From Exiguobacterium marinum DSM 16307 (lineage in GTDB: Bacteria > Bacillota > Bacilli > Exiguobacteriales > Exiguobacteriaceae): a stretch of DNA of 64,000 bases. Positions 1 through 64,000 of this stretch are shown one piece after another. The stretch is from positions 132,501-196,500 of the forward strand of contig NZ_KK211189.1 of NCBI RefSeq assembly GCF_000620845.1, in the 5' to 3' direction. Numbering within the stretch: position 1 is the stretch's first letter; each line of letters begins with the position of its first letter. Under the pieces are notes generated by a model. It saw only the letters and a list, made by a program, of their open reading frames with translations, did not search any database and had not been told where the DNA came from. Position numbers and translations under genes: made by a program.

Positions 1-12
1 AGTAATTTTAAG

Positions 13-104
13 TGGCGGAGACGGAGGGATTCGAACCCTCGCACCGGTTTCCCAGCCTACTCCCTTAGCAGGGGAGCCCCTTATAGCCTCTTGGGTACGT
101 CTCC
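13..104 (-). tRNA. tRNA-Ser (anticodon GCT)
   Basis: The minus strand folds as a class II tRNA. The acceptor stem is GGAGACG/CGTCTCC, followed by discriminator G and a genomically encoded CCA. The anticodon loop reads CTGCTAA, giving anticodon GCT (serine AGC/AGU). A long variable arm sits between the anticodon and T arms, and the T loop contains GTTCGAATCC. The gene lies 9 bases downstream of tRNA-Asn and is probably cotranscribed with it. Confidence 0.97.
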
Positions 105-113
105 AAAATAAAA

Positions 114-188
114 TGGCTCCGCAAGTAGGATTTGAACCTACGACCTACCGGTTAACAGCCGGTTGCTCTACCACTGAGCTATTGCGGA
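114..188 (-). tRNA. tRNA-Asn (anticodon GTT)
   Basis: The minus strand gives acceptor stem TCCGCAA/TTGCGGA, discriminator G and an encoded CCA. The D arm is AGCTCAGTGGTAGAGC, the anticodon loop CTGTTAA (anticodon GTT), and the T loop GGTTCAAATCC. It is the first gene of the tRNA pair after the promoter at 222-250. Confidence 0.97.
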
Positions 189-221
189 ACGTTGCTTGAA
201 CTTATCGAAGTAACGATTTAT

Positions 222-250
222 ATTGTAACCGCAAACCAGAAACCTGTCAA
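222..250 (-). promoter_or_regulatory. Near-consensus SigA promoter of the tRNA pair
   Basis: Minus strand: TTGACA, 17-base spacer, TACAAT, about 35 bases upstream of tRNA-Asn. A perfect -35, a 5/6 -10 and ideal spacing fit a strongly expressed stable-RNA unit. The remainder of the gap up to position 340 shows nothing I can interpret. Confidence 0.85.
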
Positions 251-342
251 TCATTTTCTTAGAAAAACGTTTATTTCGCATGTCGTCTCTCGGCGACTTC
301 TATAAGATATCACGGCATAAAAAGACCGTCAACACTTTTTCT

Positions 343-382
343 GAAAAAAAAAGCAGGCAAAATGAAAAACATTTTACCTGCT
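343..382 (-). terminator. Rho-independent terminator of tex
   Basis: Minus strand hairpin with 13-base arms (352-364 and 370-382, one G-U pair), a five-base loop and a run of at least eight U, 16 bases after the tex stop codon. Confidence 0.9.
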
Positions 383-397
383 CCGAGTTTCTTCTTA

Positions 398-2524
398 TTA
401 ACTGTTCGGCGTAAGCATCGTCAAACTAATTCGTCCACGATTCACATCGACTTGTTCAATCCATACAGTTACGATGTCACCGACCGAAACGACATCAAGC
501 GGATGCTTCACGTAACGATTCGACAATTTCGAAATGTGGACTAGTCCATCCTGCTTCACGCCGATATCGACAAATGCACCGAAATCAATGACGTTTCGGA
601 CAGTTCCTTGGAATTCCATCCCTACTTTAAGATCTTCAAGGCTCATAACATCTGTTCGTAGTAACGGCTTTTGAATATCTTCACGCGGGTCACGACCCGG
701 TTTGGCTAATGATTTTAAAATGTCCTCTACTGTCGGGAGACCCGCATCTAATCGTTCACTCAATGCACGTGCGTCGACTTGCTGTAGACGTTCTCGAAGC
801 TCGGCTGTTCCAACCTCTGATTTAGAGGAGCCGATTTCTTTTAGAATCGATAACGCGAGCGGGTAACTTTCCGGATGAATCTCAGTTTGGTCAAGAACAT
901 CCTTCCCGTTCATGATTCGCAAGAACCCAGCCGCTTGTTCGAACGCCTTTGCTCCGAGACGTGGCACCTTCTTAATATCCTTTCTCGTTTCAAAGCGTCC
1001 ATTCTCTTCACGGTATGACACAATATTTTTTGCTGTCGTCTTGTTAAGTCCCGATACGTATGTCAATAAAGACTCGGAGGCACGGTTGACGTCAATTCCG
1101 ACCATGTTGACCACGCTTTCGACGACAAATTCTAAGGATGCCTTCAGTTTATTCTGGCTCACGTCATGCTGATATTGTCCGACACCGACTGATTGCGGGT
1201 CGACTTTGACAAGTTCCGCCATCGCATCCTGGATTCGGCGTGCGATCGAGACGGCTGACCGTTCCTCGACTTTTAAGTCCGGAAATTCGCTTCGTGCGAC
1301 TTCCGATGCCGAATACACACTCGCCCCTGCTTCGTTCACAATCGCATAAGCGATGTCACGCTCTGCTTTCTTCAACCAGTCGGCGACGAATTGTTCTGTC
1401 TCGCGTGACGCAGTCCCATTCCCGACGACGATGACCGAAATCGGATATTCCTTCGCGAGTCTCGTCAACACTCTCTCGGCTCCAGCGATATCATGTTTCG
1501 GTGCCGTCGGATAAAAGACACCGACTTCTTCGACTTTTCCGATTTCGTTAACGACTGCCCACTTACAACCCGTCCGATATGCCGGATCAATCCCTAAGAC
1601 GACTACTTCGCGAAGAGGTGGCTGCATATAGAGCTGCTTTAAGTTTTTCGAGAAGACATCGATTGCTTGTTCTTCTGCCTTCTCTGTCAACTCACCACGA
1701 ATCTCCCGTTCAATTGCCGGGAAGACAGATTTTTTATAAGCCTCTATCACAGCCGCTTCGACAATTTCACGCTTCTCTTTCGGCAGTCGTTCATATGTAC
1801 GGAGGGTCTGATCCATGAAGCGCGTCTCGTCAAATATCACTTTTACTTGAAGAACGTCGGTACGTTCTCCACGGTTCAAGGCGAGTACACGGTGTGGGAC
1901 GATGCCAGCGATTTTTTCTTCATATTCATAGTACTGTGCAAAAATCTCTTTCTCGTCCTCCGCTTGTTTTTTCTTCTTCGAGCGCAAGAGCCCTTCTTTG
2001 CGTACGCGGTCACGGAGCATCTGTCTCAGTTTCGCTTCCTCGCCCCATTCCTCCCCGATGATGGCACGAACGAGTGGCAACGCTTCTTCTACTTCGACGT
2101 CTTGAGCGCGTTCTTTTAACGCCTCTGATGAATAAAGTGACTTGTCACGGAACCAGTCTGCGAGTGGTTGCAACCCTTTCTCGCGACCTTGTTCCGCTTT
2201 CGTGCGTCGTTTCGGACGATACGGTAAGTAGATGTCTTCAACTTGTTGAAGTGTCGTCGCCACCTCTAATGCTTTCGTTAATTCAGGCGTGTTCTTTTCC
2301 AACTCTTCTAATTTGGCAAGGACATCCGCTTTACGTTTTTGTAGACTCTCTTCATATTGAAGGGCGTCTAAAATCCCTTTGATTTCGACTTCATCCAGAT
2401 TTCCCGTCATTTCTTTCCGGTAACGGGCCATGAACGGAATGGTCGCCCCTTCAGACGCGAGCTGTTGTACCGTCTCAACTTGGTTCCCTTTCAAGTTTAA
2501 CGCTTTAGCCACTTTCGCAATCAC
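398..2524 (-). CDS. tex: RNA-binding transcription accessory protein Tex
   Basis: Tex is a cytoplasmic nucleic-acid-binding protein of the YdcI/YhgF family that affects transcription and stress resistance. The frame has the family layout: N-terminal helical HTH-like part, YqgF/RNase H-like domain around VVVLGIDPAYRTGCK, helix-hairpin-helix region (VNRASESLLTYVSGLNKTTA), and an S1 domain in the last 75 residues (VGMEFQGTVRNVIDFGAFVD). The longest frame begins at 2569, but that ATG lies just past the sigB terminator and has no ribosome site. I prefer the GTG at 2524, eight bases after GGAAG, giving about 708 residues. The function is family knowledge; the start is inferred. Confidence 0.92.
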   Translation of the reverse strand: MIAKVAKALNLKGNQVETVQQLASEGATIPFMARYRKEMTGNLDEVEIKGILDALQYEESLQKRKADVLAKLEELEKNTPELTKALEVATTLQQVEDIYLPYRPKRRTKAEQGREKGLQPLADWFRDKSLYSSEALKERAQDVEVEEALPLVRAIIGEEWGEEAKLRQMLRDRVRKEGLLRSKKKKQAEDEKEIFAQYYEYEEKIAGIVPHRVLALNRGERTDVLQVKVIFDETRFMDQTLRTYERLPKEKREIVEAAVIEAYKKSVFPAIEREIRGELTEKAEEQAIDVFSKNLKQLYMQPPLREVVVLGIDPAYRTGCKWAVVNEIGKVEEVGVFYPTAPKHDIAGAERVLTRLAKEYPISVIVVGNGTASRETEQFVADWLKKAERDIAYAIVNEAGASVYSASEVARSEFPDLKVEERSAVSIARRIQDAMAELVKVDPQSVGVGQYQHDVSQNKLKASLEFVVESVVNMVGIDVNRASESLLTYVSGLNKTTAKNIVSYREENGRFETRKDIKKVPRLGAKAFEQAAGFLRIMNGKDVLDQTEIHPESYPLALSILKEIGSSKSEVGTAELRERLQQVDARALSERLDAGLPTVEDILKSLAKPGRDPREDIQKPLLRTDVMSLEDLKVGMEFQGTVRNVIDFGAFVDIGVKQDGLVHISKLSNRYVKHPLDVVSVGDIVTVWIEQVDVNRGRISLTMLTPNS

Positions 2525-2575
2525 TTGAATCACTTCCTTTTTTGATCTCTTCCAAAGTGTAGCAAACATTCAAAC

Positions 2576-2605
2576 AAAAAAGCGACGACTCGATTAGTCA
2601 TCGCT
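2576..2605 (-). terminator. Terminator overlapping the end of sigB
   Basis: Minus strand 10-base stem (2596-2605 with 2581-2590, one G-U pair), loop of five, then U-rich tract. The stem includes the sigB stop codon. It would separate the sigB operon from tex, leaving only about 50 bases for tex initiation signals. Confidence 0.8.
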
Positions 2606-3394
2606 TGAGAATACTTCATTGAGTGGGACTTTGATGGCTTCACGTAGCTTTTCGAGTGCTCGCCGCTGCAAACGGGAGACGTGCATCTGCGAGATGCCGA
2701 GAAGTTCTCCAGTCTCTTTTTGGCTCATGTTCTTATAGTAGGCACATTCTAAGATAGCACGTTCCCGCTCATTTAAGACGTTGAACGCTTTTTCTAAAAT
2801 GAGACGTTGATCGACTGATTCATACCCACGTTCTTGGCTACCGACTAAATCGAGTAGTGTGACCGTACTGCCTTCGTTATCCGCTTCAATCGAACTATCG
2901 ACTGACAAAGCCTGATAGCTCTTGCCCATCTCGAGCGTCTCAAGAATTTCTTCATCCGATACACCGAGATGATCGGCTATCTCATCGATTCTTGGCGAAC
3001 GTTGTAATTCGGTCGTCAATTCTTCGACTGTCTTCTTAATCTTCGGGCCGAGCTCTTTGATTCGACGAGGCACGTGGACACTCCACGTCTTATCGCGAAT
3101 AAATCGTTTGATTTCTCCGATGATGGTTGGGACGGCAAACGATTCGAAGCTACGACCAAATTCTGGGTCAAATCGACGAAGTGCCGCTAGTAATCCAATC
3201 ATCCCAACCTGTACGAGATCGTCGTGAATCGCCCGTCCTCGCGAGAATTTGCGAGCGAGCGCTTCGACGAGGTCTGAATAGCGATTGATGAGTAGCATTT
3301 GCACTTCTTCGTTTTGGTCATCTTGTTGGTAGCGTTCAATCCACTCTAGTACCTCATCATCACTGTGATGGCGTTGTTGAGATTTTGCTGGCAC
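2594..3394 (-). CDS. sigB: RNA polymerase sigma factor SigB
   Basis: General stress sigma factor of the SigB/SigF/SigG group. At 266 residues it matches the usual length. Region 2 (DLVQVGMIGLLAALRRFDPE), region 3 and the region 4 helix-turn-helix (MSQKETGELLGISQMHVSR) are all present. Translation starts at GTG 3394 with GAGGTGG six bases upstream, inside the end of rsbW (35-base overlap), which implies translational coupling. It is the last gene of rsbV-rsbW-sigB. In the known scheme RsbW holds SigB inactive until unphosphorylated RsbV displaces it. The partner-switch logic is family knowledge. Confidence 0.96.
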   Translation of the reverse strand: MPAKSQQRHHSDDEVLEWIERYQQDDQNEEVQMLLINRYSDLVEALARKFSRGRAIHDDLVQVGMIGLLAALRRFDPEFGRSFESFAVPTIIGEIKRFIRDKTWSVHVPRRIKELGPKIKKTVEELTTELQRSPRIDEIADHLGVSDEEILETLEMGKSYQALSVDSSIEADNEGSTVTLLDLVGSQERGYESVDQRLILEKAFNVLNERERAILECAYYKNMSQKETGELLGISQMHVSRLQRRALEKLREAIKVPLNEVFSSDD

Positions 3395-3839
3395 TCTGAT
3401 CCACCTCGTCCCTGTTAAGGAGTTTTGTCATCGTCACTTTGACACCGTTGTCTTTATTGATCGAGACATCATCCATTAACGCTTCGATAAGGAAGAGACC
3501 AAGTCCTCCCTCGCGGAGCGATTCAATTTCCGTCGTCTCTTCGACCGGAGTCGCTTGACGCTTCACATCATCCGCGAACGTCTTGCCTGAATCTTCAATC
3601 GTGATTTCAAGACGATCTGCATACACGCCACACGAGAGTTTGACTTCTCCATCCTGATGTTCTTCATAAGCATGTTGCACGGCATTGCCACATGCTTCCG
3701 AGACCGCGATTTTAATATCCTCGATCTCGTCGTACGTATATCCCATACGGTTAGCGATTCCTGAAACGACTAATCGAACCACACCGACATATTCTGGTTT
3801 GGCCGGGAACGTCATGACCGTCTGTTCAACATTGTTCAT
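3360..3839 (-). CDS. rsbW: Anti-sigma-B factor / serine kinase RsbW
   Basis: GHKL-fold serine protein kinase that binds SigB and phosphorylates RsbV. The 159 residues include an N-box (SEACGNAVQHAYEEH), a Mg/ATP region (IEDSGKTFADDV) and the GGLGLFLIEALMD glycine-rich lid, as in B. subtilis RsbW. The ATG overlaps the rsbV stop (ATGA), and the 3' end overlaps sigB. No other anti-sigma regulator is seen at the locus. Confidence 0.95.
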   Translation of the reverse strand: MNNVEQTVMTFPAKPEYVGVVRLVVSGIANRMGYTYDEIEDIKIAVSEACGNAVQHAYEEHQDGEVKLSCGVYADRLEITIEDSGKTFADDVKRQATPVEETTEIESLREGGLGLFLIEALMDDVSINKDNGVKVTMTKLLNRDEVDQSASKISTTPSQ

Positions 3840-4162
3840 TGCGTGCCACCTCTTACATTCGAATTAATAGAAAGAAGTTTGTGAAGACCCGTCAATTCGA
3901 ATAGACGATTGACTCGATCCGTGACCCCGACAAGTGACAACTCTTTTTCGTTACGCGTGGCAATCTTCAATGCCCCAACGAATACACCAAGACCTGTCGA
4001 GTCCATATACTCCACTTCGTCTAAATGAACGACCACATCTTGTTCACTGATGGCCGGATGCAATACTTCTTTCAATTTTGGTGCAGTATATGTATCCACT
4101 TCCCCGGATACGTAAAGGTGTAATTGTTCTCCAATGACTTGCTCGCGAATCGCTAAATCCAT
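3836..4162 (-). CDS. rsbV: Anti-anti-sigma factor RsbV
   Basis: STAS-domain protein of 108 residues. Its conserved phospho-acceptor motif is EYMDSTGLGVFVG, with Ser55 as the expected target of RsbW. Unphosphorylated RsbV would bind RsbW and free SigB. The start ATG has GGAGG about nine bases upstream. It is the first gene of the SigB-promoter transcript. The phosphatase that would dephosphorylate RsbV (RsbU or RsbP type) is not encoded nearby. Confidence 0.95.
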   Translation of the reverse strand: MDLAIREQVIGEQLHLYVSGEVDTYTAPKLKEVLHPAISEQDVVVHLDEVEYMDSTGLGVFVGALKIATRNEKELSLVGVTDRVNRLFELTGLHKLLSINSNVRGGTQ

Positions 4163-4215
4163 TGTCTATTCCCTCCTAAATGTCCGTACAGATAAATTGA
4201 GTACGATTAATTTTA

Positions 4216-4240
4216 ATTCCCCTCTGACAAAATTTTAAAC
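4216..4240 (-). promoter_or_regulatory. SigB-dependent promoter of rsbV-rsbW-sigB
   Basis: Minus strand: GTTTAA, 13-base spacer, GGGAAT, matching the Bacillales SigB consensus (GTTTaa-N12-15-GGGwAw). It lies about 55 bases upstream of rsbV, so SigB should amplify its own operon. Confidence 0.88.
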
Positions 4241-4261
4241 CATTTTCTTAAAAAATATTTT

Positions 4262-4292
4262 AAAAAAAGACCGATACCTATGTACCAGTCTT
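4262..4292 (-). terminator. Terminator after mazF
   Basis: Minus strand 11-base-pair stem (4282-4292 with 4267-4277, two G-U pairs), four-base loop and a U-run. It separates the acpS-alr-mazEF unit from the rsbV promoter. Confidence 0.85.
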
Positions 4293-4305
4293 GATCTATG
4301 TAAGG

Positions 4306-4665
4306 CTAGAGCGGGATCAATCCCATACTAATCTCTAGCGCTCGGTCAACTTTATGCATCGTCTCATCATCGAGATGAGTGACTTTATCCGTCAGACGAC
4401 GCTTATCAATCGTTCGAATCTGTTCAAGTAAAATCACAGAGTCTCGTTCGAGTCCGTGCTTCTCTTGATATACTTCCACATGAGTCGGCAGTTTTGCTTT
4501 TTGAATCTGAGCTGTAATCGCAGCGACAATGACGGTCGGGCTAAAGCGATTGCCGATGTCGTTCTGTACGATGAGAACGGGTCGAACGCCACCTTGCTCT
4601 GAGCCGACTACGGGCGACAGATTCGCATAAAATACGTCACCACGCTTTACGATCACTCTGCTCAC
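4306..4665 (-). CDS. mazF: Endoribonuclease toxin MazF (NdoA)
   Basis: Type II toxin of the MazF/PemK family. In Bacillus the orthologue NdoA cleaves mRNA at UACAU. The 119 residues start [18 protein letters not shown] and contain the family hallmarks [16 protein letters not shown] and [12 protein letters not shown]. The GTG start overlaps the mazE stop (GTGA), typical of toxin-antitoxin coupling. As in other Bacillales it follows alr and precedes the sigB locus. Sequence specificity cannot be read from the sequence. Confidence 0.94.
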
Positions 4666-4940
4666 ACCCCACTTACTTGACGTAAGAGAGCATGTTCGGC
4701 TTCGGCTTCAATCGTTAGCATCTCTTCTGCCATATTCAAGTTAAACGCGGCCATCTCTTGATAGCCTTTCGCCAATTCTTCACGCAGTGTTTGTTGTCGA
4801 TCAGCAATTTCTTTAGACAAGTATGTCACTACATCGTTCAAGGACAGTGTTTCACGGTCTTTCATCGAAATCGGACCCCCTTGTTGCGAGAACCGATCTG
4901 GGACGGATGCTAGCGCACCCGCAGTTCGCTGCTTCAACAT
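4662..4940 (-). CDS. mazE: MazE-type antitoxin (EndoAI)
   Basis: Likely ribbon-helix-helix antitoxin for the adjacent MazF. The C-terminal part ([18 protein letters not shown] then [15 protein letters not shown]) resembles B. subtilis EndoAI, while the N-terminal half is diverged. The longest frame starts at 4964, but GGAGGTG is placed for the ATG at 4940, giving 92 residues. It overlaps mazF by four bases. Assignment rests on both the C-terminal match and position. Confidence 0.82.
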
Positions 4941-5069
4941 CTTACACCTCCAGAATCGTTTCATGGACTGGCGGAAAATCTCCCGCGTTCTTTATCAATA
5001 TAACACGCAGGAATGGGAAAATATAGAGAATTCGAGAAAGAATTCAGATAATTTCACACGATTTTTGAT

Positions 5070-6146
5070 TCACACATAGCGACGCGGCAATCGGCTCGTA
5101 AATTGACAGACAATCTCATAGTTGATGGTTTCTAGATATGACGCGAGTTCATCAATGGCGACATTTCCACCGATGAGTGTCACATCCGTACCGACTGGGA
5201 ACTCTTTTGGGAGACGAATCATGAAACGGTCCATGCAGACGCGCCCTACGATTGGACAACGAACGCCATCCACCTCGACCTCAAATCCGCTCGCCTTCCG
5301 TAACCAACCGTCCGCATAACCGACCGGGACCGTACCGATCCATTCATCGGCCGACGTCGTATAGGTCGCGCCGTAACTGATTGTTTGACCTGCCTCAAGT
5401 TGTTTCACCTGCATGAGCTGACTTTTCAAAGTGAAAGCTGGGCGAAGGAACGCATAGAATGTCTCCATCTCGTTTGATGGATATAGCCCGTAGAGTGCGA
5501 TGCCGACACGAACTAGATTATAAGGAACGTCTTGTCCCGCCATCCGGATGGCTCCGGCTGAGTTAGACGTATGAATATAACGGAATCGCTCGTGCAGGCC
5601 CATCATCAACCGTTCGAATCGCTCTTGTTGCGTATAGTACAAGTCGCTATCTAGTTCATCAGCTGTCGCGAAATGGGTGTAAATCCCTTCCACCCTAATC
5701 GAGTCAGTCGCTTCTTCTAGTAAGGCATCCAACTGTTCACGGGTACGCAGACCGAGACGTCCCATCCCTGTATCGACTTTGATGTGAACCTTCAAGGGCT
5801 TTTCTTCTATATAAGGAGTTGCCTCTTTTAACCATTCGGCTGAAAAGACGGACAACGTGATGCCCCGTTCTGCCGCAGCTCCGGCATATTCAGGGAATTG
5901 CGCCTCCATAACGAGAATGGGTGCCGTGATTCCAGCATCGCGAAGCTCAATCGCTTCCTCAAGTAAAGCGACCCCAAGCATCGTTGCCCCATTCTCAAGT
6001 GCAATCTCCGCTACTTCAACCGCCCCGTGACCGTAGGCGTTCGCTTTGACAACCGCCATGATGTCTTGTGGGATACGTGTTGATAATTCTTTTATATTAT
6101 GGGCGATGGCCGCCCGATCAATCTCGATTCGACTAGGACGAAACAT
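5070..6146 (-). CDS. alr: Alanine racemase
   Basis: PLP enzyme converting L- to D-alanine for peptidoglycan. The 358-residue frame has the PLP-lysine motif AVVKANAYGHG (Lys34), the racemase fold signature HIKVDTGMGRLG, and the second-domain segment GQTISYGATYTT followed by VGYADG. The start overlaps the end of acpS by 14 bases, so the two are probably cotranscribed and continue into mazEF. Length is normal for the family. Confidence 0.96.
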   Translation of the reverse strand: MFRPSRIEIDRAAIAHNIKELSTRIPQDIMAVVKANAYGHGAVEVAEIALENGATMLGVALLEEAIELRDAGITAPILVMEAQFPEYAGAAAERGITLSVFSAEWLKEATPYIEEKPLKVHIKVDTGMGRLGLRTREQLDALLEEATDSIRVEGIYTHFATADELDSDLYYTQQERFERLMMGLHERFRYIHTSNSAGAIRMAGQDVPYNLVRVGIALYGLYPSNEMETFYAFLRPAFTLKSQLMQVKQLEAGQTISYGATYTTSADEWIGTVPVGYADGWLRKASGFEVEVDGVRCPIVGRVCMDRFMIRLPKEFPVGTDVTLIGGNVAIDELASYLETINYEIVCQFTSRLPRRYV

Positions 6147-6501
6147 GTTGCCCCTCCTCTTCTAAGATGACTTGCGCGACCGCATACGCTTGACTATGAC
6201 TGATGCTGACATGAATCCGACCTGAAAACGGTGCGGTCATGACAGGCCGTCCTGTCTCATCTGGTAAAATTTCAATATGACGCCACGATAAACCGTGTGC
6301 AATGCCGGTGCCAACCGCCTTGGCATAAGCCTCTTTTGCGGCGAAACGACCTGAGACAAACTCGATTTGACGCGGTAGCGGGTACTGTTGAATAAACTCA
6401 TATTCCGCTTCGGTGAGCAGGCGCTTTAAAAAACGCGGTTGTTTCATCGAGCGAGCCATCCGATCAAGCTCGACGATATCGATTCCGATTCCTACAATCA
6501 C
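6133..6501 (-). CDS. acpS: Holo-acyl-carrier-protein synthase
   Basis: 4'-phosphopantetheinyl transferase that activates acyl carrier protein for fatty acid synthesis. It carries GIGIDIVELDRM near the N-terminus and the Mg/CoA motif GRFAAKEAYAKAVGTG, at 122 residues, the AcpS length. I place the start at GTG 6501 (ten bases after AAAGGAG). The extra 46 residues of the longest frame are not AcpS-like. It is the first gene of the leftward operon and is divergent from the rhomboid gene. Confidence 0.94.
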   Translation of the reverse strand: MIVGIGIDIVELDRMARSMKQPRFLKRLLTEAEYEFIQQYPLPRQIEFVSGRFAAKEAYAKAVGTGIAHGLSWRHIEILPDETGRPVMTAPFSGRIHVSISHSQAYAVAQVILEEEGQHVSS

Positions 6502-6564
6502 AGGACACTCGCTCCTTTCCTTTTTTCCTCGTTTCCTTATACAATTGAGGAAAGAGGTGATGTT

Positions 6565-7290
6565 ATGTTTAGTCGTACTGAAAATGTACAAACGTTTGTA
6601 CGGGCATATCCACTCGTAACGCTGTTCATTGTAATCCAACTCCTTGTGTTTGTCATCGATTCTTTCGCTCCTGGTTTACGAATCGTGGCGACGGGTGGGT
6701 CGTTCCATTTGGCACTCGCGGACGGACAATGGTACCGCTTGGTCACGGCCAACTTTATTCATTTAAGTCTCGGCCATTTATTGTTCAACTCGTTCGCGCT
6801 GATCATCTTTGGGCCAGCGATGGAAAGAATGGTCGGTCATGTGAAATTTGCCCTGTTTTATGTATTGGCCGGAGCTCTTGCCAACTTGCTCACCTACTTC
6901 ACCGTCAGCAATTTATTTTATCTACAAGCTGGTGCGTCAGGTGCAATCTTGGCCATTCTCGGATTTTACGTGTTCATCGGCCGCTTCCGTCGCACGTTGA
7001 TGTATAGCCAGGATGCCCGCTTGGTTTATATCTTCGTTGCTATCAGCGCTGTCTTCACATTAATCGGTTCAAATGTGTCGCTTTGGGGGCATGTGTATGG
7101 TTTCCTCTCAGGATTTTTACTTGCCCTACCACTCTCACGGTTTGCCGTTCCGTATACACGGCCCGCTCGCTATGGAAAGTATAAGCAACGCTCGTACGCA
7201 CCCCCTGTTATTCATTCTGGGGATGGAAAGTGGTTTTTCTACATTATTATCGGACTAGCCATCTTCGGATTATTGGCACAATTCCTATGA
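6565..7290 (+). CDS. Rhomboid-family intramembrane serine protease
   Basis: About 241 residues with six predicted membrane helices. The catalytic dyad motifs are visible: HLSLGHLLFNS in the second helix, GASGAI with the nucleophile Ser, and WGHVYGF with the catalytic His. Rhomboids cleave substrates within the membrane; the target here is unknown. ATG 6565 follows AGAGGTG by about six bases; the longer frame would overlap the acpS start. It is transcribed away from acpS. Confidence 0.9.
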   Translation: MFSRTENVQTFVRAYPLVTLFIVIQLLVFVIDSFAPGLRIVATGGSFHLALADGQWYRLVTANFIHLSLGHLLFNSFALIIFGPAMERMVGHVKFALFYVLAGALANLLTYFTVSNLFYLQAGASGAILAILGFYVFIGRFRRTLMYSQDARLVYIFVAISAVFTLIGSNVSLWGHVYGFLSGFLLALPLSRFAVPYTRPARYGKYKQRSYAPPVIHSGDGKWFFYIIIGLAIFGLLAQFL

Positions 7291-7298
7291 CAAAGATA

Positions 7299-7332
7299 CA
7301 AAAAACGGCCAAGCGAAATCGCTTGGCCGTTT
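7299..7332 (-). terminator. Terminator between rhomboid and YtxH-like genes
   Basis: Perfect 13-base inverted repeat (7303-7315 and 7320-7332) with loop AAAT. The U-run is stronger on the minus strand, so it mainly ends the YtxH-like gene, but it may also serve the converging rhomboid gene. Confidence 0.85.
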
Positions 7333-7334
7333 GC

Positions 7335-7652
7335 TTAAATTTGATTTTTATGACGAGCCTCTTGAAGCACGTCGACTAAATCCTTCACGTCTTCGACAAG
7401 GTTTTGAATCGTATCTTGGTTTTCTTCGTAGAGCGATTTCCATTCCATGACACGATCTTTCAAGTTCCCTTTCGATGAGGCTTGAAGACCGACTGCATGG
7501 GCTTCTGTCGATGTATTCGATGACTTCAACTTCGACTTAATGCCTTTTAATTGTCTTACTTGTTGATCGCGCGTTTCGCTATGGAGAAGTGATGCTGCTG
7601 CGCCGATTACTGCACCCGCAGCCATCCCCAACCAGAAATAATTCTTGTTCAT
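7335..7652 (-). CDS. YtxH-like membrane-associated protein
   Basis: 105 residues. The N-terminus is a short glycine/alanine-rich membrane segment (FWLGMAAGAVIGAAASLL) followed by a charged, probably coiled-coil tail (LKDRVMEWKSLYEENQDTIQNL). This layout fits YtxH-domain proteins, some of which are general stress proteins in Bacillus. GGGGAGG precedes the ATG. The exact role is unknown and I see no SigB-type promoter here. Confidence 0.6.
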   Translation of the reverse strand: MNKNYFWLGMAAGAVIGAAASLLHSETRDQQVRQLKGIKSKLKSSNTSTEAHAVGLQASSKGNLKDRVMEWKSLYEENQDTIQNLVEDVKDLVDVLQEARHKNQI

Positions 7653-7685
7653 AAAAATCCTCCCCTAACATGACGTTATCTTTTA

Positions 7686-8168
7686 TTATAGATTATCTGA
7701 CTCGGTGACGACATAGTGTTTTATGACAGGACCTGACCCACGTTGTTCCACGGCCCGTTTCAACCGGTCTTCGAGGACTGCGTAATCCGCCGTATCTCGG
7801 AAGTGTTTTCCACCAGACGTGAACTGAATGAAGACGACAGCATGGTGGTCGTCCGGGTCGACCCCGAGACGGTAAGCCGAAAAACCTTCATGCCCGACAC
7901 CGAGGGGCGCCTTTTCAGTCAATAGTTGATGAAATAACAGAGAACGGGCATTCTCATCTGCCGGGATGTTCGCATACAAGATGTTTCCTTTTTTCACGAA
8001 TTCCCCTGATGCCTCTTCAATTTCAAACACTTTGCCACTTTTGAACGGGGATTTGTCCCCCTCCGCGAGTAAAATCGTCTCATGTCCATTCGCCGCGATG
8101 ACACCCGGTTCTTTCCGAAGGCGCTCCGCCACGCTACCTGACGCGAACGTCATATAAAGTTTAGACAA
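7686..8168 (-). CDS. HmoB-like antibiotic-biosynthesis-monooxygenase-fold protein
   Basis: The 160-residue product begins SKLYMTFASGSVAERL and ends with an ABM-like segment (HHAVVFIQFTSGGKHFRDTADY). The overall order, an N-terminal beta-rich half then an ABM domain, resembles HmoB (YhgC), a heme-degrading monooxygenase of Bacillus. The start is inferred as TTG 8168, overlapping the end of the pterin dehydratase gene; this aligns better with HmoB than the ATG at 8153. Heme binding is not demonstrated by any motif I can point to. Confidence 0.5.
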   Translation of the reverse strand: MSKLYMTFASGSVAERLRKEPGVIAANGHETILLAEGDKSPFKSGKVFEIEEASGEFVKKGNILYANIPADENARSLLFHQLLTEKAPLGVGHEGFSAYRLGVDPDDHHAVVFIQFTSGGKHFRDTADYAVLEDRLKRAVEQRGSGPVIKHYVVTESDNL

Positions 8169-8436
8169 GTCCTTCACACCCTTTCGCGAGTGTAATGTCT
8201 TTCTCCGTGATACCACCTTCGTCATGAGTCGATACGGTCAAAGTTACATCCCGATACTCGATTAAGATGTTTGGGTGATGATCGAGTGACTCAGCCAAAT
8301 CCGCTACTAGATGTACGAATTGGATGGCTTCCGGGAACGTTTCAAGGCGGTAAGTCTTTTGAATCTCCCCATTCACTTCTTGCCAACCGCTTAAGCGTGA
8401 CAGTTCGTCTGTCAATTCACTTTGTGATAATACCAT
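8161..8436 (-). CDS. Pterin-4a-carbinolamine dehydratase
   Basis: Small (91 residue) PCD/DCoH-family enzyme. It dehydrates 4a-hydroxytetrahydrobiopterin, the product of aromatic amino acid hydroxylases, and has the active-site motif SLDHHPNI. The genome encodes such a hydroxylase at 58053-59612, about 50 kb away, so this is probably its recycling partner. ATG 8436 has AAAGGGG nine bases upstream; a GTG six bases earlier is too close. Its 3' end overlaps the HmoB-like gene. Confidence 0.9.
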   Translation of the reverse strand: MVLSQSELTDELSRLSGWQEVNGEIQKTYRLETFPEAIQFVHLVADLAESLDHHPNILIEYRDVTLTVSTHDEGGITEKDITLAKGCEGLV

Positions 8437-8516
8437 CGTCACAATCCCCTTTCCCTATACGGTCTACTTGTCTTATTCTACCCAAACCGAAGAAAAATAA
8501 TCTTCCGCGCATGATG

Positions 8517-8522
8517 TATAAT
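8517..8522 (+). promoter_or_regulatory. Possible -10 element of pncA-pncB
   Basis: Perfect TATAAT in the divergent gap between the pterin dehydratase and pncA, 53 bases before the pncA start. No convincing -35 is seen at 16-18 bases upstream. Confidence 0.35.
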
Positions 8523-8575
8523 GATTTAGAATGAGATGGATAGCCATCATTTTGATTATGAGAGGAGCATCTTCT

Positions 8576-9109
8576 ATGCGCGCATTGATTGTTATTGATT
8601 ATACATTTGATTTTATCGCAGACAGTGGTCGTTTGACTTGCGGGAAACCTGGGCAAGAGATTGAAGAACGGATTGTCACGTTGATTGAAACGTTCTCGAC
8701 AGAGGATTATGTCGTCATCGCAAACGATGTCCATGATGCAGGCGACACGTTCCATCCGGAAACGACGTTGTTCCCACCTCACAATATCCGTGGGACAGAA
8801 GGTCGTGAATTGTACGGAGCTGTGAAAGAAGCATCCAAAACGGCAGACCACTGGATTGATAAGACACGGTATAGCGCGTTTGCTGGAACGGACCTTGACT
8901 TGCGTCTTCGGGAACGCGGCATCACAGAAGTTCATCTTGTCGGTGTCTGTACGGACATCTGCGTGCTCCACACAGCCGTAGATGCCTACAATCTTGGTTA
9001 TCAAATCGTCGTCCACGCCGATGCCGTCCAAAGTTTTAATCCGGTCGGTCACGAATGGGCGCTCGAACATTTCGTCACGACACTCGGTGCGACCGTCGTC
9101 GGAAAGTGA
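8576..9109 (+). CDS. pncA: Nicotinamidase (isochorismatase family)
   Basis: Hydrolyses nicotinamide to nicotinate in NAD salvage. The 177-residue protein has the expected triad: Asp8 (LIVIDYTFDF), Lys96 (DKTRYSAF) and Cys129 (GVCTDICVLH). Metal-site residues D51, H53 and H60 lie in NDVHDAGDTFHP. ATG 8576 has AGAGGAG upstream; the longer frame adds an unrelated hydrophobic tail. It is followed 22 bases later by the nicotinate phosphoribosyltransferase gene, so the two consecutive salvage steps are cotranscribed. Confidence 0.92.
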   Translation: MRALIVIDYTFDFIADSGRLTCGKPGQEIEERIVTLIETFSTEDYVVIANDVHDAGDTFHPETTLFPPHNIRGTEGRELYGAVKEASKTADHWIDKTRYSAFAGTDLDLRLRERGITEVHLVGVCTDICVLHTAVDAYNLGYQIVVHADAVQSFNPVGHEWALEHFVTTLGATVVGK

Positions 9110-9131
9110 CGTAAAACAGAAAGGAAAATAT

Positions 9132-10577
9132 ATGTTACATCGCAATTTAGCACTTCATACGGACCTTTACCTTCCACGTTGGATGTATATCTACTGGAAG
9201 CAAGGTCGTCATAACGAAAAAGTCGTTTTCGACCTTTACTATCGCTCGAATCCATTTAGTGGAGGATATGTTGTTTTTGCTGGACTCGAGAACATCGTCC
9301 ATTATTTAGAGAACGTATCGTTTACCGAAGAAGATATCGCCTACTTGAAAAAACAACTTGGATTTGAAGACGAGTTTGAGGATGTGTTACGAAATTTCAA
9401 GTTCACTGGTTCACTATATAGTGTCCGCGAAGGAGAAATCATCTTCCCCCACGAACAAGTCGTCCGGATTGAGTCGACCATCTTTGAGGCAAAGTTGTTC
9501 CAGACGGCACTCCTCAATATCGCCAACCATGAATCACTTATCGCTACGAAATATGCACGGATTCGCCAAGCTGCACCGAATGAAACACTCCTTGAAGGCG
9601 GCGCACGTCGCGCGCAAGGGGTCGATGCCGCCTATTACGGCACACGTGCCGCTTACATCGCAGGTTTCGATGTGACAAGCCTCGTCTCTGCCGGACGTGA
9701 TTTCGATGTACCGACAGGAGGGACGATGGAACATGCGGACATTCAGTTCCATGATGATGAATTGAGCGCATTCCGTTCATTCGCTGAGATGTACCCAGAC
9801 AACACGAGCCTTCTCATCGACACATACGATACTCTTAAATCCGGTCTTCCGAACGCAATCACGGTCGCGAAAGAACTTGAGGCAAACGGACACCGCCTCA
9901 AGTCTGTACGACTCGACTCCGGAGACCTCGCCTATCTGTCGAAACGTGCCCGGAAAGCATTGAATGAAGCCGGTCTCGACTATGTTAAAATCGTCGTCTC
10001 TGGTGATTTAGATGAGTACGTCATCCAAGACTTACGAATGCAGGGCGCCGAAGCCGATACGTTCCTCGTTGGGACGCGTGGGATCACAGCTTATGAACAG
10101 CCGGCACTTGGTATGGTATATAAACTCGTCGCACGAGAAGATGAGACCGGAGAGTTGAAACCGGTCATCAAAGTATCTTCTTCCAAAGTGAAGACGACGA
10201 CGCCTCATAAAAAAGAATTGTACCGGATCATCGACAAGGAAACGAAAATGTTCAAAGGCGATTACATCGCCCTTTCTGACGAACCGGTTGATTCATACAC
10301 AGAAATCGACTTAATCGATGTCCGTGACCCAGCCTTTAAAATCAAGACACGTAACTTCAACGTCAAACGCTTGTTGCAGCCAGTTTTCCTCGATGGGAAA
10401 CGAGTATATGACCTACCGAGCACGACCGAGATTCGTACTTACCACCATGAGCAGATGAACGGTCTTTGGGAAGAGTATAAACGCCTTCGCCTGCCGGAAG
10501 TTTACTCGGTGACGTTCAGTAAACCACTTTGGGATCTAAAACTTGATATGATTCGCAAAACGCGAGTTCCAAAATAA
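9132..10577 (+). CDS. pncB: Nicotinate phosphoribosyltransferase
   Basis: Converts nicotinate and PRPP to nicotinate mononucleotide. The 481-residue frame contains family segments GARRAQGVDAAYYGTRAAYI, SVRLDSGDLAYLSKRAR and VGTRGITAYEQPALGMVYKL. The start ATG 9132 follows AAAGGAAAATAT; 50 upstream residues in the longest frame overlap pncA and are not real. It forms a two-gene operon with pncA, ended by the hairpin at 10576-10613. Confidence 0.95.
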   Translation: MLHRNLALHTDLYLPRWMYIYWKQGRHNEKVVFDLYYRSNPFSGGYVVFAGLENIVHYLENVSFTEEDIAYLKKQLGFEDEFEDVLRNFKFTGSLYSVREGEIIFPHEQVVRIESTIFEAKLFQTALLNIANHESLIATKYARIRQAAPNETLLEGGARRAQGVDAAYYGTRAAYIAGFDVTSLVSAGRDFDVPTGGTMEHADIQFHDDELSAFRSFAEMYPDNTSLLIDTYDTLKSGLPNAITVAKELEANGHRLKSVRLDSGDLAYLSKRARKALNEAGLDYVKIVVSGDLDEYVIQDLRMQGAEADTFLVGTRGITAYEQPALGMVYKLVAREDETGELKPVIKVSSSKVKTTTPHKKELYRIIDKETKMFKGDYIALSDEPVDSYTEIDLIDVRDPAFKIKTRNFNVKRLLQPVFLDGKRVYDLPSTTEIRTYHHEQMNGLWEEYKRLRLPEVYSVTFSKPLWDLKLDMIRKTRVPK

Positions 10578-10613
10578 AAAAAGGTTGTGGGTGCATTTCC
10601 CACAACCTTTTTT
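10576..10613. terminator. Bidirectional terminator between pncB and a membrane protein gene
   Basis: Perfect 9-base G/C-rich stem (10583-10591 and 10599-10607) flanked by A-run and T-run, so it can terminate on both strands. It overlaps the stop codons of both converging genes. Confidence 0.9.
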
Positions 10614-10914
10614 ATACCATCGTCATCTCACCCGCTTGGCTTTGATCTTCTTTTCTCCGAAAGTAAAGCGCCATCGACAAAGAGAGCAATATCAAGACAA
10701 AATAGACAGTCCGTTGCCAAAACGTAGCTTCGGTGTCCCCTTGGAACAGTGCAATGATATAATCACTCCCACTGACTAAAAACAGTCCGGCAAGCAAAAG
10801 AAAGATTCGATAGCCGGCCCGACTCCGCTCCCCTTTCACTTTGAAGAAAAGGACACCATAGTAGACAATCGCCAGAATCGTCACATAACCGATTACGCCA
10901 ACAACCCAACTCAT
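10612..10914 (-). CDS. Small membrane protein of unknown function
   Basis: 100 residues with three hydrophobic segments (VVGVIGYVTILAIVYYGVLF, IFLLLAGLFLVSG and VYFVLILLSLSMALYF) and a charged C-terminal tail. I do not recognise a family. GAGGGAGG lies just before the ATG. It is read divergently from the ywpF-like gene through the mirror-image promoter at 10959-10995. Confidence 0.65.
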   Translation of the reverse strand: MSWVVGVIGYVTILAIVYYGVLFFKVKGERSRAGYRIFLLLAGLFLVSGSDYIIALFQGDTEATFWQRTVYFVLILLSLSMALYFRRKEDQSQAGEMTMV

Positions 10915-10958
10915 CTTGATGCCTCCCTCACTCTCTATTTTTCTGTTTCTTCCCCGTT

Positions 10959-10995
10959 ATCTTAACATATTCTATTCATCATACTATGTTAAGAT
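10959..10995. promoter_or_regulatory. Mirror-image overlapping divergent promoters
   Basis: A perfect 11-base inverted repeat (10959-10969 and 10985-10995, 15-base spacer). Because of the symmetry each strand reads TTAACA, 17 bases, TATGTT. The plus copy (10962-10990) points to the ywpF-like gene and the minus copy (10964-10992) to the small membrane protein. The same bases could also be a repressor site. Confidence 0.6.
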
Positions 10996-11027
10996 GGTCT
11001 AAAGAAAACGCGGAAAGGAACGATCCT

Positions 11028-11501
11028 ATGAAAACGTTTCGCCTCGTCCAAGTCCGTCTCGTTCAAGACGAATACGGCAATGAACTGAACTTACCAATCG
11101 ATTTGCTCGACGGATTGATCATCTCCAAAGAACACGACTCTGAGTGGCTACTCGAGATGCTCGTACCGACCGAGTCCGCGGTCACGCTCCATCACTACTT
11201 AAACAAACGAATTCTTATCCTCGCCGAGGCAATCATCACGTCCCGGACGAATGCCCCGGCTGCGCTCGCCTTGACGTTCACGAGCGAACGCGCTTTGAAC
11301 GATCATCATACGTTCGTCGCCGAGGGACTTATGTTAATCCCGAAACAGGATGCTACGAAACAAGTGCTTGATTCCTTGATTCAAGATGGGGTTGCCACAT
11401 CGAATTTGAAACCAGCTTTCTTCGAGAAGAAAGTCGAGCTGCAGCAAACGTTCAGCCGTTTCGCCTTTAATCAATTAGTCAAAACTGGGTCATTCGAATA
11501 A
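11028..11501 (+). CDS. YwpF-like protein
   Basis: 157 residues starting MKTFRLVQVRLVQDEYGNEL, followed by PIDLLDGLIISKEHDSEWLL, which is the YwpF family pattern. The biochemical role of the family is not established. ATG 11028 has AAAGGA eight bases upstream; the longer frame includes promoter sequence. It is monocistronic, between the mirror-image promoter and a terminator that overlaps its stop codon. Confidence 0.65.
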   Translation: MKTFRLVQVRLVQDEYGNELNLPIDLLDGLIISKEHDSEWLLEMLVPTESAVTLHHYLNKRILILAEAIITSRTNAPAALALTFTSERALNDHHTFVAEGLMLIPKQDATKQVLDSLIQDGVATSNLKPAFFEKKVELQQTFSRFAFNQLVKTGSFE

Positions 11502-11520
11502 TCGAATGACCTTATTTTTA
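11488..11520 (+). terminator. Terminator of the ywpF-like gene
   Basis: Perfect nine-base stem (11488-11496 and 11503-11511), loop AATAAT containing part of the stop codon, followed by TTATTTTTA. Confidence 0.85.
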
Positions 11521-11545
11521 TTTCCCCACAACCTTGGACCCTTCA

Positions 11546-11577
11546 AACAAAAAAAGACGGAGAAATAACTTCCGTCT
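11546..11577 (-). terminator. Terminator of the DUF456 gene
   Basis: Minus strand seven-base stem AGACGGA/TCCGTCT (11571-11577 with 11555-11561), nine-base loop, then a U-run, directly after the stop codon. Confidence 0.8.
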
Positions 11578-12053
11578 CACACATAGATAAAGAACAAGAT
11601 GACCATCATCGTCATTCCGATCACTTTTAACAACGTGCTGCCGAGAAAGGCGAGAACCGTCCCGACGCCGATACTCCATGCCTCGCGTGTCGTCTTCCCG
11701 AGCGTCAATTCTGCCAAAAATGCGAAGATGAACGGGAAAATAAGGACTCCGACGAGCGGGAATATGAAAGGTCCGGCAATCAAGCCGATCGTCGCGCCCC
11801 ATTTCGCTCGTTCCGAGCCACCTCGTTTGTCCACTGTTGCCCGGGTAACGACATAGTCAACCCCAAACAAAAAGACGAGGAAGACGGATTGCCATACCCA
11901 GAACGTCCAAGTCAGCGGCTCAAATGAGAAACCAAACCCATAAATCATGTAACCGATAAACAAGAATAGGACACTCGGAATGACCGGGTAAATGAGTCCG
12001 GCAAAAGCGACTACAAATGATGCGATAATAAATACCCATAATAAGGTCGTCAT
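11577..12053 (-). CDS. DUF456 family membrane protein
   Basis: 158 residues, almost entirely hydrophobic, with four to five membrane segments. The DUF456 pattern is visible: AGLIYPVIPSVLFLFIGYMI in the first half and the glycine-rich WGATIGLIAGPFIFPLVG later. Function unknown. GAGGAG precedes the ATG. It is ten bases downstream of the histidine phosphatase gene on the same strand and probably cotranscribed. Confidence 0.75.
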   Translation of the reverse strand: MTTLLWVFIIASFVVAFAGLIYPVIPSVLFLFIGYMIYGFGFSFEPLTWTFWVWQSVFLVFLFGVDYVVTRATVDKRGGSERAKWGATIGLIAGPFIFPLVGVLIFPFIFAFLAELTLGKTTREAWSIGVGTVLAFLGSTLLKVIGMTMMVILFFIYV

Positions 12054-12063
12054 GACATTCTCC

Positions 12064-12663
12064 TCATTTCATAATGGCCGGATCGGTGATATGGTCAGCT
12101 ACATTGACTGCCTTCACCTCAAACTGACCATGTTGATGGATGATATAGTTCGAGCAGGCGTTCCGCATCGCATGACGGAACGTGTATGTGTCATCAATCG
12201 CTGAAAGCGCTGCTTTGATTGCATGTGAATGGCAGACGACAATGATGCGCTTGCCTGGATGTGTGTCGACCAAATGCTTCATTCCTTCTAAAACACGGGC
12301 GCGCATCTCACCTTCCGACTCGAGGCCAGGAAGGCGCTCCTGATCATCGGCTTGAACAGCCTCATAAATACCTTTTACCGGCTGTCCCGATGCCGCTCCA
12401 AATTCACGTTCAATAAACCGTTCATCTAAACGAATCGCCCCATGCTCGATACCACATGACGTCGCAATCGCTTCTGCCGTATGAACCGCACGCGATAAGG
12501 GACTAGAGACGATGATGTCCCACTGTTCTTGACTTAAAAAAGCTGCACTCTCTTCGGCCTGTTGACGTCCGAGTGCATTCAAAGGATTATCTTCGCGCCC
12601 TTGAATAATTTCTAAACGATTCCAATCGGTCTGACCGTGCCTGACTAAACATAACTCTGTCAC
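12064..12663 (-). CDS. Histidine phosphatase family protein (phosphoglycerate mutase-like)
   Basis: 199 residues with the phospho-histidine motif LVRHGQTDWN, the second-half VCHSHAIKAAL (second catalytic His) and an acidic residue in the FIEREFGAASGQP loop. This is the cofactor-dependent phosphoglycerate mutase-like superfamily. It is probably a phosphatase rather than a mutase, but the substrate cannot be told. Start GTG 12663 is eight bases after AAGGAG. Confidence 0.85.
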   Translation of the reverse strand: MTELCLVRHGQTDWNRLEIIQGREDNPLNALGRQQAEESAAFLSQEQWDIIVSSPLSRAVHTAEAIATSCGIEHGAIRLDERFIEREFGAASGQPVKGIYEAVQADDQERLPGLESEGEMRARVLEGMKHLVDTHPGKRIIVVCHSHAIKAALSAIDDTYTFRHAMRNACSNYIIHQHGQFEVKAVNVADHITDPAIMK

Positions 12664-12726
12664 TACTTCCACTCCTTATACTTTCAATCATCACTCATCG
12701 TACCATCTTCCCTAAAAATCGCAACG

Positions 12727-13662
12727 TCATACCATGCATTCATCAATAAAACGGTTGATGCGTGCCATAAGTTGCTTTTCGTTGATTGGATTGTCCGATT
12801 GCAGGAAACTTGCAAGTGAGTGCGTTCCATTAGGAAATGAAATGAGTTGGACGTTCGCACCGACATCACTCGCATGTTCGACGAAGTGAAGCGCCTGGCC
12901 AAATGGCACAATCGGATCTTTCTTCCCATGTAACAATAAGATTGGCGGTGCATCAGCGTATAAATGGGAAACGGGTGAACATTTCACCATCAGTTCACGC
13001 CACTCCTCACGGCTTCCTTCATAGAATTTCAAATGAGCCAACCACGTCTGAATGAACTTGAATAATAAAAAGTTTGTTGGTGGATACAAGGCGATAACCC
13101 CTTTGATTTCTGGGAGGTCATCCCCGAGTTCACCTACAAATTGTTTGTGACGATCGAGTGCTGTCGCGAGCAACAAAGCCGCTCCCGCAGAATCGCCCCA
13201 CACGAGTAATTGCTGTGTATCAAGCATCAACAACGATTCATGTTTCTTCAAATAGCAAAGTGCATCTGAAGCATCGGAGATATTATCAGGGAAATACACC
13301 CCATCTTCAAATAAGCGATAATCGATACTGACGACAGCGATTCCTTTCCCTAAAAAGTGATCGAGTAACGGATGAAACAACGTCACCATGCTCCGGTCCC
13401 CTCTGACAAATGCTCCCCCGTGTGCATAGACCGCTACCGGGAATGGACCTTCACCTGGAGGGAGATATAAATCAAATTGGAGCGGACGATCGTTGACAAT
13501 TTTATACGTGTACGTGTGACGCCGGCGTGTTGTCGGTCGAATCGGCAATTCGGGTTCTTGCCATCTGACAAGTGACCCATACTGACTCCACACGCTAGCC
13601 CCGGCTGCAGTCGCGGCAGCAATCGCCGCACCACCTACAAACCAGGCAGTCTCCTTTCTCAT
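12727..13662 (-). CDS. Alpha/beta hydrolase, hormone-sensitive-lipase type, membrane-anchored
   Basis: 311 residues. The N-terminus has one hydrophobic helix (WFVGGAAIAAATAAGASVW) after a short positive start, which suggests a membrane anchor with the catalytic domain outside. The oxyanion motif YAHGGAFVRG, nucleophile GDSAGAA and a late His in FPNGTHSLAS identify an HSL-family esterase. ATG 13662 follows GAGGAG by eight bases. A related protein lies at 57004-58002. The substrate is unknown. Confidence 0.8.
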   Translation of the reverse strand: MRKETAWFVGGAAIAAATAAGASVWSQYGSLVRWQEPELPIRPTTRRRHTYTYKIVNDRPLQFDLYLPPGEGPFPVAVYAHGGAFVRGDRSMVTLFHPLLDHFLGKGIAVVSIDYRLFEDGVYFPDNISDASDALCYLKKHESLLMLDTQQLLVWGDSAGAALLLATALDRHKQFVGELGDDLPEIKGVIALYPPTNFLLFKFIQTWLAHLKFYEGSREEWRELMVKCSPVSHLYADAPPILLLHGKKDPIVPFGQALHFVEHASDVGANVQLISFPNGTHSLASFLQSDNPINEKQLMARINRFIDECMV

Positions 13663-13735
13663 ACAATCCACTCCTCGTCCCTTTTTTTAATCATATTCCC
13701 GTTTTTTTCAAAAATCTATCCATCAGAAGTCGGAC

Positions 13736-13764
13736 TTGACGTGCTTCGAAAGGCACACTATAAT
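13736..13764 (+). promoter_or_regulatory. SigA promoter of the zinc-binding lipoprotein gene
   Basis: TTGACG, 17-base spacer, TATAAT. The predicted transcription start is near 13771, immediately upstream of the Zur-like box. Confidence 0.82.
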
Positions 13765-13782
13765 ATTAATCGCAGTCATAAA

Positions 13783-13797
13783 ACGTAATTGTTACGA
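13783..13797 (+). promoter_or_regulatory. Zur box
   Basis: ACGTAATTGTTACGA in an A/T-rich context matches the Bacillus Zur 7-1-7 consensus TCGTAATNATTACGA at 13 of 14 arm positions apart from one or two changes. It lies just downstream of the predicted transcription start, a position where zinc-loaded Zur would block transcription. Confidence 0.8.
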
Positions 13798-13837
13798 TTT
13801 AATATTCAGATAATTTTTGAAAGGTGGACGATGAAAG

Positions 13838-14866
13838 ATGAAAAAGACATGGCTAGGTGCCGTCGCGGCCGGGACACTTCTACTTGGAGCTTGCGGTAAT
13901 ACCGAAGGAGATAACACAACGGAATCAACGGGCGACAAATTGACGGTGTATGCCTCGACCTTCGCTTTAAAGTCAATAGCTGAAGAAATTGGCGGAGATC
14001 AAGTCAACGTCGAAATGGTCATCCCACCCGGAGCAGACCCGCACACATTTGAACCCACTTCTAAGCAGATGACTCAAATTGCTGAAGCCGATCTCTTTTT
14101 GACGATTGGTCACGATTTAGAGCCTTATGTCGAATCAATGGAGAAGAGTTTAGATGGACAGAACGTCACTTTCGTTAAAACAGCGGAGAACGTGGCGTTG
14201 CTCGATGCAACTGATACCGTTCATGTTCATGAAGAAGATGGTCACACTGAGGATGAGCATGCACATGAAGAAGATGGACACACTGAGGATGAGCATGCAC
14301 ATGAAGAAGATGGACACTCGGAAGACGAGCATGCCCATCACGACCACGGACAATACGACCCTCACGTTTGGCTCGACCCAATGAACGCCGTTACAATGGC
14401 GGAAGCCGTTGAAGCAGCTTTCAGTGAAGAGGCCCCGGACTATAAAGACGAGTTTACGGATCGCTTAAGTGCATTCAAAGAAGAAGCGGACGCCCTAGAT
14501 GGTGAATTGGCAGCAGCGGTCGAAAACGGGACGAAATCAGAACTTCTTGTAACACATGCCGCTTATGGCTATTTAGCTGAACGCTATGGTTTCGAACAAT
14601 TACCAATCGCTGGACTCACACCGTCTGAAGAGCCGTCACAACAAGCTCTTAAACGAATCATCGAAGAGGCTCGCCTTCATGATTTGAACTACATCGCCTT
14701 CGAAAACACGGTCACACCGAAAGTGGCTGAGGTGGTAAAAGAAGAGATTGGCGCAGAGAGCGTAACCATTTATAACTTAGAATCGGTCACAAAAGAACAG
14801 ATGGACAAGAGCTATTTCGACTTGATGCGTGAAAACGTCAAGGCACTTGAGACAGCTTTGAAATAA
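13838..14866 (+). CDS. znuA: Zinc ABC transporter substrate-binding lipoprotein (ZnuA/AdcA type)
   Basis: 342-residue cluster A-I metal-binding protein. The N-terminus is a lipoprotein signal with lipobox LGAC (Cys19), so it is anchored outside the membrane. Metal ligands are suggested by DPHTFEPTSKQM, a His-rich loop at about residues 127-171, QYDPHVWLDPMNA and VTHAAYGYLAERY. The His-rich loop is made of three 12-residue repeats. A Zur-like box upstream supports zinc over manganese. No permease or ATPase gene is adjacent, so it must share a transporter encoded elsewhere. Confidence 0.9.
   Translation: MKKTWLGAVAAGTLLLGACGNTEGDNTTESTGDKLTVYASTFALKSIAEEIGGDQVNVEMVIPPGADPHTFEPTSKQMTQIAEADLFLTIGHDLEPYVESMEKSLDGQNVTFVKTAENVALLDATDTVHVHEEDGHTEDEHAHEEDGHTEDEHAHEEDGHSEDEHAHHDHGQYDPHVWLDPMNAVTMAEAVEAAFSEEAPDYKDEFTDRLSAFKEEADALDGELAAAVENGTKSELLVTHAAYGYLAERYGFEQLPIAGLTPSEEPSQQALKRIIEEARLHDLNYIAFENTVTPKVAEVVKEEIGAESVTIYNLESVTKEQMDKSYFDLMRENVKALETALK
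14231..14338 (+). repeat. Three tandem 36-base repeats inside znuA
   Basis: Units at 14231-14266, 14267-14302 and 14303-14338 each encode EEDGHTEDEHAH or a close variant. Units 1 and 2 differ by one base; unit 3 is more diverged. They form most of the metal-binding His/Asp/Glu loop. Confidence 0.95.
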
Positions 14867-14869
14867 TTA

Positions 14870-14906
14870 AAATCCCGAAACGAGATGGCTCGTTTCGGGA
14901 TTTTTT
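14870..14906. terminator. Bidirectional terminator between znuA and a membrane protein gene
   Basis: Perfect 15-base stem (14870-14884 and 14889-14903), loop ATGG and a T-run. It follows the znuA stop by three bases and reaches the stop of the converging gene. Confidence 0.92.
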
Positions 14907-15352
14907 CATGCTTCTATTCGACGGTCTAACGTCTTCATCGTGACGAGAAGCAGGATCAGGAGCGATACGATGACACTCATCATCCAGAAATCCCCGTCCA
15001 TGAAGAATGATCGCGTCCACTCCCCTGTACTCATTCCCAACCACGCTTGACTGACACCAAATCCAATCAGTGCGATCACACCAAAACGAATCCATGTCAT
15101 CTTCGGAACAAACCGTTTGCTGACGAGATAACTATTCAACACCAATAGACCAATATAAGCGGCGAGTAGAACGTTCCAAGCCGTGTCAAATAGGACAGGC
15201 ACCACCCCGCCCGTCACAGCGTACCCCCATGTCACCAAGAATACAGTGAATGAGATGAGCGTGATGCGATAAAGCGACTTGACTCCCGTTTGATACGCAA
15301 GAAACGGGTTAATCAGAATGCCGATCCAGATGAGTGTGCCAAACACGTCCAT
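14906..15352 (-). CDS. Membrane protein of unknown function
   Basis: 148 residues with about five hydrophobic helices (LIWIGILINPFLAYQTG, ITLISFTVFLVTWGYA, NVLLAAYIGLLVLNSYLV, FGVIALIGFGVSQAW, MMSVIVSLLILLLVTM) and a charged C-terminus. I do not recognise the family. Its neighbours on both sides are also monocistronic. Confidence 0.6.
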   Translation of the reverse strand: MDVFGTLIWIGILINPFLAYQTGVKSLYRITLISFTVFLVTWGYAVTGGVVPVLFDTAWNVLLAAYIGLLVLNSYLVSKRFVPKMTWIRFGVIALIGFGVSQAWLGMSTGEWTRSFFMDGDFWMMSVIVSLLILLLVTMKTLDRRIEA

Positions 15353-15405
15353 GAGCGAATCCCCTTTATACCATTTTTTTACATGGTATCACATCAGGTC
15401 CATCC

Positions 15406-15861
15406 TTACTCATAATAAATTAAGACAAGCTCTTCTCGGGACACGGCCGTCTCACAAAACTGTTGCAACCGGGTCCAGTCTTCCCAAATCGTCTCGAACT
15501 CATCTTTTGCCACGAGCGCCATGTCTTTCACGTCATCTCGTCCGAACGCATGCAACGTGTCTTTGACGATGTGAAGCAATTGAGGAGTCAGTATACCGAC
15601 AACGACCGCCTGCGCTTCATTCACAATCAGCTCCTCGCCAACGAGTGCCATTTCCATATTGTATGTGTCCGCCCCATCGATATACACTTCGATTTGACTG
15701 AGCACGCGTTGAAACGATTCGATATTCGGGAGCGTCAGCGTGTCGTCCCGGTCTCGATATTGCTCATGCATATGAATCAACCAGTCTAAAATCATCTCCG
15801 GTTCTTGATTGAACGATACCCATACTTCTGGGGAAACACGTACATAATGCGTCGTCTCCAT
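15406..15861 (-). CDS. Soluble protein of unknown function
   Basis: 151 residues, acidic, without signal peptide or membrane segment, starting METTHYVRVSPEVWVSFNQE. The opening faintly recalls DUF1877/YfbM proteins, but I cannot confirm the rest. A purine-rich ribosome site (GGGGG) precedes the ATG. Confidence 0.6.
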   Translation of the reverse strand: METTHYVRVSPEVWVSFNQEPEMILDWLIHMHEQYRDRDDTLTLPNIESFQRVLSQIEVYIDGADTYNMEMALVGEELIVNEAQAVVVGILTPQLLHIVKDTLHAFGRDDVKDMALVAKDEFETIWEDWTRLQQFCETAVSREELVLIYYE

Positions 15862-15905
15862 ACATGAACGCCCCCTTTTTATGACATTACCCGTCTTGTA
15901 TATGT

Positions 15906-15938
15906 AAAAAAACCGCCTACATAAATTCGTAGACGGTT
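15906..15938 (-). terminator. Terminator of the alanine/glycine symporter gene
   Basis: Minus strand ten-base stem AACCGTCTAC/GTAGGCGGTT with one wobble (15929-15938 with 15911-15920), followed by a U-run. Confidence 0.85.
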
Positions 15939-15945
15939 TCCTACA

Positions 15946-17391
15946 TCAAAAACGATTAGTTCCTGTTTGTTGTTCTTCTGGTTCGCTCTCCCAAGCTTCG
16001 ATATATTCACGGCCAGGAAGGTTCTCAACCGAGTCGACATAGAAGACCGGGTCTTCTCCTGCTCGACGTTGTAACAAGTAGTCATCGAGAACGGCGCGAG
16101 CCACCTTCGCCAAGCGGAAGATCGCATACAAGTTCACGAGTGCCATGAGACCCATGAACACGTCCGCAATCGACCAGACGAGACCTGCAGAACGGACCGC
16201 ACCAAACAAGACCATTCCGACGACACCGATGCGATAGAGCGTGACGTAGATTTTTTTATCTGAGATGAACTGAATGTTCGTCTCTCCGTAATAATAGTTT
16301 CCAAGAATCGAACTGAAAGCGAATAAGAAGATTGCAATCGTCAAGAACGATGTCGCTACCGGACCGACTTCTGCTGTCAATGCAGCTTGTGTCAGTTCGA
16401 CACCTGCAAACGATTCTGAACCTGCTACTCCTGAAATCAAGATGATCATCGCTGTCGATGTACAGACGAGTAATGTATCCACGAAGACACTAAACGATTG
16501 AATCAATCCCTGTTTGACAGGGTGTGACACTTCCGCTGTTGCAGCGGCGTTCGGCGCAGAACCCATACCTGCTTCGTTCGAGAAGAGACCACGACGAATC
16601 CCTTGAAGCACCATCGCACCGATCGCACCACCGAAGAGTTGCTCGATTCCGAGGACTCCCTCTGAGAAGATGAGGCTGAAGACGTCTGGTAGGAGATTGA
16701 CATTTGTCACCATGATCCAAATCGCGAGTAGGATATAGCCACCTGCCATGACTGGAACGATGATACTCGACAAGAGTGCGATAGATTGAATCCCACCGAA
16801 GACGACAACGGCCGTCACAATCGCAAGGACAATCCCAACGACTGTTGTACTGATCCCAAATTGATTACTCACAGAGAGTGAAATCGTATTCGACTGTACC
16901 GAGTTGAATGCAAATCCAAATGCGAACGTAATCAAAATTGCGAATAAAACACCGAGCCAGCGTTGACCAAGCGCACGTTCCATATAATAAGCCGGTCCCC
17001 CGCGCCATGTGCGTCCGTCACGAATCTTATACACTTGTGCCAATGTACTTTCGACGAATGCAGATGCTGCTCCAATCAAGGCAATGAGCCACATCCAAAA
17101 GACCGCACCTGGACCACCGAGCGCAATCGCTGTCGCCACACCGGCAATGTTACCTGTACCGACACGTGCCGCCGTTCCGATTGCGAACGCTTGGAAAGAA
17201 GATACTTGTCCTTTCTCACGCGCCGTCCCTTCTTTAAACAAAAGACGGAACATTTCAGGAATCATACGGAACTGGACGAACCCCATACGAACCGTAAAAT
17301 AAAGACCTAATGCGACAAGTACAACGATGAGCACTTGCGACCACAACAAATCGTTCGCCTGCGAAACAAGCTTCTCTACCAATTTCTCCAT
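15946..17391 (-). CDS. Alanine/glycine:cation symporter (AGCS family)
   Basis: 481 residues with about eleven membrane helices. The AGCS signature is clear: SSFQAFAIGTAARVGTGNIA, then GGPGAVFWMWLIALIGAAS and GRTWRGGPAYYMERALG. RRGLFSNEAGMGSAPNAAAT is the conserved central motif. These carriers take up alanine, glycine or glutamine with Na+ or H+. The substrate cannot be assigned, though the genome also encodes alanine dehydrogenase at 39797. Translation starts at ATG 17391 with GGAGG upstream. Confidence 0.92.
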   Translation of the reverse strand: MEKLVEKLVSQANDLLWSQVLIVVLVALGLYFTVRMGFVQFRMIPEMFRLLFKEGTAREKGQVSSFQAFAIGTAARVGTGNIAGVATAIALGGPGAVFWMWLIALIGAASAFVESTLAQVYKIRDGRTWRGGPAYYMERALGQRWLGVLFAILITFAFGFAFNSVQSNTISLSVSNQFGISTTVVGIVLAIVTAVVVFGGIQSIALLSSIIVPVMAGGYILLAIWIMVTNVNLLPDVFSLIFSEGVLGIEQLFGGAIGAMVLQGIRRGLFSNEAGMGSAPNAAATAEVSHPVKQGLIQSFSVFVDTLLVCTSTAMIILISGVAGSESFAGVELTQAALTAEVGPVATSFLTIAIFLFAFSSILGNYYYGETNIQFISDKKIYVTLYRIGVVGMVLFGAVRSAGLVWSIADVFMGLMALVNLYAIFRLAKVARAVLDDYLLQRRAGEDPVFYVDSVENLPGREYIEAWESEPEEQQTGTNRF

Positions 17392-17457
17392 ACTAATCCT
17401 CCATCATTCTAAAACTCTTAACAAAAAAGTCATGTCAACTTTTTTAACATGAGTAGA

Positions 17458-17486
17458 ATTATAGGTAAATTATACGAAAATTGCAA
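17458..17486 (-). promoter_or_regulatory. Putative promoter of the symporter gene
   Basis: Minus strand TTGCAA, 17-base spacer, TATAAT, 67 bases before the start codon. A second TATAAT lies inside the spacer. Confidence 0.6.
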
Positions 17487-17538
17487 TATTAATTCACTTT
17501 CTTGCATGATAGGCTATTTGACCAAATCGAATCTTGCG

Positions 17539-17579
17539 AAAAAAAACGAATCAGATTGCTCATCGCAACCCGATTCGTT
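17539..17579 (-). terminator. Terminator of the sulfur oxidoreductase operon
   Basis: Minus strand 15-base stem (17565-17579 with 17545-17559, two G-U pairs), loop of five and an eight-base U-run, shortly after the oxidoreductase stop codon. Confidence 0.9.
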
Positions 17580-17592
17580 AAATATTTCATAT

Positions 17593-20058
17593 TTAGATAA
17601 AGAGGTTCAAGTTGCCGTCTTCTGCTGCGCCAAGATATGCCGCAACACCACCAAGGTCGACCCCCTCGATCAACTCTTCTTCTTTAATGCCCATGACATC
17701 CATCGACATCGTGCAGGCTACCATTCTCACACCTGCTTCTTGCGCTGACTTGATCATCTCTTCGACAGAAGGGACGTTCTTGTCACTCATGACTTTTTTC
17801 ATCATTTTTTGACCGACACCACCGAAGTTCATGTTCGAGAGCGGAAGTTCGCCGGCATGTCCTGGCATCATCATACCGAACATTTTTTCAAGGCCTTGTT
17901 TCTTCACTTCCGGTGCGTCCGGTTTGCGAATGACATTGAGTCCCCAGAATGTGAAGAACATCGTCACGTCTTTACCCATCGCTGCAGCACCTTGCGCAAT
18001 GATGAGGGATGCGAGCGCACGGTCAAGGTCTCCACTGAAGACGACCATTGACGCACCGTCTTTTGTTGGAGCGCCCGCCTGCGGAGCAGCCGGACCTTGT
18101 CCTTTTTGAAGGATGGCTTCGACTCGTCCGTTAACAAATTGTTTCGAGACGAGCTTATTGCCTGTCTTCTTCGCCCACGCTTCGATATCAGCGAAGAATC
18201 CTGGATCACTTGCGAGTACGCGGAGCGTTTCGCCTTCTCCGAGGTCTGCGACTTTCTTATTCACTTCCAGAATTGGTCCCGGGCATTGTAGACCACACGT
18301 GTCTAAAATAACCGCTTCACCGATTGGTGCATTCGTCATCTGTGCTGACTCCTCCTCTACAACAGTTGCTGCAGTTTCATTTGATGTGTTCTCCTCTTCA
18401 AGCGCCTCGAAATCACGATTGATTTGTGACCACGTTTTGTAGCCACCGCTCAAGTTCTTCACTTTGAATCCGTTTTGACGCAAGATTCGTGATGCGAGAT
18501 ATCCACGAAGACCGACTTGGCACGTTACATAAATTGTTTCATTCCGGTCATAGTTGTCTAAGTTTTCACGTAATGAATTCAATGGAACGTTGATTGATCC
18601 TGGAATCTTCCCAAGTTCATGTTCTGATTCGTCACGCACGTCAAGCAATGTCGCTCCATTTTTCACGAGCTCATCGATTTCATCCCAATGTACGACTTCG
18701 TTGTCGCCGAGCACGACGTTCGAAGCGACATAGCCGATCATATTGACCGGATCTTTCGCTGAACTGAATGGTGGAGCGTAACTGAGTTCGAGATCCGGAA
18801 GGTCAAGAACTGTCAAACCACCTTTCATCGCTGTGGCAAGGACATCGATACGTTTGTCGACTCCATTGATGCCGACACCTTGCGCACCGTAAATCTCACC
18901 CGTTGTCGGGTGGAACAAGAGTTTGAGCGAAACTGGTGTCGATCCTGGATAGTACCCTGCGTGCGAACCCGGGTGCACGTGGACGGCTTCATAAGTCTTA
19001 CGAGCCGCTTTCAAACGTTTTTCGTTCCATCCTGTCGATGCGACCGTCATATCAAACACTTTGGCAATTCCTGTTCCCATCGTTCCGTTGTATTTAACGT
19101 CACGACCATTAATGATATCCGCCACAAGACGTCCTTGACGGTTCGCTGGCCATGCGAGTGGTACAACGGTTGGTTCTTGGAAGACATAGTCGAGTACTTC
19201 GACGGCATCTCCGATTGCATAAATATTTTGATCTGATGTGAGCATTTTTTCGTTGACACGAATCGCGCCGCGCGTACCTGTCTCAAGGCCCGCTTCCCGT
19301 GCAATCGTCGATTCAGGGATGACACCGATTGACATGATGACCATATCCGTATCGATGACGCGACCGCTTGTCAAATGTACTTTCTTCCCTTTTTCAGAGA
19401 ATGAAGAAACACCGTCTGATAATTGAAGTTCGACACCGTGAAGGCGCATGTGTTCATGAATTGGAGCGACCATCTCGCGGTCAAGTGGCGTCATGACTTG
19501 GTCTGCCATCTCGACGAGTGTGACGTCAACGCCGCGCTCACGTAAGTTTTCCGCCATCTCAATCCCTATGAAGCCCCCACCGATTACTGTCGCGTGTTTC
19601 GGTGCTTTGTCATCAACATAGCTACGAATTTTATCCGTGTCCGGGATGTTACGTAGTGTGAAAATATCTTCTGCTTCATCGATTCCAGGAATGTTCGGAC
19701 GAATCGGTTTCGCCCCCGGTGATAAAATGAGTACATCATATGACTCATCATACGTTTCACCGGTTTGGACGTGTTTCACCGTCACCGTTTTTTCGTCACG
19801 GTTGATTTTTGTCACTTCCGTCAAGTTGCGGATATCGAGTTGGAAACGTTTGTTCATTCCTTCAACTGTTTGAACGAGCAATTTTTGACGATCTTGAATG
19901 ACGTCTCCGATGTAGTATGGAAGACCACAGTTTGCGAATGAAATATACTCCCCACGGTCGAACATGACAATTTGGTTTTCTTCATTTAAACGACGGAGAC
20001 GTGCTGCTGCAGATGCACCACCTGCTACTCCACCAACGATTACGATTTTTTTACTCAT
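17593..20058 (-). CDS. CoA-disulfide reductase fused to rhodanese, TusA and DsrE domains
   Basis: A four-domain protein of about 821 residues. Residues 1-450 are an FAD/NAD(P)H CoA-disulfide reductase with IVGGVAGGASAAAR and the single redox Cys44 (FANCGLPYY). About 455-555 is a rhodanese domain with active Cys in VTCQVGLRGY. About 575-650 is a TusA/SirA domain with CGLQCPGPI. About 665-821 is a DsrE/DsrF-like domain with a Cys in VACTMSMDVMG. The parts are known from sulfane-sulfur trafficking and persulfide reduction. Start ATG 20058 follows GAGGAGG and overlaps the rhodanese gene. It is controlled with that gene from the CstR-like operator. Confidence 0.92.
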   Translation of the reverse strand: MSKKIVIVGGVAGGASAAARLRRLNEENQIVMFDRGEYISFANCGLPYYIGDVIQDRQKLLVQTVEGMNKRFQLDIRNLTEVTKINRDEKTVTVKHVQTGETYDESYDVLILSPGAKPIRPNIPGIDEAEDIFTLRNIPDTDKIRSYVDDKAPKHATVIGGGFIGIEMAENLRERGVDVTLVEMADQVMTPLDREMVAPIHEHMRLHGVELQLSDGVSSFSEKGKKVHLTSGRVIDTDMVIMSIGVIPESTIAREAGLETGTRGAIRVNEKMLTSDQNIYAIGDAVEVLDYVFQEPTVVPLAWPANRQGRLVADIINGRDVKYNGTMGTGIAKVFDMTVASTGWNEKRLKAARKTYEAVHVHPGSHAGYYPGSTPVSLKLLFHPTTGEIYGAQGVGINGVDKRIDVLATAMKGGLTVLDLPDLELSYAPPFSSAKDPVNMIGYVASNVVLGDNEVVHWDEIDELVKNGATLLDVRDESEHELGKIPGSINVPLNSLRENLDNYDRNETIYVTCQVGLRGYLASRILRQNGFKVKNLSGGYKTWSQINRDFEALEEENTSNETAATVVEEESAQMTNAPIGEAVILDTCGLQCPGPILEVNKKVADLGEGETLRVLASDPGFFADIEAWAKKTGNKLVSKQFVNGRVEAILQKGQGPAAPQAGAPTKDGASMVVFSGDLDRALASLIIAQGAAAMGKDVTMFFTFWGLNVIRKPDAPEVKKQGLEKMFGMMMPGHAGELPLSNMNFGGVGQKMMKKVMSDKNVPSVEEMIKSAQEAGVRMVACTMSMDVMGIKEEELIEGVDLGGVAAYLGAAEDGNLNLFI

Positions 20059-20360
20059 TGTCCATTTCCTCCTCTGACGACTTCTCCTGGCCAACTCATC
20101 AAGCCATCTTCTATATTGACCACTTTATAGCCTTTTGCCTCCATTTGCCAAGTTGCTTGCGTGCTACGTGCACCAGAGCGGCAAAGAACGACATATTCTT
20201 CAGCAGGATCGAGTGTATCAATCCAAGTGGTGATTTCTGATAACGGATAGTTTTTTGCACCTTCGATATGACCTTCTTCAAACTCGTCACGTTCACGTAC
20301 GTCGACGATGTTTACAGGCACTTCAAAGTCCATCTGACGTTTTAAAGCGGATGCTTTCAT
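20055..20360 (-). CDS. Single-domain rhodanese sulfurtransferase
   Basis: 101 residues with the rhodanese active loop VLCRSGARST (Cys as persulfide carrier) and the DVRERDEFEEGHIEGAKN motif. It overlaps the following CoA-disulfide reductase fusion by four bases (ATGA), so the two are translationally coupled. Together they should move and reduce sulfane sulfur in the cytoplasm. Transcription starts from the operator-bearing promoter at 20463-20491. Confidence 0.93.
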   Translation of the reverse strand: MKASALKRQMDFEVPVNIVDVRERDEFEEGHIEGAKNYPLSEITTWIDTLDPAEEYVVLCRSGARSTQATWQMEAKGYKVVNIEDGLMSWPGEVVRGGNGQ

Positions 20361-20462
20361 AACTGATCTACCTTTCCTTTTCGATTCAATCTATACCATT
20401 CGGCTTGGTAGCTGGCGTCCAACAAGTTTGTGATTTGTTGAACATTTCGCTTCCACGTCATT

Positions 20463-20491
20463 AATATACCCCCTTAGGTATTCAAATGCAA
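20463..20491 (-). promoter_or_regulatory. Promoter of the rhodanese operon with CstR-like operator in the spacer
   Basis: Minus strand TTGCAT, 17-base spacer, TATATT. Between and over the -10 lies ATACC-N6-GGTAT (20466-20481) with a C-rich centre, the form expected of CsoR/CstR-family operators. Repressor binding would block polymerase. Confidence 0.75.
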
Positions 20492-20556
20492 GAAATAAGT
20501 TTGACGAAATGTAGAATTTTTCTTCATTGCTCATTCGGACAGTTGATGCTCGACAC

Positions 20557-20572
20557 ATACTCCCCCATGTAT
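20557..20572 (+). promoter_or_regulatory. Second CstR-like operator, upstream of cstR
   Basis: ATAC-N8-GTAT with a C-run centre, the same 16-base span as the site at 20466-20481. It lies 64 bases before the cstR start, within a possible promoter (TCGACA-N17-TAAGAT, 20550-20578). This suggests autoregulation. Confidence 0.62.
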
Positions 20573-20636
20573 TAAGATGAGCCTACACAATAAATAGTTG
20601 GGTAACTGAACAATTTTTACTATAGAGGTGAATGAT

Positions 20637-20903
20637 ATGGAACCGTATGTATACGATGCAAAAGTATTGAATCGCATGAAACGCGTGGAAGGACAAATTC
20701 GCGCCATCATCCGTATGATGGAAGAAGGGAAAGAGTGTCGCGATGTCGTGACGCAATTAAGTGCCGCACGTTCCGCACTCGATCGCGCTTCGACAATCAT
20801 CGTGGCTAAGAATTTAGAGCAGTGCATCATCACAGCTCAGGAAGATGGTGAAGATACGTCAGAAACGGTAGAAGAAGCCATTAAAATGTTGATGAAACGC
20901 TAG
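20637..20903 (+). CDS. cstR: CstR-type persulfide-sensing repressor (CsoR family)
   Basis: 88-residue all-helical CsoR-family repressor. The two conserved cysteines are present (GKECRDVV and NLEQCI). The copper-ligand His found four residues before the second Cys in CsoR is Asn here, as in Staphylococcus CstR. That fits sensing of persulfide/polysulfide rather than copper. It is divergent from the rhodanese/CoA-disulfide reductase operon, with two matching operators in between. ATG 20637 follows AGAGGTG; the GTG three codons earlier lies inside the ribosome site. Confidence 0.88.
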   Translation: MEPYVYDAKVLNRMKRVEGQIRAIIRMMEEGKECRDVVTQLSAARSALDRASTIIVAKNLEQCIITAQEDGEDTSETVEEAIKMLMKR

Positions 20904-20970
20904 TTCCCCTTGCTTTCCCTGTTCAAATGGGGGAAAGTTAGAGTAACGACTTACTAAGGGGGATTTCCTT

Positions 20971-21402
20971 GTGAACTTCGAAGAAAAAGTAGAATCATTT
21001 AAAGCGCTCGCCGCTGAACGCAATATGACGTTCAAAGAGAGCGACACTGAAACGCACGTCACGTTTTTGACGCGTGAAACAACAAAATCCGGGGCTCAGC
21101 CCGTTATGATTATCGCTTTTAACAAAAAGACGACAGACGCTGAGTTGTACGCTGCGACCGTCACGCACGTCCCAGACTATGTAGAAGATTTACCGATTCT
21201 CAATGCCTTGAACGAGTTCAACCAGGAGTTCAAATACTTCCGCTGCGTACTCGACAGCGATCGTGATGTCACACTCGCATCTACACTCGACCTCGACCTC
21301 GGTTTCTCACCAGAGATTATCTTGCAACATTCATTCATGATGTTCCAAGCGGCCGATGAAGTGAACGAGTACATGCAAAAATTGTATACACAAGTACAAT
21401 AA
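20971..21402 (+). CDS. YbjN domain-containing protein
   Basis: 143 residues. The pattern ILNALNEFNQEFKYFRCVLD, then a run of alternating strands and SPEIILQHSFMMFQAADEV, fits the YbjN fold (type III secretion chaperone-like). Its function in Firmicutes is not known. It starts at GTG with GGGGG nine bases upstream and is 68 bases downstream of cstR, without an obvious terminator between. Confidence 0.6.
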   Translation: MNFEEKVESFKALAAERNMTFKESDTETHVTFLTRETTKSGAQPVMIIAFNKKTTDAELYAATVTHVPDYVEDLPILNALNEFNQEFKYFRCVLDSDRDVTLASTLDLDLGFSPEIILQHSFMMFQAADEVNEYMQKLYTQVQ

Positions 21403-21404
21403 TG

Positions 21405-21440
21405 AAAAGCCGCCCGGAATTTTTCCGTGGCGGCTTTTTT
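21405..21440 (+). terminator. Terminator of the YbjN-like gene
   Basis: Ten-base stem (21405-21414 and 21429-21438) enclosing a smaller GGAA/TTCC stem, followed by a U-run; it begins three bases after the stop codon. Confidence 0.88.
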
Positions 21441-21491
21441 GAAACATCTTTCTACTCCATCTCGTATGGTTGACCAAGGAGGCGATTCGAC

Positions 21492-22439
21492 ATGACACGT
21501 TATGAACGATATGTAGAGGCACTAGATGCCATCAAAGAAGCGACGAAATGGGAACTGACAGATGACTTCCGGCGCTTGATGGCTATTCATTACGCGATTC
21601 ACGATACCCCGTTCGATGCATCACGATTTTCAGACGCACGTGATACATTGAAACAAAAAACAAAGATATTCTCAAAGTTCAGAGGTAGCCAAAACCTCGT
21701 GTGGCTTTCGTTTCTCGACGCTAAGTACGAAGACATCGGAACTGCGATCGATGAGGCGCTCCGACTTGATACATTGCTCGACCGTAAACACTTCCGCTTC
21801 AGTTCATTGCGTCCTTTTTTAGCGAATCAACTGATCAATGTAGATCACCCTGAGCAAAGACTCGATGAGGCGACGGACCTGTACCAAACGTTTAAGCAAC
21901 ATCATCCCTGGTTGACGAGTGAGGAAGACTTGTTATCAGCACTCGTACTCGTTCAAGCGTTTGACGACATCATCGATTTAAATGAACGTATCGAGCAGCA
22001 CTATACATTATTGAAAGACCGACTTCCGAAGTCAAACGAACTGCAACTCGTCTCTCATTTACTGACATTCAGCGACTCTTCTCCAGAAGAAGCGGTGTCA
22101 CGATTGCTCACTTGGAAGTCGCACTTAGAGGAAGTAGAAGTATCCATCCGTCGTGAACACTTGCCTGCGCTCGCCCTACTTAGCATCGTGACAGAGCCGA
22201 ACATGGATTCCATACACGCCGTAAAAGAAATTGTGGATGTGGAAAAAGACAAGCAGCGCTGGTTCAATACACATAGCGTGCTCGTCGCTCTTCAACTTGT
22301 GGCAGCCGACCACATCACTACTGGAGAAGCGAACGATTTATTGCTTCACGGCACATTCGCTCACCTGCTCGCGATGCAACAAGCGATGACGGCTGCCACG
22401 ACTGCCGCAGTCATTGCCAGTACCACGTCCACGAACTAA
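21492..22439 (+). CDS. DUF4003 family protein
   Basis: 315 residues, mostly helical and soluble. The opening YEALDAIKEATKWELTDDFRR-like segment, the regular helical repeats and the small-residue C-terminus fit DUF4003 proteins of Bacillales. No catalytic motif is visible and the function is unknown. AAGGAGG precedes the ATG. It converges on the YwiC-like gene with one base between the stops. Confidence 0.55.
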   Translation: MTRYERYVEALDAIKEATKWELTDDFRRLMAIHYAIHDTPFDASRFSDARDTLKQKTKIFSKFRGSQNLVWLSFLDAKYEDIGTAIDEALRLDTLLDRKHFRFSSLRPFLANQLINVDHPEQRLDEATDLYQTFKQHHPWLTSEEDLLSALVLVQAFDDIIDLNERIEQHYTLLKDRLPKSNELQLVSHLLTFSDSSPEEAVSRLLTWKSHLEEVEVSIRREHLPALALLSIVTEPNMDSIHAVKEIVDVEKDKQRWFNTHSVLVALQLVAADHITTGEANDLLLHGTFAHLLAMQQAMTAATTAAVIASTTSTN

Positions 22440-22440
22440 A

Positions 22441-23160
22441 TTAGACGAGGTACGTCGCGAGACACGTCAGTACAAATACAGAATTCGCAATCTCCACGAT
22501 CCCAATCTTCATGATTGGGACTTTTTTTCCGTAAAACCAAATAGCACGAATCAGGCTTGGTGCGTAAGCTAATACGAGCAGAGGATAACCCAGTACAATG
22601 AACACGATGATCAGTAGTATATGATACCCCCACGAAAGGTTCCGATAACTAATGCTCTTCTTTTCCCGAATCATCGTCTTGACGAAAAAGATACTCCCGA
22701 AGAAATATAAGTATGATAAGACAAACACCCATATCATCGTCTCATCCAAGACGCGTGCCCCAAGATAATAGCTCGCCATCCCGCCGATACAGAACGAAGT
22801 AACAGCACTAGCGTCGTTCCATACGTTTCGTTCATCTTTGATTTTGGCAAAGTAAGCGTTCACGAGACCAAATGGGATCATCGCAACGGCGAACCAGATG
22901 AGACGCCACTCCACGAGAAATACTGGCACGATAGCTACGATAGCAATGATGAGATACATCATTACCGTGCGTAAGAGGTCACGCGACTTCTTGCGCTGTT
23001 TTATGTATTGGAATAAGAAAAATGTACCCATGTAAACAAATAGCCATGCGATTGCAAAAGGTATGTGTGCCCATGTCCATCCTCCGACCATTCCTCCGAG
23101 AACGAACGGTAAAATGAGCATCGACCATGCCCCATGTTGATTTGGAATCATCCATTTCAT
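22441..23160 (-). CDS. YwiC-like membrane protein
   Basis: About 239 residues and seven to eight membrane helices. The N-terminal PNQHGAWSMLILPFVLGG motif is characteristic of the YwiC-like family, sometimes near anaerobic respiration genes in Bacillus. No such genes are here. The molecular function is unknown. I choose ATG 23160 (nine bases after AAGGAG) over the GTG three bases earlier. Confidence 0.75.
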   Translation of the reverse strand: MKWMIPNQHGAWSMLILPFVLGGMVGGWTWAHIPFAIAWLFVYMGTFFLFQYIKQRKKSRDLLRTVMMYLIIAIVAIVPVFLVEWRLIWFAVAMIPFGLVNAYFAKIKDERNVWNDASAVTSFCIGGMASYYLGARVLDETMIWVFVLSYLYFFGSIFFVKTMIREKKSISYRNLSWGYHILLIIVFIVLGYPLLVLAYAPSLIRAIWFYGKKVPIMKIGIVEIANSVFVLTCLATYLV

Positions 23161-23250
23161 CACCTATCACTCCTTCATCCTTCAGTGTATTAGACGGTGA
23201 AGGCATAAGCTATGAGATTTGACACAAATAGCGAAAAAGAAAAATATGAA

Positions 23251-23284
23251 CCAAAAAACGATCTCACGCGAGATCGTTTTTTGG
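23251..23284 (-). terminator. Terminator overlapping the end of the yitT-like gene
   Basis: Perfect 15-base inverted repeat (23251-23265 and 23270-23284) with loop ACGC. The last four codons and the stop of the gene are inside the hairpin; a U-run forms one flank. Confidence 0.88.
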
Positions 23285-23896
23285 TGTCCAATTTGGTACG
23301 ACAGGTGTCGCTTGGAGCTCGTCGACGACGAGCATCTTTGTGACGACCCGCCCGGCGATTGACACCGCGACGAGCGTATACAATGCGCTCGATAATGGTA
23401 AATAGATGAGTGAAATCCCAAGGACGATCACATCAAAGATAATCAAAATCGTGCCGACCGACACGCCTGTCCATTTCGATAAGCCAATGGCGAATAAATC
23501 GTCGCCTCCGGTAGCTCCACCTGACTTCAAGACGAGACCGAGACCATATCCGGTCAAAATCCCACTCGCGATGGCAGCGAATAACGTCGCCGGCCATACT
23601 TGAATATCAAACGTGAGCAAATCGAGACGGTCCCACATCGCATAACTGAGCGATAAGGACGAAGCGGCTAATACCGCCTGCCCGACAAAACGCCATCCTT
23701 TCCACCATAACGCGATGATAAAAAATGGGATGTCGAGCACGATCATCGAAATCGCCGGGTCGATATCAAATAAATAACGACCGAGTAGCGATAATCCGAC
23801 GAACCCACCTTCCGCCAAACCAAACTGTTCATTCAAATAATAATAACCGAACGCCATGATTAGCGTTCCGAGCACTATGGTAGCAACTCGTTTCAT
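23264..23896 (-). CDS. YitT family membrane protein
   Basis: 210 residues with five to six membrane helices. Family segments are GTLIMAFGYYYLNEQFGLAE, GGFVGLSLLGRYLF and VLKSGGATGGDDLFA. It lacks the soluble DUF2179 domain carried by longer YitT proteins. Function is unknown. GGGAGG precedes ATG 23896. Its start overlaps the stop of a short upstream frame (23893-24114) of doubtful reality. Confidence 0.82.
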   Translation of the reverse strand: MKRVATIVLGTLIMAFGYYYLNEQFGLAEGGFVGLSLLGRYLFDIDPAISMIVLDIPFFIIALWWKGWRFVGQAVLAASSLSLSYAMWDRLDLLTFDIQVWPATLFAAIASGILTGYGLGLVLKSGGATGGDDLFAIGLSKWTGVSVGTILIIFDVIVLGISLIYLPLSSALYTLVAVSIAGRVVTKMLVVDELQATPVVPNWTPKNDLA

Positions 23897-24114
23897 TCCG
23901 ATTGTCCTCCCCGTTCTTGACGGAGAGGAGGATCCTCAGTCGTAGCCGCGGTTCCATCTGTTCCATCTCCGATCTTCCGTTTGTTGATTGATACACGTGA
24001 TTGTGATCCTTCAACGCTAGAAGTCCGGAAGTTGGAACAGAGGCCATGTCCTCTCGGTATCCATAAAGACCTTCCTTTCTCAAATTGCGCGTAATCTTGT
24101 ACACAGTTTACCAC
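23893..24114 (-). CDS. Doubtful short frame upstream of the yitT-like gene
   Basis: An open frame of up to 73 codons whose stop overlaps the next ATG (ATGA). The C-terminal half is rich in charged residues, Gly and Thr (NKRKIGDGTDGTAATTEDPP). No ribosome site suits its possible starts. A good site (AAAGGAAGG at about 24070) instead precedes a 15-codon frame in another phase. I cannot decide between a small gene, a leader or untranslated DNA; otherwise the 250-base gap is unexplained. Confidence 0.25.
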   Translation of the reverse strand: MVNCVQDYAQFEKGRSLWIPRGHGLCSNFRTSSVEGSQSRVSINKRKIGDGTDGTAATTEDPPLRQERGGQSE

Positions 24115-24144
24115 ACATTTTGATTTAGTTGCTGAATGTTACCT

Positions 24145-26268
24145 TTAGTGCATGTTACGTTTCGGTAAATCTTTCTTCCCGAACCACCACCAGTTCCAAT
24201 CCCCGAACAGTTTCATGAGGGACGGAACGAGCAGGATCCGGATGATGGTCGCATCAATGAAGATGGCGAGCGCAATCCCGACTCCGAGCTGTTTGATTGG
24301 ACTGACGCCTGTGAAGGCGAACGCACCTGTGACAACAATCATAATGATGGCTGCCGAGGTAATGATTTTACTCGTTTTCGCCAGTCCCATCTCCGTCGCG
24401 TAGTCATTGTCACCCGTCTCCCGGTAATATTCTTCGATTCGTGAAACGAGAAACACCTCGTAGTCCATCGACAACCCAAAGACGAGCGAGAAGATAAAGA
24501 CCGGAGTCAAAATACCGATTGTCTCGGCGTCATACACATAGCCCGACTCAAAGATGATGACGAGCAGTCCGAACGTCGCCCCTAGACCGAGCACGTTCAT
24601 GAGAATCGCTTTGATCGGAATCAAGATAGAACGGAACGCCCACATGAGGATGAAGAATGTCGCCAAGATGACAGTGATGACCGCATAGGGGATACTGTCA
24701 TAAATTTCGTCGTAAATCTCTTCATTGAAGGCTGCCGGTCCACCGACTTCGAACCCTTGATTTCGCCAATCGCGTACGAATGCTTGCGCTTCTTTGTCGC
24801 TCGGAGGTACATCAAAGCTCACGTTGACGAGTGCCAAATCCGTATTCCCGTCAAGTGTGACGAGGCGTTCAAGCGGAGCGAGTTGTTCAGGTGCCGCCAG
24901 GGCGAGTTGCGTAAACGTCTCCGGTGTTAACCCCGATGTCGTCAGGAAAGTCGAGACGTTATCGACGATGTCGACTTCATTCAACTCATCCGTGAGACTC
25001 GTCAATTCCTCTAAAATCATCGGATTGGTCAAATCGTTCGCTTCGAACAGAATGACCGCATCGGTCGAATTATCCCCAAACACATCGTCCCATCGCTCGA
25101 GCGCAGCTCGTGATTCGTATGAGGTCGGGAGAGCGTCGGCATCTGGTATGTTCAACTCTAAATCGCGAACGAACCAAAGGCTCGGTAGCAATAACAACAA
25201 TGCAACGAGTGTCATCGTCACGGGACGCTTCATCACGAAGCGGGCAAGCTTTTGCCAACGCTTTTCAGAACGGGTCTCATCAGACTTGATGATCCGTCCT
25301 TTATTCAAGGCATCACCGACTAAGTAAAGAGATGACGGCAAGAGTGTCAGTGCCGATAACACCGCCCCTGCAACCGCAATGAGTGCACCGAGTGCGATTG
25401 CCTGAAAAACGTCGACCTGGATGAACAATAGGCCGGCCAATCCGACAAATACACAAAGTCCCGAGAAGAGAATCGACCGACCGGCCGTCGCAACGGTCCG
25501 TATGATGGCCTCTTCTCTCGATTGTTCACGCGCCAATTCTTCACGATACCGATTGACGAGTAACAGTGAGAAATCAATCCCGAGCGCGATGGCAATCATC
25601 GCCACAGCATTCAGGACAAAGATGGATAATTCCATGTTTTGTGCAAAAAAGAATAGCGATCCCGCCGCCACAATGAATGTAATCAACCCGACGAGTAACG
25701 GCATGAGCGCTGCGAGTGGTGTGCCAAAAACGAGCAACAACACAACAAGCGCAACCGGAATCCCGATCAACTCTGCCCGAATTAAGTCATTTTTTGAAGC
25801 CTCATTCAAATCGTCCGCAAATACGGGTTCTCCCGTCAAGCGGACTTCGGTATCCGAGTTCGCAATGAGTGCGTCACGGACCGTATCTATCGACGCCTCT
25901 GCCGCTTCGTAATCTTCGAATTCCAGCACGAAATAGGATACGTCTCCTGACCGGGCGTCTGGGTTCTCTGCCGGTGTGATCACCCCGTCAATCTTTGGAA
26001 TCGCTTCAAAGCGTTCCTGTTGTTCGTCCATAATCGCATCTAGGTCTCCACCTTCGAATAAGACGATCATGGATGCCCCTGCCCGATCAAATCGTTCATT
26101 CAATGTATCTTCCACTTGTTGGAACCGTCCGTCTTGAATCGCAAAACCGTTTCCTTTTAATTCACTCGGAAGCTGCAATCCAAAATAAACTGACCCCGCA
26201 ATTAAAATTGCCCAAACGAGTAGCATCCCATATCGAAAGCGAATTAACTGCCTACCCAACCATTCCAT
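24145..26268 (-). CDS. MMPL family RND transporter
   Basis: 707 residues with twelve membrane helices in the two-half RND arrangement and large extracytoplasmic loops after helices 1 and 7. Conserved membrane motifs include ALGIDFSLLLVNRYREE and VFGLSMDYEVFLVSRIEEYY, the latter containing the proton-relay Asp-Tyr pair. Substrates of Bacillota MMPL/YdgH-type proteins are mostly unknown lipids or drugs. ATG 26268 follows GGGAGGAG by eight bases. No partner gene is adjacent. Confidence 0.9.
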   Translation of the reverse strand: MEWLGRQLIRFRYGMLLVWAILIAGSVYFGLQLPSELKGNGFAIQDGRFQQVEDTLNERFDRAGASMIVLFEGGDLDAIMDEQQERFEAIPKIDGVITPAENPDARSGDVSYFVLEFEDYEAAEASIDTVRDALIANSDTEVRLTGEPVFADDLNEASKNDLIRAELIGIPVALVVLLLVFGTPLAALMPLLVGLITFIVAAGSLFFFAQNMELSIFVLNAVAMIAIALGIDFSLLLVNRYREELAREQSREEAIIRTVATAGRSILFSGLCVFVGLAGLLFIQVDVFQAIALGALIAVAGAVLSALTLLPSSLYLVGDALNKGRIIKSDETRSEKRWQKLARFVMKRPVTMTLVALLLLLPSLWFVRDLELNIPDADALPTSYESRAALERWDDVFGDNSTDAVILFEANDLTNPMILEELTSLTDELNEVDIVDNVSTFLTTSGLTPETFTQLALAAPEQLAPLERLVTLDGNTDLALVNVSFDVPPSDKEAQAFVRDWRNQGFEVGGPAAFNEEIYDEIYDSIPYAVITVILATFFILMWAFRSILIPIKAILMNVLGLGATFGLLVIIFESGYVYDAETIGILTPVFIFSLVFGLSMDYEVFLVSRIEEYYRETGDNDYATEMGLAKTSKIITSAAIIMIVVTGAFAFTGVSPIKQLGVGIALAIFIDATIIRILLVPSLMKLFGDWNWWWFGKKDLPKRNMH

Positions 26269-26333
26269 CCTTGTCACTCCTCCCTCTCTAACCATTTACT
26301 TCCCGTTTCTCTCTCCATTCATCATCACTTCAC

Positions 26334-26365
26334 AAAAAAATCCTGAACCCGTGCTCGGTTCAGGA
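26334..26365 (-). terminator. Terminator of the gene at 26360-27160
   Basis: Minus strand nine-base stem TCCTGAACC/GGTTCAGGA (26357-26365 with 26341-26349), seven-base loop and U-run; it overlaps the stop codon. Confidence 0.88.
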
Positions 26366-27160
26366 GCTTTGTCGTTCAAAAACTTGAAGCCAACTATGAC
26401 AAAATCTTGGTGGTGCAGATAAGACGACGAGACGATCGCCTCGGTCGTCTAATAGCATAACCTTCAATAATTGATTGTCCGCACACACGCTTGAACAAAA
26501 TAGCTCTTTATCCCGGTGAAATAGCTGAAACGACTCCGTCGATGTGATGGCCGTCGTTTCTCCGACTTGATCGAGAATGACCGTGTCACGGTCTCCTTGG
26601 TAGGGAATGCGCCAGTTTTCATTCGTTATCACATTTTCAACTAAAAAATGATGAGTTCGTTCATCGAACAGGGTCACGCATGTTTCAGGTGTGAATCGTT
26701 CGAAATCATACGTCCCTTGATAGGCCAGCTCGATGATGTCCCCGAACATCGGGACTTCCTCGTAACGACTATACCGAAACGTATGATCGTCAAGGTTCAA
26801 AGCCACGACATCCGATTCGGCTGAATATAAGAAGATGTCATTACCTTGCCAATGGTGCAGATTGCTAAACCAATCTCCGTTGAATCTTTGTGGAATCGCA
26901 TGTGTCTCCATCGTTCCTCGTTGTAAATCAATGACTCCATAAAATCCTCTTTCTTGAAACCAAGCTACGGCACGCGTCGTGTTCGGCTCCACATATAGGG
27001 CGCACGGTGTCCATATCCAGTCAATCTCCCAGCGAATTTGAGACGACTCGTCAAAGAACAAAAAGCCAGTTTGCGCCAAGTACAACATCCAACCTTCACC
27101 GACACGTTCTAACCATTCGATTGTTTGATGAAATTGAAAGTCTGCTGTTTGTTTGTACAT
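26360..27160 (-). CDS. Protein of unknown function, Trp- and aromatic-rich
   Basis: 266 residues, soluble, unusually rich in Trp, Phe and Tyr, with recurring short strand-turn patterns that suggest a beta-propeller-like fold. No signal peptide, catalytic motif or recognised family. AGGAAGTG lies upstream of the ATG. It is divergent from yycC, with an operator-like inverted repeat in between. Confidence 0.65.
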   Translation of the reverse strand: MYKQTADFQFHQTIEWLERVGEGWMLYLAQTGFLFFDESSQIRWEIDWIWTPCALYVEPNTTRAVAWFQERGFYGVIDLQRGTMETHAIPQRFNGDWFSNLHHWQGNDIFLYSAESDVVALNLDDHTFRYSRYEEVPMFGDIIELAYQGTYDFERFTPETCVTLFDERTHHFLVENVITNENWRIPYQGDRDTVILDQVGETTAITSTESFQLFHRDKELFCSSVCADNQLLKVMLLDDRGDRLVVLSAPPRFCHSWLQVFERQSS

Positions 27161-27213
27161 TTGATCACTTCCTAATTTCAGCTTAGCAACGACCGAAACG
27201 AAATTCGATTTTG

Positions 27214-27234
27214 AATGTGTTCGTTCAACACATT
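27214..27234. promoter_or_regulatory. Operator-like inverted repeat between divergent genes
   Basis: AATGTGTT-CGTTC-AACACATT, perfect eight-base arms, in the gap between the unknown gene at 26360-27160 and yycC. It overlaps a possible -35 for the TATACT at 27248-27253. The binding protein is unknown. Confidence 0.4.
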
Positions 27235-27290
27235 TCTTATTTTCCTGTATACTGACGGTATAGATTTATGGTTTAGAAAGGAGAATTCCA

Positions 27291-27455
27291 ATGCGTCCAT
27301 TACAATTATCGCCAGAGACCGCTGTTGAGCTTGCGAAAAAATTAAACGTCCCGCTCGAAGAACTGATGCATATGCCGAAGCACATCCTCGTCCAAAAAAT
27401 GATGCAACTCGAATCATCTCAATCAGAGGGAGACACACCAAAGGAGACGGATTAA
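27291..27455 (+). CDS. yycC: YycC-like small protein
   Basis: A 54-residue frame starting MRPLQLSPETAVELAKKLNV and continuing PLEELMHMPKHILVQKMMQL. This is the pattern of the small YycC protein of Bacillales; function unknown. AAAGGAG is seven bases before the ATG, a possible -10 (TATACT) lies 38 bases upstream, and the 3' end forms a terminator overlapping the stop codon. All of this argues for a real gene. Confidence 0.82.
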   Translation: MRPLQLSPETAVELAKKLNVPLEELMHMPKHILVQKMMQLESSQSEGDTPKETD

Positions 27456-27467
27456 CGTCTCCTTTTT
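27440..27467 (+). terminator. Terminator overlapping the yycC stop codon
   Basis: Perfect ten-base stem (27440-27449 and 27456-27465), loop GATTAA containing the stop, then T-run. Confidence 0.88.
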
Positions 27468-27469
27468 GA

Positions 27470-29467
27470 TTACTGCTCTTTACGTTTCCGCTTCTTCGAT
27501 ACATACCAGAGACCGCCGATCACGGCGAGTGCAGCACCACCGGCCACAGCGTATTTGCTGTAATCCGGGCGACGCTCGGTCACGACAAGTGTCGAAAGGG
27601 GTGCCACCGTCATGTGGCGTTCTTCGACTTGGCGCGGTGCCGTCAGATTGACGGTATGGTCTTCTACGTTCACCTCAAACTTACCAGACGGGAGTTTGAC
27701 CTCGACCGCCTCTTCAAGCCCGTTATGATACACGATGTGTCTTTCTACGTAACCCTCTACATGGCGACTCAATTCAAACGCAATCACGCCTTCTTCTTCA
27801 TCGAAGAAACGTAAATGTTTACGAATCTGTTCCGTGTTCTCGAGGCGGAAGAGCGGATATTGCTTCCGCAGACGCAAGAGGCCTTTGACATATTCTACAC
27901 TTGGCGCTTCTTGTTCCGCTCGTGTCCAGTCCACACGGTTGACGACTTCACCTGAGTTAAAGCTGTTCTCATCCCCGTCTTTTGTCCGGAAGAACTCCTG
28001 GCCACTATGGAGGAACGGAATCCCTTGTCCAAGAAGCACAATCGATGTCGCTAAGCGATGACGACGACGACGTGTCGTCTCATCATCTTCTGGATTCGTC
28101 ACAGACAGCTTGTCCCAAAGTGTCAAATTATCATGACATTCCACATAGTTGACGACCTGGTTCGGCTCATCGGCGAAACTTTGGCTCGTGATTCCACCAG
28201 CAATCCCTCGTTTCACGTCTGCTGTCATGTCCGTGTTTCCACTCACCCAGCCCGGCAAGTCTTCGATGAAGACGTCTCCTCGGACACCGTCTCGAATCCC
28301 GTCATTGAACTGGGCAATCCGCGGCATTTTGTGCGCATTATGTTGGTTCGCTTTTTTACGGACTGGAAGGGGCGTATCCAAATCCCAACCTTCCCCGATG
28401 ACAAGGATTGATGGGTCGACGCGGTCGAGCGCCTTTCGAATCTGATTCATCGTCTTGACGTCATGTAGTCCCATCAAATCAAAACGGAACCCGTCAATCA
28501 TGAATTCTTTGGCCCAGTACGTGACACACTCGACCATGAGCTTACGCATCATCGCGCGCTCGGATGCCGTATCGTTCCCGCATGCCGAACCATCTGCTAG
28601 TGTCCCGTCTTCGTTTAATCGGTAGTAGTAGTCAGGGACGAATTGACCGAGCGGCGGCGTCAACGCATCGTACGTATGGTTAAATACGACATCCATGATG
28701 ACACGAATACCCCGGTCATGGAGAGATTGAATCAACGCTTTCAGTTCAACGATTCGCGTTGCCGGATCGTCTGCCGTTGAAGCATAGGAGCCTTCGACCG
28801 CGAAATAATGTACCGGGTCATATCCCCAGTTGTAGTTATTTTCGCTTTCACGTGATTCATTCACTGACCCATAGTCAAAGAATGGCATCAATTGGAGATG
28901 CGTGATTCCGAGCGATGTGATGTAATCGAGACCGGTCGGATAACCGCTCGTTGTCGTCGTACCCGTCTCGGTCATGCCTAAGAATTTCCCACGATGCGTA
29001 GCCCCACTCTCCGGGTGACTCGTCAAATCACGTACGTGTGCTTCGTAAATGACCGCTTCTTGTGAAGAATTGAATAGCGGACGTTCTTTGATCCAATGGT
29101 CTGGGTTCAAAGAGGTCGGGTCGAGAAGACATCCTCGTTTCCCATTCACTCCGACGACTTTCGCATAAGGATCGAGCGATTCAACTTTCTTTCCATCAAT
29201 CATTGCTTCAAATACATAAAATTGACCTTCGCATAAGGCACGATCGAGTTCAATGACCCACGTCCCTTTCTCGGCCGGTTCTAGTTCAAGTCGTTCAAAC
29301 TTTCGGGCACGTGCTGTACGGTATAGCTTGACCGACATCTGTTCCGCGACCGGAGACCAGACACGTAGTCGAATCTGTTCTCCTTTGAACGTCACCCCTA
29401 GGTCTTTCCCGTGATAGGCAACGTGATCTAAGTCTGCATGTGTATGTTGATCCATTGTACGTTCCAT
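27470..29467 (-). CDS. pulA: Type I pullulanase with C-terminal membrane tail
   Basis: 665 residues. An N-terminal CBM48-type beta domain (about 20-110) precedes a GH13 barrel with the type I pullulanase signature NYNWGYDP. The catalytic nucleophile is in DGFRFDLMG, the acid in VIGEGWD and the transition-state Asp in VECHDNLTLWDKL. It hydrolyses alpha-1,6 bonds of glycogen-type glucans. No signal peptide is present. The C-terminus is a hydrophobic helix (YAVAGGAALAVIGGLWYV) followed by KKRKRKEQ. That predicts a tail-anchored enzyme facing the cytoplasm, which is unusual. AAGGAG precedes ATG 29467. Confidence 0.9.
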   Translation of the reverse strand: MERTMDQHTHADLDHVAYHGKDLGVTFKGEQIRLRVWSPVAEQMSVKLYRTARARKFERLELEPAEKGTWVIELDRALCEGQFYVFEAMIDGKKVESLDPYAKVVGVNGKRGCLLDPTSLNPDHWIKERPLFNSSQEAVIYEAHVRDLTSHPESGATHRGKFLGMTETGTTTTSGYPTGLDYITSLGITHLQLMPFFDYGSVNESRESENNYNWGYDPVHYFAVEGSYASTADDPATRIVELKALIQSLHDRGIRVIMDVVFNHTYDALTPPLGQFVPDYYYRLNEDGTLADGSACGNDTASERAMMRKLMVECVTYWAKEFMIDGFRFDLMGLHDVKTMNQIRKALDRVDPSILVIGEGWDLDTPLPVRKKANQHNAHKMPRIAQFNDGIRDGVRGDVFIEDLPGWVSGNTDMTADVKRGIAGGITSQSFADEPNQVVNYVECHDNLTLWDKLSVTNPEDDETTRRRRHRLATSIVLLGQGIPFLHSGQEFFRTKDGDENSFNSGEVVNRVDWTRAEQEAPSVEYVKGLLRLRKQYPLFRLENTEQIRKHLRFFDEEEGVIAFELSRHVEGYVERHIVYHNGLEEAVEVKLPSGKFEVNVEDHTVNLTAPRQVEERHMTVAPLSTLVVTERRPDYSKYAVAGGAALAVIGGLWYVSKKRKRKEQ

Positions 29468-29535
29468 CTCTTCACTCCTTCACTGCTTCAAATCTGCTAT
29501 CATTATAACAAAACCACACAAAGGATGGATGAAAC

Positions 29536-30027
29536 ATGGCAAAAGACAATTCTTTCGATATCGTGTCAGAAATGAATCTTGAAGAAGTAAAGAACGCAAT
29601 CCAAATCGCGGAAAAGGAAATTTTAAACCGTTATGACTTCAAAGGCTCAAAAAGTGAGATGTCCCTCGACAATGGCGACCTCGTCCTCATCTCGGATGAC
29701 GACTATAAACTCGAGCAATTAAAAGACGTTTTGATCACGAAATTGATCAAACGCGGTGTCCCGACAAAAAACCTCGACTATCAAAAAGTAGAGCACGCAC
29801 TCGGCGGCACGGTCCGTCAACGCGTGAAATTGAAGAGCGGCATCGATAAAGATGACGCAAAAAAAATCAACAACGCCATCAAAGAATCAAAATTAAAAGT
29901 AAAATCACAAATTCAAGACGACCAAATCCGAGTGACGGGGAAATCGCGTGATGACCTCCAGGCCGTCATGCAACTCGTGCGTGAGCTCGAGTTGTCCGTC
30001 GATGCCCAATTCACGAACTTCCGATGA
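29536..30027 (+). CDS. yajQ: YajQ family nucleotide-binding protein
   Basis: 163 residues with the typical opening [20 protein letters not shown], the [16 protein letters not shown] segment and C-terminal [17 protein letters not shown]. YajQ proteins have two RRM-like folds. In some bacteria they bind cyclic di-GMP, and a diguanylate cyclase is encoded at 32754-34433. It overlaps the next gene by four bases (ATGA). Confidence 0.93.
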
Positions 30028-30602
30028 AACTCGCCATCATCAGTGATCCGCACGGTTCGTTTGATGATTTAAAGGCTGTTCTCGAGCATGTTCATCACGA
30101 AACGGAGCACGTTCTCTGTCTCGGCGACCTATATGAGTGCCATATTGGGAAGAAACGACGCCACGAGCGGTTTCATCATGGCGAAGACGTTGTGACGTAC
30201 TACCCAAATTATGAAGCGTTACTGACCTTCCCAAGTCTACGGGGTAATCAGGAGGAGCGAATCGACGAGGTACTCGTCATCGACCATCCTGTGAAAACAC
30301 GAATTTCCTTGTTACCCGAACAGACGACTCTTGGAGAGGCACGCTTTTTACATGGGCATCAAGTCAAATGGAACGAGGACTGGGAACCGATCGTCGAGAA
30401 AGGGACATACCCGCTCGTCTTCATCGGACACAGTCACATTCCGGGTATTTATCGAAAAGGTAAATCTCTTCCATGGGAAATCGGGACACCGTTTCACTTG
30501 AAGAAAAAACGATATATTATCAACGTCGGCGCCGTCATCTTTGACCGGGAATGGTGTCTATATGACACGGAAGCCCGAACGGTGACACGGATGAAAGTGT
30601 GA
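30024..30602 (+). CDS. Calcineurin-like metallophosphoesterase (YfcE/MJ0936 type)
   Basis: 192 residues with the dimetal motifs [18 protein letters not shown], the GNQEE equivalent of GNHD ([10 protein letters not shown]), and GHSHIPG near the C-terminus. Note Gln in place of the usual His of GNHD. A paired phosphatase or phosphodiesterase role is likely; the substrate is unknown. Translationally coupled to yajQ. Confidence 0.82.
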
Positions 30603-30610
30603 GCATAGGA

Positions 30611-30638
30611 AAAGGACCTCAATTTTTTGAGGTCCTTT
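30611..30638. terminator. Bidirectional terminator between the phosphoesterase gene and argS
   Basis: Perfect 12-base stem (30611-30622 and 30627-30638) with loop TTTT, between two converging genes. Confidence 0.85.
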
Positions 30639-30646
30639 CGTCTGTC

Positions 30647-32329
30647 TTACATTTCTCCTGGAGCTTCGACACCGAGTAAACGGAGTCCCTCCGTCAAGAC
30701 GAGCGTCACGGCTTTGACGAGAGCGAGACGTGATTGTTTGCCCGCATCGTCTTCTAGGACGCGGACATGGCCGTAATACTTGTTGAACGCTTGTGCGAGG
30801 TCAAGTACGTAACGGCTGATGATGGATGGTTCGCGGCGTTCATGAGCACGAGTGATGACGTGCGGGAACGCGTTGAGCATCGTGACGACATTCCATGAGT
30901 GGTCATCGTCTGCACCGGCGAACGGTGAGCCATCATAGTTTCCTTTACGAAGGAGTGAGTTGGCACGGGCATTCGTATATTGGACGTAAGGTCCTGTCTC
31001 GCCTTCAAACTTGAGCATGCTGTCGAGGTCGAATTCAATGTTGTTGATGCGTTCATTCTTTAAGTCGTGGAAGACGACTGCACCAACACCGACCATACGG
31101 GCAACGTCTTGTGCGTTCGCAAGGTCTGGGTTCTTCTGTTCGATGTTCCCTTGTGCCTTTTCAATCGCTTCTTTCAAGACTTCTTCAAGAAGAACGATGC
31201 GTCCTTTACGTGTCGACATCTTCTTCCCTTCCTGCAAAATCAAGCCAAACGGTACGTGATGCATTCCATCTACGAAGTCGTATCCAAGCTTACGAAGGAC
31301 AGAGAAAAGTTGTTTGAAATGGAGCGCCTGTTCGCCACCAACGACATAATTCGCTTGAACGAAGTTGTACGTCTCGTAGCGATAAATGGCCGCTGCCAAG
31401 TCACGAGTCGCGTACAATGTTGCGCCATCTTTCTTCTTAATCAAGCATGGTGGCAAGTTCTCGTCTTCGAGTGAGACGACCATTGCGCCTTCACTTTCGA
31501 CCAATAGATTTTTCGCTTCGAGCATCTCGACGACGCGTCCCATCTTATCGTTATAGAACGCTTCACCGTTGAAACTCTCGAACTTCACACCGAGGAGGTC
31601 GTATACTTTTTGGAATTCTTTGAGTGACTCGTCACGGAACCATTGCCAAAGTTCTGTCGCTTCCGCATTGCCATCTTCGAGTTTTTTGAACCAGGCACGA
31701 CCCTCATCTTCGAGTTCCGGTTGTGTCTTCACCTCTTCATGGAAATGGACATATAACTTCAAGAGTTCTGCAATCGGGTTGGCACGAACCGCTTCTTCAT
31801 CGCCCCATTTCTTGTATGCGACCATCAGTTTTCCGAACTGTGTACCCCAGTCTCCAAGATGGTTGACACCGACGACGTCATATCCGTTTTTACGTGCGAT
31901 TTGGTTGATCGCATTCCCGATTACTGTCGAACGTAAATGCCCCATCGAGAACGGTTTCGCAATATTCGGTGATGAAAAGTCTGTCACAATCGTTTCATTG
32001 CGCGTCGCATGTGTTGCATAATCCGACTTCTCATCGAGCACCGTATTAATAATTTCTTTTGAAACGACATCACGGCTTAAGAAGACGTTGACGTAAGGTC
32101 CCGCCGCCTCGACTTTCGTGAACAATTCATCGTTTAATTCATTCGCGATATCTGTCGCAATCATGACAGGTGCTTTCCGGTAAGCTTTCGCCAATTGGAA
32201 ACATGGGAAGGCGAGGTCACCGTGCGCCTCGTGTTTCGGCTTTTCAATCAGTGCTTCAATTTGGTCAATCGTAAGTTCTTCTCCGATGACACGTGATAAC
32301 GCTTCTGCGTACTTGCGTTCATAACTCAT
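30647..32329 (-). CDS. argS: Arginine-tRNA ligase
   Basis: Class I aminoacyl-tRNA synthetase of 560 residues. The HIGH motif appears as SPNIAKPFSMGHLRSTVIGN and the KMSKS counterpart as KKMSTRKG. The N-terminal Add-1 domain and C-terminal helical anticodon domain ending LRLLGVEAPGEM are present. The upstream leader is an arginine T-box, so expression should rise when tRNA-Arg is uncharged. GAGG precedes ATG 32329. Confidence 0.97.
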   Translation of the reverse strand: MSYERKYAEALSRVIGEELTIDQIEALIEKPKHEAHGDLAFPCFQLAKAYRKAPVMIATDIANELNDELFTKVEAAGPYVNVFLSRDVVSKEIINTVLDEKSDYATHATRNETIVTDFSSPNIAKPFSMGHLRSTVIGNAINQIARKNGYDVVGVNHLGDWGTQFGKLMVAYKKWGDEEAVRANPIAELLKLYVHFHEEVKTQPELEDEGRAWFKKLEDGNAEATELWQWFRDESLKEFQKVYDLLGVKFESFNGEAFYNDKMGRVVEMLEAKNLLVESEGAMVVSLEDENLPPCLIKKKDGATLYATRDLAAAIYRYETYNFVQANYVVGGEQALHFKQLFSVLRKLGYDFVDGMHHVPFGLILQEGKKMSTRKGRIVLLEEVLKEAIEKAQGNIEQKNPDLANAQDVARMVGVGAVVFHDLKNERINNIEFDLDSMLKFEGETGPYVQYTNARANSLLRKGNYDGSPFAGADDDHSWNVVTMLNAFPHVITRAHERREPSIISRYVLDLAQAFNKYYGHVRVLEDDAGKQSRLALVKAVTLVLTEGLRLLGVEAPGEM

Positions 32330-32361
32330 TTGTATGTCCTCCTTCTTTTATTGCAGCTCAT

Positions 32362-32618
32362 AAAAAAAACGCCCTTTGCAATAGATGCAAAGAGACGGGA
32401 ATTCCCGCGGTACCACTCTTCTTGCCTGCATGATGCAGACCGCTTTATGGTGATAACGGTTCCCTCCGGCTACGCCTACTCTCATTTCGGATAGCATCTC
32501 AAAAGTGCGCTTCGCGACGTTTGTCAGCCCGGGCTCTCACCAATCCCCGAATCGCTTTGTTGACCAAATCGTCGTTACTCTCTTTTTCATCGACATTCGT
32601 CTATGCGGTTGAAAAGCA
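32362..32618 (-). promoter_or_regulatory. T-box riboswitch of argS, specifier CGC (Arg)
   Basis: The minus strand carries the T-box core AAGAAGAGTGGTACCGCGG (near 32420-32403), with UGGU in the antiterminator bulge. A terminator hairpin and U-run lie at 32362-32397. In stem I the specifier region reads GAAG-CGC-A (codon at 32508-32510), an arginine codon that matches the downstream gene. Confidence 0.92.
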
Positions 32619-32624
32619 ACTTCA

Positions 32625-32652
32625 TTATAGAGGATATTCCCTGTATACTCAA
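32625..32652 (-). promoter_or_regulatory. Promoter of the argS T-box transcript
   Basis: Minus strand TTGAGT, 16-base spacer, TATAAT, placing the transcript start near 32618 at the beginning of the leader. Confidence 0.75.
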
Positions 32653-32753
32653 TGCTAGAATTCAATCATGATAGAAGAGAAGCAGGACTCTCACGAAATC
32701 CTGACGAATCTTTACTATTATATCTCGAAATTCCCCAAGCTAGGAGGGAACAT

Positions 32754-34433
32754 ATGAACCACTTTCGCAAGATGTCCGTGCTCGGCTGGAGTATATGGAG
32801 CGTTTTATTCCTCTTCACCATCGGATTATTTGCATTGGATATCCTGCACGCCCCGACCATCGATCCGTTGTCGTTTATTTTAATCTCATTACTCGTCATC
32901 ATTTTTCAACTCGACTCAATCGAAGTCAAAGGTGTGTACTTCACATTTTCTGAGAGTATCGTCTTAATCTTATTTTTATTTTTTGGATTTGAAACGGCAC
33001 TCATCGTCAACCAAATTGGATTGTTTATTTTTCAATTTGCCAATCTGAAACCAAAAGTCGCCATTCGTCGATTCCGTTTCACTTATCCTTGGAACGCCAT
33101 TACAGCTTATTTAGAAATTGTTATTCCGGCAGCTGTCTATCTCGCCATCGGTGGCGAGACCGGACTTGACTTTTATTCACAGGAATCTTTTGTTCCACTC
33201 GCCGGACTGTTTCTTGCAATTTTCTTAAACACCGTGTTCCAAAAATATCAGGTGAAATGGTGGTTCCGTGTCGACATCGCCTTGAGTGACTTTATGAAGA
33301 TTGCATTTTATACGTACGTCGTCAGTTTGATCTTCATTTTAGCGGCGGCGTTGTTCCGAGAGACCAATCTACTTGTCGTCAGTAGCATCGCGGCTGCCTT
33401 AACATTCTTTATTAAGCGGCTCCTCATTCAAAAAGAGCGGCAAGATGCATTCAAATCGTTGATCGAACAATACGATGAAGCAAAAGAAGCCGTCTCCTTG
33501 TCACAGAGTGAGGCGCAAGCCATCGAAGTTTTTTTAAGTCAGTGTGAACAATTGAATCACTACGATGAAGGATATGTCGAGTTCAGATTGTTCGATCGTA
33601 TACTCTACTTTGATTTGAAGACACGTCAACCAATCGATCGACCAGTCGTATACGCACTACTCGACATCAGTCAACCGAATGACCCCGTCCTCGACTATGA
33701 GATGCGATTTGAATGGGATGCCTCACTTTCCGATGCTTTCCATAATGACTATCATAGCTTCGTCTCTGTCCGCTCGGAAGAAATAGAAGGAATTCGTACA
33801 TGGATTGTCATGACCGGCGAGCCGGTTTATGGATATCCAAAAATCATTCAGCAGGAAATCATCAAACTCTTAAAGTCGTTCAATCGGACCATCAGTCGGT
33901 GTCATGAACGAGACCGTCTCTATACCGAGAGCCGGACGGATAGTTTGACGCTTCTCGCAAATGCACGCGCATTTTATGAATATGGGATTCAACAAATATC
34001 CGATATTTCGATGTATCCGATTTCGGTCGCCATGCTCGATATTGATTTCTTCAAAAAAATCAATGATACGTATGGACATCAAGTCGGTGACCACGTGTTA
34101 CAAGAATTCGGGCGACGAATTCGACAAGTACTTCGTACAGATGATTTTGCCGCACGATATGGCGGTGAAGAATTCATTTTACTCCTCAACCAGTGTGATA
34201 TGACCCAAGCGATTGAAGTCGCAGAGCGCATTCGTCACCAAATCGAAGCAAAACCATTTTGTGTCGACCAACACGAAATTTCTGTGACCACGTCGATTGG
34301 AGTCGATACGATTGAAGCGTTCGGGAATAAGCGTCTAGATGATACGATTCGAAACGCAGACCGCGCGCTGTATGTCGGCGGAAAATATGCGGGTCGCAAC
34401 CGCGTGGCGCACTTCAACAATTTAACGACGTAA
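32754..34433 (+). CDS. Membrane-bound diguanylate cyclase (GGDEF)
   Basis: 559 residues. The N-terminal ~210 residues hold seven or so hydrophobic helices, followed by a coiled linker (about 225-270), a middle region without a recognised domain, and a C-terminal GGDEF domain. The active-site loop is RYGGEEF (about 467-473), competent for making cyclic di-GMP. The product-inhibition site RTDD sits exactly five residues upstream. The N-terminal sensor could be of the MASE type, but I cannot name it. ATG 32754 follows AGGAGGG. Confidence 0.9.
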   Translation: MNHFRKMSVLGWSIWSVLFLFTIGLFALDILHAPTIDPLSFILISLLVIIFQLDSIEVKGVYFTFSESIVLILFLFFGFETALIVNQIGLFIFQFANLKPKVAIRRFRFTYPWNAITAYLEIVIPAAVYLAIGGETGLDFYSQESFVPLAGLFLAIFLNTVFQKYQVKWWFRVDIALSDFMKIAFYTYVVSLIFILAAALFRETNLLVVSSIAAALTFFIKRLLIQKERQDAFKSLIEQYDEAKEAVSLSQSEAQAIEVFLSQCEQLNHYDEGYVEFRLFDRILYFDLKTRQPIDRPVVYALLDISQPNDPVLDYEMRFEWDASLSDAFHNDYHSFVSVRSEEIEGIRTWIVMTGEPVYGYPKIIQQEIIKLLKSFNRTISRCHERDRLYTESRTDSLTLLANARAFYEYGIQQISDISMYPISVAMLDIDFFKKINDTYGHQVGDHVLQEFGRRIRQVLRTDDFAARYGGEEFILLLNQCDMTQAIEVAERIRHQIEAKPFCVDQHEISVTTSIGVDTIEAFGNKRLDDTIRNADRALYVGGKYAGRNRVAHFNNLTT

Positions 34434-34467
34434 ACTCCCCTTTCTCACATCGAATTGGGGAGTTTTT
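34432..34467 (+). terminator. Terminator of the diguanylate cyclase gene
   Basis: Nine-base stem AAACTCCCC/GGGGAGTTT (34432-34440 and 34457-34465) and T-run, starting at the stop codon. Confidence 0.82.
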
Positions 34468-34470
34468 AAG

Positions 34471-34499
34471 TTGACAAGCGGATTCGAAACAGGTACGTT
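34471..34499 (+). promoter_or_regulatory. Promoter of the SAM-I leader
   Basis: TTGACA, 17-base spacer, TACGTT, ending about 30 bases before the riboswitch aptamer. Confidence 0.7.
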
Positions 34500-34530
34500 A
34501 AGGAACGTGTTTGATAATGGAATAGACTAA

Positions 34531-34676
34531 CTTTTTATCGAGAGAGACGGAGGGACTGGCCCTATGAAGTCTCGGCAGCGGGTAACCTGTGCCAAATCCA
34601 GCGGGCGTATTGCTCGAAAGATGAAAAGGGTATTTCGCACGAAGGACCTTTTTCTCAGAAAAGGGTCCTTTTTATT
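34531..34676 (+). promoter_or_regulatory. SAM-I riboswitch (S-box)
   Basis: The conserved S-box blocks are in order: ATCGAGAGAGACGGAGGGA, CTGGCCCTATGAAG, CTCGGCAGC, GGTAACCTGTGCCAAATCC and TGCTCGAAAGATGA. They are followed by a terminator hairpin (34642-34653 with 34659-34670) and a U-run. SAM binding should favour termination, switching off the transporter gene when methionine/SAM is plentiful. Confidence 0.95.
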
Positions 34677-34694
34677 TTTAGTGAGGTGATTATT

Positions 34695-35978
34695 TTGGAA
34701 CAACCAACAGCAAACAAATGGGCACTCTTGCCGTTACTCGTCTTCTTACTCTTCTTCATCGGAGCGGGTGTCTATTACGGGGACTTTTATAAGTTTCCGG
34801 TCCTCGTTGCGGCCATCATCGCCTTGATGGTTGCAGCATTCATGACAAAAGGAAATGCTACCCAAACCGTCGAACGCATCGCTCAAGGAGCCGGCAATCC
34901 GGGAATCATCATTATGATTTTTATCTTCTTACTGGCCGGCGCATTTTCAACCGTCGCTGAATCAATCGGCGCCATCGATGCAACGGTCAACGCTGCGTTG
35001 ACTCTCTTACCACCATCGCTTCTTTTAAGCGGGCTCTTCGTCATTGCCGCTTTCATCTCCATGGCGATGGGAACGTCGACCGGGACGATTGCTGCACTTG
35101 CACCAATCGCTCTCGGTATACATGAAGAGAGTGGTGTCAACGTCGCCATCGCTGCGGCAGCGGTCGTCGGGGGTGCGATGTTCGGGGATAACCTCTCGTT
35201 CATCTCAGATACGACCATCGCTGCTGTGCGGACACAACGGACGAATATGCGTGATAAGTTCCGAACGAACTTCTGGATTGTGTTACCGGCCGCAATCATC
35301 ACGACCATTTTACTCGCCGTCTTATCGAACGGTGAATCGACTGTCGATGTCGCTGCATTTGAGTGGTATAAACTGATTCCGTATCTCGCGGTGATCGGAC
35401 TAGCGTTAACAGGACTGAACGTCATTCTCGTTTTGTTAGGTGGGATTACGCTCACGGGTATCATTGGTCTACTTGACGGAAGCTTATCTGTGACAGCGTT
35501 TGTGACAGCCATTGCGGACGGAATGATCGGCATGGCCGAAATCTCGTTCTTGACGTTACTCATGGGCGGACTTGTCGGACTCATTTCACATAACGGCGGT
35601 CTCGCATATTTACGTGATGCCTTGACGTCACGCATCCAAAAACGGGCCGGTGCTGAATGGAGTATCGCCGGTCTTGTCAGTGCGACAAACGTGGCGACGG
35701 CGAACAACACGATTTCGATTCTCGTAGCCGGACCGCTTGCAGCGAACATCGCAGACGAATATGACATCGAACGGAAAAAGTCTGCTAGCGTGCTCGACAT
35801 CTTCTCGTGCGGCGTACAAGGGATTCTCCCATACGGAGCACAACTCCTCATTGCCGCAGAGTTGACGGAGACGGCATCGCCTGACCTCGTCCCGTTCATG
35901 TTCTATCCGTTCCTCCTCTTTATTTGCGGAGGGATTGCCATTGCTTTCAACTTCCCGCGCTTTAAAAAACAGTCATAA
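34695..35978 (+). CDS. metT: NhaC-family transporter under SAM-I control, probable methionine transporter (MetT type)
   Basis: About 427 residues with ten to twelve membrane helices. It has Na+/H+ antiporter NhaC-family motifs: SMAMGTSTGTIAALAPIA, GGAMFGDNLSFISDTTIAA and GLISHNGGLAYL. The family usually exchanges Na+, but S-box-linked members have been predicted from comparative genomics to carry methionine or a related compound; that is the basis for the name. The start is TTG 34695, six bases after GAGGTG; the upstream GTG lies within the ribosome site. Confidence 0.8.
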   Translation: MEQPTANKWALLPLLVFLLFFIGAGVYYGDFYKFPVLVAAIIALMVAAFMTKGNATQTVERIAQGAGNPGIIIMIFIFLLAGAFSTVAESIGAIDATVNAALTLLPPSLLLSGLFVIAAFISMAMGTSTGTIAALAPIALGIHEESGVNVAIAAAAVVGGAMFGDNLSFISDTTIAAVRTQRTNMRDKFRTNFWIVLPAAIITTILLAVLSNGESTVDVAAFEWYKLIPYLAVIGLALTGLNVILVLLGGITLTGIIGLLDGSLSVTAFVTAIADGMIGMAEISFLTLLMGGLVGLISHNGGLAYLRDALTSRIQKRAGAEWSIAGLVSATNVATANNTISILVAGPLAANIADEYDIERKKSASVLDIFSCGVQGILPYGAQLLIAAELTETASPDLVPFMFYPFLLFICGGIAIAFNFPRFKKQS

Positions 35979-35982
35979 GCGA

Positions 35983-36009
35983 AAACACCCCTTTCTCAAA
36001 GGGGTGTTT
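35983..36009. terminator. Bidirectional hairpin between metT and the TVP38 gene
   Basis: Perfect 12-base stem AAACACCCCTTT/AAAGGGGTGTTT (35983-35994 and 35998-36009), loop CTC. The flanking T-run is modest on both strands. Confidence 0.75.
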
Positions 36010-36640
36010 GTCGTTTGGTCACCATCTCTTGTTTCAATTGCTCGTTCCGTTTCTTGAACGCCCGTCGCTTGAGCACTTCCTCAAGTCCTCGACTGATGGC
36101 CCATAGTATGACTAAGAGCAGACCGAGCATCGACAAGCGAAACGGGCTTTGAATAAATTCTTCCCACTGGTCTCCGATGACAGAGAAAATGACGACGACG
36201 AGCAGTTTACCAAATCCCGCTGCTAATATGAACGTACGGAGCTTCATTTGGATGAGCGCCAGTAAATAGGTAATCAAACTGACCGGGATGAACGGGAGTG
36301 AATATAAGAACCCGAGCGAAATCGGGCTCATGTGATTAATTCGTTCTAACCAATATACCGCCGTCTTATGCTTCTCAAGCCATCGTGTCATCGGTTTTCG
36401 GAAGATGTACCGGACGGCCGCGAAGACGACAATCGTTCCGAGAAGACTCCCGATCCACGACAAGAGAACACCTAACAAAAAGCCATATGTCGCCGCATTC
36501 GCAGAAATGATTAAGACGAGTGGCAGAAAAGGGAAGATTGCTTCTAAAAATGGAGCACCAAGACCAGCCCAAGGACCACCAGGCAAACTCTGAAGCCACT
36601 CAATCAATTGGATAATGTACTGTTGGAGAGAAGTGAGCAT
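35996..36640 (-). CDS. TVP38/TMEM64 (VTT domain) membrane protein
   Basis: 214 residues, five to six hydrophobic segments. The VTT core is visible: APFLEAIFPFLPLVLIISAN, then GSLLGTIVVFAAVRYIFRK and SLPFIPVSLITYLLAL. DedA/VTT proteins are membrane proteins implicated in lipid flipping; this member is uncharacterised. ATG 36640 follows AAGGTGG; the longer frame lacks a ribosome site. Confidence 0.82.
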   Translation of the reverse strand: MLTSLQQYIIQLIEWLQSLPGGPWAGLGAPFLEAIFPFLPLVLIISANAATYGFLLGVLLSWIGSLLGTIVVFAAVRYIFRKPMTRWLEKHKTAVYWLERINHMSPISLGFLYSLPFIPVSLITYLLALIQMKLRTFILAAGFGKLLVVVIFSVIGDQWEEFIQSPFRLSMLGLLLVILWAISRGLEEVLKRRAFKKRNEQLKQEMVTKRQTPL

Positions 36641-36783
36641 AGTCGTTCCACCTTCAACTTTCGTTACTACTCTATTACCCGAATTCGATTTAGAAGACGC
36701 ATCTCCCTGCATTCATCAAAAAAAATTAAAAACCATTTGCGAAAATCCGTCGTGATATTTATCATATAATAATGGACTTGTGG

Positions 36784-36837
36784 TTGCAGGCAAGTCTATT
36801 CGTCGAACGACACAACCCAACGTTCGTTTTCCTGCAA
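36784..36837 (+). promoter_or_regulatory. Nested inverted repeats in the trhO leader
   Basis: Outer arms TTGCAGG/CCTGCAA (36784-36790 and 36831-36837) enclose inner arms CGAACG/CGTTCG (36804-36809 and 36821-36826). They lie between a TATAAT at 36765-36770 and the trhO start. They could form a two-stem RNA element; I know no family for it. Confidence 0.35.
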
Positions 36838-36865
36838 AAAACTGAACACAGGGGAGCAACATAAC

Positions 36866-37807
36866 ATGGAAACAAAACCAATGCGGGTCTTGCTGTACTA
36901 TAAGTACGTCAATATCGAAGACCCAGAAACACTCACGCAAGAACATTTGAAGTATTGTAAAGATCTCGGTATTAAAGGGCGTATCCTGATTTCTTCTGAA
37001 GGAATCAACGGAACGTGCTCCGGTACATGGGAACAAACCGAGCAATACATGAATGATTTGAAAGCAAGCCCACTCTTCAGCGATATTGAGTTTAAAATCG
37101 ATGAAGTCGAAGAGCATGCCTTCAAGAAAATTTTTGTTCGTCACAAGAAAGAACTCGTGACGTGGCGCTTTGATGGTGAGTTTGATGTGCCGAAACAACA
37201 CGGAGCATACCTAGAACCAGCAGAATGGAAAGAGATGATGAACCGTGATGATGTCGTCATCCTCGATGTTCGTAACAACTACGAGTACGAACTTGGTCGC
37301 TTTAAAAATGCAATCAAAATTGATGTAGAGGCTTCACGTTACATGCCGGAATGGCTTGAAGAGAACAAGGACCTCTACGAAGGGAAAACTCTTCTCACAT
37401 ACTGTACCGGCGGCGTCCGTTGCGAGAAATTTACAGCATATATGCGTGACCAAGGTCACGATAACATTTTCCACTTAAAAGGTGGTGTCGCGATGTATGG
37501 AAAAGACGAAGCGACAAAAGGAGAGAACTGGGACGGTGAGCTTTATGTCTTCGATGAGCGCATCAACGTCCCTGTCAACTCGGTGAACCCATCTGTCGTC
37601 TCACATTGCATGCATTGCGGGACAGAAACGGTTCGTTACGTTAATTGTGCCAACCCGGAGTGCAACGTTCAACATTTCTGTTGTGAAGAGTGTGAACCGA
37701 AACAAATGCGTTCATGCTCAAAAGAGTGTCAAGAACACCCACGCAACCGTTATATCATCGACAATATTGCAGAGAAACTTCAGGAAACTGAAGGAGTAGT
37801 CGGGTAA
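36866..37807 (+). CDS. trhO: tRNA uridine(34) hydroxylase TrhO (rhodanese-related)
   Basis: 313 residues: an N-terminal acylphosphatase-like domain (GIKGRILISSEGINGTCSG), a central rhodanese domain with active loop YCTGGVRCEKF, and a C-terminal Cys-rich zinc-binding region (SHCMHCGTETVRYVNC, FCCEECEP). This is the TrhO/YbfQ layout; the family makes 5-hydroxyuridine at tRNA position 34 using oxygen. GGGGAGC precedes the ATG. It is monocistronic with a good terminator. Confidence 0.94.
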   Translation: METKPMRVLLYYKYVNIEDPETLTQEHLKYCKDLGIKGRILISSEGINGTCSGTWEQTEQYMNDLKASPLFSDIEFKIDEVEEHAFKKIFVRHKKELVTWRFDGEFDVPKQHGAYLEPAEWKEMMNRDDVVILDVRNNYEYELGRFKNAIKIDVEASRYMPEWLEENKDLYEGKTLLTYCTGGVRCEKFTAYMRDQGHDNIFHLKGGVAMYGKDEATKGENWDGELYVFDERINVPVNSVNPSVVSHCMHCGTETVRYVNCANPECNVQHFCCEECEPKQMRSCSKECQEHPRNRYIIDNIAEKLQETEGVVG

Positions 37808-37819
37808 CAAAAATCGACC

Positions 37820-37857
37820 AAAAGGTGTCACGGATGACTCATCCGCGGCACCTTTTT
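37820..37857 (+). terminator. Terminator of trhO
   Basis: Two stacked stems, AAAAGGTGTC with GGCACCTTTT and CGGATG with CATCCG, followed by T-run. Confidence 0.85.
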
Positions 37858-37936
37858 TGACGAAATCTTAACGTATAATCTGAGACGCTTTCGGGTATAG
37901 TGAAGGTACTATGTCAGACAGGAAGTGAATACTTGC

Positions 37937-38350
37937 ATGTTTAACGAACCTTTACTCGCTGCGATTCTTGCTTGGTTTATCGCCCAAGCGGCCAAACTCG
38001 TAACTGAACTCATTAAAACACGAGATTTTGAAATTGAAATCATGTTCGCTTCAGGCGGCATGCCGAGTTCACACTCATCTACTGTCGTTGCTCTCGCTAC
38101 GGCAATCGGTCGTGCAGAAGGGATTGACTCGAGTATGTTCGCACTCGCCGTCGTCTTTGCGACAATCGTCATGTATGATGCTACCGGAGTTCGCCAGGCG
38201 GTCGGGTTCCAAGCTCGTCTCTTGAATGACTACTTTAAGGGGATCAAACATGAAACCCCGCTCTTGAATGAGCTCGTCGGACATACGCCGTTCCAAGTCA
38301 TCATCGGGGCTTTACTCGGCCTTGTCGTTGGATTGTTTTTTCCCATTTAA
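37937..38350 (+). CDS. YuiD-like divergent PAP2 family membrane protein
   Basis: 137 residues and four membrane segments. It has the diverged phosphatidic-acid-phosphatase-type motifs SGGMPSSHSSTVVALATA and GHTPFQVIIGALLG, plus KTRDFEIEIMF near the N-terminus. Members may act on polyprenyl or lipid phosphates, but activity is unproven. ATG 37937 has AGGAAGTG nine bases upstream. Confidence 0.85.
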   Translation: MFNEPLLAAILAWFIAQAAKLVTELIKTRDFEIEIMFASGGMPSSHSSTVVALATAIGRAEGIDSSMFALAVVFATIVMYDATGVRQAVGFQARLLNDYFKGIKHETPLLNELVGHTPFQVIIGALLGLVVGLFFPI

Positions 38351-38388
38351 TCGTTAAAGGTATGTCATTTCTCACACTCTCGATTCTT

Positions 38389-38406
38389 TTTGTGAAGTTT
38401 CACAAA
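38389..38406 (+). promoter_or_regulatory. Palindromic operator-like site upstream of adeR
   Basis: TTTGTGAA-GT-TTCACAAA, perfect 8-2-8, overlapping the probable -35 region of a promoter with -10 TATACT at 38415-38420. It suggests autorepression or another regulator acting on adeR. Confidence 0.55.
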
Positions 38407-38440
38407 GAAGACGGTATACTCAGAGTGAGGAGGAATCGAC

Positions 38441-39664
38441 ATGCCTTTTTTGCAGAAATCATATGAATCACTCGATACACTCGCCGAAGCGATTGGCCAA
38501 GCGATTCGAGCACCTATTACGATTGAAAATCGCTATCACCAATTACTCGCCTATAGTACCCATCCCGACTCGACCGACCCGGCCAGAATCGCGACCATTA
38601 TCGGTCGTCGTGTACCTGAAGCCGTGATCGAAGATTTATGGGAGAGTGGTATTTTAAGAGAAGTCATCGTCCAAGATGAACCCGTTGTCATCCCAGCGCG
38701 GCTCTCCATCGGTCTCGGGGAACGCGCGGCAATCGTCATCAAACAACATGATGAAGTACTCGGCTATATTTGGAGTTTAGCTCGCACAAATCCGTTCACC
38801 AATCAAGAGTTGGCAATTCTACAAGAAGGAGCGACAATCGCCAAGAAACTACTCATGACAATTGCGATGCACGAACGTCGTATCAGTGCCGAGCTTGAAC
38901 GTTTTTTATTAGATGTCCTTGCTTCCTCGTCGCTCTCCGATTCTAATCGCGAAAGATTGAATGAACTCGCACCTATCGCGGTCGCGAGTCGTCTAACAAT
39001 CATCGAATGTACCCAACCGATCACCCCTCAACTCGCTGAGCGTCTTCATTATGTGCTCGCAACTCAAGAGGCAATCGAAGTCGTTTTACATGCCATCGAT
39101 GGTCAGCAGTTACTCGTCTGGCACTATATGAAGTCTGAGCTGTCCGATGAAGAGACGGAATTATTAGCTTGGGCGGAACGGTTCGAACAGTTACTTCAAG
39201 ACAAATTTATCGAATCCGAACCACGACTCGGAATCAGTCGACGCTTTTTTGAGAGTGACATGTTATACGACGCAGCCGAAGAAGCAAGACGCGTCACGAC
39301 ATTGCGTCGCAAGTTCCCTCTCGAACTCTCGACTTCCCGTGCTTTCGAACAGATTGGAATTTATCAACTTGTCCCAGAGCTCGCACGGCGCATCGGGCTC
39401 CGACTTGAAACCCATCCGACCATCGAGCGGTTGCAACATTACGATTCGTCCCATCAGACCGAACTTGTGACGACACTCGAATGGTATTTTTATTTCGAAG
39501 GCAATGTTAAGCGAGTCGCATCCCACCTACACATCCATCCGAATACCGTCCTATACCGGATTCGACGCATCGAAGAGTTGACGAATATCACTCAAGTGTC
39601 ATTACCGGAACGAGCTATGATTTATTTGGCCATCAAAGCTGGTCAATATCGATTAGAAGACTAG
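38441..39664 (+). CDS. adeR: PucR-family transcriptional regulator, likely activator of ald
   Basis: 407 residues. The N-terminal half looks like a GAF-type sensor region, and the C-terminus has the PucR helix-turn-helix (EGNVKRVASHLHIHPNTVLY followed by RIRRIEELTNI). In B. subtilis the PucR-family protein AdeR activates ald, and here the alanine dehydrogenase gene is directly downstream. Orthology is inferred from family plus position. GTGAGGAGG precedes the ATG. Confidence 0.85.
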   Translation: MPFLQKSYESLDTLAEAIGQAIRAPITIENRYHQLLAYSTHPDSTDPARIATIIGRRVPEAVIEDLWESGILREVIVQDEPVVIPARLSIGLGERAAIVIKQHDEVLGYIWSLARTNPFTNQELAILQEGATIAKKLLMTIAMHERRISAELERFLLDVLASSSLSDSNRERLNELAPIAVASRLTIIECTQPITPQLAERLHYVLATQEAIEVVLHAIDGQQLLVWHYMKSELSDEETELLAWAERFEQLLQDKFIESEPRLGISRRFFESDMLYDAAEEARRVTTLRRKFPLELSTSRAFEQIGIYQLVPELARRIGLRLETHPTIERLQHYDSSHQTELVTTLEWYFYFEGNVKRVASHLHIHPNTVLYRIRRIEELTNITQVSLPERAMIYLAIKAGQYRLED

Positions 39665-39708
39665 ACGTTCGCTTTGTGTTTTTTCACAAAGCGAACGTCT
39701 TCGTTTTT
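39663..39708 (+). terminator. Terminator of adeR
   Basis: Perfect 16-base stem (39663-39678 and 39685-39700) with a T6 loop, then TCGTTTTT. It repeats the TTTGTG/CACAAA core of the site upstream of adeR. Confidence 0.85.
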
Positions 39709-39721
39709 AGAATCCATGATA

Positions 39722-39750
39722 AAGACAGCGCTTTCAATTGGATTTATACT
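39722..39750 (+). promoter_or_regulatory. Possible weak promoter of ald
   Basis: AAGACA, 17-base spacer, TATACT, 47 bases before the ald start. A poor -35 fits an activator-dependent promoter. Confidence 0.4.
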
Positions 39751-39796
39751 AGGGGTGTGAACAATTTGTGTCAACGGAATGAAAGGGGAATGTTCC

Positions 39797-40927
39797 ATGA
39801 AAATCGGGGTATTAAAAGAGATTAAAAACAACGAAAATCGGGTGGCATTAACACCGATGGGTTCATTTATGCTAACAGAGCTTGGTCATGACGTAGTCGT
39901 CGAAACGAACGCCGGACTCGGTAGTGGATTCACGAATATGGAGTATATCGATGCAGGTGCAACAATCGTCGAAACAGCGAAAGAAGTATGGGAAGGCGTC
40001 GAACTCGCACTTAAAGTAAAAGAGCCGCAGCCGTCGGAATATCAATATTTCCGTTCTGATTTGACGCTCTTCACGTATTTACACCTCGCGGCGGAGCCAG
40101 AGTTAACGAAAGCGCTCGTCGATTCAGGTATAACAGCGATTGCGTATGAGACAGTAGAGGTCGATCGGACGTTACCACTTCTCACACCAATGAGTGAAGT
40201 GGCAGGTCGGATGGCTGCCCAAATCGGAGCACAAATCCTTGAAAAACCTCACGGTGGGAAAGGAATTTTAATGTCAGGATTACCAGGCGTGCCTCGTGCG
40301 AATGTTACCGTCATCGGGGGCGGTGTCGTCGGAACGAACGCGGCCCGCATCGCAATCGGTCTCGGCGCAAGCGTTACGCTGATGGACATTAGCCCTGCTC
40401 GTCTTCGTCAAATCGATGACTTGTTTGGAAATACCATCAACACGTTAATCTCAAATAAATATAATATCGCCAAACGAGTGGCTGAGAGTGACCTCGTCAT
40501 CGGGGCTGTCCTCATTCCAGGAGCGAAAGCACCTAAGCTTGTCACAGAAGAAATGGTACAACGAATGTCACCAGGCTCTGTCATCGTAGACGTCGCGATC
40601 GACCAAGGAGGCATTTGTGAGACAATCGACCACATCACCACGCATGATGCACCGACGTATGAACGTTATGGTGTACAGCATTATGCCGTTGCTAACATGC
40701 CGGGAGCAGTACCACGCACATCAACAATGGGTCTGACGAACGCGACGATGCCATACATCATTGAATGTGCACAAAAAGGCGTATTCCAAGCACTTCTTGA
40801 AAATGGTTCACTTCTCAAAGGCTTAAACGTCATCAAAGGGACTGTCACATATGAAGCGGTCGCTCGTGATCTGGAATATCCGTTCGTTCCTGCTCATGAA
40901 GCGGTCGCAAAACAAACACAAGCATAA
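39797..40927 (+). CDS. ald: Alanine dehydrogenase
   Basis: NAD-dependent oxidative deamination of L-alanine to pyruvate and ammonia. The 376-residue frame starts [20 protein letters not shown], with the N-terminal catalytic domain and the Rossmann motif [19 protein letters not shown]. Conserved [20 protein letters not shown] is present. ATG 39797 follows AAAGGGG; the longest frame has six extra codons. It stands behind adeR with its own terminator. Confidence 0.96.
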
Positions 40928-40934
40928 ATCTAAG

Positions 40935-40965
40935 GCAACGAGATGCCCGTTCTCGTTGCTTTTTT
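40935..40965 (+). terminator. Terminator of ald
   Basis: Perfect nine-base stem GCAACGAGA/TCTCGTTGC (40935-40943 and 40951-40959) and T-run. Confidence 0.9.
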
Positions 40966-40971
40966 GTTATA

Positions 40972-41017
40972 AATGAAAGAAGGAATCGGACGAATTCGTC
41001 CGATTCCTTCTTTCATT
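40972..41017. repeat. 46-base perfect palindrome at the end of murB
   Basis: A 23-base arm followed at once by its exact reverse complement, centred at 40994/40995. It includes the murB stop codon. On the minus strand it forms a very stable hairpin after murB but lacks a long U-run. It probably serves as terminator or mRNA end. Confidence 0.85.
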
Positions 41018-41936
41018 ATGCATTCTCAACGGTGATGTCTTCCCCGATAATTTTCACTTCCGGTTCTAACTCCACTTCGAACTTTTCTTTGACGGTCGTT
41101 TGGACGTGACGAATGAGCGAGATGTACTCTGTCGCTGTCGCCTCGTCAATATTGACGATAAATCCGGCGTGCTTGAGCGATACTTCTGCTCCTCCGATTC
41201 GCTTGCCCTGTAGACCTGATTCCTGAATCAACTTGCCGGCAAAATAGCCAGGTGGGCGTTTAAATACACTGCCGCATGAAGGATACTCCAGCGGTTGCTT
41301 CGATTCACGTTTATATGTCAAATCGTCCATCACTTCTTTGATCACTTCGTAGTTCTTCGGTTCGAGTTCGAACGTCGCTTCTAATACGATCAATCCCTCT
41401 TTAGATACACGACTCGTCCGGTAATCAAGTTCCAGTTCGTTTTTTGACAAATGAAGTACTTGGCCTTCCGGTGTCAATACCGTCGCAGACGTAATGACGT
41501 CTTTCGTCTCTCCTCCGTATGCACCAGCATTCATATAGACCGCACCACCAACCGTTCCAGGAATACCACAAGCAAACTCAAGACCAGACAAGCTCTCTGC
41601 AAGTGCTTGACGAGAAACATCGATAATCGCTGCTCCAGCTTGTGCAATCATTTGATCGCCATCACGACGAATCGTGTTTAATTCATTCAAATTTAAAACG
41701 ATTCCGCGGATTCCCCCATCCCGGACAATCAAGTTTGAACCGAACCCAAGAACCATAAATGGCATCGCTTCCTGATGGGCTAGTTCTAAAACGGCCTGTA
41801 CTTCTTCGTACGTATGTGGTGCTACGAAGTAATCTGCCTTTCCACCTAGTTTTGTATACGTGTGCGCCGACAATGGCTCGTCTTGAAGGACGCGCTCGGT
41901 CGGAATGATACTTTGAAGTTGCTGTAAAAAGCTCAT
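41016..41936 (-). CDS. murB: UDP-N-acetylenolpyruvoylglucosamine reductase
   Basis: FAD enzyme of peptidoglycan precursor synthesis. About 306 residues with FAD-domain motifs [15 protein letters not shown] and [23 protein letters not shown], and the type II MurB segment [20 protein letters not shown] with the catalytic Ser. Starts at ATG 41936, 12 bases after AAAGGA; the TTG four codons earlier is too close to the ribosome site. Monocistronic. Confidence 0.95.
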
Positions 41937-42090
41937 GCGTTCACTCAATCCTTTACGTTCTATTTAATCAGTGTTCGGTCCCATTTCATTCATCCCGAGC
42001 ACGTCCCTGAATGGTTTCAGTACGAAACACAGTATACAAATGATTACCGGGCGTGACAAGCAACGTTTTTCTTACAAATTAGCAATTAGT

Positions 42091-42741
42091 TTATAACAAT
42101 AGTGATGTGGCCATAGCAACTACAATGGGGATTGTAAAGTTATCCCAATCTCGATACGATATCGCTTCTGTCAGCGTTGCAATGATGGAAATAATAAACC
42201 CATAAGTTACCACTTGCCACATCACGATATCATTCCACAAAAACAATAAAAATAAGACCGCATATGAACTAAGGAACATCGCGACACTTCCTTGGAAGGA
42301 ACGCTTTTGGCCGTATAAGTCATAAGTGATTGTGCCGTATTTCCGTCCGATGAGTGCAGCCATCCCGTCTCCCCATGCGAGAACGAGTGAACCGGCTAAA
42401 AAAGCAATCGGCTCTGACTCAAAGAAAAAATAGAGGATAACGAGTAACGCGATTGGATAATAAACTGTCCCGAGCGACTTTCTTTCCGTTTGATGTACCG
42501 GCGATGGACTTTTGTATAACAAGATCGCGTTCGCAAAGGTAAAAAAGATAAGCGGGACTGCCGCAACGTACCATGACTCTAATAACCAAATCGCTAAAAG
42601 AGACCAGTGCCCGACTGCGATATGTACACTTTTTCGAATTGTTTCATCTGTCCATCCAAGACGTTTCCCAACTTGTTCGAGTCCTACGAGAAATACGAGG
42701 ACGACCACGATCGAAAGAATTGAACTAATCCATTCATTCAT
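42091..42741 (-). CDS. Diacylglycerol/polyprenol kinase family membrane protein
   Basis: 216 residues and about seven membrane helices. It shows the CTP-dependent dolichol/polyprenol kinase family motifs: TIRKSVHIAVGHW, LVLAWGDGMAALIGRKYG and GQKRSFQGSVAMF. Members phosphorylate polyprenols or phytol; the substrate here is unknown. The upstream 41937-42090 gap shows nothing clear. Confidence 0.82.
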   Translation of the reverse strand: MNEWISSILSIVVVLVFLVGLEQVGKRLGWTDETIRKSVHIAVGHWSLLAIWLLESWYVAAVPLIFFTFANAILLYKSPSPVHQTERKSLGTVYYPIALLVILYFFFESEPIAFLAGSLVLAWGDGMAALIGRKYGTITYDLYGQKRSFQGSVAMFLSSYAVLFLLFLWNDIVMWQVVTYGFIISIIATLTEAISYRDWDNFTIPIVVAMATSLLL

Positions 42742-42892
42742 TGCTTGACCACCTTTATGTACAGAGTGTATATGATACCGTCATTATACCTTAATCGGTG
42801 CCCATCCTAGCTTACTTTTCAAACATTTGGTAGAATGAGGTCAAATGACTGTATAGCCAACGTACGATGTTGGCGATAGAAAGGGTGGCCGT

Positions 42893-43516
42893 ATGCGCGA
42901 CGCAACTTCAATTCAAACTTTGGCAGATTGCCTTCATTTTATGCAGGTCGGAGAAATCGAGCGAGCCATCGCCCTCTTCCCCGAGGACGTACGTGAGCAC
43001 TTTCCAAAAGAGCTTCGAAAAATCCACTTGTTTCATATTGAAAAGAACGGCTTATCAATCAACCAAATCGTCGCACTTGCGAACGCATTGACCGGAGAAC
43101 ATCTCTCTGCGACGACAATTCAAAACTGGACGAAGCGTGAAGTCCGGAAAATCATCGGTGTCCCACGAATCGGTAAAAAGTATTCCTTGCATCAAGCGGC
43201 AATCATTTATCTCCTTGATGACTTGAAACACCTTTTTTCACTGGAAGAGACGAGTTCCTTGTTGGCGCTCATCTTCAACAACCCTGACCGGGACGAAGAC
43301 GACTTCATCACCCCGATTGATTTCTATCGTCTGTATGCGGAATATGCGAAGTCCACAAGCCCGATCGATCTTCTCGATACGCGGGCAAAACGTTCACTTG
43401 AAAAGACGAAATATACCCATCCGAATATCGTCCACGTTTTGAAGCTCTGTCTATACGCACATCGGGTGACGACACTCGAACTCGAGGCGAAGCACTATTT
43501 AAACCGCTTCATTTGA
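42893..43516 (+). CDS. DUF1836 family protein
   Basis: 207 residues, soluble and helical. The central part (LSINQIVALANALTGEHLSATTIQNWTKREV, read here in two halves) looks like a winged-helix or MerR-like DNA-binding region followed by KYSLHQAAIIYLLDDL. This is the DUF1836 pattern; the proteins are probably transcription regulators of unknown target. AAAGGGTGG precedes ATG 42893. Confidence 0.7.
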   Translation: MRDATSIQTLADCLHFMQVGEIERAIALFPEDVREHFPKELRKIHLFHIEKNGLSINQIVALANALTGEHLSATTIQNWTKREVRKIIGVPRIGKKYSLHQAAIIYLLDDLKHLFSLEETSSLLALIFNNPDRDEDDFITPIDFYRLYAEYAKSTSPIDLLDTRAKRSLEKTKYTHPNIVHVLKLCLYAHRVTTLELEAKHYLNRFI

Positions 43517-43528
43517 TGAAGCGGTTTT
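43501..43528 (+). terminator. Terminator overlapping the DUF1836 stop codon
   Basis: Perfect 11-base stem (43501-43511 and 43517-43527) with the stop codon in the loop, short T-run. Confidence 0.8.
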
Positions 43529-43539
43529 GTCGTGGCATC

Positions 43540-43569
43540 AAAAAAGCACCGGTCCCCTCGACCGGTGCT
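43540..43569 (-). terminator. Terminator of the LURP-one-like gene
   Basis: Minus strand ten-base stem AGCACCGGTC/GACCGGTGCT (43560-43569 with 43545-43554) and U-run. Confidence 0.9.
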
Positions 43570-43577
43570 CGTCATTT

Positions 43578-44060
43578 TTATGAGACAGATACTGCAAGCG
43601 GCATCCGCGATTTAACCGTTAACGTCTTTAAAACAGAAAGAAGTTCGAACATGGATAGTTGGTCTGCTTCTTTCGTTAGGCAGAACGTATCATTTTCTTG
43701 TTTCCGTAGCTCGGCGACAAGCTTACCTGCTTTGTCTCGGACACTGAACTTATGACGTTCCACATCGTATTGAATCGTGAAGAGTCCGCGTTCATAGACA
43801 TTGTACTCACACTTTTTCCCGAATAACGAGAACTTATCTTTCAATTGACCGATCGCCTGCCCGTCATGGTTCATCACGACCCATTTTTGGCAGTTCGGAA
43901 TATACTTCCCGTGAGCGATCTGTCGTCCAGACAAATTGTGTACTTGGACGCTGCCTTCCGCGTCGCGGTGAACAGATCCGATCGCATCATTTGTCTCATC
44001 ATAAATGGTCGCCTCACCTTGCGTAAAGACACAACCTTTTACATAAATTAATTTGCGCAC
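43578..44060 (-). CDS. Probable LURP-one-related (tubby-like fold) protein
   Basis: 160 residues made of short beta strands: GEATIYDETNDAIGSVHRD, GKYIPNCQKWVVMNHDGQAI, GKKCEYNVYERGLFTIQYD and KFSVRDKAGKLVAEL. The repeated pattern of Gly-Asp turns fits the LURP-one/scramblase-like superfamily. The call is tentative. It starts at GTG 44060 behind AGGAGG. Confidence 0.5.
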   Translation of the reverse strand: MRKLIYVKGCVFTQGEATIYDETNDAIGSVHRDAEGSVQVHNLSGRQIAHGKYIPNCQKWVVMNHDGQAIGQLKDKFSLFGKKCEYNVYERGLFTIQYDVERHKFSVRDKAGKLVAELRKQENDTFCLTKEADQLSMFELLSVLKTLTVKSRMPLAVSVS

Positions 44061-44277
44061 CGCTTTTTCCTCCTAGCACGTTCCAACCGTGTTTTTTTTA
44101 TGTGTACGGTCGGGTATTTCTTAAAACCCCAATCGTTTCTCTGTGTAGTTTTTATCTCGTTTCAACTACTACATATTTCATATGACGAAGATGATTATTG
44201 CATCGTTTAACGAAAAAGACAACCCCTTTTTTTCGACATTATTCCGGATTCTGTCGAACTTGTGAACAGGCCTATTC

Positions 44278-44772
44278 TTATCGCTTATATCCCGCTTCTT
44301 TTAAGAGTTCTTCAAGTTCCATTCTTGCAATCAAACGAACTTGATTTGGTGACGCTAATTCATACGCACCGTCCGTATAAGTCGAGTTCGTCACGACCCA
44401 TCCTTCATGAGCTTGATAGTACGGGACTGCCGCCGCAATTTGTTGAACAGCTTCAAGTCCGACCACCTTTTCATATCGTTTCGCTTGTATCGCGATCGTC
44501 CATCCATCAGGCGTCTTCAGTAACAAGTCAGCTCCAAAGTCTCGGGATGCAGGTGTCACGGTGACCGTGTAACCGAGTGCTGTGAACACTTCTTCTAAAA
44601 ATAGTTCAAACTCTCGACCGTCCATGCGATCGATTCGATCAATCGTTGACAACCGAATCTTCCAAACAAACCACCCGATTCCAAGCAGGAGAAGCAAAAT
44701 ACTGCTCCAAAGTGGTGCCTCGAACCACCATAAACTAATGGCACCGATGATACTAATGAGTAATCCAATCAT
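44278..44772 (-). CDS. Membrane-anchored Mrr-like restriction endonuclease-fold protein
   Basis: About 164 residues. Two hydrophobic helices at the N-terminus (IGLLISIIGAISLWWFEA and SSILLLLLGIGWFVW) precede a PD-(D/E)XK domain with FELFLEEVFTALGYTV, RDFGADLLLK and IAIQAKRYE, the D and QAK being the catalytic pattern of the Mrr_cat family. No methyltransferase is nearby, so it is not a standard restriction system. Start ATG 44772 is placed ten bases after AAAGG; ATG 44778 is also possible. The 44061-44277 gap shows only a seven-base inverted repeat. Confidence 0.78.
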   Translation of the reverse strand: MIGLLISIIGAISLWWFEAPLWSSILLLLLGIGWFVWKIRLSTIDRIDRMDGREFELFLEEVFTALGYTVTVTPASRDFGADLLLKTPDGWTIAIQAKRYEKVVGLEAVQQIAAAVPYYQAHEGWVVTNSTYTDGAYELASPNQVRLIARMELEELLKEAGYKR

Positions 44773-44899
44773 CCCCATCTTTCCTTTCTGAGTCTTCTCT
44801 CTCACTTTACCGTTTCGAGGGCAGGAAATGAAAGGGGGATATGTCGAATGATATAAAAGATATGCTCGTCTGACACCGACGAAGGAGGGATGATCGTTC

Positions 44900-47074
44900 A
44901 TGGAGAATCACGCCAATCTCCAAAGTAAGTTACTACATGCACTACCTTATGGGGTTGCTTTAATACAGAAAGATGGAACAATCGTCCAAGCAAACCGCCC
45001 ATTTCTAGAGCAATTTCCAGAGAATCTGCAGACTCGTGCTAACCTTTTCCATATGGTCAACCAGTCGCCGATTACGATGGAATTGTCTCGTCGCATGGAA
45101 CAAGGGCTTCCTTGGATGTATGAACTACCGACGATGCGTGTGCACGCTAACCCTTGGGAAGATAATTATATCCTCTCCATCGAACCTCTCCCTCACGATA
45201 CACGCGTGACGATTCAGCATAACGCCTTTGAGGCGATGATGCACACAGAACTCGATATGGCGATGATTATGACGGATGCGAATCTGTTAATCACTCGATT
45301 TAATCAAGGCGCAACAGAACTGTTCGGCTATGCACCCCATGAAGTGCTCTATGAAATGACTCCGTTCGCTCTATTTGAATCGAGAGAGTTGAGCGAGAAG
45401 CGCTCCGCGTACCAGGACGAAATGGAACAGCTGCTTTCTTTTGAACAAATGCTGCGCCTTGCTCTCGACAAAGGAGACCGGGAGTGGAAGTTTCAATGTA
45501 AGGACCGGACACATTTCATCGGAAAACTATTCATGCATCCGGTGTACGAGCAAGAGCAACTCATCGGCTTTTTTTTCTTTGTGTTCGATGTGAGCCCGGA
45601 GATCGAATTAAAACGAGAGCTGCGTTATAAAGAACAACGCTATCGTATGTTTGCCGAATCCGTCATCGAAGCCGTCCTGTTTCATGAGGATGGGATGATT
45701 CTCGATGCGAACAAAGCGGCGGAATCCATTTTTAAAATCCCTGCCGAACAGATGGTCGGCCGCCAAACCATCGAGTTCATCGCAGAAGGGTACCGGGCTG
45801 ACGTACTGAGACGCATTCGGAACCATATTCAAACCCCTTATGAAGTGATTGGACGGCGAGAAGATGGGACATTCTTAGAAATGGAAGTATATCCGAAAGA
45901 AGTGACGTATCAAGGTCAAACGTTACGGGTAGCCGTCATGCGTGACATCAGTGACCGTAAAAAAGTAGAGCGTATGCTCGAACGTGAAAAAAATGCAATC
46001 GCCCGTCAACGGGATGTCATTCAATCCATTTTGCAAGCGTCGAATGAAGCATTCGTCTTAACCGAATCGAACGGGAGTGTCTTGTTCATGAACGTCCATG
46101 CGCGACGACTCATGGATTTACCTGGAATCGCTCCGAATAAAATTCAGGAACGTATCCCGCTCCTCTCTACGTTCCGTCCACGTGATCGAAGCGAAATGTT
46201 ACGCAAGATGGACCAACTTCTCGACGGAACGGCTCAAGAGGTGTCGATGCGCTTCTCCATCCCACAGCCGAGCGACCGGGATGAAGAATATTACGAGATG
46301 TACGGGACAATTATGGATACGAAGCGACAATTCGGTATGGATAGTGGCTTCTTATTCGTGTTCCGGAACCGGACTGAAGAAGAACGAATGGATCAGATTA
46401 AAAATGAATTAGTGAGTACGGTCTCACATGAACTCAGAACACCACTCTCCTCGTTGTCAGGGTACATCGAATTGATGCTCGCACGTGATTTGACACCTGA
46501 AAAACGAGAACGGTTCTTGAAGACGATGGCGAAGGAGGCCAAACGGCTGACTGCTTTACTAAACGATTTTTTGGACATTCAACGCATGGAGGATGGGCAT
46601 CAGGAATATAAACAAGATCATTTTTCTTTGAATAAACTCGTCTTAGAAGTGATTGAACGCTTCCGTGAAACGAATGACCACGCTATCCATTTCGACAATG
46701 CCGATAATGACATGCTGTTGATTGCTGACCGAAACCGGATTGAACAGGTACTTGTCAACTTGATTTCAAATGCCATCAAGTATTCGCCGAACGAACAAGA
46801 AATCGAAGTACGAATCCGACAAGACCACAACCAGGCTCATGTATCCATTCGGGACTTCGGAATCGGTATTCCTGAGCACGCTTTCGAGAAATTATTTACA
46901 AAGTTCTACCGGGTCGACAATTCGGATACGCGTAAAATCGGCGGGACCGGTCTCGGTCTTTCCATTTGTAAAGAAATTATCGAATCACACGGCGGAAGCA
47001 TTGAAGTAGAATCGAGTATCGGAAAAGGATCAACTTTTACATTCACATTAGACTTAGCGGAGGAAACGTCATGA
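44900..47074 (+). CDS. Soluble multi-PAS sensor histidine kinase
   Basis: 724 residues without signal peptide or membrane helix, so cytosolic. Four PAS-like modules can be traced at about 10-100, 112-235, 245-360 and 370-490. HisKA follows with the phospho-acceptor His510 in VSHELRTPLSSLSGY, then HATPase_c with LVNLISNAIKYS, RDFGIGIPEHAF and GGTGLGLSICKEI. It is therefore an intact kinase. No response regulator gene is adjacent; its stop overlaps the start of an SDR oxidoreductase (ATGA). The signal is unknown. Confidence 0.93.
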   Translation: MENHANLQSKLLHALPYGVALIQKDGTIVQANRPFLEQFPENLQTRANLFHMVNQSPITMELSRRMEQGLPWMYELPTMRVHANPWEDNYILSIEPLPHDTRVTIQHNAFEAMMHTELDMAMIMTDANLLITRFNQGATELFGYAPHEVLYEMTPFALFESRELSEKRSAYQDEMEQLLSFEQMLRLALDKGDREWKFQCKDRTHFIGKLFMHPVYEQEQLIGFFFFVFDVSPEIELKRELRYKEQRYRMFAESVIEAVLFHEDGMILDANKAAESIFKIPAEQMVGRQTIEFIAEGYRADVLRRIRNHIQTPYEVIGRREDGTFLEMEVYPKEVTYQGQTLRVAVMRDISDRKKVERMLEREKNAIARQRDVIQSILQASNEAFVLTESNGSVLFMNVHARRLMDLPGIAPNKIQERIPLLSTFRPRDRSEMLRKMDQLLDGTAQEVSMRFSIPQPSDRDEEYYEMYGTIMDTKRQFGMDSGFLFVFRNRTEEERMDQIKNELVSTVSHELRTPLSSLSGYIELMLARDLTPEKRERFLKTMAKEAKRLTALLNDFLDIQRMEDGHQEYKQDHFSLNKLVLEVIERFRETNDHAIHFDNADNDMLLIADRNRIEQVLVNLISNAIKYSPNEQEIEVRIRQDHNQAHVSIRDFGIGIPEHAFEKLFTKFYRVDNSDTRKIGGTGLGLSICKEIIESHGGSIEVESSIGKGSTFTFTLDLAEETS

Positions 47075-48141
47075 ACAATTATGCCTTTACCGGATTCCCT
47101 GGATTTTTAGCAGGAAAATTAATTGAACACCTCGCTTCGTTACCTCACCAAATCGGAACGATCTATGCGTTACATCTTCCGAACCAACAGCGTGAAGCGG
47201 AAGAACTACGGGATACGTTGCTGTCCACGACATCCCTCGAGCCTCGTCAGCTCGTCTTAGTGGAGGCTGATATCACGTTGCCTGAAGTGATTCTTGATCC
47301 GATTATGCGGTCCGTCATCGAGCGAGACGTGCATTACGTCTTTCACCTTGCTGCTGCCTACGACCTAAGCATTCCTTATGATACCGGTTATCGTGTCAAT
47401 ATCCTCGGAACGAAACATGTAACAGCGTTCGCCAAGCGCTCGAAACAATTAAAGCGTTACGTATACTTCAGTACAGCCTATATCGCTGGATATCGTCGGG
47501 GAACGGTCTATGAAAACGAGTTATGGCATCGGGCACAGTTTAAAAATCATTATGAAGCGACTAAATACGAAGCAGAAGCGCTCGTCTCACGTGAGATGGG
47601 AATCATGCCGATCACCATCATTCGGCCTGGTATCGTGATTGGCCATAGTCGAACAGGAGAAACGAAAAAGTTTGACGGTGTCTATTTCGTACTGAAGTTG
47701 ATGGCTCAACTCCAGCAGATGCGACCATTGCCTTATATCGGTCGAGCAAACGTCGAGGTGAATCTCGTTCCTTATGATTACGTAGTGGAAGCGACCGCCT
47801 TCTTGGCACACTCTCCAGACGGGATGAAACGAACGTTCCATCTGACAGACCCCTTCCCACACGGGGCGCGAGAAGTGTATCGTATGTTGCATGAGACGAT
47901 GTTTCAACGTTCTCCTCGCGGGACCGTTCCTCACGCCGTTGCCGACGCGGCATTTACTGCATGGAATGGTGCTAAACGGCTCGAAGTTCCTCACGAACTA
48001 TTGGAGTACTTTAAACATCCCGCTCACTTTGACACGACACAAACGATCCGTGCGCTCGACGGGACGGGAATCGTCTGTCCAGATTTACAAGATTATCTAC
48101 CGGAGATCGTCCGTTATTTCATGACACACAAAAAGCCCTGA
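47071..48141 (+). CDS. SDR-family oxidoreductase (NAD-binding, male-sterility-like)
   Basis: 356 residues. The extended-SDR dinucleotide motif is TGFPGFLAG, with FHLAAAYD, the active-site Ser/Tyr/Lys set FSTAYIAG and YEATKYEAE, and RPGIVIGHSRTGE. The N-terminal style resembles fatty-acyl-CoA or thioester reductases (NAD_binding_4). Substrate unknown. It is translationally coupled to the PAS histidine kinase, a pairing I cannot assign to any described pathway. Confidence 0.85.
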   Translation: MNNYAFTGFPGFLAGKLIEHLASLPHQIGTIYALHLPNQQREAEELRDTLLSTTSLEPRQLVLVEADITLPEVILDPIMRSVIERDVHYVFHLAAAYDLSIPYDTGYRVNILGTKHVTAFAKRSKQLKRYVYFSTAYIAGYRRGTVYENELWHRAQFKNHYEATKYEAEALVSREMGIMPITIIRPGIVIGHSRTGETKKFDGVYFVLKLMAQLQQMRPLPYIGRANVEVNLVPYDYVVEATAFLAHSPDGMKRTFHLTDPFPHGAREVYRMLHETMFQRSPRGTVPHAVADAAFTAWNGAKRLEVPHELLEYFKHPAHFDTTQTIRALDGTGIVCPDLQDYLPEIVRYFMTHKKP

Positions 48142-48154
48142 TTCGTCAGGGCTT
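48133..48154 (+). terminator. Hairpin at the end of the SDR gene
   Basis: Perfect nine-base stem AAGCCCTGA/TCAGGGCTT (48133-48141 and 48146-48154) with tetraloop TTCG, overlapping the stop codon. No long T-run follows. Confidence 0.65.
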
Positions 48155-48176
48155 CAACTATGACTGGAACCAAAAG

Positions 48177-48211
48177 AACAAGTGTACACTGTGAACGAGC
48201 GTACACTTGTT
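48177..48211. terminator. Inverted repeat between converging genes
   Basis: Perfect 11-base arms AACAAGTGTAC/GTACACTTGTT (48177-48187 and 48201-48211), 13-base spacer. It directly follows the stop of the minus-strand gene at 48211 and may end it; the U-tract is weak. Confidence 0.5.
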
Positions 48212-48534
48212 TAGTTCCCATCCGCGTGGTTACGAGACACTGCTTGATCATGTAGCAGACGTTCGAGGACGAGGATATAGGCCAACGAAACGAGGAGCCC
48301 CACGATGCCAGGGAGAACCGCAACGATGGCATCTTCCAAATACGCTGTGGGAATCAGGTAGATCAATAGCGACTTCACACCGTACATCAACATCAATGAG
48401 GAGAGCAACACAAGCGTCACCGCTCGTTTCGAAACACCCCCGAAAAATGATCGTCCTGTCTCCTCTCCTTTTGTCATACCGAGCCAAGATAACAAGCCAT
48501 AACCCTCCTTTGTCAATCTAAATCGATTTTGCAT
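48211..48534 (-). CDS. Small membrane protein of unknown function
   Basis: 107 residues, with a positively charged N-terminal third and two to three hydrophobic helices (AVTLVLLSSLMLMYGVKSLL, AIVAVLPGIVGLLVSLAYIL). No family recognised. AAAGGAGGG lies near the proposed start region. Confidence 0.55.
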   Translation of the reverse strand: MQNRFRLTKEGYGLLSWLGMTKGEETGRSFFGGVSKRAVTLVLLSSLMLMYGVKSLLIYLIPTAYLEDAIVAVLPGIVGLLVSLAYILVLERLLHDQAVSRNHADGN

Positions 48535-48614
48535 TCACGAGCCCATTATATACCAATGATTTAATCAGATGAAGGCTGTCAAAAAACGTTGTCACCTCCT
48601 GACTATTCTAAATC

Positions 48615-48651
48615 TAAAAAAAGTTGCAACCCCATTCACAAGGATTGCAAC
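48615..48651 (-). terminator. Terminator of ktrB
   Basis: Minus strand ten-base stem GTTGCAATCC/GGGTTGCAAC with one wobble (48642-48651 with 48623-48632) and U-run. Confidence 0.88.
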
Positions 48652-48675
48652 CTACTCTTATATACGGACCATCGT

Positions 48676-50055
48676 TCACCCAATCAAAATCTTCTCTTTT
48701 GGATAGCGAATTTTCCGGTCGACTTGTCGCGCGACGGTAAAGAGAATCGTCAGCGATCCGACACGTCCGAGAAGCATCATGAACATAATCAGACCTTTTC
48801 CAGCATCGTTCAATTCCGCGGTGATTCCTAGCGATAATCCCACCGTCCCGAATGCCGAGACTGTCTCAAATAAAATGGCACTCGCTGGAATGTGACCGTT
48901 CGTCAAAATAACAAGTGTCGTGATTATAAGAATAAAAAAGAAACTCGAAATTGCGACGACGTATGCTTTTTTTATTTGAAACGCATCAATCGTCCGTTCC
49001 ATAATAACCGTTTCTTTTTTTCCTGCGATGAACGCCCACATATCCGCGAAGATGACTGCAAGTGTCGTCACTTTAATCCCAGACCCAGTCGACGCTGCAC
49101 CAGCCCCGATATACATGAGAATCAAAATTAAGCCGATTGATACAGGCGCCATCGTGGCGATATCGATTGTATTGAAACCGGCTGTTCGCGTCGTCACGGC
49201 TTGAAAGAATGTCACATGTAGCGCCTCACCGAACGATCGTCCATACAAAGCACCTTCGTTCGATACCCATTCAAACATCATTAGCATGAACCAAGCGATC
49301 CCATTGATGACAAGCAGAGATAGAATCATGATTTTCGAATGAAGTGCGAGGCGTTTCCACCCTCTTACTTCTGTCGCGTCGGCAATGGTCGTAAAGCCGA
49401 GACCACCAACCATGATCATGAGTGCAATCGTTACAACAATCGCCGTGTTCTGTTCAAACGACATCAGGCTATCCGGAAATAATGCGAACCCTGCATTGTT
49501 AAAGGCAGAAACAGCATGGAAAAAACCATAGTGTAGCGCTGAGATGAAAGAATAATTTTCTGTACTATAAAGTTCAAACGTTAAAAATAACATCCCGATG
49601 AATTGCACAATTACAGTCGTAAAAATAATGTTTCTTACAAGTCGTACCGTTCCACCCGGTCCTGCTAAGTTTAATGATTCCTGTAAAATTATTCGTTGTT
49701 TCAATCCGATTTTCTTACCCAATACGCTCAAGAGCATTAATGCGATTGTCATAAAGCCGAGACCACCGATTTGAATAAGAGCAACAATGACTAATTCCCC
49801 GAATGTATTGAAAGATGTTCCAATATCAACCGTAGATAACCCCGTCACAGTTCCCGCAGAAGTCGCGATGAATAGGCAATCAATCCAAGAAACAGGCTCA
49901 TCTTGGGCAAATGGCATATATAAAAGAGTTGCCCCAATAAAAATCGCAAGTAAGAAGCCGCCCGCAATGAAACGAGCAGGTTTTTCAAATACGATTCGAT
50001 AGAGTGACTCGACTCGCTTTAAGCGCAACTCACGCGCTGACAATCTATGCCGCAT
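48676..50055 (-). CDS. ktrB: TrkH/KtrB-type potassium uptake channel subunit
   Basis: 459 residues with four M1-P-M2 repeats. The four filter-like sequences are TVTGLS, FNNAGF, TRTAGF and GTVGLS, matching KtrB/KtrD. K+ uptake needs a cytosolic RCK subunit (KtrA/KtrC), and no such gene is adjacent, as is usual for the unlinked KtrCD pair. ATG 50055 follows AAGGAG by seven to eight bases; the GTG before it is closer to the ribosome site. Confidence 0.93.
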   Translation of the reverse strand: MRHRLSARELRLKRVESLYRIVFEKPARFIAGGFLLAIFIGATLLYMPFAQDEPVSWIDCLFIATSAGTVTGLSTVDIGTSFNTFGELVIVALIQIGGLGFMTIALMLLSVLGKKIGLKQRIILQESLNLAGPGGTVRLVRNIIFTTVIVQFIGMLFLTFELYSTENYSFISALHYGFFHAVSAFNNAGFALFPDSLMSFEQNTAIVVTIALMIMVGGLGFTTIADATEVRGWKRLALHSKIMILSLLVINGIAWFMLMMFEWVSNEGALYGRSFGEALHVTFFQAVTTRTAGFNTIDIATMAPVSIGLILILMYIGAGAASTGSGIKVTTLAVIFADMWAFIAGKKETVIMERTIDAFQIKKAYVVAISSFFFILIITTLVILTNGHIPASAILFETVSAFGTVGLSLGITAELNDAGKGLIMFMMLLGRVGSLTILFTVARQVDRKIRYPKEKILIG

Positions 50056-50199
50056 CACGACATCTCCTTCTCTTCTATTATTCTAAGCCCCATGTTACTC
50101 CTCGCCTCAATAAATGCCAACAAGAAAATGTATCTCTAACGCTCCTCACGATTTTTTGGTATTATGAGAGATAGACTTTAAGATTGTTGAGGAGGTTGA

Positions 50200-50226
50200 A
50201 TGAAACCGTGGACCCTAGTACGGTAG
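50200..50226 (+). CDS. Possible eight-residue upstream minigene
   Basis: ATG with GAGGAGG four bases upstream opens MKPWTLVR and stops at TAG 50224-50226. It overlaps the start region of the next frame in a different phase. Either it is a translated leader peptide, or the ribosome site serves the GTG at 50208. Confidence 0.35.
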   Translation: MKPWTLVR

Positions 50227-50447
50227 ATCATTCGATAGAGGATGTCTCACGAAGGTTGGAGCGCCAATCACAATGTATGCCCGCCCACCTTTATTTTCAG
50301 CTAGAAGAGTTACTCAATTGGTCACTCGAGCAAGAAGTCGTGAATCAATTGTACGCATTGTTAAAAAAATACGACGTATTAACCGATATAGAGCGTGAAG
50401 AACGAAATATCAGCATTCAAATGCTGATAGATGAAAACGGCGCTTAA
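50208..50447 (+). CDS. Small protein of unknown function upstream of motAB
   Basis: 79 residues if started at GTG 50208, 12 bases after GAGGAGG, which is a long spacing. Acidic, helical and Leu/Glu-rich (LYFQLEELLNWSLEQEVVNQ), without membrane segment. A terminator follows, separating it from motA. No family recognised. Confidence 0.6.
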   Translation: MDPSTVDHSIEDVSRRLERQSQCMPAHLYFQLEELLNWSLEQEVVNQLYALLKKYDVLTDIEREERNISIQMLIDENGA

Positions 50448-50465
50448 TCATCGGGAACGCATGTT

Positions 50466-50497
50466 GCGGGAGACGAGTAGCGTCTCTCGCTTTTTTT
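50466..50497 (+). terminator. Terminator before motA
   Basis: Ten-base stem GCGGGAGACG/CGTCTCTCGC (one wobble; 50466-50475 and 50481-50490), T7 run. Confidence 0.9.
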
Positions 50498-50533
50498 GTC
50501 CTGATTTATTTCGGAAAGGTGGAAAACAAAGAC

Positions 50534-51316
50534 ATGGATGTCGTCACGTTAGTCGGACTCATACTCGGGTTCCTCACCCTCGTCGGTGGAATGATATTAA
50601 AAGGAGCAGGTGTTGCGCCGCTGATCAACCCAGCCGCACTGGTTATCATTTTTGTCGGTACAGCCGCAGCGGTCAGTATTGCCGTATCGAAAGAGCAGCT
50701 GCAGAACGTCCCCAAACTGTTTAAAATCTTGTTCAAAAAACAAGAACTCCCAAGTAAATCCGGATTGCTCACGCAATTCGTCGACTTGTCGACGCAAGCT
50801 CGGAAAGAGGGCCTCTTATCACTCGAAACGGCGCTCGAACAAGTCGAAGAACCGTTTTTACGTCAAGGCATGATGATGGTCATCGACGGTCAGCCTTCTG
50901 AATATATTGCGGAAGTCATGTCACGTGACATCGAAAACATGGAACAACGCCATAAAGCGAACTCCGACATTTTTACCCAAGCCGGGACATACGCCCCGAC
51001 ACTCGGGGTACTCGGAGCCGTTATCGGATTGATTGCAGCTTTAAAAGATTTATCGGATATTGAAAAGCTCGGCCATGCCATTTCAGCAGCATTCGTGGCA
51101 ACATTATTCGGAATTTTCACCGGATACGTGCTCTGGTTCCCATTTGCGAATAAACTCAAGCAGTATTCAAAGAGTGAAGTCATCATCAAGGAAATGATGA
51201 TTGAAGGGATTTTATCGATTCAAAGCGGTGAATCTCCAAAAACGTTAGAAGATAAACTGTCTGTGTATTTGTCTCCAAAGGAGCGAGCTGACTATGAAGC
51301 GCAAAAAGAAGCATGA
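50534..51316 (+). CDS. motA: Flagellar motor stator protein MotA
   Basis: About 260 residues and four membrane helices. The proton-channel stator signature GTYAPTLGVLGAVIGLIAAL is present, with the cytoplasmic domain between helices 2 and 3 (charged residues that contact FliG) and the FVATLFGIFTGYVLWFP helix. It overlaps motB by 23 bases. The start ATG 50534 is 11-14 bases from AAAGGTGG; the upstream GTG 50519 falls inside the ribosome site. No other flagellar genes are in the window. Confidence 0.92.
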   Translation: MDVVTLVGLILGFLTLVGGMILKGAGVAPLINPAALVIIFVGTAAAVSIAVSKEQLQNVPKLFKILFKKQELPSKSGLLTQFVDLSTQARKEGLLSLETALEQVEEPFLRQGMMMVIDGQPSEYIAEVMSRDIENMEQRHKANSDIFTQAGTYAPTLGVLGAVIGLIAALKDLSDIEKLGHAISAAFVATLFGIFTGYVLWFPFANKLKQYSKSEVIIKEMMIEGILSIQSGESPKTLEDKLSVYLSPKERADYEAQKEA

Positions 51317-52073
51317 TCATGAAGAACACATTCCGGAAGGATGGCTGATTCCTTACGCCGATTTGTTGACCCTCCTGCTTGCGCTTTTCATCGTGTTATT
51401 TGCATCGAGCAATGTCGACCAGACAAAGCTTGAGAAAATGTCACAGTCTTTCAACCAAGTATTCTCAGGAGGCGTCAGCGTCTTTCAGGCTTCGACCGCC
51501 TCAAACAGTGATATCAGTCGGACGGATAAAACCGATACGACCGCCAACCCACGCACATACGAGCTAGCTCAGCTTGATGAGTTGAAAGAAGATGTGAATC
51601 AATACATTAAAAAGAATGGGCTTGAAAGCCAAATCAAAGCGACCATCAACTCGAGTGGTCTGGTCTTGACGATTCAAGATCGTGCCCTCTTCAACTTAGG
51701 AGAGGCGACACTCGATACGGATGCTCGGAACGTTGCTCAAAACATCAGTCAGATTTTAGAGAAAGCTGGAAAACGAGAAATTGTCGTTTCCGGCCATACT
51801 GATAACATCCCAATCAACACAGCACGTTTCCCGTCAAACTGGGAACTCAGTTCGGCTCGTGCGACAGCGTTCATGCGTGGCCTTTTAGCAAATGACGCCT
51901 TGAACCCGGCTCAGTTCACACTGGCAAGTTACGGTGAATTTAAACCAATCGCGACGAACGACACAGAAGAAGGTCGCTCGAAAAATCGACGCGTCGAAGT
52001 GCTAATTAAACCACTCGTCGACCTTTCCGAAGGCGAACCAAAGATGATTGAAACCATCACCCTACCTGACTAA
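51294..52073 (+). CDS. motB: Flagellar motor stator protein MotB
   Basis: 259 residues. A short basic cytoplasmic tail is followed by one membrane helix carrying the essential Asp in WLIPYADLLTLLLALFIVLF, a periplasmic-side linker, and a C-terminal OmpA-like peptidoglycan-binding domain (VVSGHTDNIPINTARFPSNW, NRRVEVLIKP). It pairs with MotA to conduct H+ or Na+. Which ion is used cannot be decided by eye. Confidence 0.94.
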   Translation: MKRKKKHDHEEHIPEGWLIPYADLLTLLLALFIVLFASSNVDQTKLEKMSQSFNQVFSGGVSVFQASTASNSDISRTDKTDTTANPRTYELAQLDELKEDVNQYIKKNGLESQIKATINSSGLVLTIQDRALFNLGEATLDTDARNVAQNISQILEKAGKREIVVSGHTDNIPINTARFPSNWELSSARATAFMRGLLANDALNPAQFTLASYGEFKPIATNDTEEGRSKNRRVEVLIKPLVDLSEGEPKMIETITLPD

Positions 52074-52103
52074 AAATCACCCACTCGTTTGAGTGGGTGA
52101 TTT
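52074..52103. terminator. Bidirectional terminator after motB
   Basis: Perfect 13-base stem (52074-52086 and 52091-52103), loop GTTT, abutting the stops of two converging genes. Confidence 0.85.
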
Positions 52104-52106
52104 GTG

Positions 52107-53531
52107 TTATTGCATCAATTTAAAGTAGCGTCTTGCAAGTTCTGTGAGCGGACTTTCAAACAAGCGTTTCCGCCAATAAAGATCCGTGACTTTCTTCACC
52201 GCCTCACTTCGCGACGGATATGGATAAATCATCCTAGACAACTTCCCGATCTTATCGCCACGTTGCATCGCATAGACGACGATTTGCATCCAATCGCCTG
52301 CCGATTCACCGACCGCATGCGCACCGATAATCTTTCCATTTTTCTTCGTAATGACTTTGACAAAACCAGCCTCTTGCCGCTCAGCGATAAAGCGATCAAC
52401 TTCGGACAGTTTCGCTTCATACGTCTCGATGTCATCGCCGTAATGCTCGCGCGCCTCCTGCTCTGTCATGCCAACGTGAAACACTTCAGGGTCTGTGAAC
52501 GTAATCCACGGTAGCTTACTATAGTCGACCTTGTTCCATAACCCAAATAGTGCGTTCGCGACAACCGCCTTCCCTTCTTCACCGGCCGCATGTGTGAACG
52601 GCAGCGTCTTGATTGTATCCCCAATCGCAAAGATATGTGATTGTGACGTTCGATACGAAGATGAGACGTCGATATACCCTTTCGTCACTTGAACGTTTGC
52701 CCGGTCGAGACGAAGCGCATCAATCCGTGGAACGCGACCTGTCGCCATGAGCAATTTGTCCGCCTCATATTCAATCGTTTCACCATCTACTTCTGTCGTG
52801 ACACGGACTCGTCCATCGATTTCATCGACTCGTTTCACCTTCACGCCGATTTTTAAGCGCATCGCCATCTCAAGTTGGGATTTTAAATACGTTGAGACGT
52901 CTTTGTCTTCTTTCGGAAGGAAGTCTTCCTGCGCCTCGAGCACCGTGACTTGAGAGCCAAGTCGAACGAATGATTGAGCTAGCTCGAGTCCGACCGTTCC
53001 GGCACCGATGACAATCAAACTCTCTGGAAGCGTCTTTTCTTCAAAGACGGTTTCATTTGTTAAGTATGGGACTTGATCTAGTCCATCGATGGGAGGGACT
53101 GTTGGTTTCGACCCCGTCGAGATAACAAATTTTTTCCCAATCAATAAATCGTTCCCCACCTTTAGTTCATGCGGACTTTGGAACGAGGCTTCTCCAATAT
53201 AGACGTCCACGCCAATCTTTTCAAAGCGTTCTGTCCCGTCATGGTCTTGAATGATAGCACGTGCCTTGTCGACTCGTGCCTTAGACATTTGGTAATGCTC
53301 TCTTCCATTGAACTCTGTTCCGAGGACACGCGCCGCCCGCATCATCGCATTTGCTTCTTTTGATGCGGCAATCAGCGCCTTAGATGGTACACATCCAACA
53401 TGTAGGCAGTCTCCACCTAAGTGTTTATTCTTTTCAACAAGCGCTACTTTCACACCTAAATTTGCAGCACCCGCGGCCACCGTCATTCCAGCGGCACCAC
53501 CACCGATGACTATCAACTGATAATCCTTCAT
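52107..53531 (-). CDS. Class I pyridine nucleotide-disulfide oxidoreductase
   Basis: 474 residues: FAD motif IVIGGGAAGMTVAAGAANLG, redox disulfide GGDCLHVGCVPSKAL, NAD(P) motif IVIGAGTVGLELAQSF, and second FAD motif HIFAIGDTI. The C-terminal interface domain has YPYPSRSE where lipoamide dehydrogenases have a His-Pro catalytic motif, so it is more like mercuric reductase-related or RclA-like enzymes than a true dihydrolipoyl dehydrogenase. It lacks the C-terminal Cys pair of MerA. It overlaps the DUF1499 gene by four bases. Confidence 0.85.
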   Translation of the reverse strand: MKDYQLIVIGGGAAGMTVAAGAANLGVKVALVEKNKHLGGDCLHVGCVPSKALIAASKEANAMMRAARVLGTEFNGREHYQMSKARVDKARAIIQDHDGTERFEKIGVDVYIGEASFQSPHELKVGNDLLIGKKFVISTGSKPTVPPIDGLDQVPYLTNETVFEEKTLPESLIVIGAGTVGLELAQSFVRLGSQVTVLEAQEDFLPKEDKDVSTYLKSQLEMAMRLKIGVKVKRVDEIDGRVRVTTEVDGETIEYEADKLLMATGRVPRIDALRLDRANVQVTKGYIDVSSSYRTSQSHIFAIGDTIKTLPFTHAAGEEGKAVVANALFGLWNKVDYSKLPWITFTDPEVFHVGMTEQEAREHYGDDIETYEAKLSEVDRFIAERQEAGFVKVITKKNGKIIGAHAVGESAGDWMQIVVYAMQRGDKIGKLSRMIYPYPSRSEAVKKVTDLYWRKRLFESPLTELARRYFKLMQ

Positions 53532-53896
53532 CGAATCAACCTCCGATATTGTTCACTCACATTTTCCATCCGTTTTCGATTCACGCCGAGGTCTGAATAA
53601 CCGACACGGGATGCGGACCTAAACTCGATTTGTTGAGTCGCATCATCAAATAGAAAATCGACATCATCTTTAAATCGCATCACTTTCGAAGTCACCACAT
53701 AATGAAGACCATCGTCTGTTTCTTTCACCAGTTCGGCCCGAGACAATTGATTCATTGCCATCTTGATTGCTTCAACCGATTGCTCGCGACTGCCCGCATA
53801 TGGCAATGGAGACATACGCAATTCCTCAATCGAGGTTTGTGTCGAAACGGCGTTCGGACTTCCTTTTAACGGCTTCAAGGATTGATTTGCCATCAT
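53528..53896 (-). CDS. DUF1499 family protein
   Basis: 122 residues. The opening SLKPLKGSPNAVSTQTS and EELRMSPLPYAGSREQSVEA are typical of DUF1499, and YVVTSKVMRFKDDVDFLFD also fits. Function unknown. It starts at ATG 53896, five bases after GGGAGG, and is coupled to the disulfide oxidoreductase downstream (ATGA overlap), which suggests a shared redox role. Confidence 0.75.
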   Translation of the reverse strand: MMANQSLKPLKGSPNAVSTQTSIEELRMSPLPYAGSREQSVEAIKMAMNQLSRAELVKETDDGLHYVVTSKVMRFKDDVDFLFDDATQQIEFRSASRVGYSDLGVNRKRMENVSEQYRRLIR

Positions 53897-53957
53897 AAAA
53901 ACCTCCCTCATTCTACATACATCTATATGTAGCCTGAATTCGGGAGGTTTAACCCTT

Positions 53958-55337
53958 TTAATGTAGTTCGCTCGGATCGAGCGGTAATAAAACGGTCACG
54001 GTCGTCCCGTGTCCAATCTCACTCTCGATGACCAGTTTTCCTTCGTGTGCCTCGATCAATTCCTTCGAAATCGCAAGTCCGAGACCGCTACTCCCTTCCG
54101 TCACTTGAGCTTGATAAAACATCTCTGTGATGCGCTGTAAATGCTCACGAGAAATACCAGGACCTTCATCGATGATCGAGATGAAGGCGACGCGTTCTGA
54201 TTGAACGAAACGAATCGTCAATGTCCCACCGTCTGGTGAGAAGCGAATCGCGTTCTCGAGAATATTTAAAAACACTTGCTTCAATCGGTTCTCATCAAAA
54301 AGTCCGACCGACTTTTGAGGATACCGTTCAACGAGCGTGATGTCTTTGTCTTCGAGTGACTGCTTTAACTGCAACGTCACTTTTCGCAACAAGGAAACTA
54401 AATCCAGTTCCTGACGATACAAGACCAATCGACTCTCTTCGATTTTTGTATAATCAAGTAACTGTTCCACAAGACCAATCATACGCTCCGTTTCGGAATG
54501 GATGATGCTCAAACCAAGCTCTGTTTCTTCAGACAGTTTCTCATCGCCTCCCCGAATCGTCTCGGTCCATCCTTTAATCGATGTGAGAGGTGTTCGAAGC
54601 TCATGTGAGACGCTCGAGAGAAATTCGTTCCGTGTCGATTGATGTTGTTGCACTTTCGCACCTAAATACGTGAGGGTTCGAGCCAATGCCCCTAGCTCAT
54701 GTTTCTCATTCGATTCAACCGATACATCGAAGTCGCCCTGAGCCATCTCATCAGCGGTTTCAATCATTTGACGAATCGGTCTGACGAAGCGATCGGCAAT
54801 CCGAATGACGGTGTACAGAGCAAGTAACCAGATCAAGACACCAATTATGACGACCGTCATCCAAATTTCGCGAATGAGCGTATCCAAGTCTTCAAGCGGG
54901 CGCGTGAAACTAATGGCAAACTCTGACGTATCATTTGTCACAATTGGGCTCGTGACAGACAGATAGTGCTCTTCACCGACATCATAGTCTTGTACGACCG
55001 ATTCACCTCGTGCAAGCTCTTGTAATTGTTCTTGAGAAAAAGAGGCCTGTCTAGTCCGTTGACCGGTCGTTTTGACAATCGAACCGCTCCGGTCGACAAT
55101 CGTCAAATCGGTTCCTGGATATCCGAATGTTCGGACGAGGACAGAGAACGCACTAGGCGTCTCAAACCCGACTTGGGCTTGAGGATATAGATATGCACTT
55201 GTTGTCGCATGACTCAGTAACGCTTCTGACTCATACTCGTAATAGTATCGATATGTCCCGTAAGACAAGACGCTGACGAGCAGAAGTAAGACGATCGTCA
55301 CAACAATCATCATGCGAATGACTAACTGTTGTTTCAT
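53958..55337 (-). CDS. Membrane sensor histidine kinase
   Basis: 459 residues. Two membrane helices (about 9-29 and 162-182) bracket a roughly 130-residue extracellular sensor. HAMP (about 183-235), HisKA with VSHELRTPLTSIKGW, and HATPase_c with ILENAIRFSPDG, IIDEGPGIS and GSSGLGLAISKEL follow. It overlaps its response regulator by four bases (ATGA). The pair resembles the PhoPR/YkoGH group; the signal is unknown. Confidence 0.93.
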   Translation of the reverse strand: MKQQLVIRMMIVVTIVLLLLVSVLSYGTYRYYYEYESEALLSHATTSAYLYPQAQVGFETPSAFSVLVRTFGYPGTDLTIVDRSGSIVKTTGQRTRQASFSQEQLQELARGESVVQDYDVGEEHYLSVTSPIVTNDTSEFAISFTRPLEDLDTLIREIWMTVVIIGVLIWLLALYTVIRIADRFVRPIRQMIETADEMAQGDFDVSVESNEKHELGALARTLTYLGAKVQQHQSTRNEFLSSVSHELRTPLTSIKGWTETIRGGDEKLSEETELGLSIIHSETERMIGLVEQLLDYTKIEESRLVLYRQELDLVSLLRKVTLQLKQSLEDKDITLVERYPQKSVGLFDENRLKQVFLNILENAIRFSPDGGTLTIRFVQSERVAFISIIDEGPGISREHLQRITEMFYQAQVTEGSSGLGLAISKELIEAHEGKLVIESEIGHGTTVTVLLPLDPSELH

Positions 55338-56026
55338 GCCTCATGTCTCCGCCATTTATATCCGTGACCCCATAACGTCTCAATATAGATCGGATGACTC
55401 GGATCGTCTTCGATTTTTTGACGCAGGCGTCGAATATTGACATCGACCGTTTTTCGATCGCCGAAGTAATTGACCCCCCATACCGCGTCGAGTAACGCAT
55501 CGCGTGACAAGACGATCTCTTCATTTTGAACGAGATGACAAATCAAGTCGTACTCTGTTGGTGTTAAATCAATAGATTGTCCGTACTTTGTCACTTGCTT
55601 CGCTGCAAGGTCGATTGCGAACGGTCCCGACTTCAAGCGTTTCGAGTCTTTTCGTTTCACTTTCTCGACTCGGCGCAATAATGCTTGAATGCGCGCGACC
55701 AACTCACCTGGACTAAACGGTTTAGCGATGTAATCGTCTGCTCCTTTTCCGAGTCCTTCAATTTTATCTTCTTCGAGCGTTCGTGCCGTCAACATGATGA
55801 TTCCGACGTTTTCATCGATATCCCGAATAGCGGCACATGCTTCGAATCCATCCATTTCTGGCATCATGACATCTAACAAAACAACGTCAAACGGTTCACG
55901 ATCAAACGCGGTAACCGCTTCACGACCGTTTGTTGCCTCGAACACATCGAATCCTGCTCGTTTTAAGTTGACAATAATGAAGCTGCGAATCGCATGTTCA
56001 TCCTCAGCTACTAAAATTCGATTCAT
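55334..56026 (-). CDS. OmpR-family response regulator
   Basis: 230 residues: receiver domain with phospho-acceptor Asp in VVLLDVMMPEMDGF, conserved acidic pair in VAEDEH and Lys in YIAKPFSPGEL, then a winged-helix DNA-binding domain (LTPTEYDLICHLVQN, VDVNIRRLRQKIEDD). ATG 56026 follows AGAGGTGG. First gene of the two-component operon; target genes unknown. Confidence 0.94.
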   Translation of the reverse strand: MNRILVAEDEHAIRSFIIVNLKRAGFDVFEATNGREAVTAFDREPFDVVLLDVMMPEMDGFEACAAIRDIDENVGIIMLTARTLEEDKIEGLGKGADDYIAKPFSPGELVARIQALLRRVEKVKRKDSKRLKSGPFAIDLAAKQVTKYGQSIDLTPTEYDLICHLVQNEEIVLSRDALLDAVWGVNYFGDRKTVDVNIRRLRQKIEDDPSHPIYIETLWGHGYKWRRHEA

Positions 56027-56151
56027 ATTTCCACCTCTTCTAGAGTTCACTTCTCTACATTATAGTTACGTTTTTGCGACAAGGTTGTCAATTGACCTTA
56101 AAAAGGTTTAGGATTGTATCATTAGATTCTGAAGGAGGACCCCCTACTACT

Positions 56152-56973
56152 ATGAGTTACAAGATGATTGTATTAGATATGGATGATACGCTCTTCACGA
56201 GCGACCATACGATTTCCCCGAAGACAAAAGAAGCACTTCTCGATGCGCAGGCACGCGGCTATAAAGTCGTACTGGCGAGCGGACGACCTACGTTTGCGAT
56301 GTGGGAGGCAGCCCGCGAATTGGAGCTCGCGAAATATGGAAGCTTCATCTTATCGTTCAACGGTGCCTCGGTCATTAATTGTGCGACAAATGAAGAGATT
56401 TTCTCAAGTACGCTCCAACCGGACACGGTCGCCCATCTCCATGATATCAGTGAACGGGAAGGAATCGCGATTCATACGTACGTCGGTAACGAAATCGTAA
56501 CCGATCGTCCGAACTCTTATACGGATATCGAAGGTGAATTGACGGGCATGCCTGTCGTACATGTCGACAACTTTAAAGAAGCTGTGACGGCTCCGGTCGT
56601 CAAATGTTTGATGCTCGCGGATGGTGACACGCTCGCTCCGATTGAAACGAAGCTACAAGAAGAGTTGGCCGGAAAACTAGCCGTCGCTCGTTCAAAACCA
56701 TTCTTCTTAGAGTTCACAGAAGCCGGTGTCACAAAAGGCACAAGCCTCGCCTTACTAGCCAATCAACTCGGTATCGCACAAGACGAAGTGATCGCTTGCG
56801 GTGACGGAAACAATGATTTGACGATGATTGAATGGGCAGGTCTAGGCGTTGCGATGGGTAACGCTAACACGACAGTTAAAGGGAAAGCGGACTTCATTAC
56901 GAAGTCAAACAATGAAGACGGCATCGCTCATGTCATCGAGACATATATGACGGACGTATTCGTCACGCAATAA
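56152..56973 (+). CDS. Cof-type HAD-IIB family phosphatase
   Basis: 273 residues with HAD motif I LDMDDTLFTSD, motif II LASGRP, Lys in motif III (VTKGTSLALLA) and motif IV ACGDGNNDLTMI. The large C2-type cap places it in the Cof/YidA group, which acts on sugar phosphates, phosphorylated vitamins or nucleotides. The start ATG 56152 lies 13 bases from GAAGGAGG, somewhat long. Thirty bases before the next esterase gene, possibly cotranscribed. Confidence 0.9.
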   Translation: MSYKMIVLDMDDTLFTSDHTISPKTKEALLDAQARGYKVVLASGRPTFAMWEAARELELAKYGSFILSFNGASVINCATNEEIFSSTLQPDTVAHLHDISEREGIAIHTYVGNEIVTDRPNSYTDIEGELTGMPVVHVDNFKEAVTAPVVKCLMLADGDTLAPIETKLQEELAGKLAVARSKPFFLEFTEAGVTKGTSLALLANQLGIAQDEVIACGDGNNDLTMIEWAGLGVAMGNANTTVKGKADFITKSNNEDGIAHVIETYMTDVFVTQ

Positions 56974-57003
56974 GCTTCTGATTGTAGAAAGGGAGGAAGT
57001 AAG

Positions 57004-58002
57004 ATGAATAAAGGGTTGAAACGTGCTGGAGTCGGATTGATTGGAACAGCAGTCGCAGGAGCGGCTTATGTGTTACTTTCTCCTAAACCAGCGACACGTT
57101 TAATCAAAACTTCGTTCGCAGGGGGGAACGAAGTGGAGATGAAAGAATTTGAGGAAGTCGTTCAAAAAACGTCTGTCCGAAAAGACATCGACTACTTGTC
57201 TTCTTATGACAATGGAATGTTTGATTTGATTCGTTATGAAGGAAACGGACGAACTGTGCCGACGATTTTTTGGGTGCATGGTGGATCATTCGTCGGCGGA
57301 GATAAATCGGATGTGTTAAAATATGCCACTTCGATTGCGAGTAACGGCTACAATGTCGTCAGTATCAATTACGCACTCGCACCTGACGTGATGTATCCGA
57401 CCCCGCTCAAACAAATCGAGGAGGCGTACTCATTTATCGCTGAGAACAATGACCGCTTCCGTCTCGACTTAGACCGCATCTTCTTTGCGGGTGATTCGAA
57501 CGGTGGACAGCTCGCCGCACAGTTTGTCGGCATCCAGTTGAATGACGACTATTCGCCTTCTGCCGAAGTTGAGCAAGTCGTACCGAAGTCCTCTATTCTC
57601 GGAGCCATCCTCTTGTCTGCTCCGCTCGACTTGAAGCGCGCATGGCTCGAATCATCGAAGTCAGTAAACCGCTTCTTGTTCAAACGAATCGGATGGGCTT
57701 ACTTCGGCACATACAATTGGGAGACCCTACCGGTTGTCGCCGAAGCTTCGCCACTCGTCAATGTACCGGCCACATTCGTCCCAACGTTTATCGCGGACGG
57801 GAATGACCATTCCTTTGAAGAGCAGGCCAAGGAATTTGCGACGATTCTTTCAGGACGGACGGATGTCACGACTGTCTTTTATGATCAGAATGAGCACGAG
57901 CTCGGTCATAACTATTACTTCGAAATGGACCGCCCAGCGGCTAACTCTACGTATCGCCGTTTGATTACGTTCTTACGCGAAGCGACAAATCAATCTGTAT
58001 AA
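57004..58002 (+). CDS. Alpha/beta hydrolase (esterase) with N-terminal membrane segment
   Basis: 332 residues. N-terminal helix VGLIGTAVAGAAYVLLS suggests an anchor or uncleaved signal. Oxyanion motif WVHGGSFVGG, nucleophile Ser in FFAGDSNGGQLAA, and late catalytic residues in TFIADGNDHSFEEQ and NEHELGHNYY identify the esterase/lipase family. It shares layout with the hydrolase at 12727-13662. GGAGG precedes the ATG. Confidence 0.85.
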   Translation: MNKGLKRAGVGLIGTAVAGAAYVLLSPKPATRLIKTSFAGGNEVEMKEFEEVVQKTSVRKDIDYLSSYDNGMFDLIRYEGNGRTVPTIFWVHGGSFVGGDKSDVLKYATSIASNGYNVVSINYALAPDVMYPTPLKQIEEAYSFIAENNDRFRLDLDRIFFAGDSNGGQLAAQFVGIQLNDDYSPSAEVEQVVPKSSILGAILLSAPLDLKRAWLESSKSVNRFLFKRIGWAYFGTYNWETLPVVAEASPLVNVPATFVPTFIADGNDHSFEEQAKEFATILSGRTDVTTVFYDQNEHELGHNYYFEMDRPAANSTYRRLITFLREATNQSV

Positions 58003-58010
58003 ATGCACAA

Positions 58011-58050
58011 GAGGCGACGTTCTCCTACTATGGAAAACGTCGCCTCTTTT
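58011..58050 (+). terminator. Terminator after the second esterase gene
   Basis: Perfect 11-base stem GAGGCGACGTT/AACGTCGCCTC (58011-58021 and 58036-58046), then TTTT; it ends three bases before the phhA stop. Confidence 0.85.
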
Positions 58051-58052
58051 CG

Positions 58053-59612
58053 TTAGCGCAATAGTTCGAACGCACGACCAATCAATTCATTACGGGATGA
58101 AGAGGTATGACGCAATGCTTCAAGGCGTTCAATCAATGTCTGTTTCAGTCCTTCGTCATTCACCAGTTCCAGACACTCGATGTGTAATAACCAGGCGTCA
58201 GGATGGTTCGTTAAAATCTCTGGAATGAGACCATCAATCGATTCTCCCCGCGCACGCATGAGATGAATTCGATTGAACATCGGGTCATCGTTCGTCCATA
58301 CACGTTCATCTCGCTCGATGATTACGGGTTTTTCGATGACCATCAGCTCGTCTACCGTCGTTCCTGGGAAGATCGATGGAAGCGAGTCGACACGTACCTC
58401 GAGTGAGTCGAGAGGAATCGTCCGTCCTTCTAACTGAACGTTCACGTCTTGGAGCAGATCAGATGCACAGGCTTGACGAACGGTCGTCCCGTCCCCGAGG
58501 AGGTCATCGCAGTCTAGCGCAGATTCCGTATCATGGACAATGAGGAGTCCATGACGCTCTCGTTTCGTTAACTGACCACTTTTTACAATGGTGCATTCAT
58601 CCCATTGAATGAGCGTATGTTCTTTCGACTCCGTCATGTGGCGAACGATGCCGACACGTTCTGATCCGTCTTCGAGTCGAATCGTCGACTGACTTCCCGA
58701 CGCCAACGCTTTCGCCACGGATTCAATTCCACCTTTTCGAATCGCCATTCTTCCTTCTAGTTCATCTAAGACAGAAGAGAGTGTCTCAAAGTTTGGAATA
58801 ACGAACAGCTCTTTTTGCATGTTTGTCACGTCCTGCTTCGTCTGTAGCGCGTGCTCTAAGTCGAATGGATGTTTGACGACCGCATCCGTCAGACAGTGAC
58901 GGCTCTCTCCGACAGAGGACAAGAGACCTGCCCCGTAAATCATCGGACGCTCGAGGTCACCAATCAATCCAAATTCAACAGTCCACCAAAAGATTCGTGC
59001 GACTTGTTGCGCCTCTGAGAAGCCAGTCACTTGCGCTTTCGCCTCATGGACGGCTTTTTCCGCCGCCTCGATGTCTTGTTCGGTCGAATTGGCATTTTCC
59101 TTCACAATCGTCAAGCGTTTCAATGCTGCGAACGAGGCATGCTCTTCTCGGTTCATGAACGCCTTGGCCCCTAATTGACCGAAGCGTTTAACGATTTCCG
59201 AAAACGTCGGGTCCATCAACATCGGCGCATGTCCTGCCGCCTCATGAATGATGTCAGGCGCTGGACTGTATAAAATATTCTCGACTTTCCGAATGTCTGT
59301 CGCGACCGGCAGCATCCCATTTCCTTGGAAGTCAAAAAAGGCAACACCGGGGATGAGTCCATCCACTGCGACCGTCGACCATCCTGCCGTCTGCATCTCA
59401 TCCGTCATCAGTTCGACGTTCGGCAATCGGTCCGGTCCCATTCCCGTCCGTTTCAATCCTTCGATGTAAAACGGATGCGCCTTCCCTTCTAACGTATGCA
59501 AGTTCAACCGCAACACGAAACGCCAAACGGCGTGATCCGTTGGTGTGTATTCATTGTAGAACTGCGGTGAAATATGTGGGGCTAGGTGTTTTGGAATCAA
59601 TTGTGTCAACAT
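58053..59612 (-). CDS. phhA: Aromatic amino acid (phenylalanine) 4-hydroxylase with long C-terminal extension
   Basis: 519 residues. The first 290 are an iron- and pterin-dependent hydroxylase domain. The metal triad is His123, His128 (PDIIHEAAGHAPML) and Glu213 (WWTVEFGLIG). It converts phenylalanine to tyrosine with tetrahydropterin and oxygen. About 40 residues (165-200) form an extra helical insertion, and residues 290-519 have no recognised domain; Bacillus cereus-type PhhA is similarly long. A tyrosine T-box precedes it. The pterin recycling enzyme is encoded at 8161-8436. AAAGGAGG precedes the ATG. Confidence 0.92.
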   Translation of the reverse strand: MLTQLIPKHLAPHISPQFYNEYTPTDHAVWRFVLRLNLHTLEGKAHPFYIEGLKRTGMGPDRLPNVELMTDEMQTAGWSTVAVDGLIPGVAFFDFQGNGMLPVATDIRKVENILYSPAPDIIHEAAGHAPMLMDPTFSEIVKRFGQLGAKAFMNREEHASFAALKRLTIVKENANSTEQDIEAAEKAVHEAKAQVTGFSEAQQVARIFWWTVEFGLIGDLERPMIYGAGLLSSVGESRHCLTDAVVKHPFDLEHALQTKQDVTNMQKELFVIPNFETLSSVLDELEGRMAIRKGGIESVAKALASGSQSTIRLEDGSERVGIVRHMTESKEHTLIQWDECTIVKSGQLTKRERHGLLIVHDTESALDCDDLLGDGTTVRQACASDLLQDVNVQLEGRTIPLDSLEVRVDSLPSIFPGTTVDELMVIEKPVIIERDERVWTNDDPMFNRIHLMRARGESIDGLIPEILTNHPDAWLLHIECLELVNDEGLKQTLIERLEALRHTSSSRNELIGRAFELLR

Positions 59613-59633
59613 ATGAAGTCCTCCTTTGAAATC

Positions 59634-59845
59634 AAAAAATCCCTATCGATTGAATCGATAGGGACGACAAAGCCGCGGTACCACCCTAGTTACTAGAGAA
59701 TATCTAGTCACTTGATCCGATAACGGGGGACCGCTCAATCACGAGAGCTCGGGAACTGTAATTCGATTCATCTTTTGGGCGTGTTCGCAGCACCACACGC
59801 TCTCTGGGCCATGGAAGATGTCTCTACTTCGGTTCTTTCTTCGCT
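59634..59845 (-). promoter_or_regulatory. T-box riboswitch of phhA, specifier UAC (Tyr)
   Basis: Minus strand: T-box core AACTAGGGTGGTACCGCGG (near 59691-59673), terminator stem TCCCTATCGAT/ATCGATAGGGA with U-run (59634-59664), and stem I closing GAAC (59832-59835) with GTTC (59753-59756). The specifier loop reads GAAT-TAC-A, codon at 59758-59760, tyrosine. The alignment is the same as in the argS T-box. Upstream, 59846-59962 is A/T-rich with GCATA/TATGC repeats and no clear promoter. Confidence 0.92.
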
Positions 59846-59962
59846 TTTCTTACATATTCAATTCTTTATCTTTTATACAGTTATGCTGTTATGCATATAT
59901 GCTTTTAAGCACTAAAGTGACGTCTTGTTAGTTACTGTACCAAAGCTAAACAAAGGCGTCAA

Positions 59963-59994
59963 CAAAAAACAGCCTACGAATTTTCGCAGACTGT
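59963..59994 (-). terminator. Terminator of ung
   Basis: Minus strand 12-base stem (59983-59994 with 59969-59980, two wobbles), two-base loop extension, U-run. Confidence 0.85.
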
Positions 59995-60671
59995 CAGAGA
60001 CACCACTCAATCGGGGGTTTTCCCCACTCATTCAATGCATCGTTTACTTGGGAGAATGGCTTAGAGCCGAAGAATCCACGATGGGATGACAACGGACTTG
60101 GATGTACCGACGTGAGCACTTTATGTTGGTCTCCAATCCATTTCATTTTCTTCTTCGCATCATTTCCCCACAAAATGAATACGATTGGTTCCTCACGACT
60201 CCCGAGCCGCTCAATGATGGAGTCAGTGAACTGTTCCCACCCTTTTCCACGGTGAGAGCCCGCCTTCCCCGCTTCAACCGTCAGTGCCGTATTTAAGAGA
60301 AGGACCCCTTGTTTCGCCCATTTCTCAAGATTGCCACTCTTCGGGAGGTCACATCCAACGTCATCTTTTAGTTCTTGAAAGATGTTTCGTAGAGACGGTG
60401 GGAAACGTACCCCGTCCTGCACCGAAAAACTGAGTCCATGCGCTTGATTCGGTCCGTGGTACGGATCTTGCCCTAAAATGACGCACTTCACCTCACTGAA
60501 TTTCGTGTAAATAAATGCGTTCCAAATGTCTTCTCGGGTCGGGTAAACGATCGTTTCTTCATAAGCTTGGTCGACGAATTGCCTCAACTGTTGAAAATAG
60601 GGCTGTTTCATTTCCTCTTGGATGATATCCGTCCAATCTCCAAGCAGTCGACTCGATAACTGATCTGCCAT
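59994..60671 (-). CDS. ung: Uracil-DNA glycosylase
   Basis: Removes uracil from DNA as the first step of base excision repair. 225 residues with the water-activating motif GQDPYHGPNQAHGLSFSV and the minor-groove loop HPSPLSSHRGFFGSKPFS. Length and motifs are standard family 1 UDG. AAAGGGGAG precedes the ATG. Monocistronic. Confidence 0.97.
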   Translation of the reverse strand: MADQLSSRLLGDWTDIIQEEMKQPYFQQLRQFVDQAYEETIVYPTREDIWNAFIYTKFSEVKCVILGQDPYHGPNQAHGLSFSVQDGVRFPPSLRNIFQELKDDVGCDLPKSGNLEKWAKQGVLLLNTALTVEAGKAGSHRGKGWEQFTDSIIERLGSREEPIVFILWGNDAKKKMKWIGDQHKVLTSVHPSPLSSHRGFFGSKPFSQVNDALNEWGKPPIEWCL

Positions 60672-60718
60672 TGCATACTCCCCTTTCCCTTTGTATCATA
60701 CCCAAAATAATTGCATAC

Positions 60719-60743
60719 AAAAAGACGAGTCGATCGACTCGTC
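60719..60743 (-). terminator. Terminator of azoR
   Basis: Perfect 20-base palindrome (60724-60743) followed on the minus strand by UUUUUG. Confidence 0.85.
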
Positions 60744-60751
60744 CTTCAAGG

Positions 60752-61387
60752 TTATACCGTTACTGCGCCTGCTACTTCTTTTGCAAGTGCTTCTGCTTTC
60801 GCTTTCGCGTCCGCCACGATCTCTTCGATTTTGTCTGGGTATTGGTTCATCCCTTCAACCGCTACCGTTGTGACTTCAGATACACCGACAAACGCGAGCG
60901 CTTGACGGAGGTACGCGTCCGCAAAGTTGAGGTCCGTTCCTGTGTAGATTCCACCCGTTCCTTGGATGTGAATCGCTTGTTTGTTTTCAAGCAAGCCGAC
61001 AGGTCCTTGCTCTGTGTAACGGAACGTTTTGCCCGCCATAAGGACGCTATCGAGGAACATTTTCATACGCGCTGGGAAGAAGAAGTTCCACATTGGTGTC
61101 GCGAATACGTAGAGATCCGCTTCCATGAATGTCTCGAGCATGCTACTCATCGTTCCTACTTTTTTCGCTTCCACGTCAGTGAGTGCTTCACCTGACGCGA
61201 ATTTGCCCCATGCGCTAAGCACATCTCCATCGATTTCTTGTACATCGACATCGTAGAGTTCAATTGCTTCTACTTCGATTGATTCGTTTTCAGCCTTAAG
61301 TGTCGATACGAATGTTTCTGCAACTTGCTTGCTGTATGAAAGTTCAGCTGGTTTCGGGTTAGCCGATACATATAATACTTTAGTCAT
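60752..61387 (-). CDS. azoR: FMN-dependent NADH-azoreductase
   Basis: 211-residue flavodoxin-fold quinone/azo reductase. The opening TKVLYVSANPKPAELSYSKQ, the FMN segment ATPMWNFFFPARMKMFLDSV and GLLENKQAIHIQGTGGIYTG are AzoR motifs. These enzymes reduce quinones by two electrons and protect from thiol-reactive stress. ATG 61387 follows GGAGG. It lies just downstream of a MarR-family regulator gene, as in the Bacillus MhqR-AzoR2 system. Confidence 0.93.
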   Translation of the reverse strand: MTKVLYVSANPKPAELSYSKQVAETFVSTLKAENESIEVEAIELYDVDVQEIDGDVLSAWGKFASGEALTDVEAKKVGTMSSMLETFMEADLYVFATPMWNFFFPARMKMFLDSVLMAGKTFRYTEQGPVGLLENKQAIHIQGTGGIYTGTDLNFADAYLRQALAFVGVSEVTTVAVEGMNQYPDKIEEIVADAKAKAEALAKEVAGAVTV

Positions 61388-61436
61388 CGTGTAATCCTCC
61401 ATTTGTGTAATCTATACTTTTTCAATAACAGTTAGA

Positions 61437-61465
61437 ACTATATCATCTGTATATCTCATCGTCAA
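61437..61465 (-). promoter_or_regulatory. Promoter of azoR
   Basis: Minus strand TTGACG, 17-base spacer, TATAGT, 50 bases before the azoR start, so azoR has its own promoter in addition to any readthrough from the regulator gene. Confidence 0.75.
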
Positions 61466-61466
61466 T

Positions 61467-61484
61467 TATTTTAATTTCAAGATA
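61467..61484 (-). promoter_or_regulatory. Possible MhqR-type operator
   Basis: Minus strand TATCTTGAAATTAAAATA, an imperfect palindrome next to the azoR -35. The left half is close to the TATCTCGAA half-site described for Bacillus MhqR; the right half is degenerate. Confidence 0.4.
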
Positions 61485-61490
61485 TTATGT

Positions 61491-61521
61491 AAAAAAGCAA
61501 CGGGCTTTATTTGCCCGCTGC
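61491..61521 (-). terminator. Terminator of the MarR-family gene
   Basis: Minus strand nine-base stem (61513-61521 with 61497-61505, one wobble) with U6 run; it overlaps the end of the gene. Confidence 0.85.
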
Positions 61522-61938
61522 GTTATAACCGACTCGTTTTAATAACGTAATCAATTGTTCCGTCTCTTCATCACTTAACGGTCCATATATATCTTTGAAG
61601 ATTTCAATATGTTGCGGATAGACGACGTCCATGAGCGTCTGTCCATCGTCTGTCAACGAGGCGTACGTGACGCGACGGTCAGACGGACAGGCGATTCGTT
61701 CAATCAGCCCTCGCTTCTCCAACTTGTCGATGACGTATGTCACACTACCGCTCGTAATCAAAATCTGATCCCCAATTTGTTGTAGCGGGGTGTCTCCTCG
61801 TTTATACAGTACGGATAAAACACCGAACTCTGTTGAATTTAACTGGTGGCGTCGTAAATCTTCTTTCACACGATCACTGATGGCATCCATCGTCCGCGCA
61901 AGAACGACCCACGCCTTCAATTCAAGGGATTCAATCAT
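61507..61938 (-). CDS. MarR-family regulator (MhqR-like)
   Basis: 143 residues: winged helix with recognition helix LITSGSVTYVIDKLEKRGLI and wing CPSDRRVTYASLTDDG. The single Cys lies in the wing (IACPSD). Position upstream of azoR and the length match MhqR, the quinone-responsive repressor of Bacillus. Orthology to MhqR is inferred. A terminator and a separate promoter split it from azoR. Confidence 0.85.
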   Translation of the reverse strand: MIESLELKAWVVLARTMDAISDRVKEDLRRHQLNSTEFGVLSVLYKRGDTPLQQIGDQILITSGSVTYVIDKLEKRGLIERIACPSDRRVTYASLTDDGQTLMDVVYPQHIEIFKDIYGPLSDEETEQLITLLKRVGYNAAGK

Positions 61939-62097
61939 GTCGGTTTCACCTCAATTCGTTCATCATATATCACTAGTATAGCAGGACTTATGAAGTATAA
62001 GCCGGGAAAAATTCTTCGTCAAGGAACTTCTTCATTGTCGCCTATGTCGGAAACGTTTAGAATGGTAGTATTGTGATTTTAAGAAGGGGTGGACCGT

Positions 62098-62472
62098 ATG
62101 CGTGAGTATTACGAAATTTCATTGACGATTAAACGGGAGTTTTTGCATGCTGTCATCGATTTGTTGAATCGGGAAGGCATCGCACCGGACTATGCGCTCG
62201 AAAAAGAAGGTGCGGTCTTTTTGTTATTCAATCATTTACCTTGGCCAAACGTGACCCGTGAACCGCATGCCGTGGAACGTTTCTTGTTGACGTTGAAACG
62301 ATCGGACTATTTATTCGTCAAAACGAAACGTAAATCACCGGTCCCCGATCATGAACCGGTCGCGTGTATGGGTGCCCTCGTCTCTCCGTTCAATGAACAT
62401 TTGCGGATTGAGCTCGCGGTCGATGAGTCTGAAGCGAGTCATTTAGATATGTCCGCATTTCGTCATTACTAA
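62098..62472 (+). CDS. Protein of unknown function
   Basis: 124 residues, soluble, starting MREYYEISLTIKREFLHAVI. It alternates helices and strands without recognisable motifs; a single Cys in PVACMGAL. ATG 62098 is eight bases from AAGGGG; the GTG three codons earlier overlaps the ribosome site. Confidence 0.6.
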   Translation: MREYYEISLTIKREFLHAVIDLLNREGIAPDYALEKEGAVFLLFNHLPWPNVTREPHAVERFLLTLKRSDYLFVKTKRKSPVPDHEPVACMGALVSPFNEHLRIELAVDESEASHLDMSAFRHY

Positions 62473-62482
62473 ACAAAACGAT

Positions 62483-62534
62483 AATCCCCCATGACGGTTA
62501 GACCGAAACAACTAGCCGACATGGGGATTTTTTT
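62483..62534 (+). terminator. Two-part terminator hairpin
   Basis: Outer stem AATCCCC-CATG with CATGGGGATT and inner stem CGGTTAG/CTAGCCG, then a T7 run. Confidence 0.82.
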
Positions 62535-62600
62535 AGGAGTAGCTGTTTTCTTTGACGGGAATAAAGGACAGTATTCGAATGAAAAAGGAGACATGTCGGA

Positions 62601-63485
62601 ATGGACACAGTCATGTTAATCGTCAATCCATCCTCAGGAAAAGAGTTGGGGGAACAACATGCGACACATGCCGAAGAGGTGTTGCGCGAACGATATGGAC
62701 ACGTCGATGTCCGATTCACTGAAAAGGAACAGGATGCGACGGACTTCGCACGTGAAGCAGCAGAAAAGCACTACCAGGCCGTCATTGCGATGGGTGGGGA
62801 CGGAACCTTGAACGAAGCGGTAACCGGCCTGGCCGAAGCCACTCATCGACCTGACTTCGGCATCATCCCACTCGGTACGGTCAACGACCTCGCCCGTGCA
62901 CTCGGTGTCCCAAGCAATCCTAAAAAAGCGATCGAGGCACTTCGTGATGCCAAACCGACGCCGATGGATATCGGAAAATATGAGAACGGTTATTTCATGA
63001 ACGTCATCGCCATCGGCCTCATTGCCGAAGCGGTCGACGAAGTAAGTGTGGAAGAAAAAACAAAATGGGGACCGTTCGCCTACCTGATTGAAGGAATTAA
63101 AGCCTTCAGAGAACATAGCCCATATGAACTGATGGTTGAGAGTGAGGACGGACAATTTGATAATAAGGCATATCTCGCCGTCATCGCTTTGACGAACTCA
63201 GTCGGAGGTTTTGAAAATTTCGAACCGGATGCGCGACTCAACGATGGGCTTCTTCATGTCTATATTTTTGAAGAACTTCGTCTAAAAGATGCCCTTCAAT
63301 TAACACCCGCCCTATTCACAGGAAAACTGAAGGAGACCGACAGCGTCACATCATTTTGTACGAAATGTGTGAAAGTAAGCTCGCCTGATTCCCTTCCGGT
63401 AAACGCAGATGGAGACACAGGCGGTGCGTTGCCGCTCACATTTGAGATTTTACCGAGCCATTTAAACGTATTGAAGCCGATCTAA
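62601..63485 (+). CDS. Diacylglycerol kinase-family lipid kinase (BmrU/YegS type)
   Basis: 294 residues. NPSSGKELGEQ phosphate loop, the catalytic-domain signature AMGGDGTLNEAVTGLAE, PLGTVNDLARALG and the C-terminal LPVNADGD motif. The family phosphorylates diacylglycerol or related lipids at the membrane face. It is shorter in its N-terminus than DagK only by a few residues. Start ATG 62601 is ten bases after AAGGAG. Confidence 0.9.
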   Translation: MDTVMLIVNPSSGKELGEQHATHAEEVLRERYGHVDVRFTEKEQDATDFAREAAEKHYQAVIAMGGDGTLNEAVTGLAEATHRPDFGIIPLGTVNDLARALGVPSNPKKAIEALRDAKPTPMDIGKYENGYFMNVIAIGLIAEAVDEVSVEEKTKWGPFAYLIEGIKAFREHSPYELMVESEDGQFDNKAYLAVIALTNSVGGFENFEPDARLNDGLLHVYIFEELRLKDALQLTPALFTGKLKETDSVTSFCTKCVKVSSPDSLPVNADGDTGGALPLTFEILPSHLNVLKPI

Positions 63486-63542
63486 GAGCAGGACTTTTAT
63501 CAATGGAACCGAATGTTTTTAAGCGAGAAAGGAGAATGACCT

Positions 63543-64000
63543 ATTAATATCTCGCTTGTTCCACTTACAACAGCAACCGACGACATCGTCAATACGTTCA
63601 ATCGTTGGAATAACGACCCACAAATCGTACATCTCATTCGACCGAGCCGCTCTGAAGAAGAATTGACCGCCCATTATGAGATGACAGTTGATGATTTAGA
63701 AGAACGGCTCTTAACGCATGACATTTTTCTCATCTATGCAGATGACCATCTCGTTGGAGAAATGAACGTTATGTATGACCCGCCTCACTTGTATCGTCAA
63801 CAACCCGGTACGGCATGGCTCGGTTTCATCATCGGTGAATCCATCGGTCGAGGGAAAGGCGTCGGTACGGAAGCTCTTCGTTTGTTAGAAGAGATATTGC
63901 GAGCCAAACAAACGCCTCGTATGGAACTCGGCGTATTTGCCTTCAACCATGCGGCCCATCGTCTCTATTCAAAATGTGGCTATCAAGAAATTGGACGGAT
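63543..64000 (+). CDS. GNAT-family acetyltransferase, incomplete, with probable ATT start
   Basis: An open frame of 152 codons runs off the window end. It has the acetyl-CoA-binding region TAWLGFIIGESIGRGKGVGT followed by EALRLLEEIL, and a late NHAAHRLYSKCGYQEIG motif, so an N-acetyltransferase. A TGA lies two codons before ATT 63543, and the first ATG is about 45 codons in. AAAGGAG is eight bases before the ATT, so initiation at ATT is likely. An ATG overlapping the ribosome site is out of phase and stops after three codons. A sequencing error is the alternative. Confidence 0.8.
   Translation, partial: MNISLVPLTTATDDIVNTFNRWNNDPQIVHLIRPSRSEEELTAHYEMTVDDLEERLLTHDIFLIYADDHLVGEMNVMYDPPHLYRQQPGTAWLGFIIGESIGRGKGVGTEALRLLEEILRAKQTPRMELGVFAFNHAAHRLYSKCGYQEIGR

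Follow-up and report, generated by a model that had tools for sequence, protein, structure and literature searches.

A putative CstR-repressed persulfide-clearance operon encoding a four-domain reductase in Exiguobacterium

Among the closest described systems is the cst operon of Staphylococcus aureus, in which the repressor CstR controls CstA, CstB, SQR and TauE (PMC5480029, PMC9918477). One of its products, CstA, is a single protein with rhodanese, TusA and DsrE functions, for which transfer from its rhodanese to TusA has been reported (PMC9918477). A cst-like operon of Enterococcus faecalis encodes a CstR-controlled CoA-persulfide reductase with a rhodanese domain, plus stand-alone rhodaneses (PMC9405070), whereas the yrk cluster of Bacillus licheniformis comprises the CstR-like YrkD, DsrE-, rhodanese- and TusA-type proteins, a persulfide dioxygenase, SQR and an NreBC two-component system (PMC9918477). 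The mechanism of such reductases has been studied (PMC7969121, PMC9405070). Finally, the Bacteroides fragilis protein BF638R_0572, characterized by a domain table and mutants, no enzyme assay having been encountered, consists of CoADR (14-440), rhodanese (462-540), TusA (589-657) and DsrE (671-825) domains (PMC6158253). This is the only study of the four-domain architecture that we encountered in the open-licence literature, where none of the papers listed deals with CstR or the four-domain fusion in Exiguobacterium; the available part of one Exiguobacterium protein paper names only a rhodanese-like hypothetical protein (PMC6016940).

The stretch of Exiguobacterium marinum DSM 16307 DNA analysed here (the window, 64,000 nt) contains a locus that we interpret, with a probability of roughly 0.86, as a CstR-repressed persulfide-clearance operon of Exiguobacterium. 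Its genes, domains and 3' end are the following.

20637..20903, forward strand: CstR-type repressor of 88 aa (Cys34, Asn59, Cys63), family PF02583, divergent from the operon
20055..20360, reverse strand: stand-alone rhodanese of 101 aa (Pfam), with an ATGA overlap with the start of the fusion gene
17593..20058, reverse strand: four-domain persulfide reductase CoADR/CoAPR - rhodanese - TusA - DrsE_2, 821 aa (Pfam)
18730..20049, reverse strand: FAD/NAD(P)H CoA-disulfide/persulfide reductase domain, aa 4-443, active-site Cys44 codon 19927-19929 (Pfam)
18421..18705, reverse strand: fused rhodanese domain, aa 452-546, Cys513 codon 18520-18522 (Pfam)
18100..18315, reverse strand: TusA domain, aa 582-653, Cys592 in CPGP, codon 18283-18285 (Pfam)
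17596..18057, reverse strand: DrsE_2 domain, aa 668-821, Cys782 codon 17713-17715 (PF13686, 213 bits; 3pnx, E 5e-33)
17545..17579, reverse strand: terminator-like hairpin with a T tract, 3' of the fusion gene, 15 pairs

The length of the fusion is counted from an ATG, an alternative frame of 833 aa (from 20094) having a TTG start. Pfam matches above the respective cut-offs were obtained for Pyr_redox_2 (aa 4-293), Pyr_redox_dim (333-434), Rhodanese (459-545), TusA (584-652) and DrsE_2 (669-820), so the 821-aa ORF indeed joins reductase, rhodanese, TusA and DsrE-type domains in one chain, as a sequence-only reading of the window had proposed, with cysteines present at aa 44, 513, 592 and 782. 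As the last domain scores 94 bits with the DsrE2 equivalog NF047629, below its cut-off of 210, it is placed in the PF13686 family only. The predicted structure of the fusion (mean pLDDT 80.8, pTM 0.63) has low-confidence linkers at 558-580 and 657-668, and the active-site loop 42-54 is also poorly predicted in this model. A terminator scan yielded four hairpins against a shuffle mean of 3.0, including the one behind the fusion gene.

The domains of BF638R_0572 are the same four, in the same order and at nearly the same positions, but the B. fragilis protein belongs to another phylum and is repressed by the MarR-type BmoR rather than by CstR (PMC6158253). The closest solved relative of the reductase part of the fusion is 3icr (aa 2-545, E 4e-239), and the two-domain CoADR-rhodanese/Npsr proteins (3icr, 3nta, 6pfz) align over about aa 2-545 and are devoid of TusA and DrsE_2. 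The E. faecalis CoAPR (PDB 8a56) likewise differs in being a 571-residue chain, the match to which stops after the rhodanese, with no TusA or DsrE. To our knowledge, CstA has no reductase domain. In the Exiguobacterium protein such a domain is fused on, while none is described for CstA in the available parts of PMC5480029 and PMC9918477. If the regulon reading presented below is right, the fusion would in effect be a CoA-persulfide reductase grown together with CstA.

The fusion exhibits the arrangement by which CoAPR/Npsr proteins are recognized in sequence, that is, an FAD/NAD(P)H domain with an active-site Cys followed by a rhodanese with its Cys. Its reductase half can be aligned over its whole length to persulfide reductases of the CoAPR/Npsr type, so that calling it a 'disulfide reductase' may be a misnomer. 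The fusion falls below the cut-off of the CoA-disulfide reductase equivalog TIGR03385 (573.2 versus 578.8 bits) and passes that of NF010037 (420.6 versus 394). A true CoA-disulfide reductase, mainly keeping the CoA pool reduced with the sulfurtransferase domains being secondary, would agree with CoADR models scoring best, PRK13512 above its cut-off, and the possibility of a CoADR function has been considered for the homologue from B. fragilis (PMC6158253). We nevertheless regard this as quite unlikely, given that the rhodanese Cys513 is kept in 70/70 loci, that the operators belong to the sulfur-stress type, and that the reductase-rhodanese of A. fulgidus prefers persulfides and is inactive with CoA disulfide (PMC7969121).

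A full-length fusion occurs in all genomes of the genus (19/19) and of the order (38/38), and in 91 of 398 sampled genomes of the class at E<=1e-200. Neighbourhoods were sampled outside the order in 40 of the 53 class genomes with a full-length fusion, and in the sister genus at 11 of 19 fusion loci. In a genome scan, 79 of the best 80 loci have the same domain order in one frame; at locus L139 the reductase part lies in another frame, and the operator count below therefore uses 79 of the best 80. The sequence-only reading considered the compact fusion to be the unusual point of the locus and called for a domain search with the four-part order, which turns out to be widespread: the order, class and genome-scan counts, together with the published B. 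fragilis case (PMC6158253), rule out its rarity. The parts were rightly said to be known, and the same is true of the fusion, which is widespread and common. The catalytic cysteines are also retained in the orthologues, Cys44, Cys513 and Cys592 in 70/70 loci (own included) and Cys782 in 69/70, the exception being a frame that ends ahead of the DrsE_2 domain.

The divergent regulator has Cys34 and Cys63 at the X and Z positions of the CsoR family and Asn59 at the position of the copper-binding His, as in 7mq1, and hence no Cys-His-Cys copper site as in CsoR; its initial description as a protein with a Cys-Cys pair and Asn at the copper ligand position was accurate. The best solved match is 7mq1/7mq2, of which 7MQ2 is named CstR (PMC9774590); no NCBIfam cut-off was passed by the regulator. 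In the phylogenetic tree, where long branches were flagged and one solved CstR stands on the Asn-type side, a single branch separates Asn-type (26 rows) from His-type (6) with support of 96/95 and in 97% of 200 bootstrap trees, and the regulator falls on the side of known CstR, away from CsoR/InrS. Beside the fusion, a CsoR-family neighbour is found in 12 of the 40 class loci, always of the Asn type, and in 10 of the 79 used loci from the best 80 of the genome scan, where nine are of the Asn type, all with the operator, and the single Tyr-type one is without it. A reading of the regulator as a copper sensor of the CsoR kind, with the operon belonging to copper stress, appears very improbable to us. 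The protein does share PF02583 with CsoR, the PDB entry of its best match carries a CsoR name, and GC runs are common to CsoR-family operators (PMC10318464), but the His ligand is replaced by Asn59 and the neighbouring genes encode sulfur enzymes. Moreover, the other regulator paralogue of the genome, which served as a control on which copper regulation was rejected, is His-type, has CsoR 4m1p as its best solved match and precedes a heavy-metal P-ATPase gene, the surrounding 10 kb containing no such operator; the presence of this separate CsoR makes copper control of the present operon unlikely.

Control by CstR would be exerted through the intergenic region, which contains the following elements.

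20463..20491, reverse strand: putative operon promoter TTGCAT-N17-TATATT, recognized by inspection, with a weak -35
20466..20481, reverse strand: putative CstR operator 1, ATACCTAAGGGGGTAT, overlapping the spacer and -10 of the operon promoter
20550..20578, forward strand: putative cstR promoter TCGACA-N17-TAAGAT, from the promoter scan
20557..20572, forward strand: putative operator 2, ATACTCCCCCATGTAT, filling the cstR promoter spacer

The operon promoter was not listed by the promoter scanner because TTGCAT is a poor -35 (3/6). The motif ATACC-N6-GGTAT occurs once in the window, whereas shuffled sequences contain it 0.03 times on average (at least once in 3 out of 100 shuffles). It had been located exactly in the promoter spacer of the operon; it does overlap the spacer, but covers only its 3' part and runs into three bases of the -10, and the -35 is poor. 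The second site noted before cstR is likewise present and occupies the 17-nt spacer, but it is looser, with the form ATAC-N8-GTAT rather than the 5+5 arms of operator 1. Both operators exist in 19/19 genus genomes, with varying centres. More broadly, in 46 of 70 loci the 700 bp ahead of the fusion contain TACC-N6-GGTA, as against 4 sites in 607 kb elsewhere; it is absent upstream of the fusion in 24 of the 40 class loci outside the order, and in 66 of the 79 genome-scan loci used from the best 80. With the operator missing at so many fusion loci, CstR control is thus not tied to the fusion. In the sister genus, operator 1 stands at the fusion in 11/11 loci read, the 1.5 kb flanks of these 11 loci containing neither a CsoR-family gene (searched by profile) nor a separate rhodanese. 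An Asn-type gene with operators and adjoining rhodaneses occurs there elsewhere (7/7 loci read), and the 3.2 kb of the sister-genus CstR-like gene closest to that of Exiguobacterium (about 56%) contain no strict site (11 loci).

The same GC-run operator recurs in the genome ahead of a lone rhodanese, a TauE/rhodanese/dioxygenase-like locus, an SQR-like gene and a two-component system, so that, judged by sequence, palindromic GC-run operators as expected of a CstR are found at the regulator's own promoter and at sulfur-gene promoters. Candidate sites outside the window include C2:689294, C2:717985, C2:720146 and C2:2450174. The bare patterns were rejected as an operator definition, as neither exceeds its backwards control genome-wide (21 sites versus 54 for TACC-N6-GGTA, 34 versus 34 for ATAC-N8-GTAT); only sites with a run of at least four C/G stand out. 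Such a run is present in 6 of the 21 TACC sites, five of them at sulfur-gene promoters, counting C2:720146, which precedes two-component genes adjoining the SQR-like gene, while the sixth (C2:2154637) lies inside an ORF that by inspection resembles a penicillin-binding protein. Among the 34 ATAC sites, all five with the run are at sulfur-gene promoters. No operator was detected in the 7 kb around the genome's two-domain paralogue. Across the order, genomes with the arms number 38/38 for the reductase fusion, 29/38 for the dioxygenase-like gene and 9/38 for the SQR-like gene (30/35 and 10/10 matches of the latter two read, respectively). Calling the module 'complete' was therefore too strong, as the oxidation-type genes sit elsewhere in the genome; with the same operator ahead of them, they are probably also controlled by CstR, and the operon itself probably represents a single arm of a CstR regulon dispersed over the genome, in which the counts suggest the reductase to be the constant core. 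This differs from S. aureus, where the cst genes form one operon (PMC5480029, PMC9918477), and from the single 11-gene yrk cluster with its separate carrier proteins, the carriers of Exiguobacterium being fused to the reductase (PMC9918477). In favour of the original proposal that a CstR-type repressor controls a sulfane-sulfur operon are the split between Asn and His types, the phylogeny, the conservation of the operators, and the presence of sulfur genes nearby, both in this locus and in other Bacillota.

By analogy with the studied relatives, we envisage that CstR bound to both GC-run operators would block both promoters, and that per- or polysulfides would link Cys34 and Cys63 across subunits, as di- to tetrasulfides, releasing the repressor. 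The derepressed operon would then provide the small rhodanese and the four-domain reductase, whose rhodanese Cys513 would take up sulfane sulfur; bound CoA would carry the sulfur to Cys44 beside the FAD, with NAD(P)H reducing it to H2S. Together with the rhodanese, TusA and DrsE_2 reproduce the composition of CstA; they probably either receive sulfane sulfur from the rhodanese or supply it, the role of DrsE_2 and the overall direction of sulfur flow being conjectural. Persulfide may also be handed on inside the single chain, as the sequence-only reading envisaged; for the related CstA, a rhodanese-to-TusA step is on record (PMC9918477). The fusion might instead chiefly deliver sulfur, loading TusA and DrsE_2 for biosynthesis (such as tRNA thiolation) with the reductase tuning the supply. 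Its TusA domain is the only TusA match in the genome, and TusA and DsrE proteins are sulfur carriers in several pathways (PMC4175335, PMC3397948), yet we deem delivery unlikely, as clearance would better account for stress-type repression by CstR and for the presence of the same operators at dioxygenase-like and SQR-like genes. Still harder to sustain is a role in sulfur respiration, that is, dissimilatory reduction of S0 or polysulfide, as proposed for Npsr relatives (PMC7969121): the repressor in control is of the sulfide-detoxification type, its operator is common to oxidation-type genes, and the operon includes no respiratory partner gene.

Extending the persulfide-clearance interpretation to the whole genome leads to a tentative picture, to which we assign slightly less than even odds. 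One CstR of Exiguobacterium would govern at least four chromosomal places and join a reductive exit for sulfane sulfur (the four-domain enzyme) with oxidative ones (SQR-like, dioxygenase-like), plus the gene of an NreBC-like sensor system. Given a reductive arm that is fixed (38/38) and oxidative arms that are optional, the linked four domains may act as a relay choosing between reuse and reduction. Exiguobacterium would offer a natural case in which a single sensor seems to serve both the reductive and the oxidative disposal of sulfane sulfur, and a frequent but little-studied fusion enzyme gains a predicted inducer, operators and partners.

The genome of 2.81 Mb is assembled in two contigs, of which C2 holds the window, and the locus comprises the following genes:

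17593-20058, minus strand: fusion protein, 821 aa
20055-20360, minus strand: stand-alone rhodanese, 101 aa, with an ATGA overlap with the fusion gene
20637-20903, plus strand: CstR-type regulator, 88 aa

The domains of the fusion follow in the order Pyr_redox_2/Pyr_redox_dim, Rhodanese, TusA and DrsE_2, each over its curated Pfam cut-off, which confirms the four-domain order in a single chain put forward by the sequence-only reading. Its TusA domain is the sole TusA match in the genome, and the linkers bearing TusA and DrsE_2 have low confidence in the predicted structure model. A 15-pair hairpin with a T tract lies 3' of the operon. Immediately 3' of cstR, on the same strand, is a 143-aa ORF (20971-21402) for which Pfam and NCBIfam gave no match. 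Elsewhere the window contains a ZnuA-type zinc-binding protein gene (13838-14866), with a His-rich stretch encoded by a 36-bp tandem repeat (3.1 copies, 14228-14338), as well as a SAM riboswitch (34532-34627, plus strand) and two T-box leaders (32388-32599 and 59657-59850, both minus strand), all above Rfam gathering scores.

In reductase-rhodanese enzymes, as described in the parts of PMC7969121 and PMC9405070 consulted, the rhodanese cysteine takes sulfur, bound CoA carries this sulfur on to the cysteine at the FAD side, and H2S is formed by reduction of the persulfide; CstA, according to an excerpt of PMC9918477, joins rhodanese, TusA and DsrE functions, with sulfur transfer from rhodanese to TusA. 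The fusion, which shares reductase and rhodanese with the former enzymes and the rhodanese/TusA/DsrE make-up with the latter, may be viewed as the two merged around a single rhodanese, and the overall direction of sulfur flow through it is one that we infer ourselves.

The full-length fusion is present in all 38 genomes of the order, including 19/19 of the genus (98% identity in the genus-mate G001), and 106 of the 398 genomes of the class sample have a match at E<=1e-200, 91 of them extending to the last residue. A wider scan with one genome per species found at least 593 stretches encoding a relative; among the best 80 of these, 79 loci have reductase, rhodanese, TusA and DrsE_2 in one frame, and the taxa are mostly Bacillota, with others from Bacteroides/Parabacteroides/Marinifilum, Spirochaetales, Omnitrophica, Cloacimonadota, Armatimonadota and Desulfuromonadales. 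The same architecture was described in 2018 for Bacteroides fragilis BF638R_0572 (PMC6158253, seen in part), which, unlike the fusion discussed here, is under the MarR-type BmoR. This wide distribution and the published case mean that the compact fusion is not what makes the locus unusual, and leave its claimed novelty unsupported. Loss of the catalytic cysteines in orthologues was not seen: all 70 loci read, counting the own one, retain Cys44, Cys513 and Cys592, and 69/70 also have Cys782. In one genus-mate (L011, G011:C4:2310615-2313080) a TAA in the TusA/DrsE_2 linker shortens the frame to 660 aa, reflecting either a sequencing error or a genuine truncation. A two-domain CoADR-rhodanese paralogue, 41% identical (L025/L237, G000:C2:1085650-1087287), has a counterpart in 38/38 genomes of the order; no CstR operator occurs in the 7 kb around the own copy.

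The best solved match of the regulator is 7mq1/7mq2, deposited under the name CsoR, and 7MQ2 is a CstR according to the part of PMC9774590 consulted. In relatives that have been studied, CstR releases DNA when di- to tetrasulfide links join two cysteines (PMC9774590, PMC5480029, PMC9918477, each seen in part). In a tree built from 33 members of the family, the 26 Asn-type rows (own regulator and 7mq1 included) all stand opposite the six His-type rows across a branch with support of 96/95, recovered in 97% of 200 bootstrap trees, while the single Tyr-type row is ungrouped and long branches urge caution. The genome has one further family member, which is His-type and has the copper sensor 4m1p as its best match; the gene after it encodes a P-type ATPase with an HMA domain, so that the copper role is probably met by this other gene. 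The possibility that the regulator at the fusion locus is itself a copper sensor is countered by both the Asn-type grouping and this separate paralogue.

The motif ATACC-N6-GGTAT occurs once in the window, at 20466-20481 (operator 1; shuffle mean 0.03). The suggestion that operator 1 sits exactly in the promoter spacer of the operon holds in part: it covers some of the spacer of the putative promoter TTGCAT-N17-TATATT (weak -35) and reaches three -10 bases. Operator 2, ATACTCCCCCATGTAT at 20557-20572, takes up the 17-nt spacer of the putative promoter TCGACA-N17-TAAGAT upstream of cstR. Both operators are retained in 19/19 genomes of the genus, with variable site centres.

Genome-wide, neither TACC-N6-GGTA (21 sites vs 54 for the backwards control) nor ATAC-N8-GTAT (34 vs 34) is enriched. 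Only a small number of sites have a C/G run of four or more, and almost all of these, operators 1 and 2 included, are at sulfur genes; the sole stray falls within a coding frame. The others on C2 are:

C2:689294: upstream of a gene for a rhodanese whose N-terminus is hydrophobic
C2:2450174: flanked by a TauE-rhodanese pair on one side and, on the other, by a rhodanese plus MBL-rhodanese gene (persulfide-dioxygenase type)
C2:717985: flanked by a TsoY-family gene and an SQR-like gene
C2:720146: upstream of a PAS histidine kinase and a LuxR-type response regulator

The site upstream of the dioxygenase-like locus is strict in 24/30 loci (19/19 in the genus) and strict or of a looser GC-run form in 29/30. 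SQR-like loci have a GC-run upstream site in 5/10 and a site in the stretch 3' of the gene start in 7/10; the two-component genes behind the site were read in the own genome only. At E<=1e-60, 29/38 genomes of the order have the dioxygenase-like gene and 9/38 the SQR-like gene, compared with 38/38 for the fusion; these names, and NreBC-like for the two-component genes, are given as 'like' because the assignments are based on architecture and sub-cut-off scores. In locus L233 a gene for a TsoY-family membrane protein (1267-2448) and the SQR-like gene diverge from either side of the operator, and a relative of the dioxygenase-like gene at G020:C2:2738-4108 has 12 in-frame stops and is probably a decayed copy. 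A scattered CstR regulon is a reasonable, testable extension of these sequence patterns.

In the sister genus, operator 1 is present 55-67 bp before the fusion in 11/11 loci read (of 19 genomes), and both a CsoR-family gene and a separate rhodanese are absent from the 1.5-kb flanks of the fusion in these loci. The CstR-like gene closest to the own regulator (about 56%) is Asn-type and located away from the fusion (L104-L114), with no strict operator site within 3.2 kb in the 11 loci; in two loci inspected it adjoins genes named by sequence inspection as sigma-factor-like and YceI-like. A second Asn-type gene (45-50% to the own regulator), found in 16/19 sister genomes, has TACC-N6-GGTA on either side and rhodanese genes beyond in 7/7 genomes read. 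With the fusion carrying a site and no adjacent sensor, and an operator-flanked Asn-type gene elsewhere, sensor and fusion thus appear to occupy separate places with matching sites at each.

TACC-N6-GGTA lies within 700 bp before the fusion in 46 of 70 loci (16/40 outside the order and 30/30 inside, the latter being close relatives and non-independent), against 4 sites in the other 607 kb of these loci, of which two fall in the L061 region that holds CstR and rhodanese genes. Outside the order, 12/40 loci have a CsoR-family gene within 5-kb flanks, Asn-type in all 12, and in 11 of these the fusion is preceded by the site, the remaining one being L061. Among the 79 usable loci of the best 80 of at least 593 scan stretches (two of which, L115 and L116, come from Exiguobacterium and thus do not count as independent of the 70-locus set), 13 have a site upstream of the fusion, against 9 sites in the other 737 kb. 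A family neighbour is present in ten of the 79: it is Asn-type in nine, each of which has the site, and Tyr-type in one, which lacks it. This Tyr-type gene, in a Clostridium locus (L149 8820-9110) where no CstR-type operator was found, possibly encodes another type of sensor.

The comparison with relatives makes CstR-type control of a sulfane-sulfur operon, as originally proposed, a well-supported reading of this locus. Most loci outside the groups described above have neither family neighbour nor site, and the distribution of these elements thus indicates that CstR control is one among several modes of control of the fusion enzyme.
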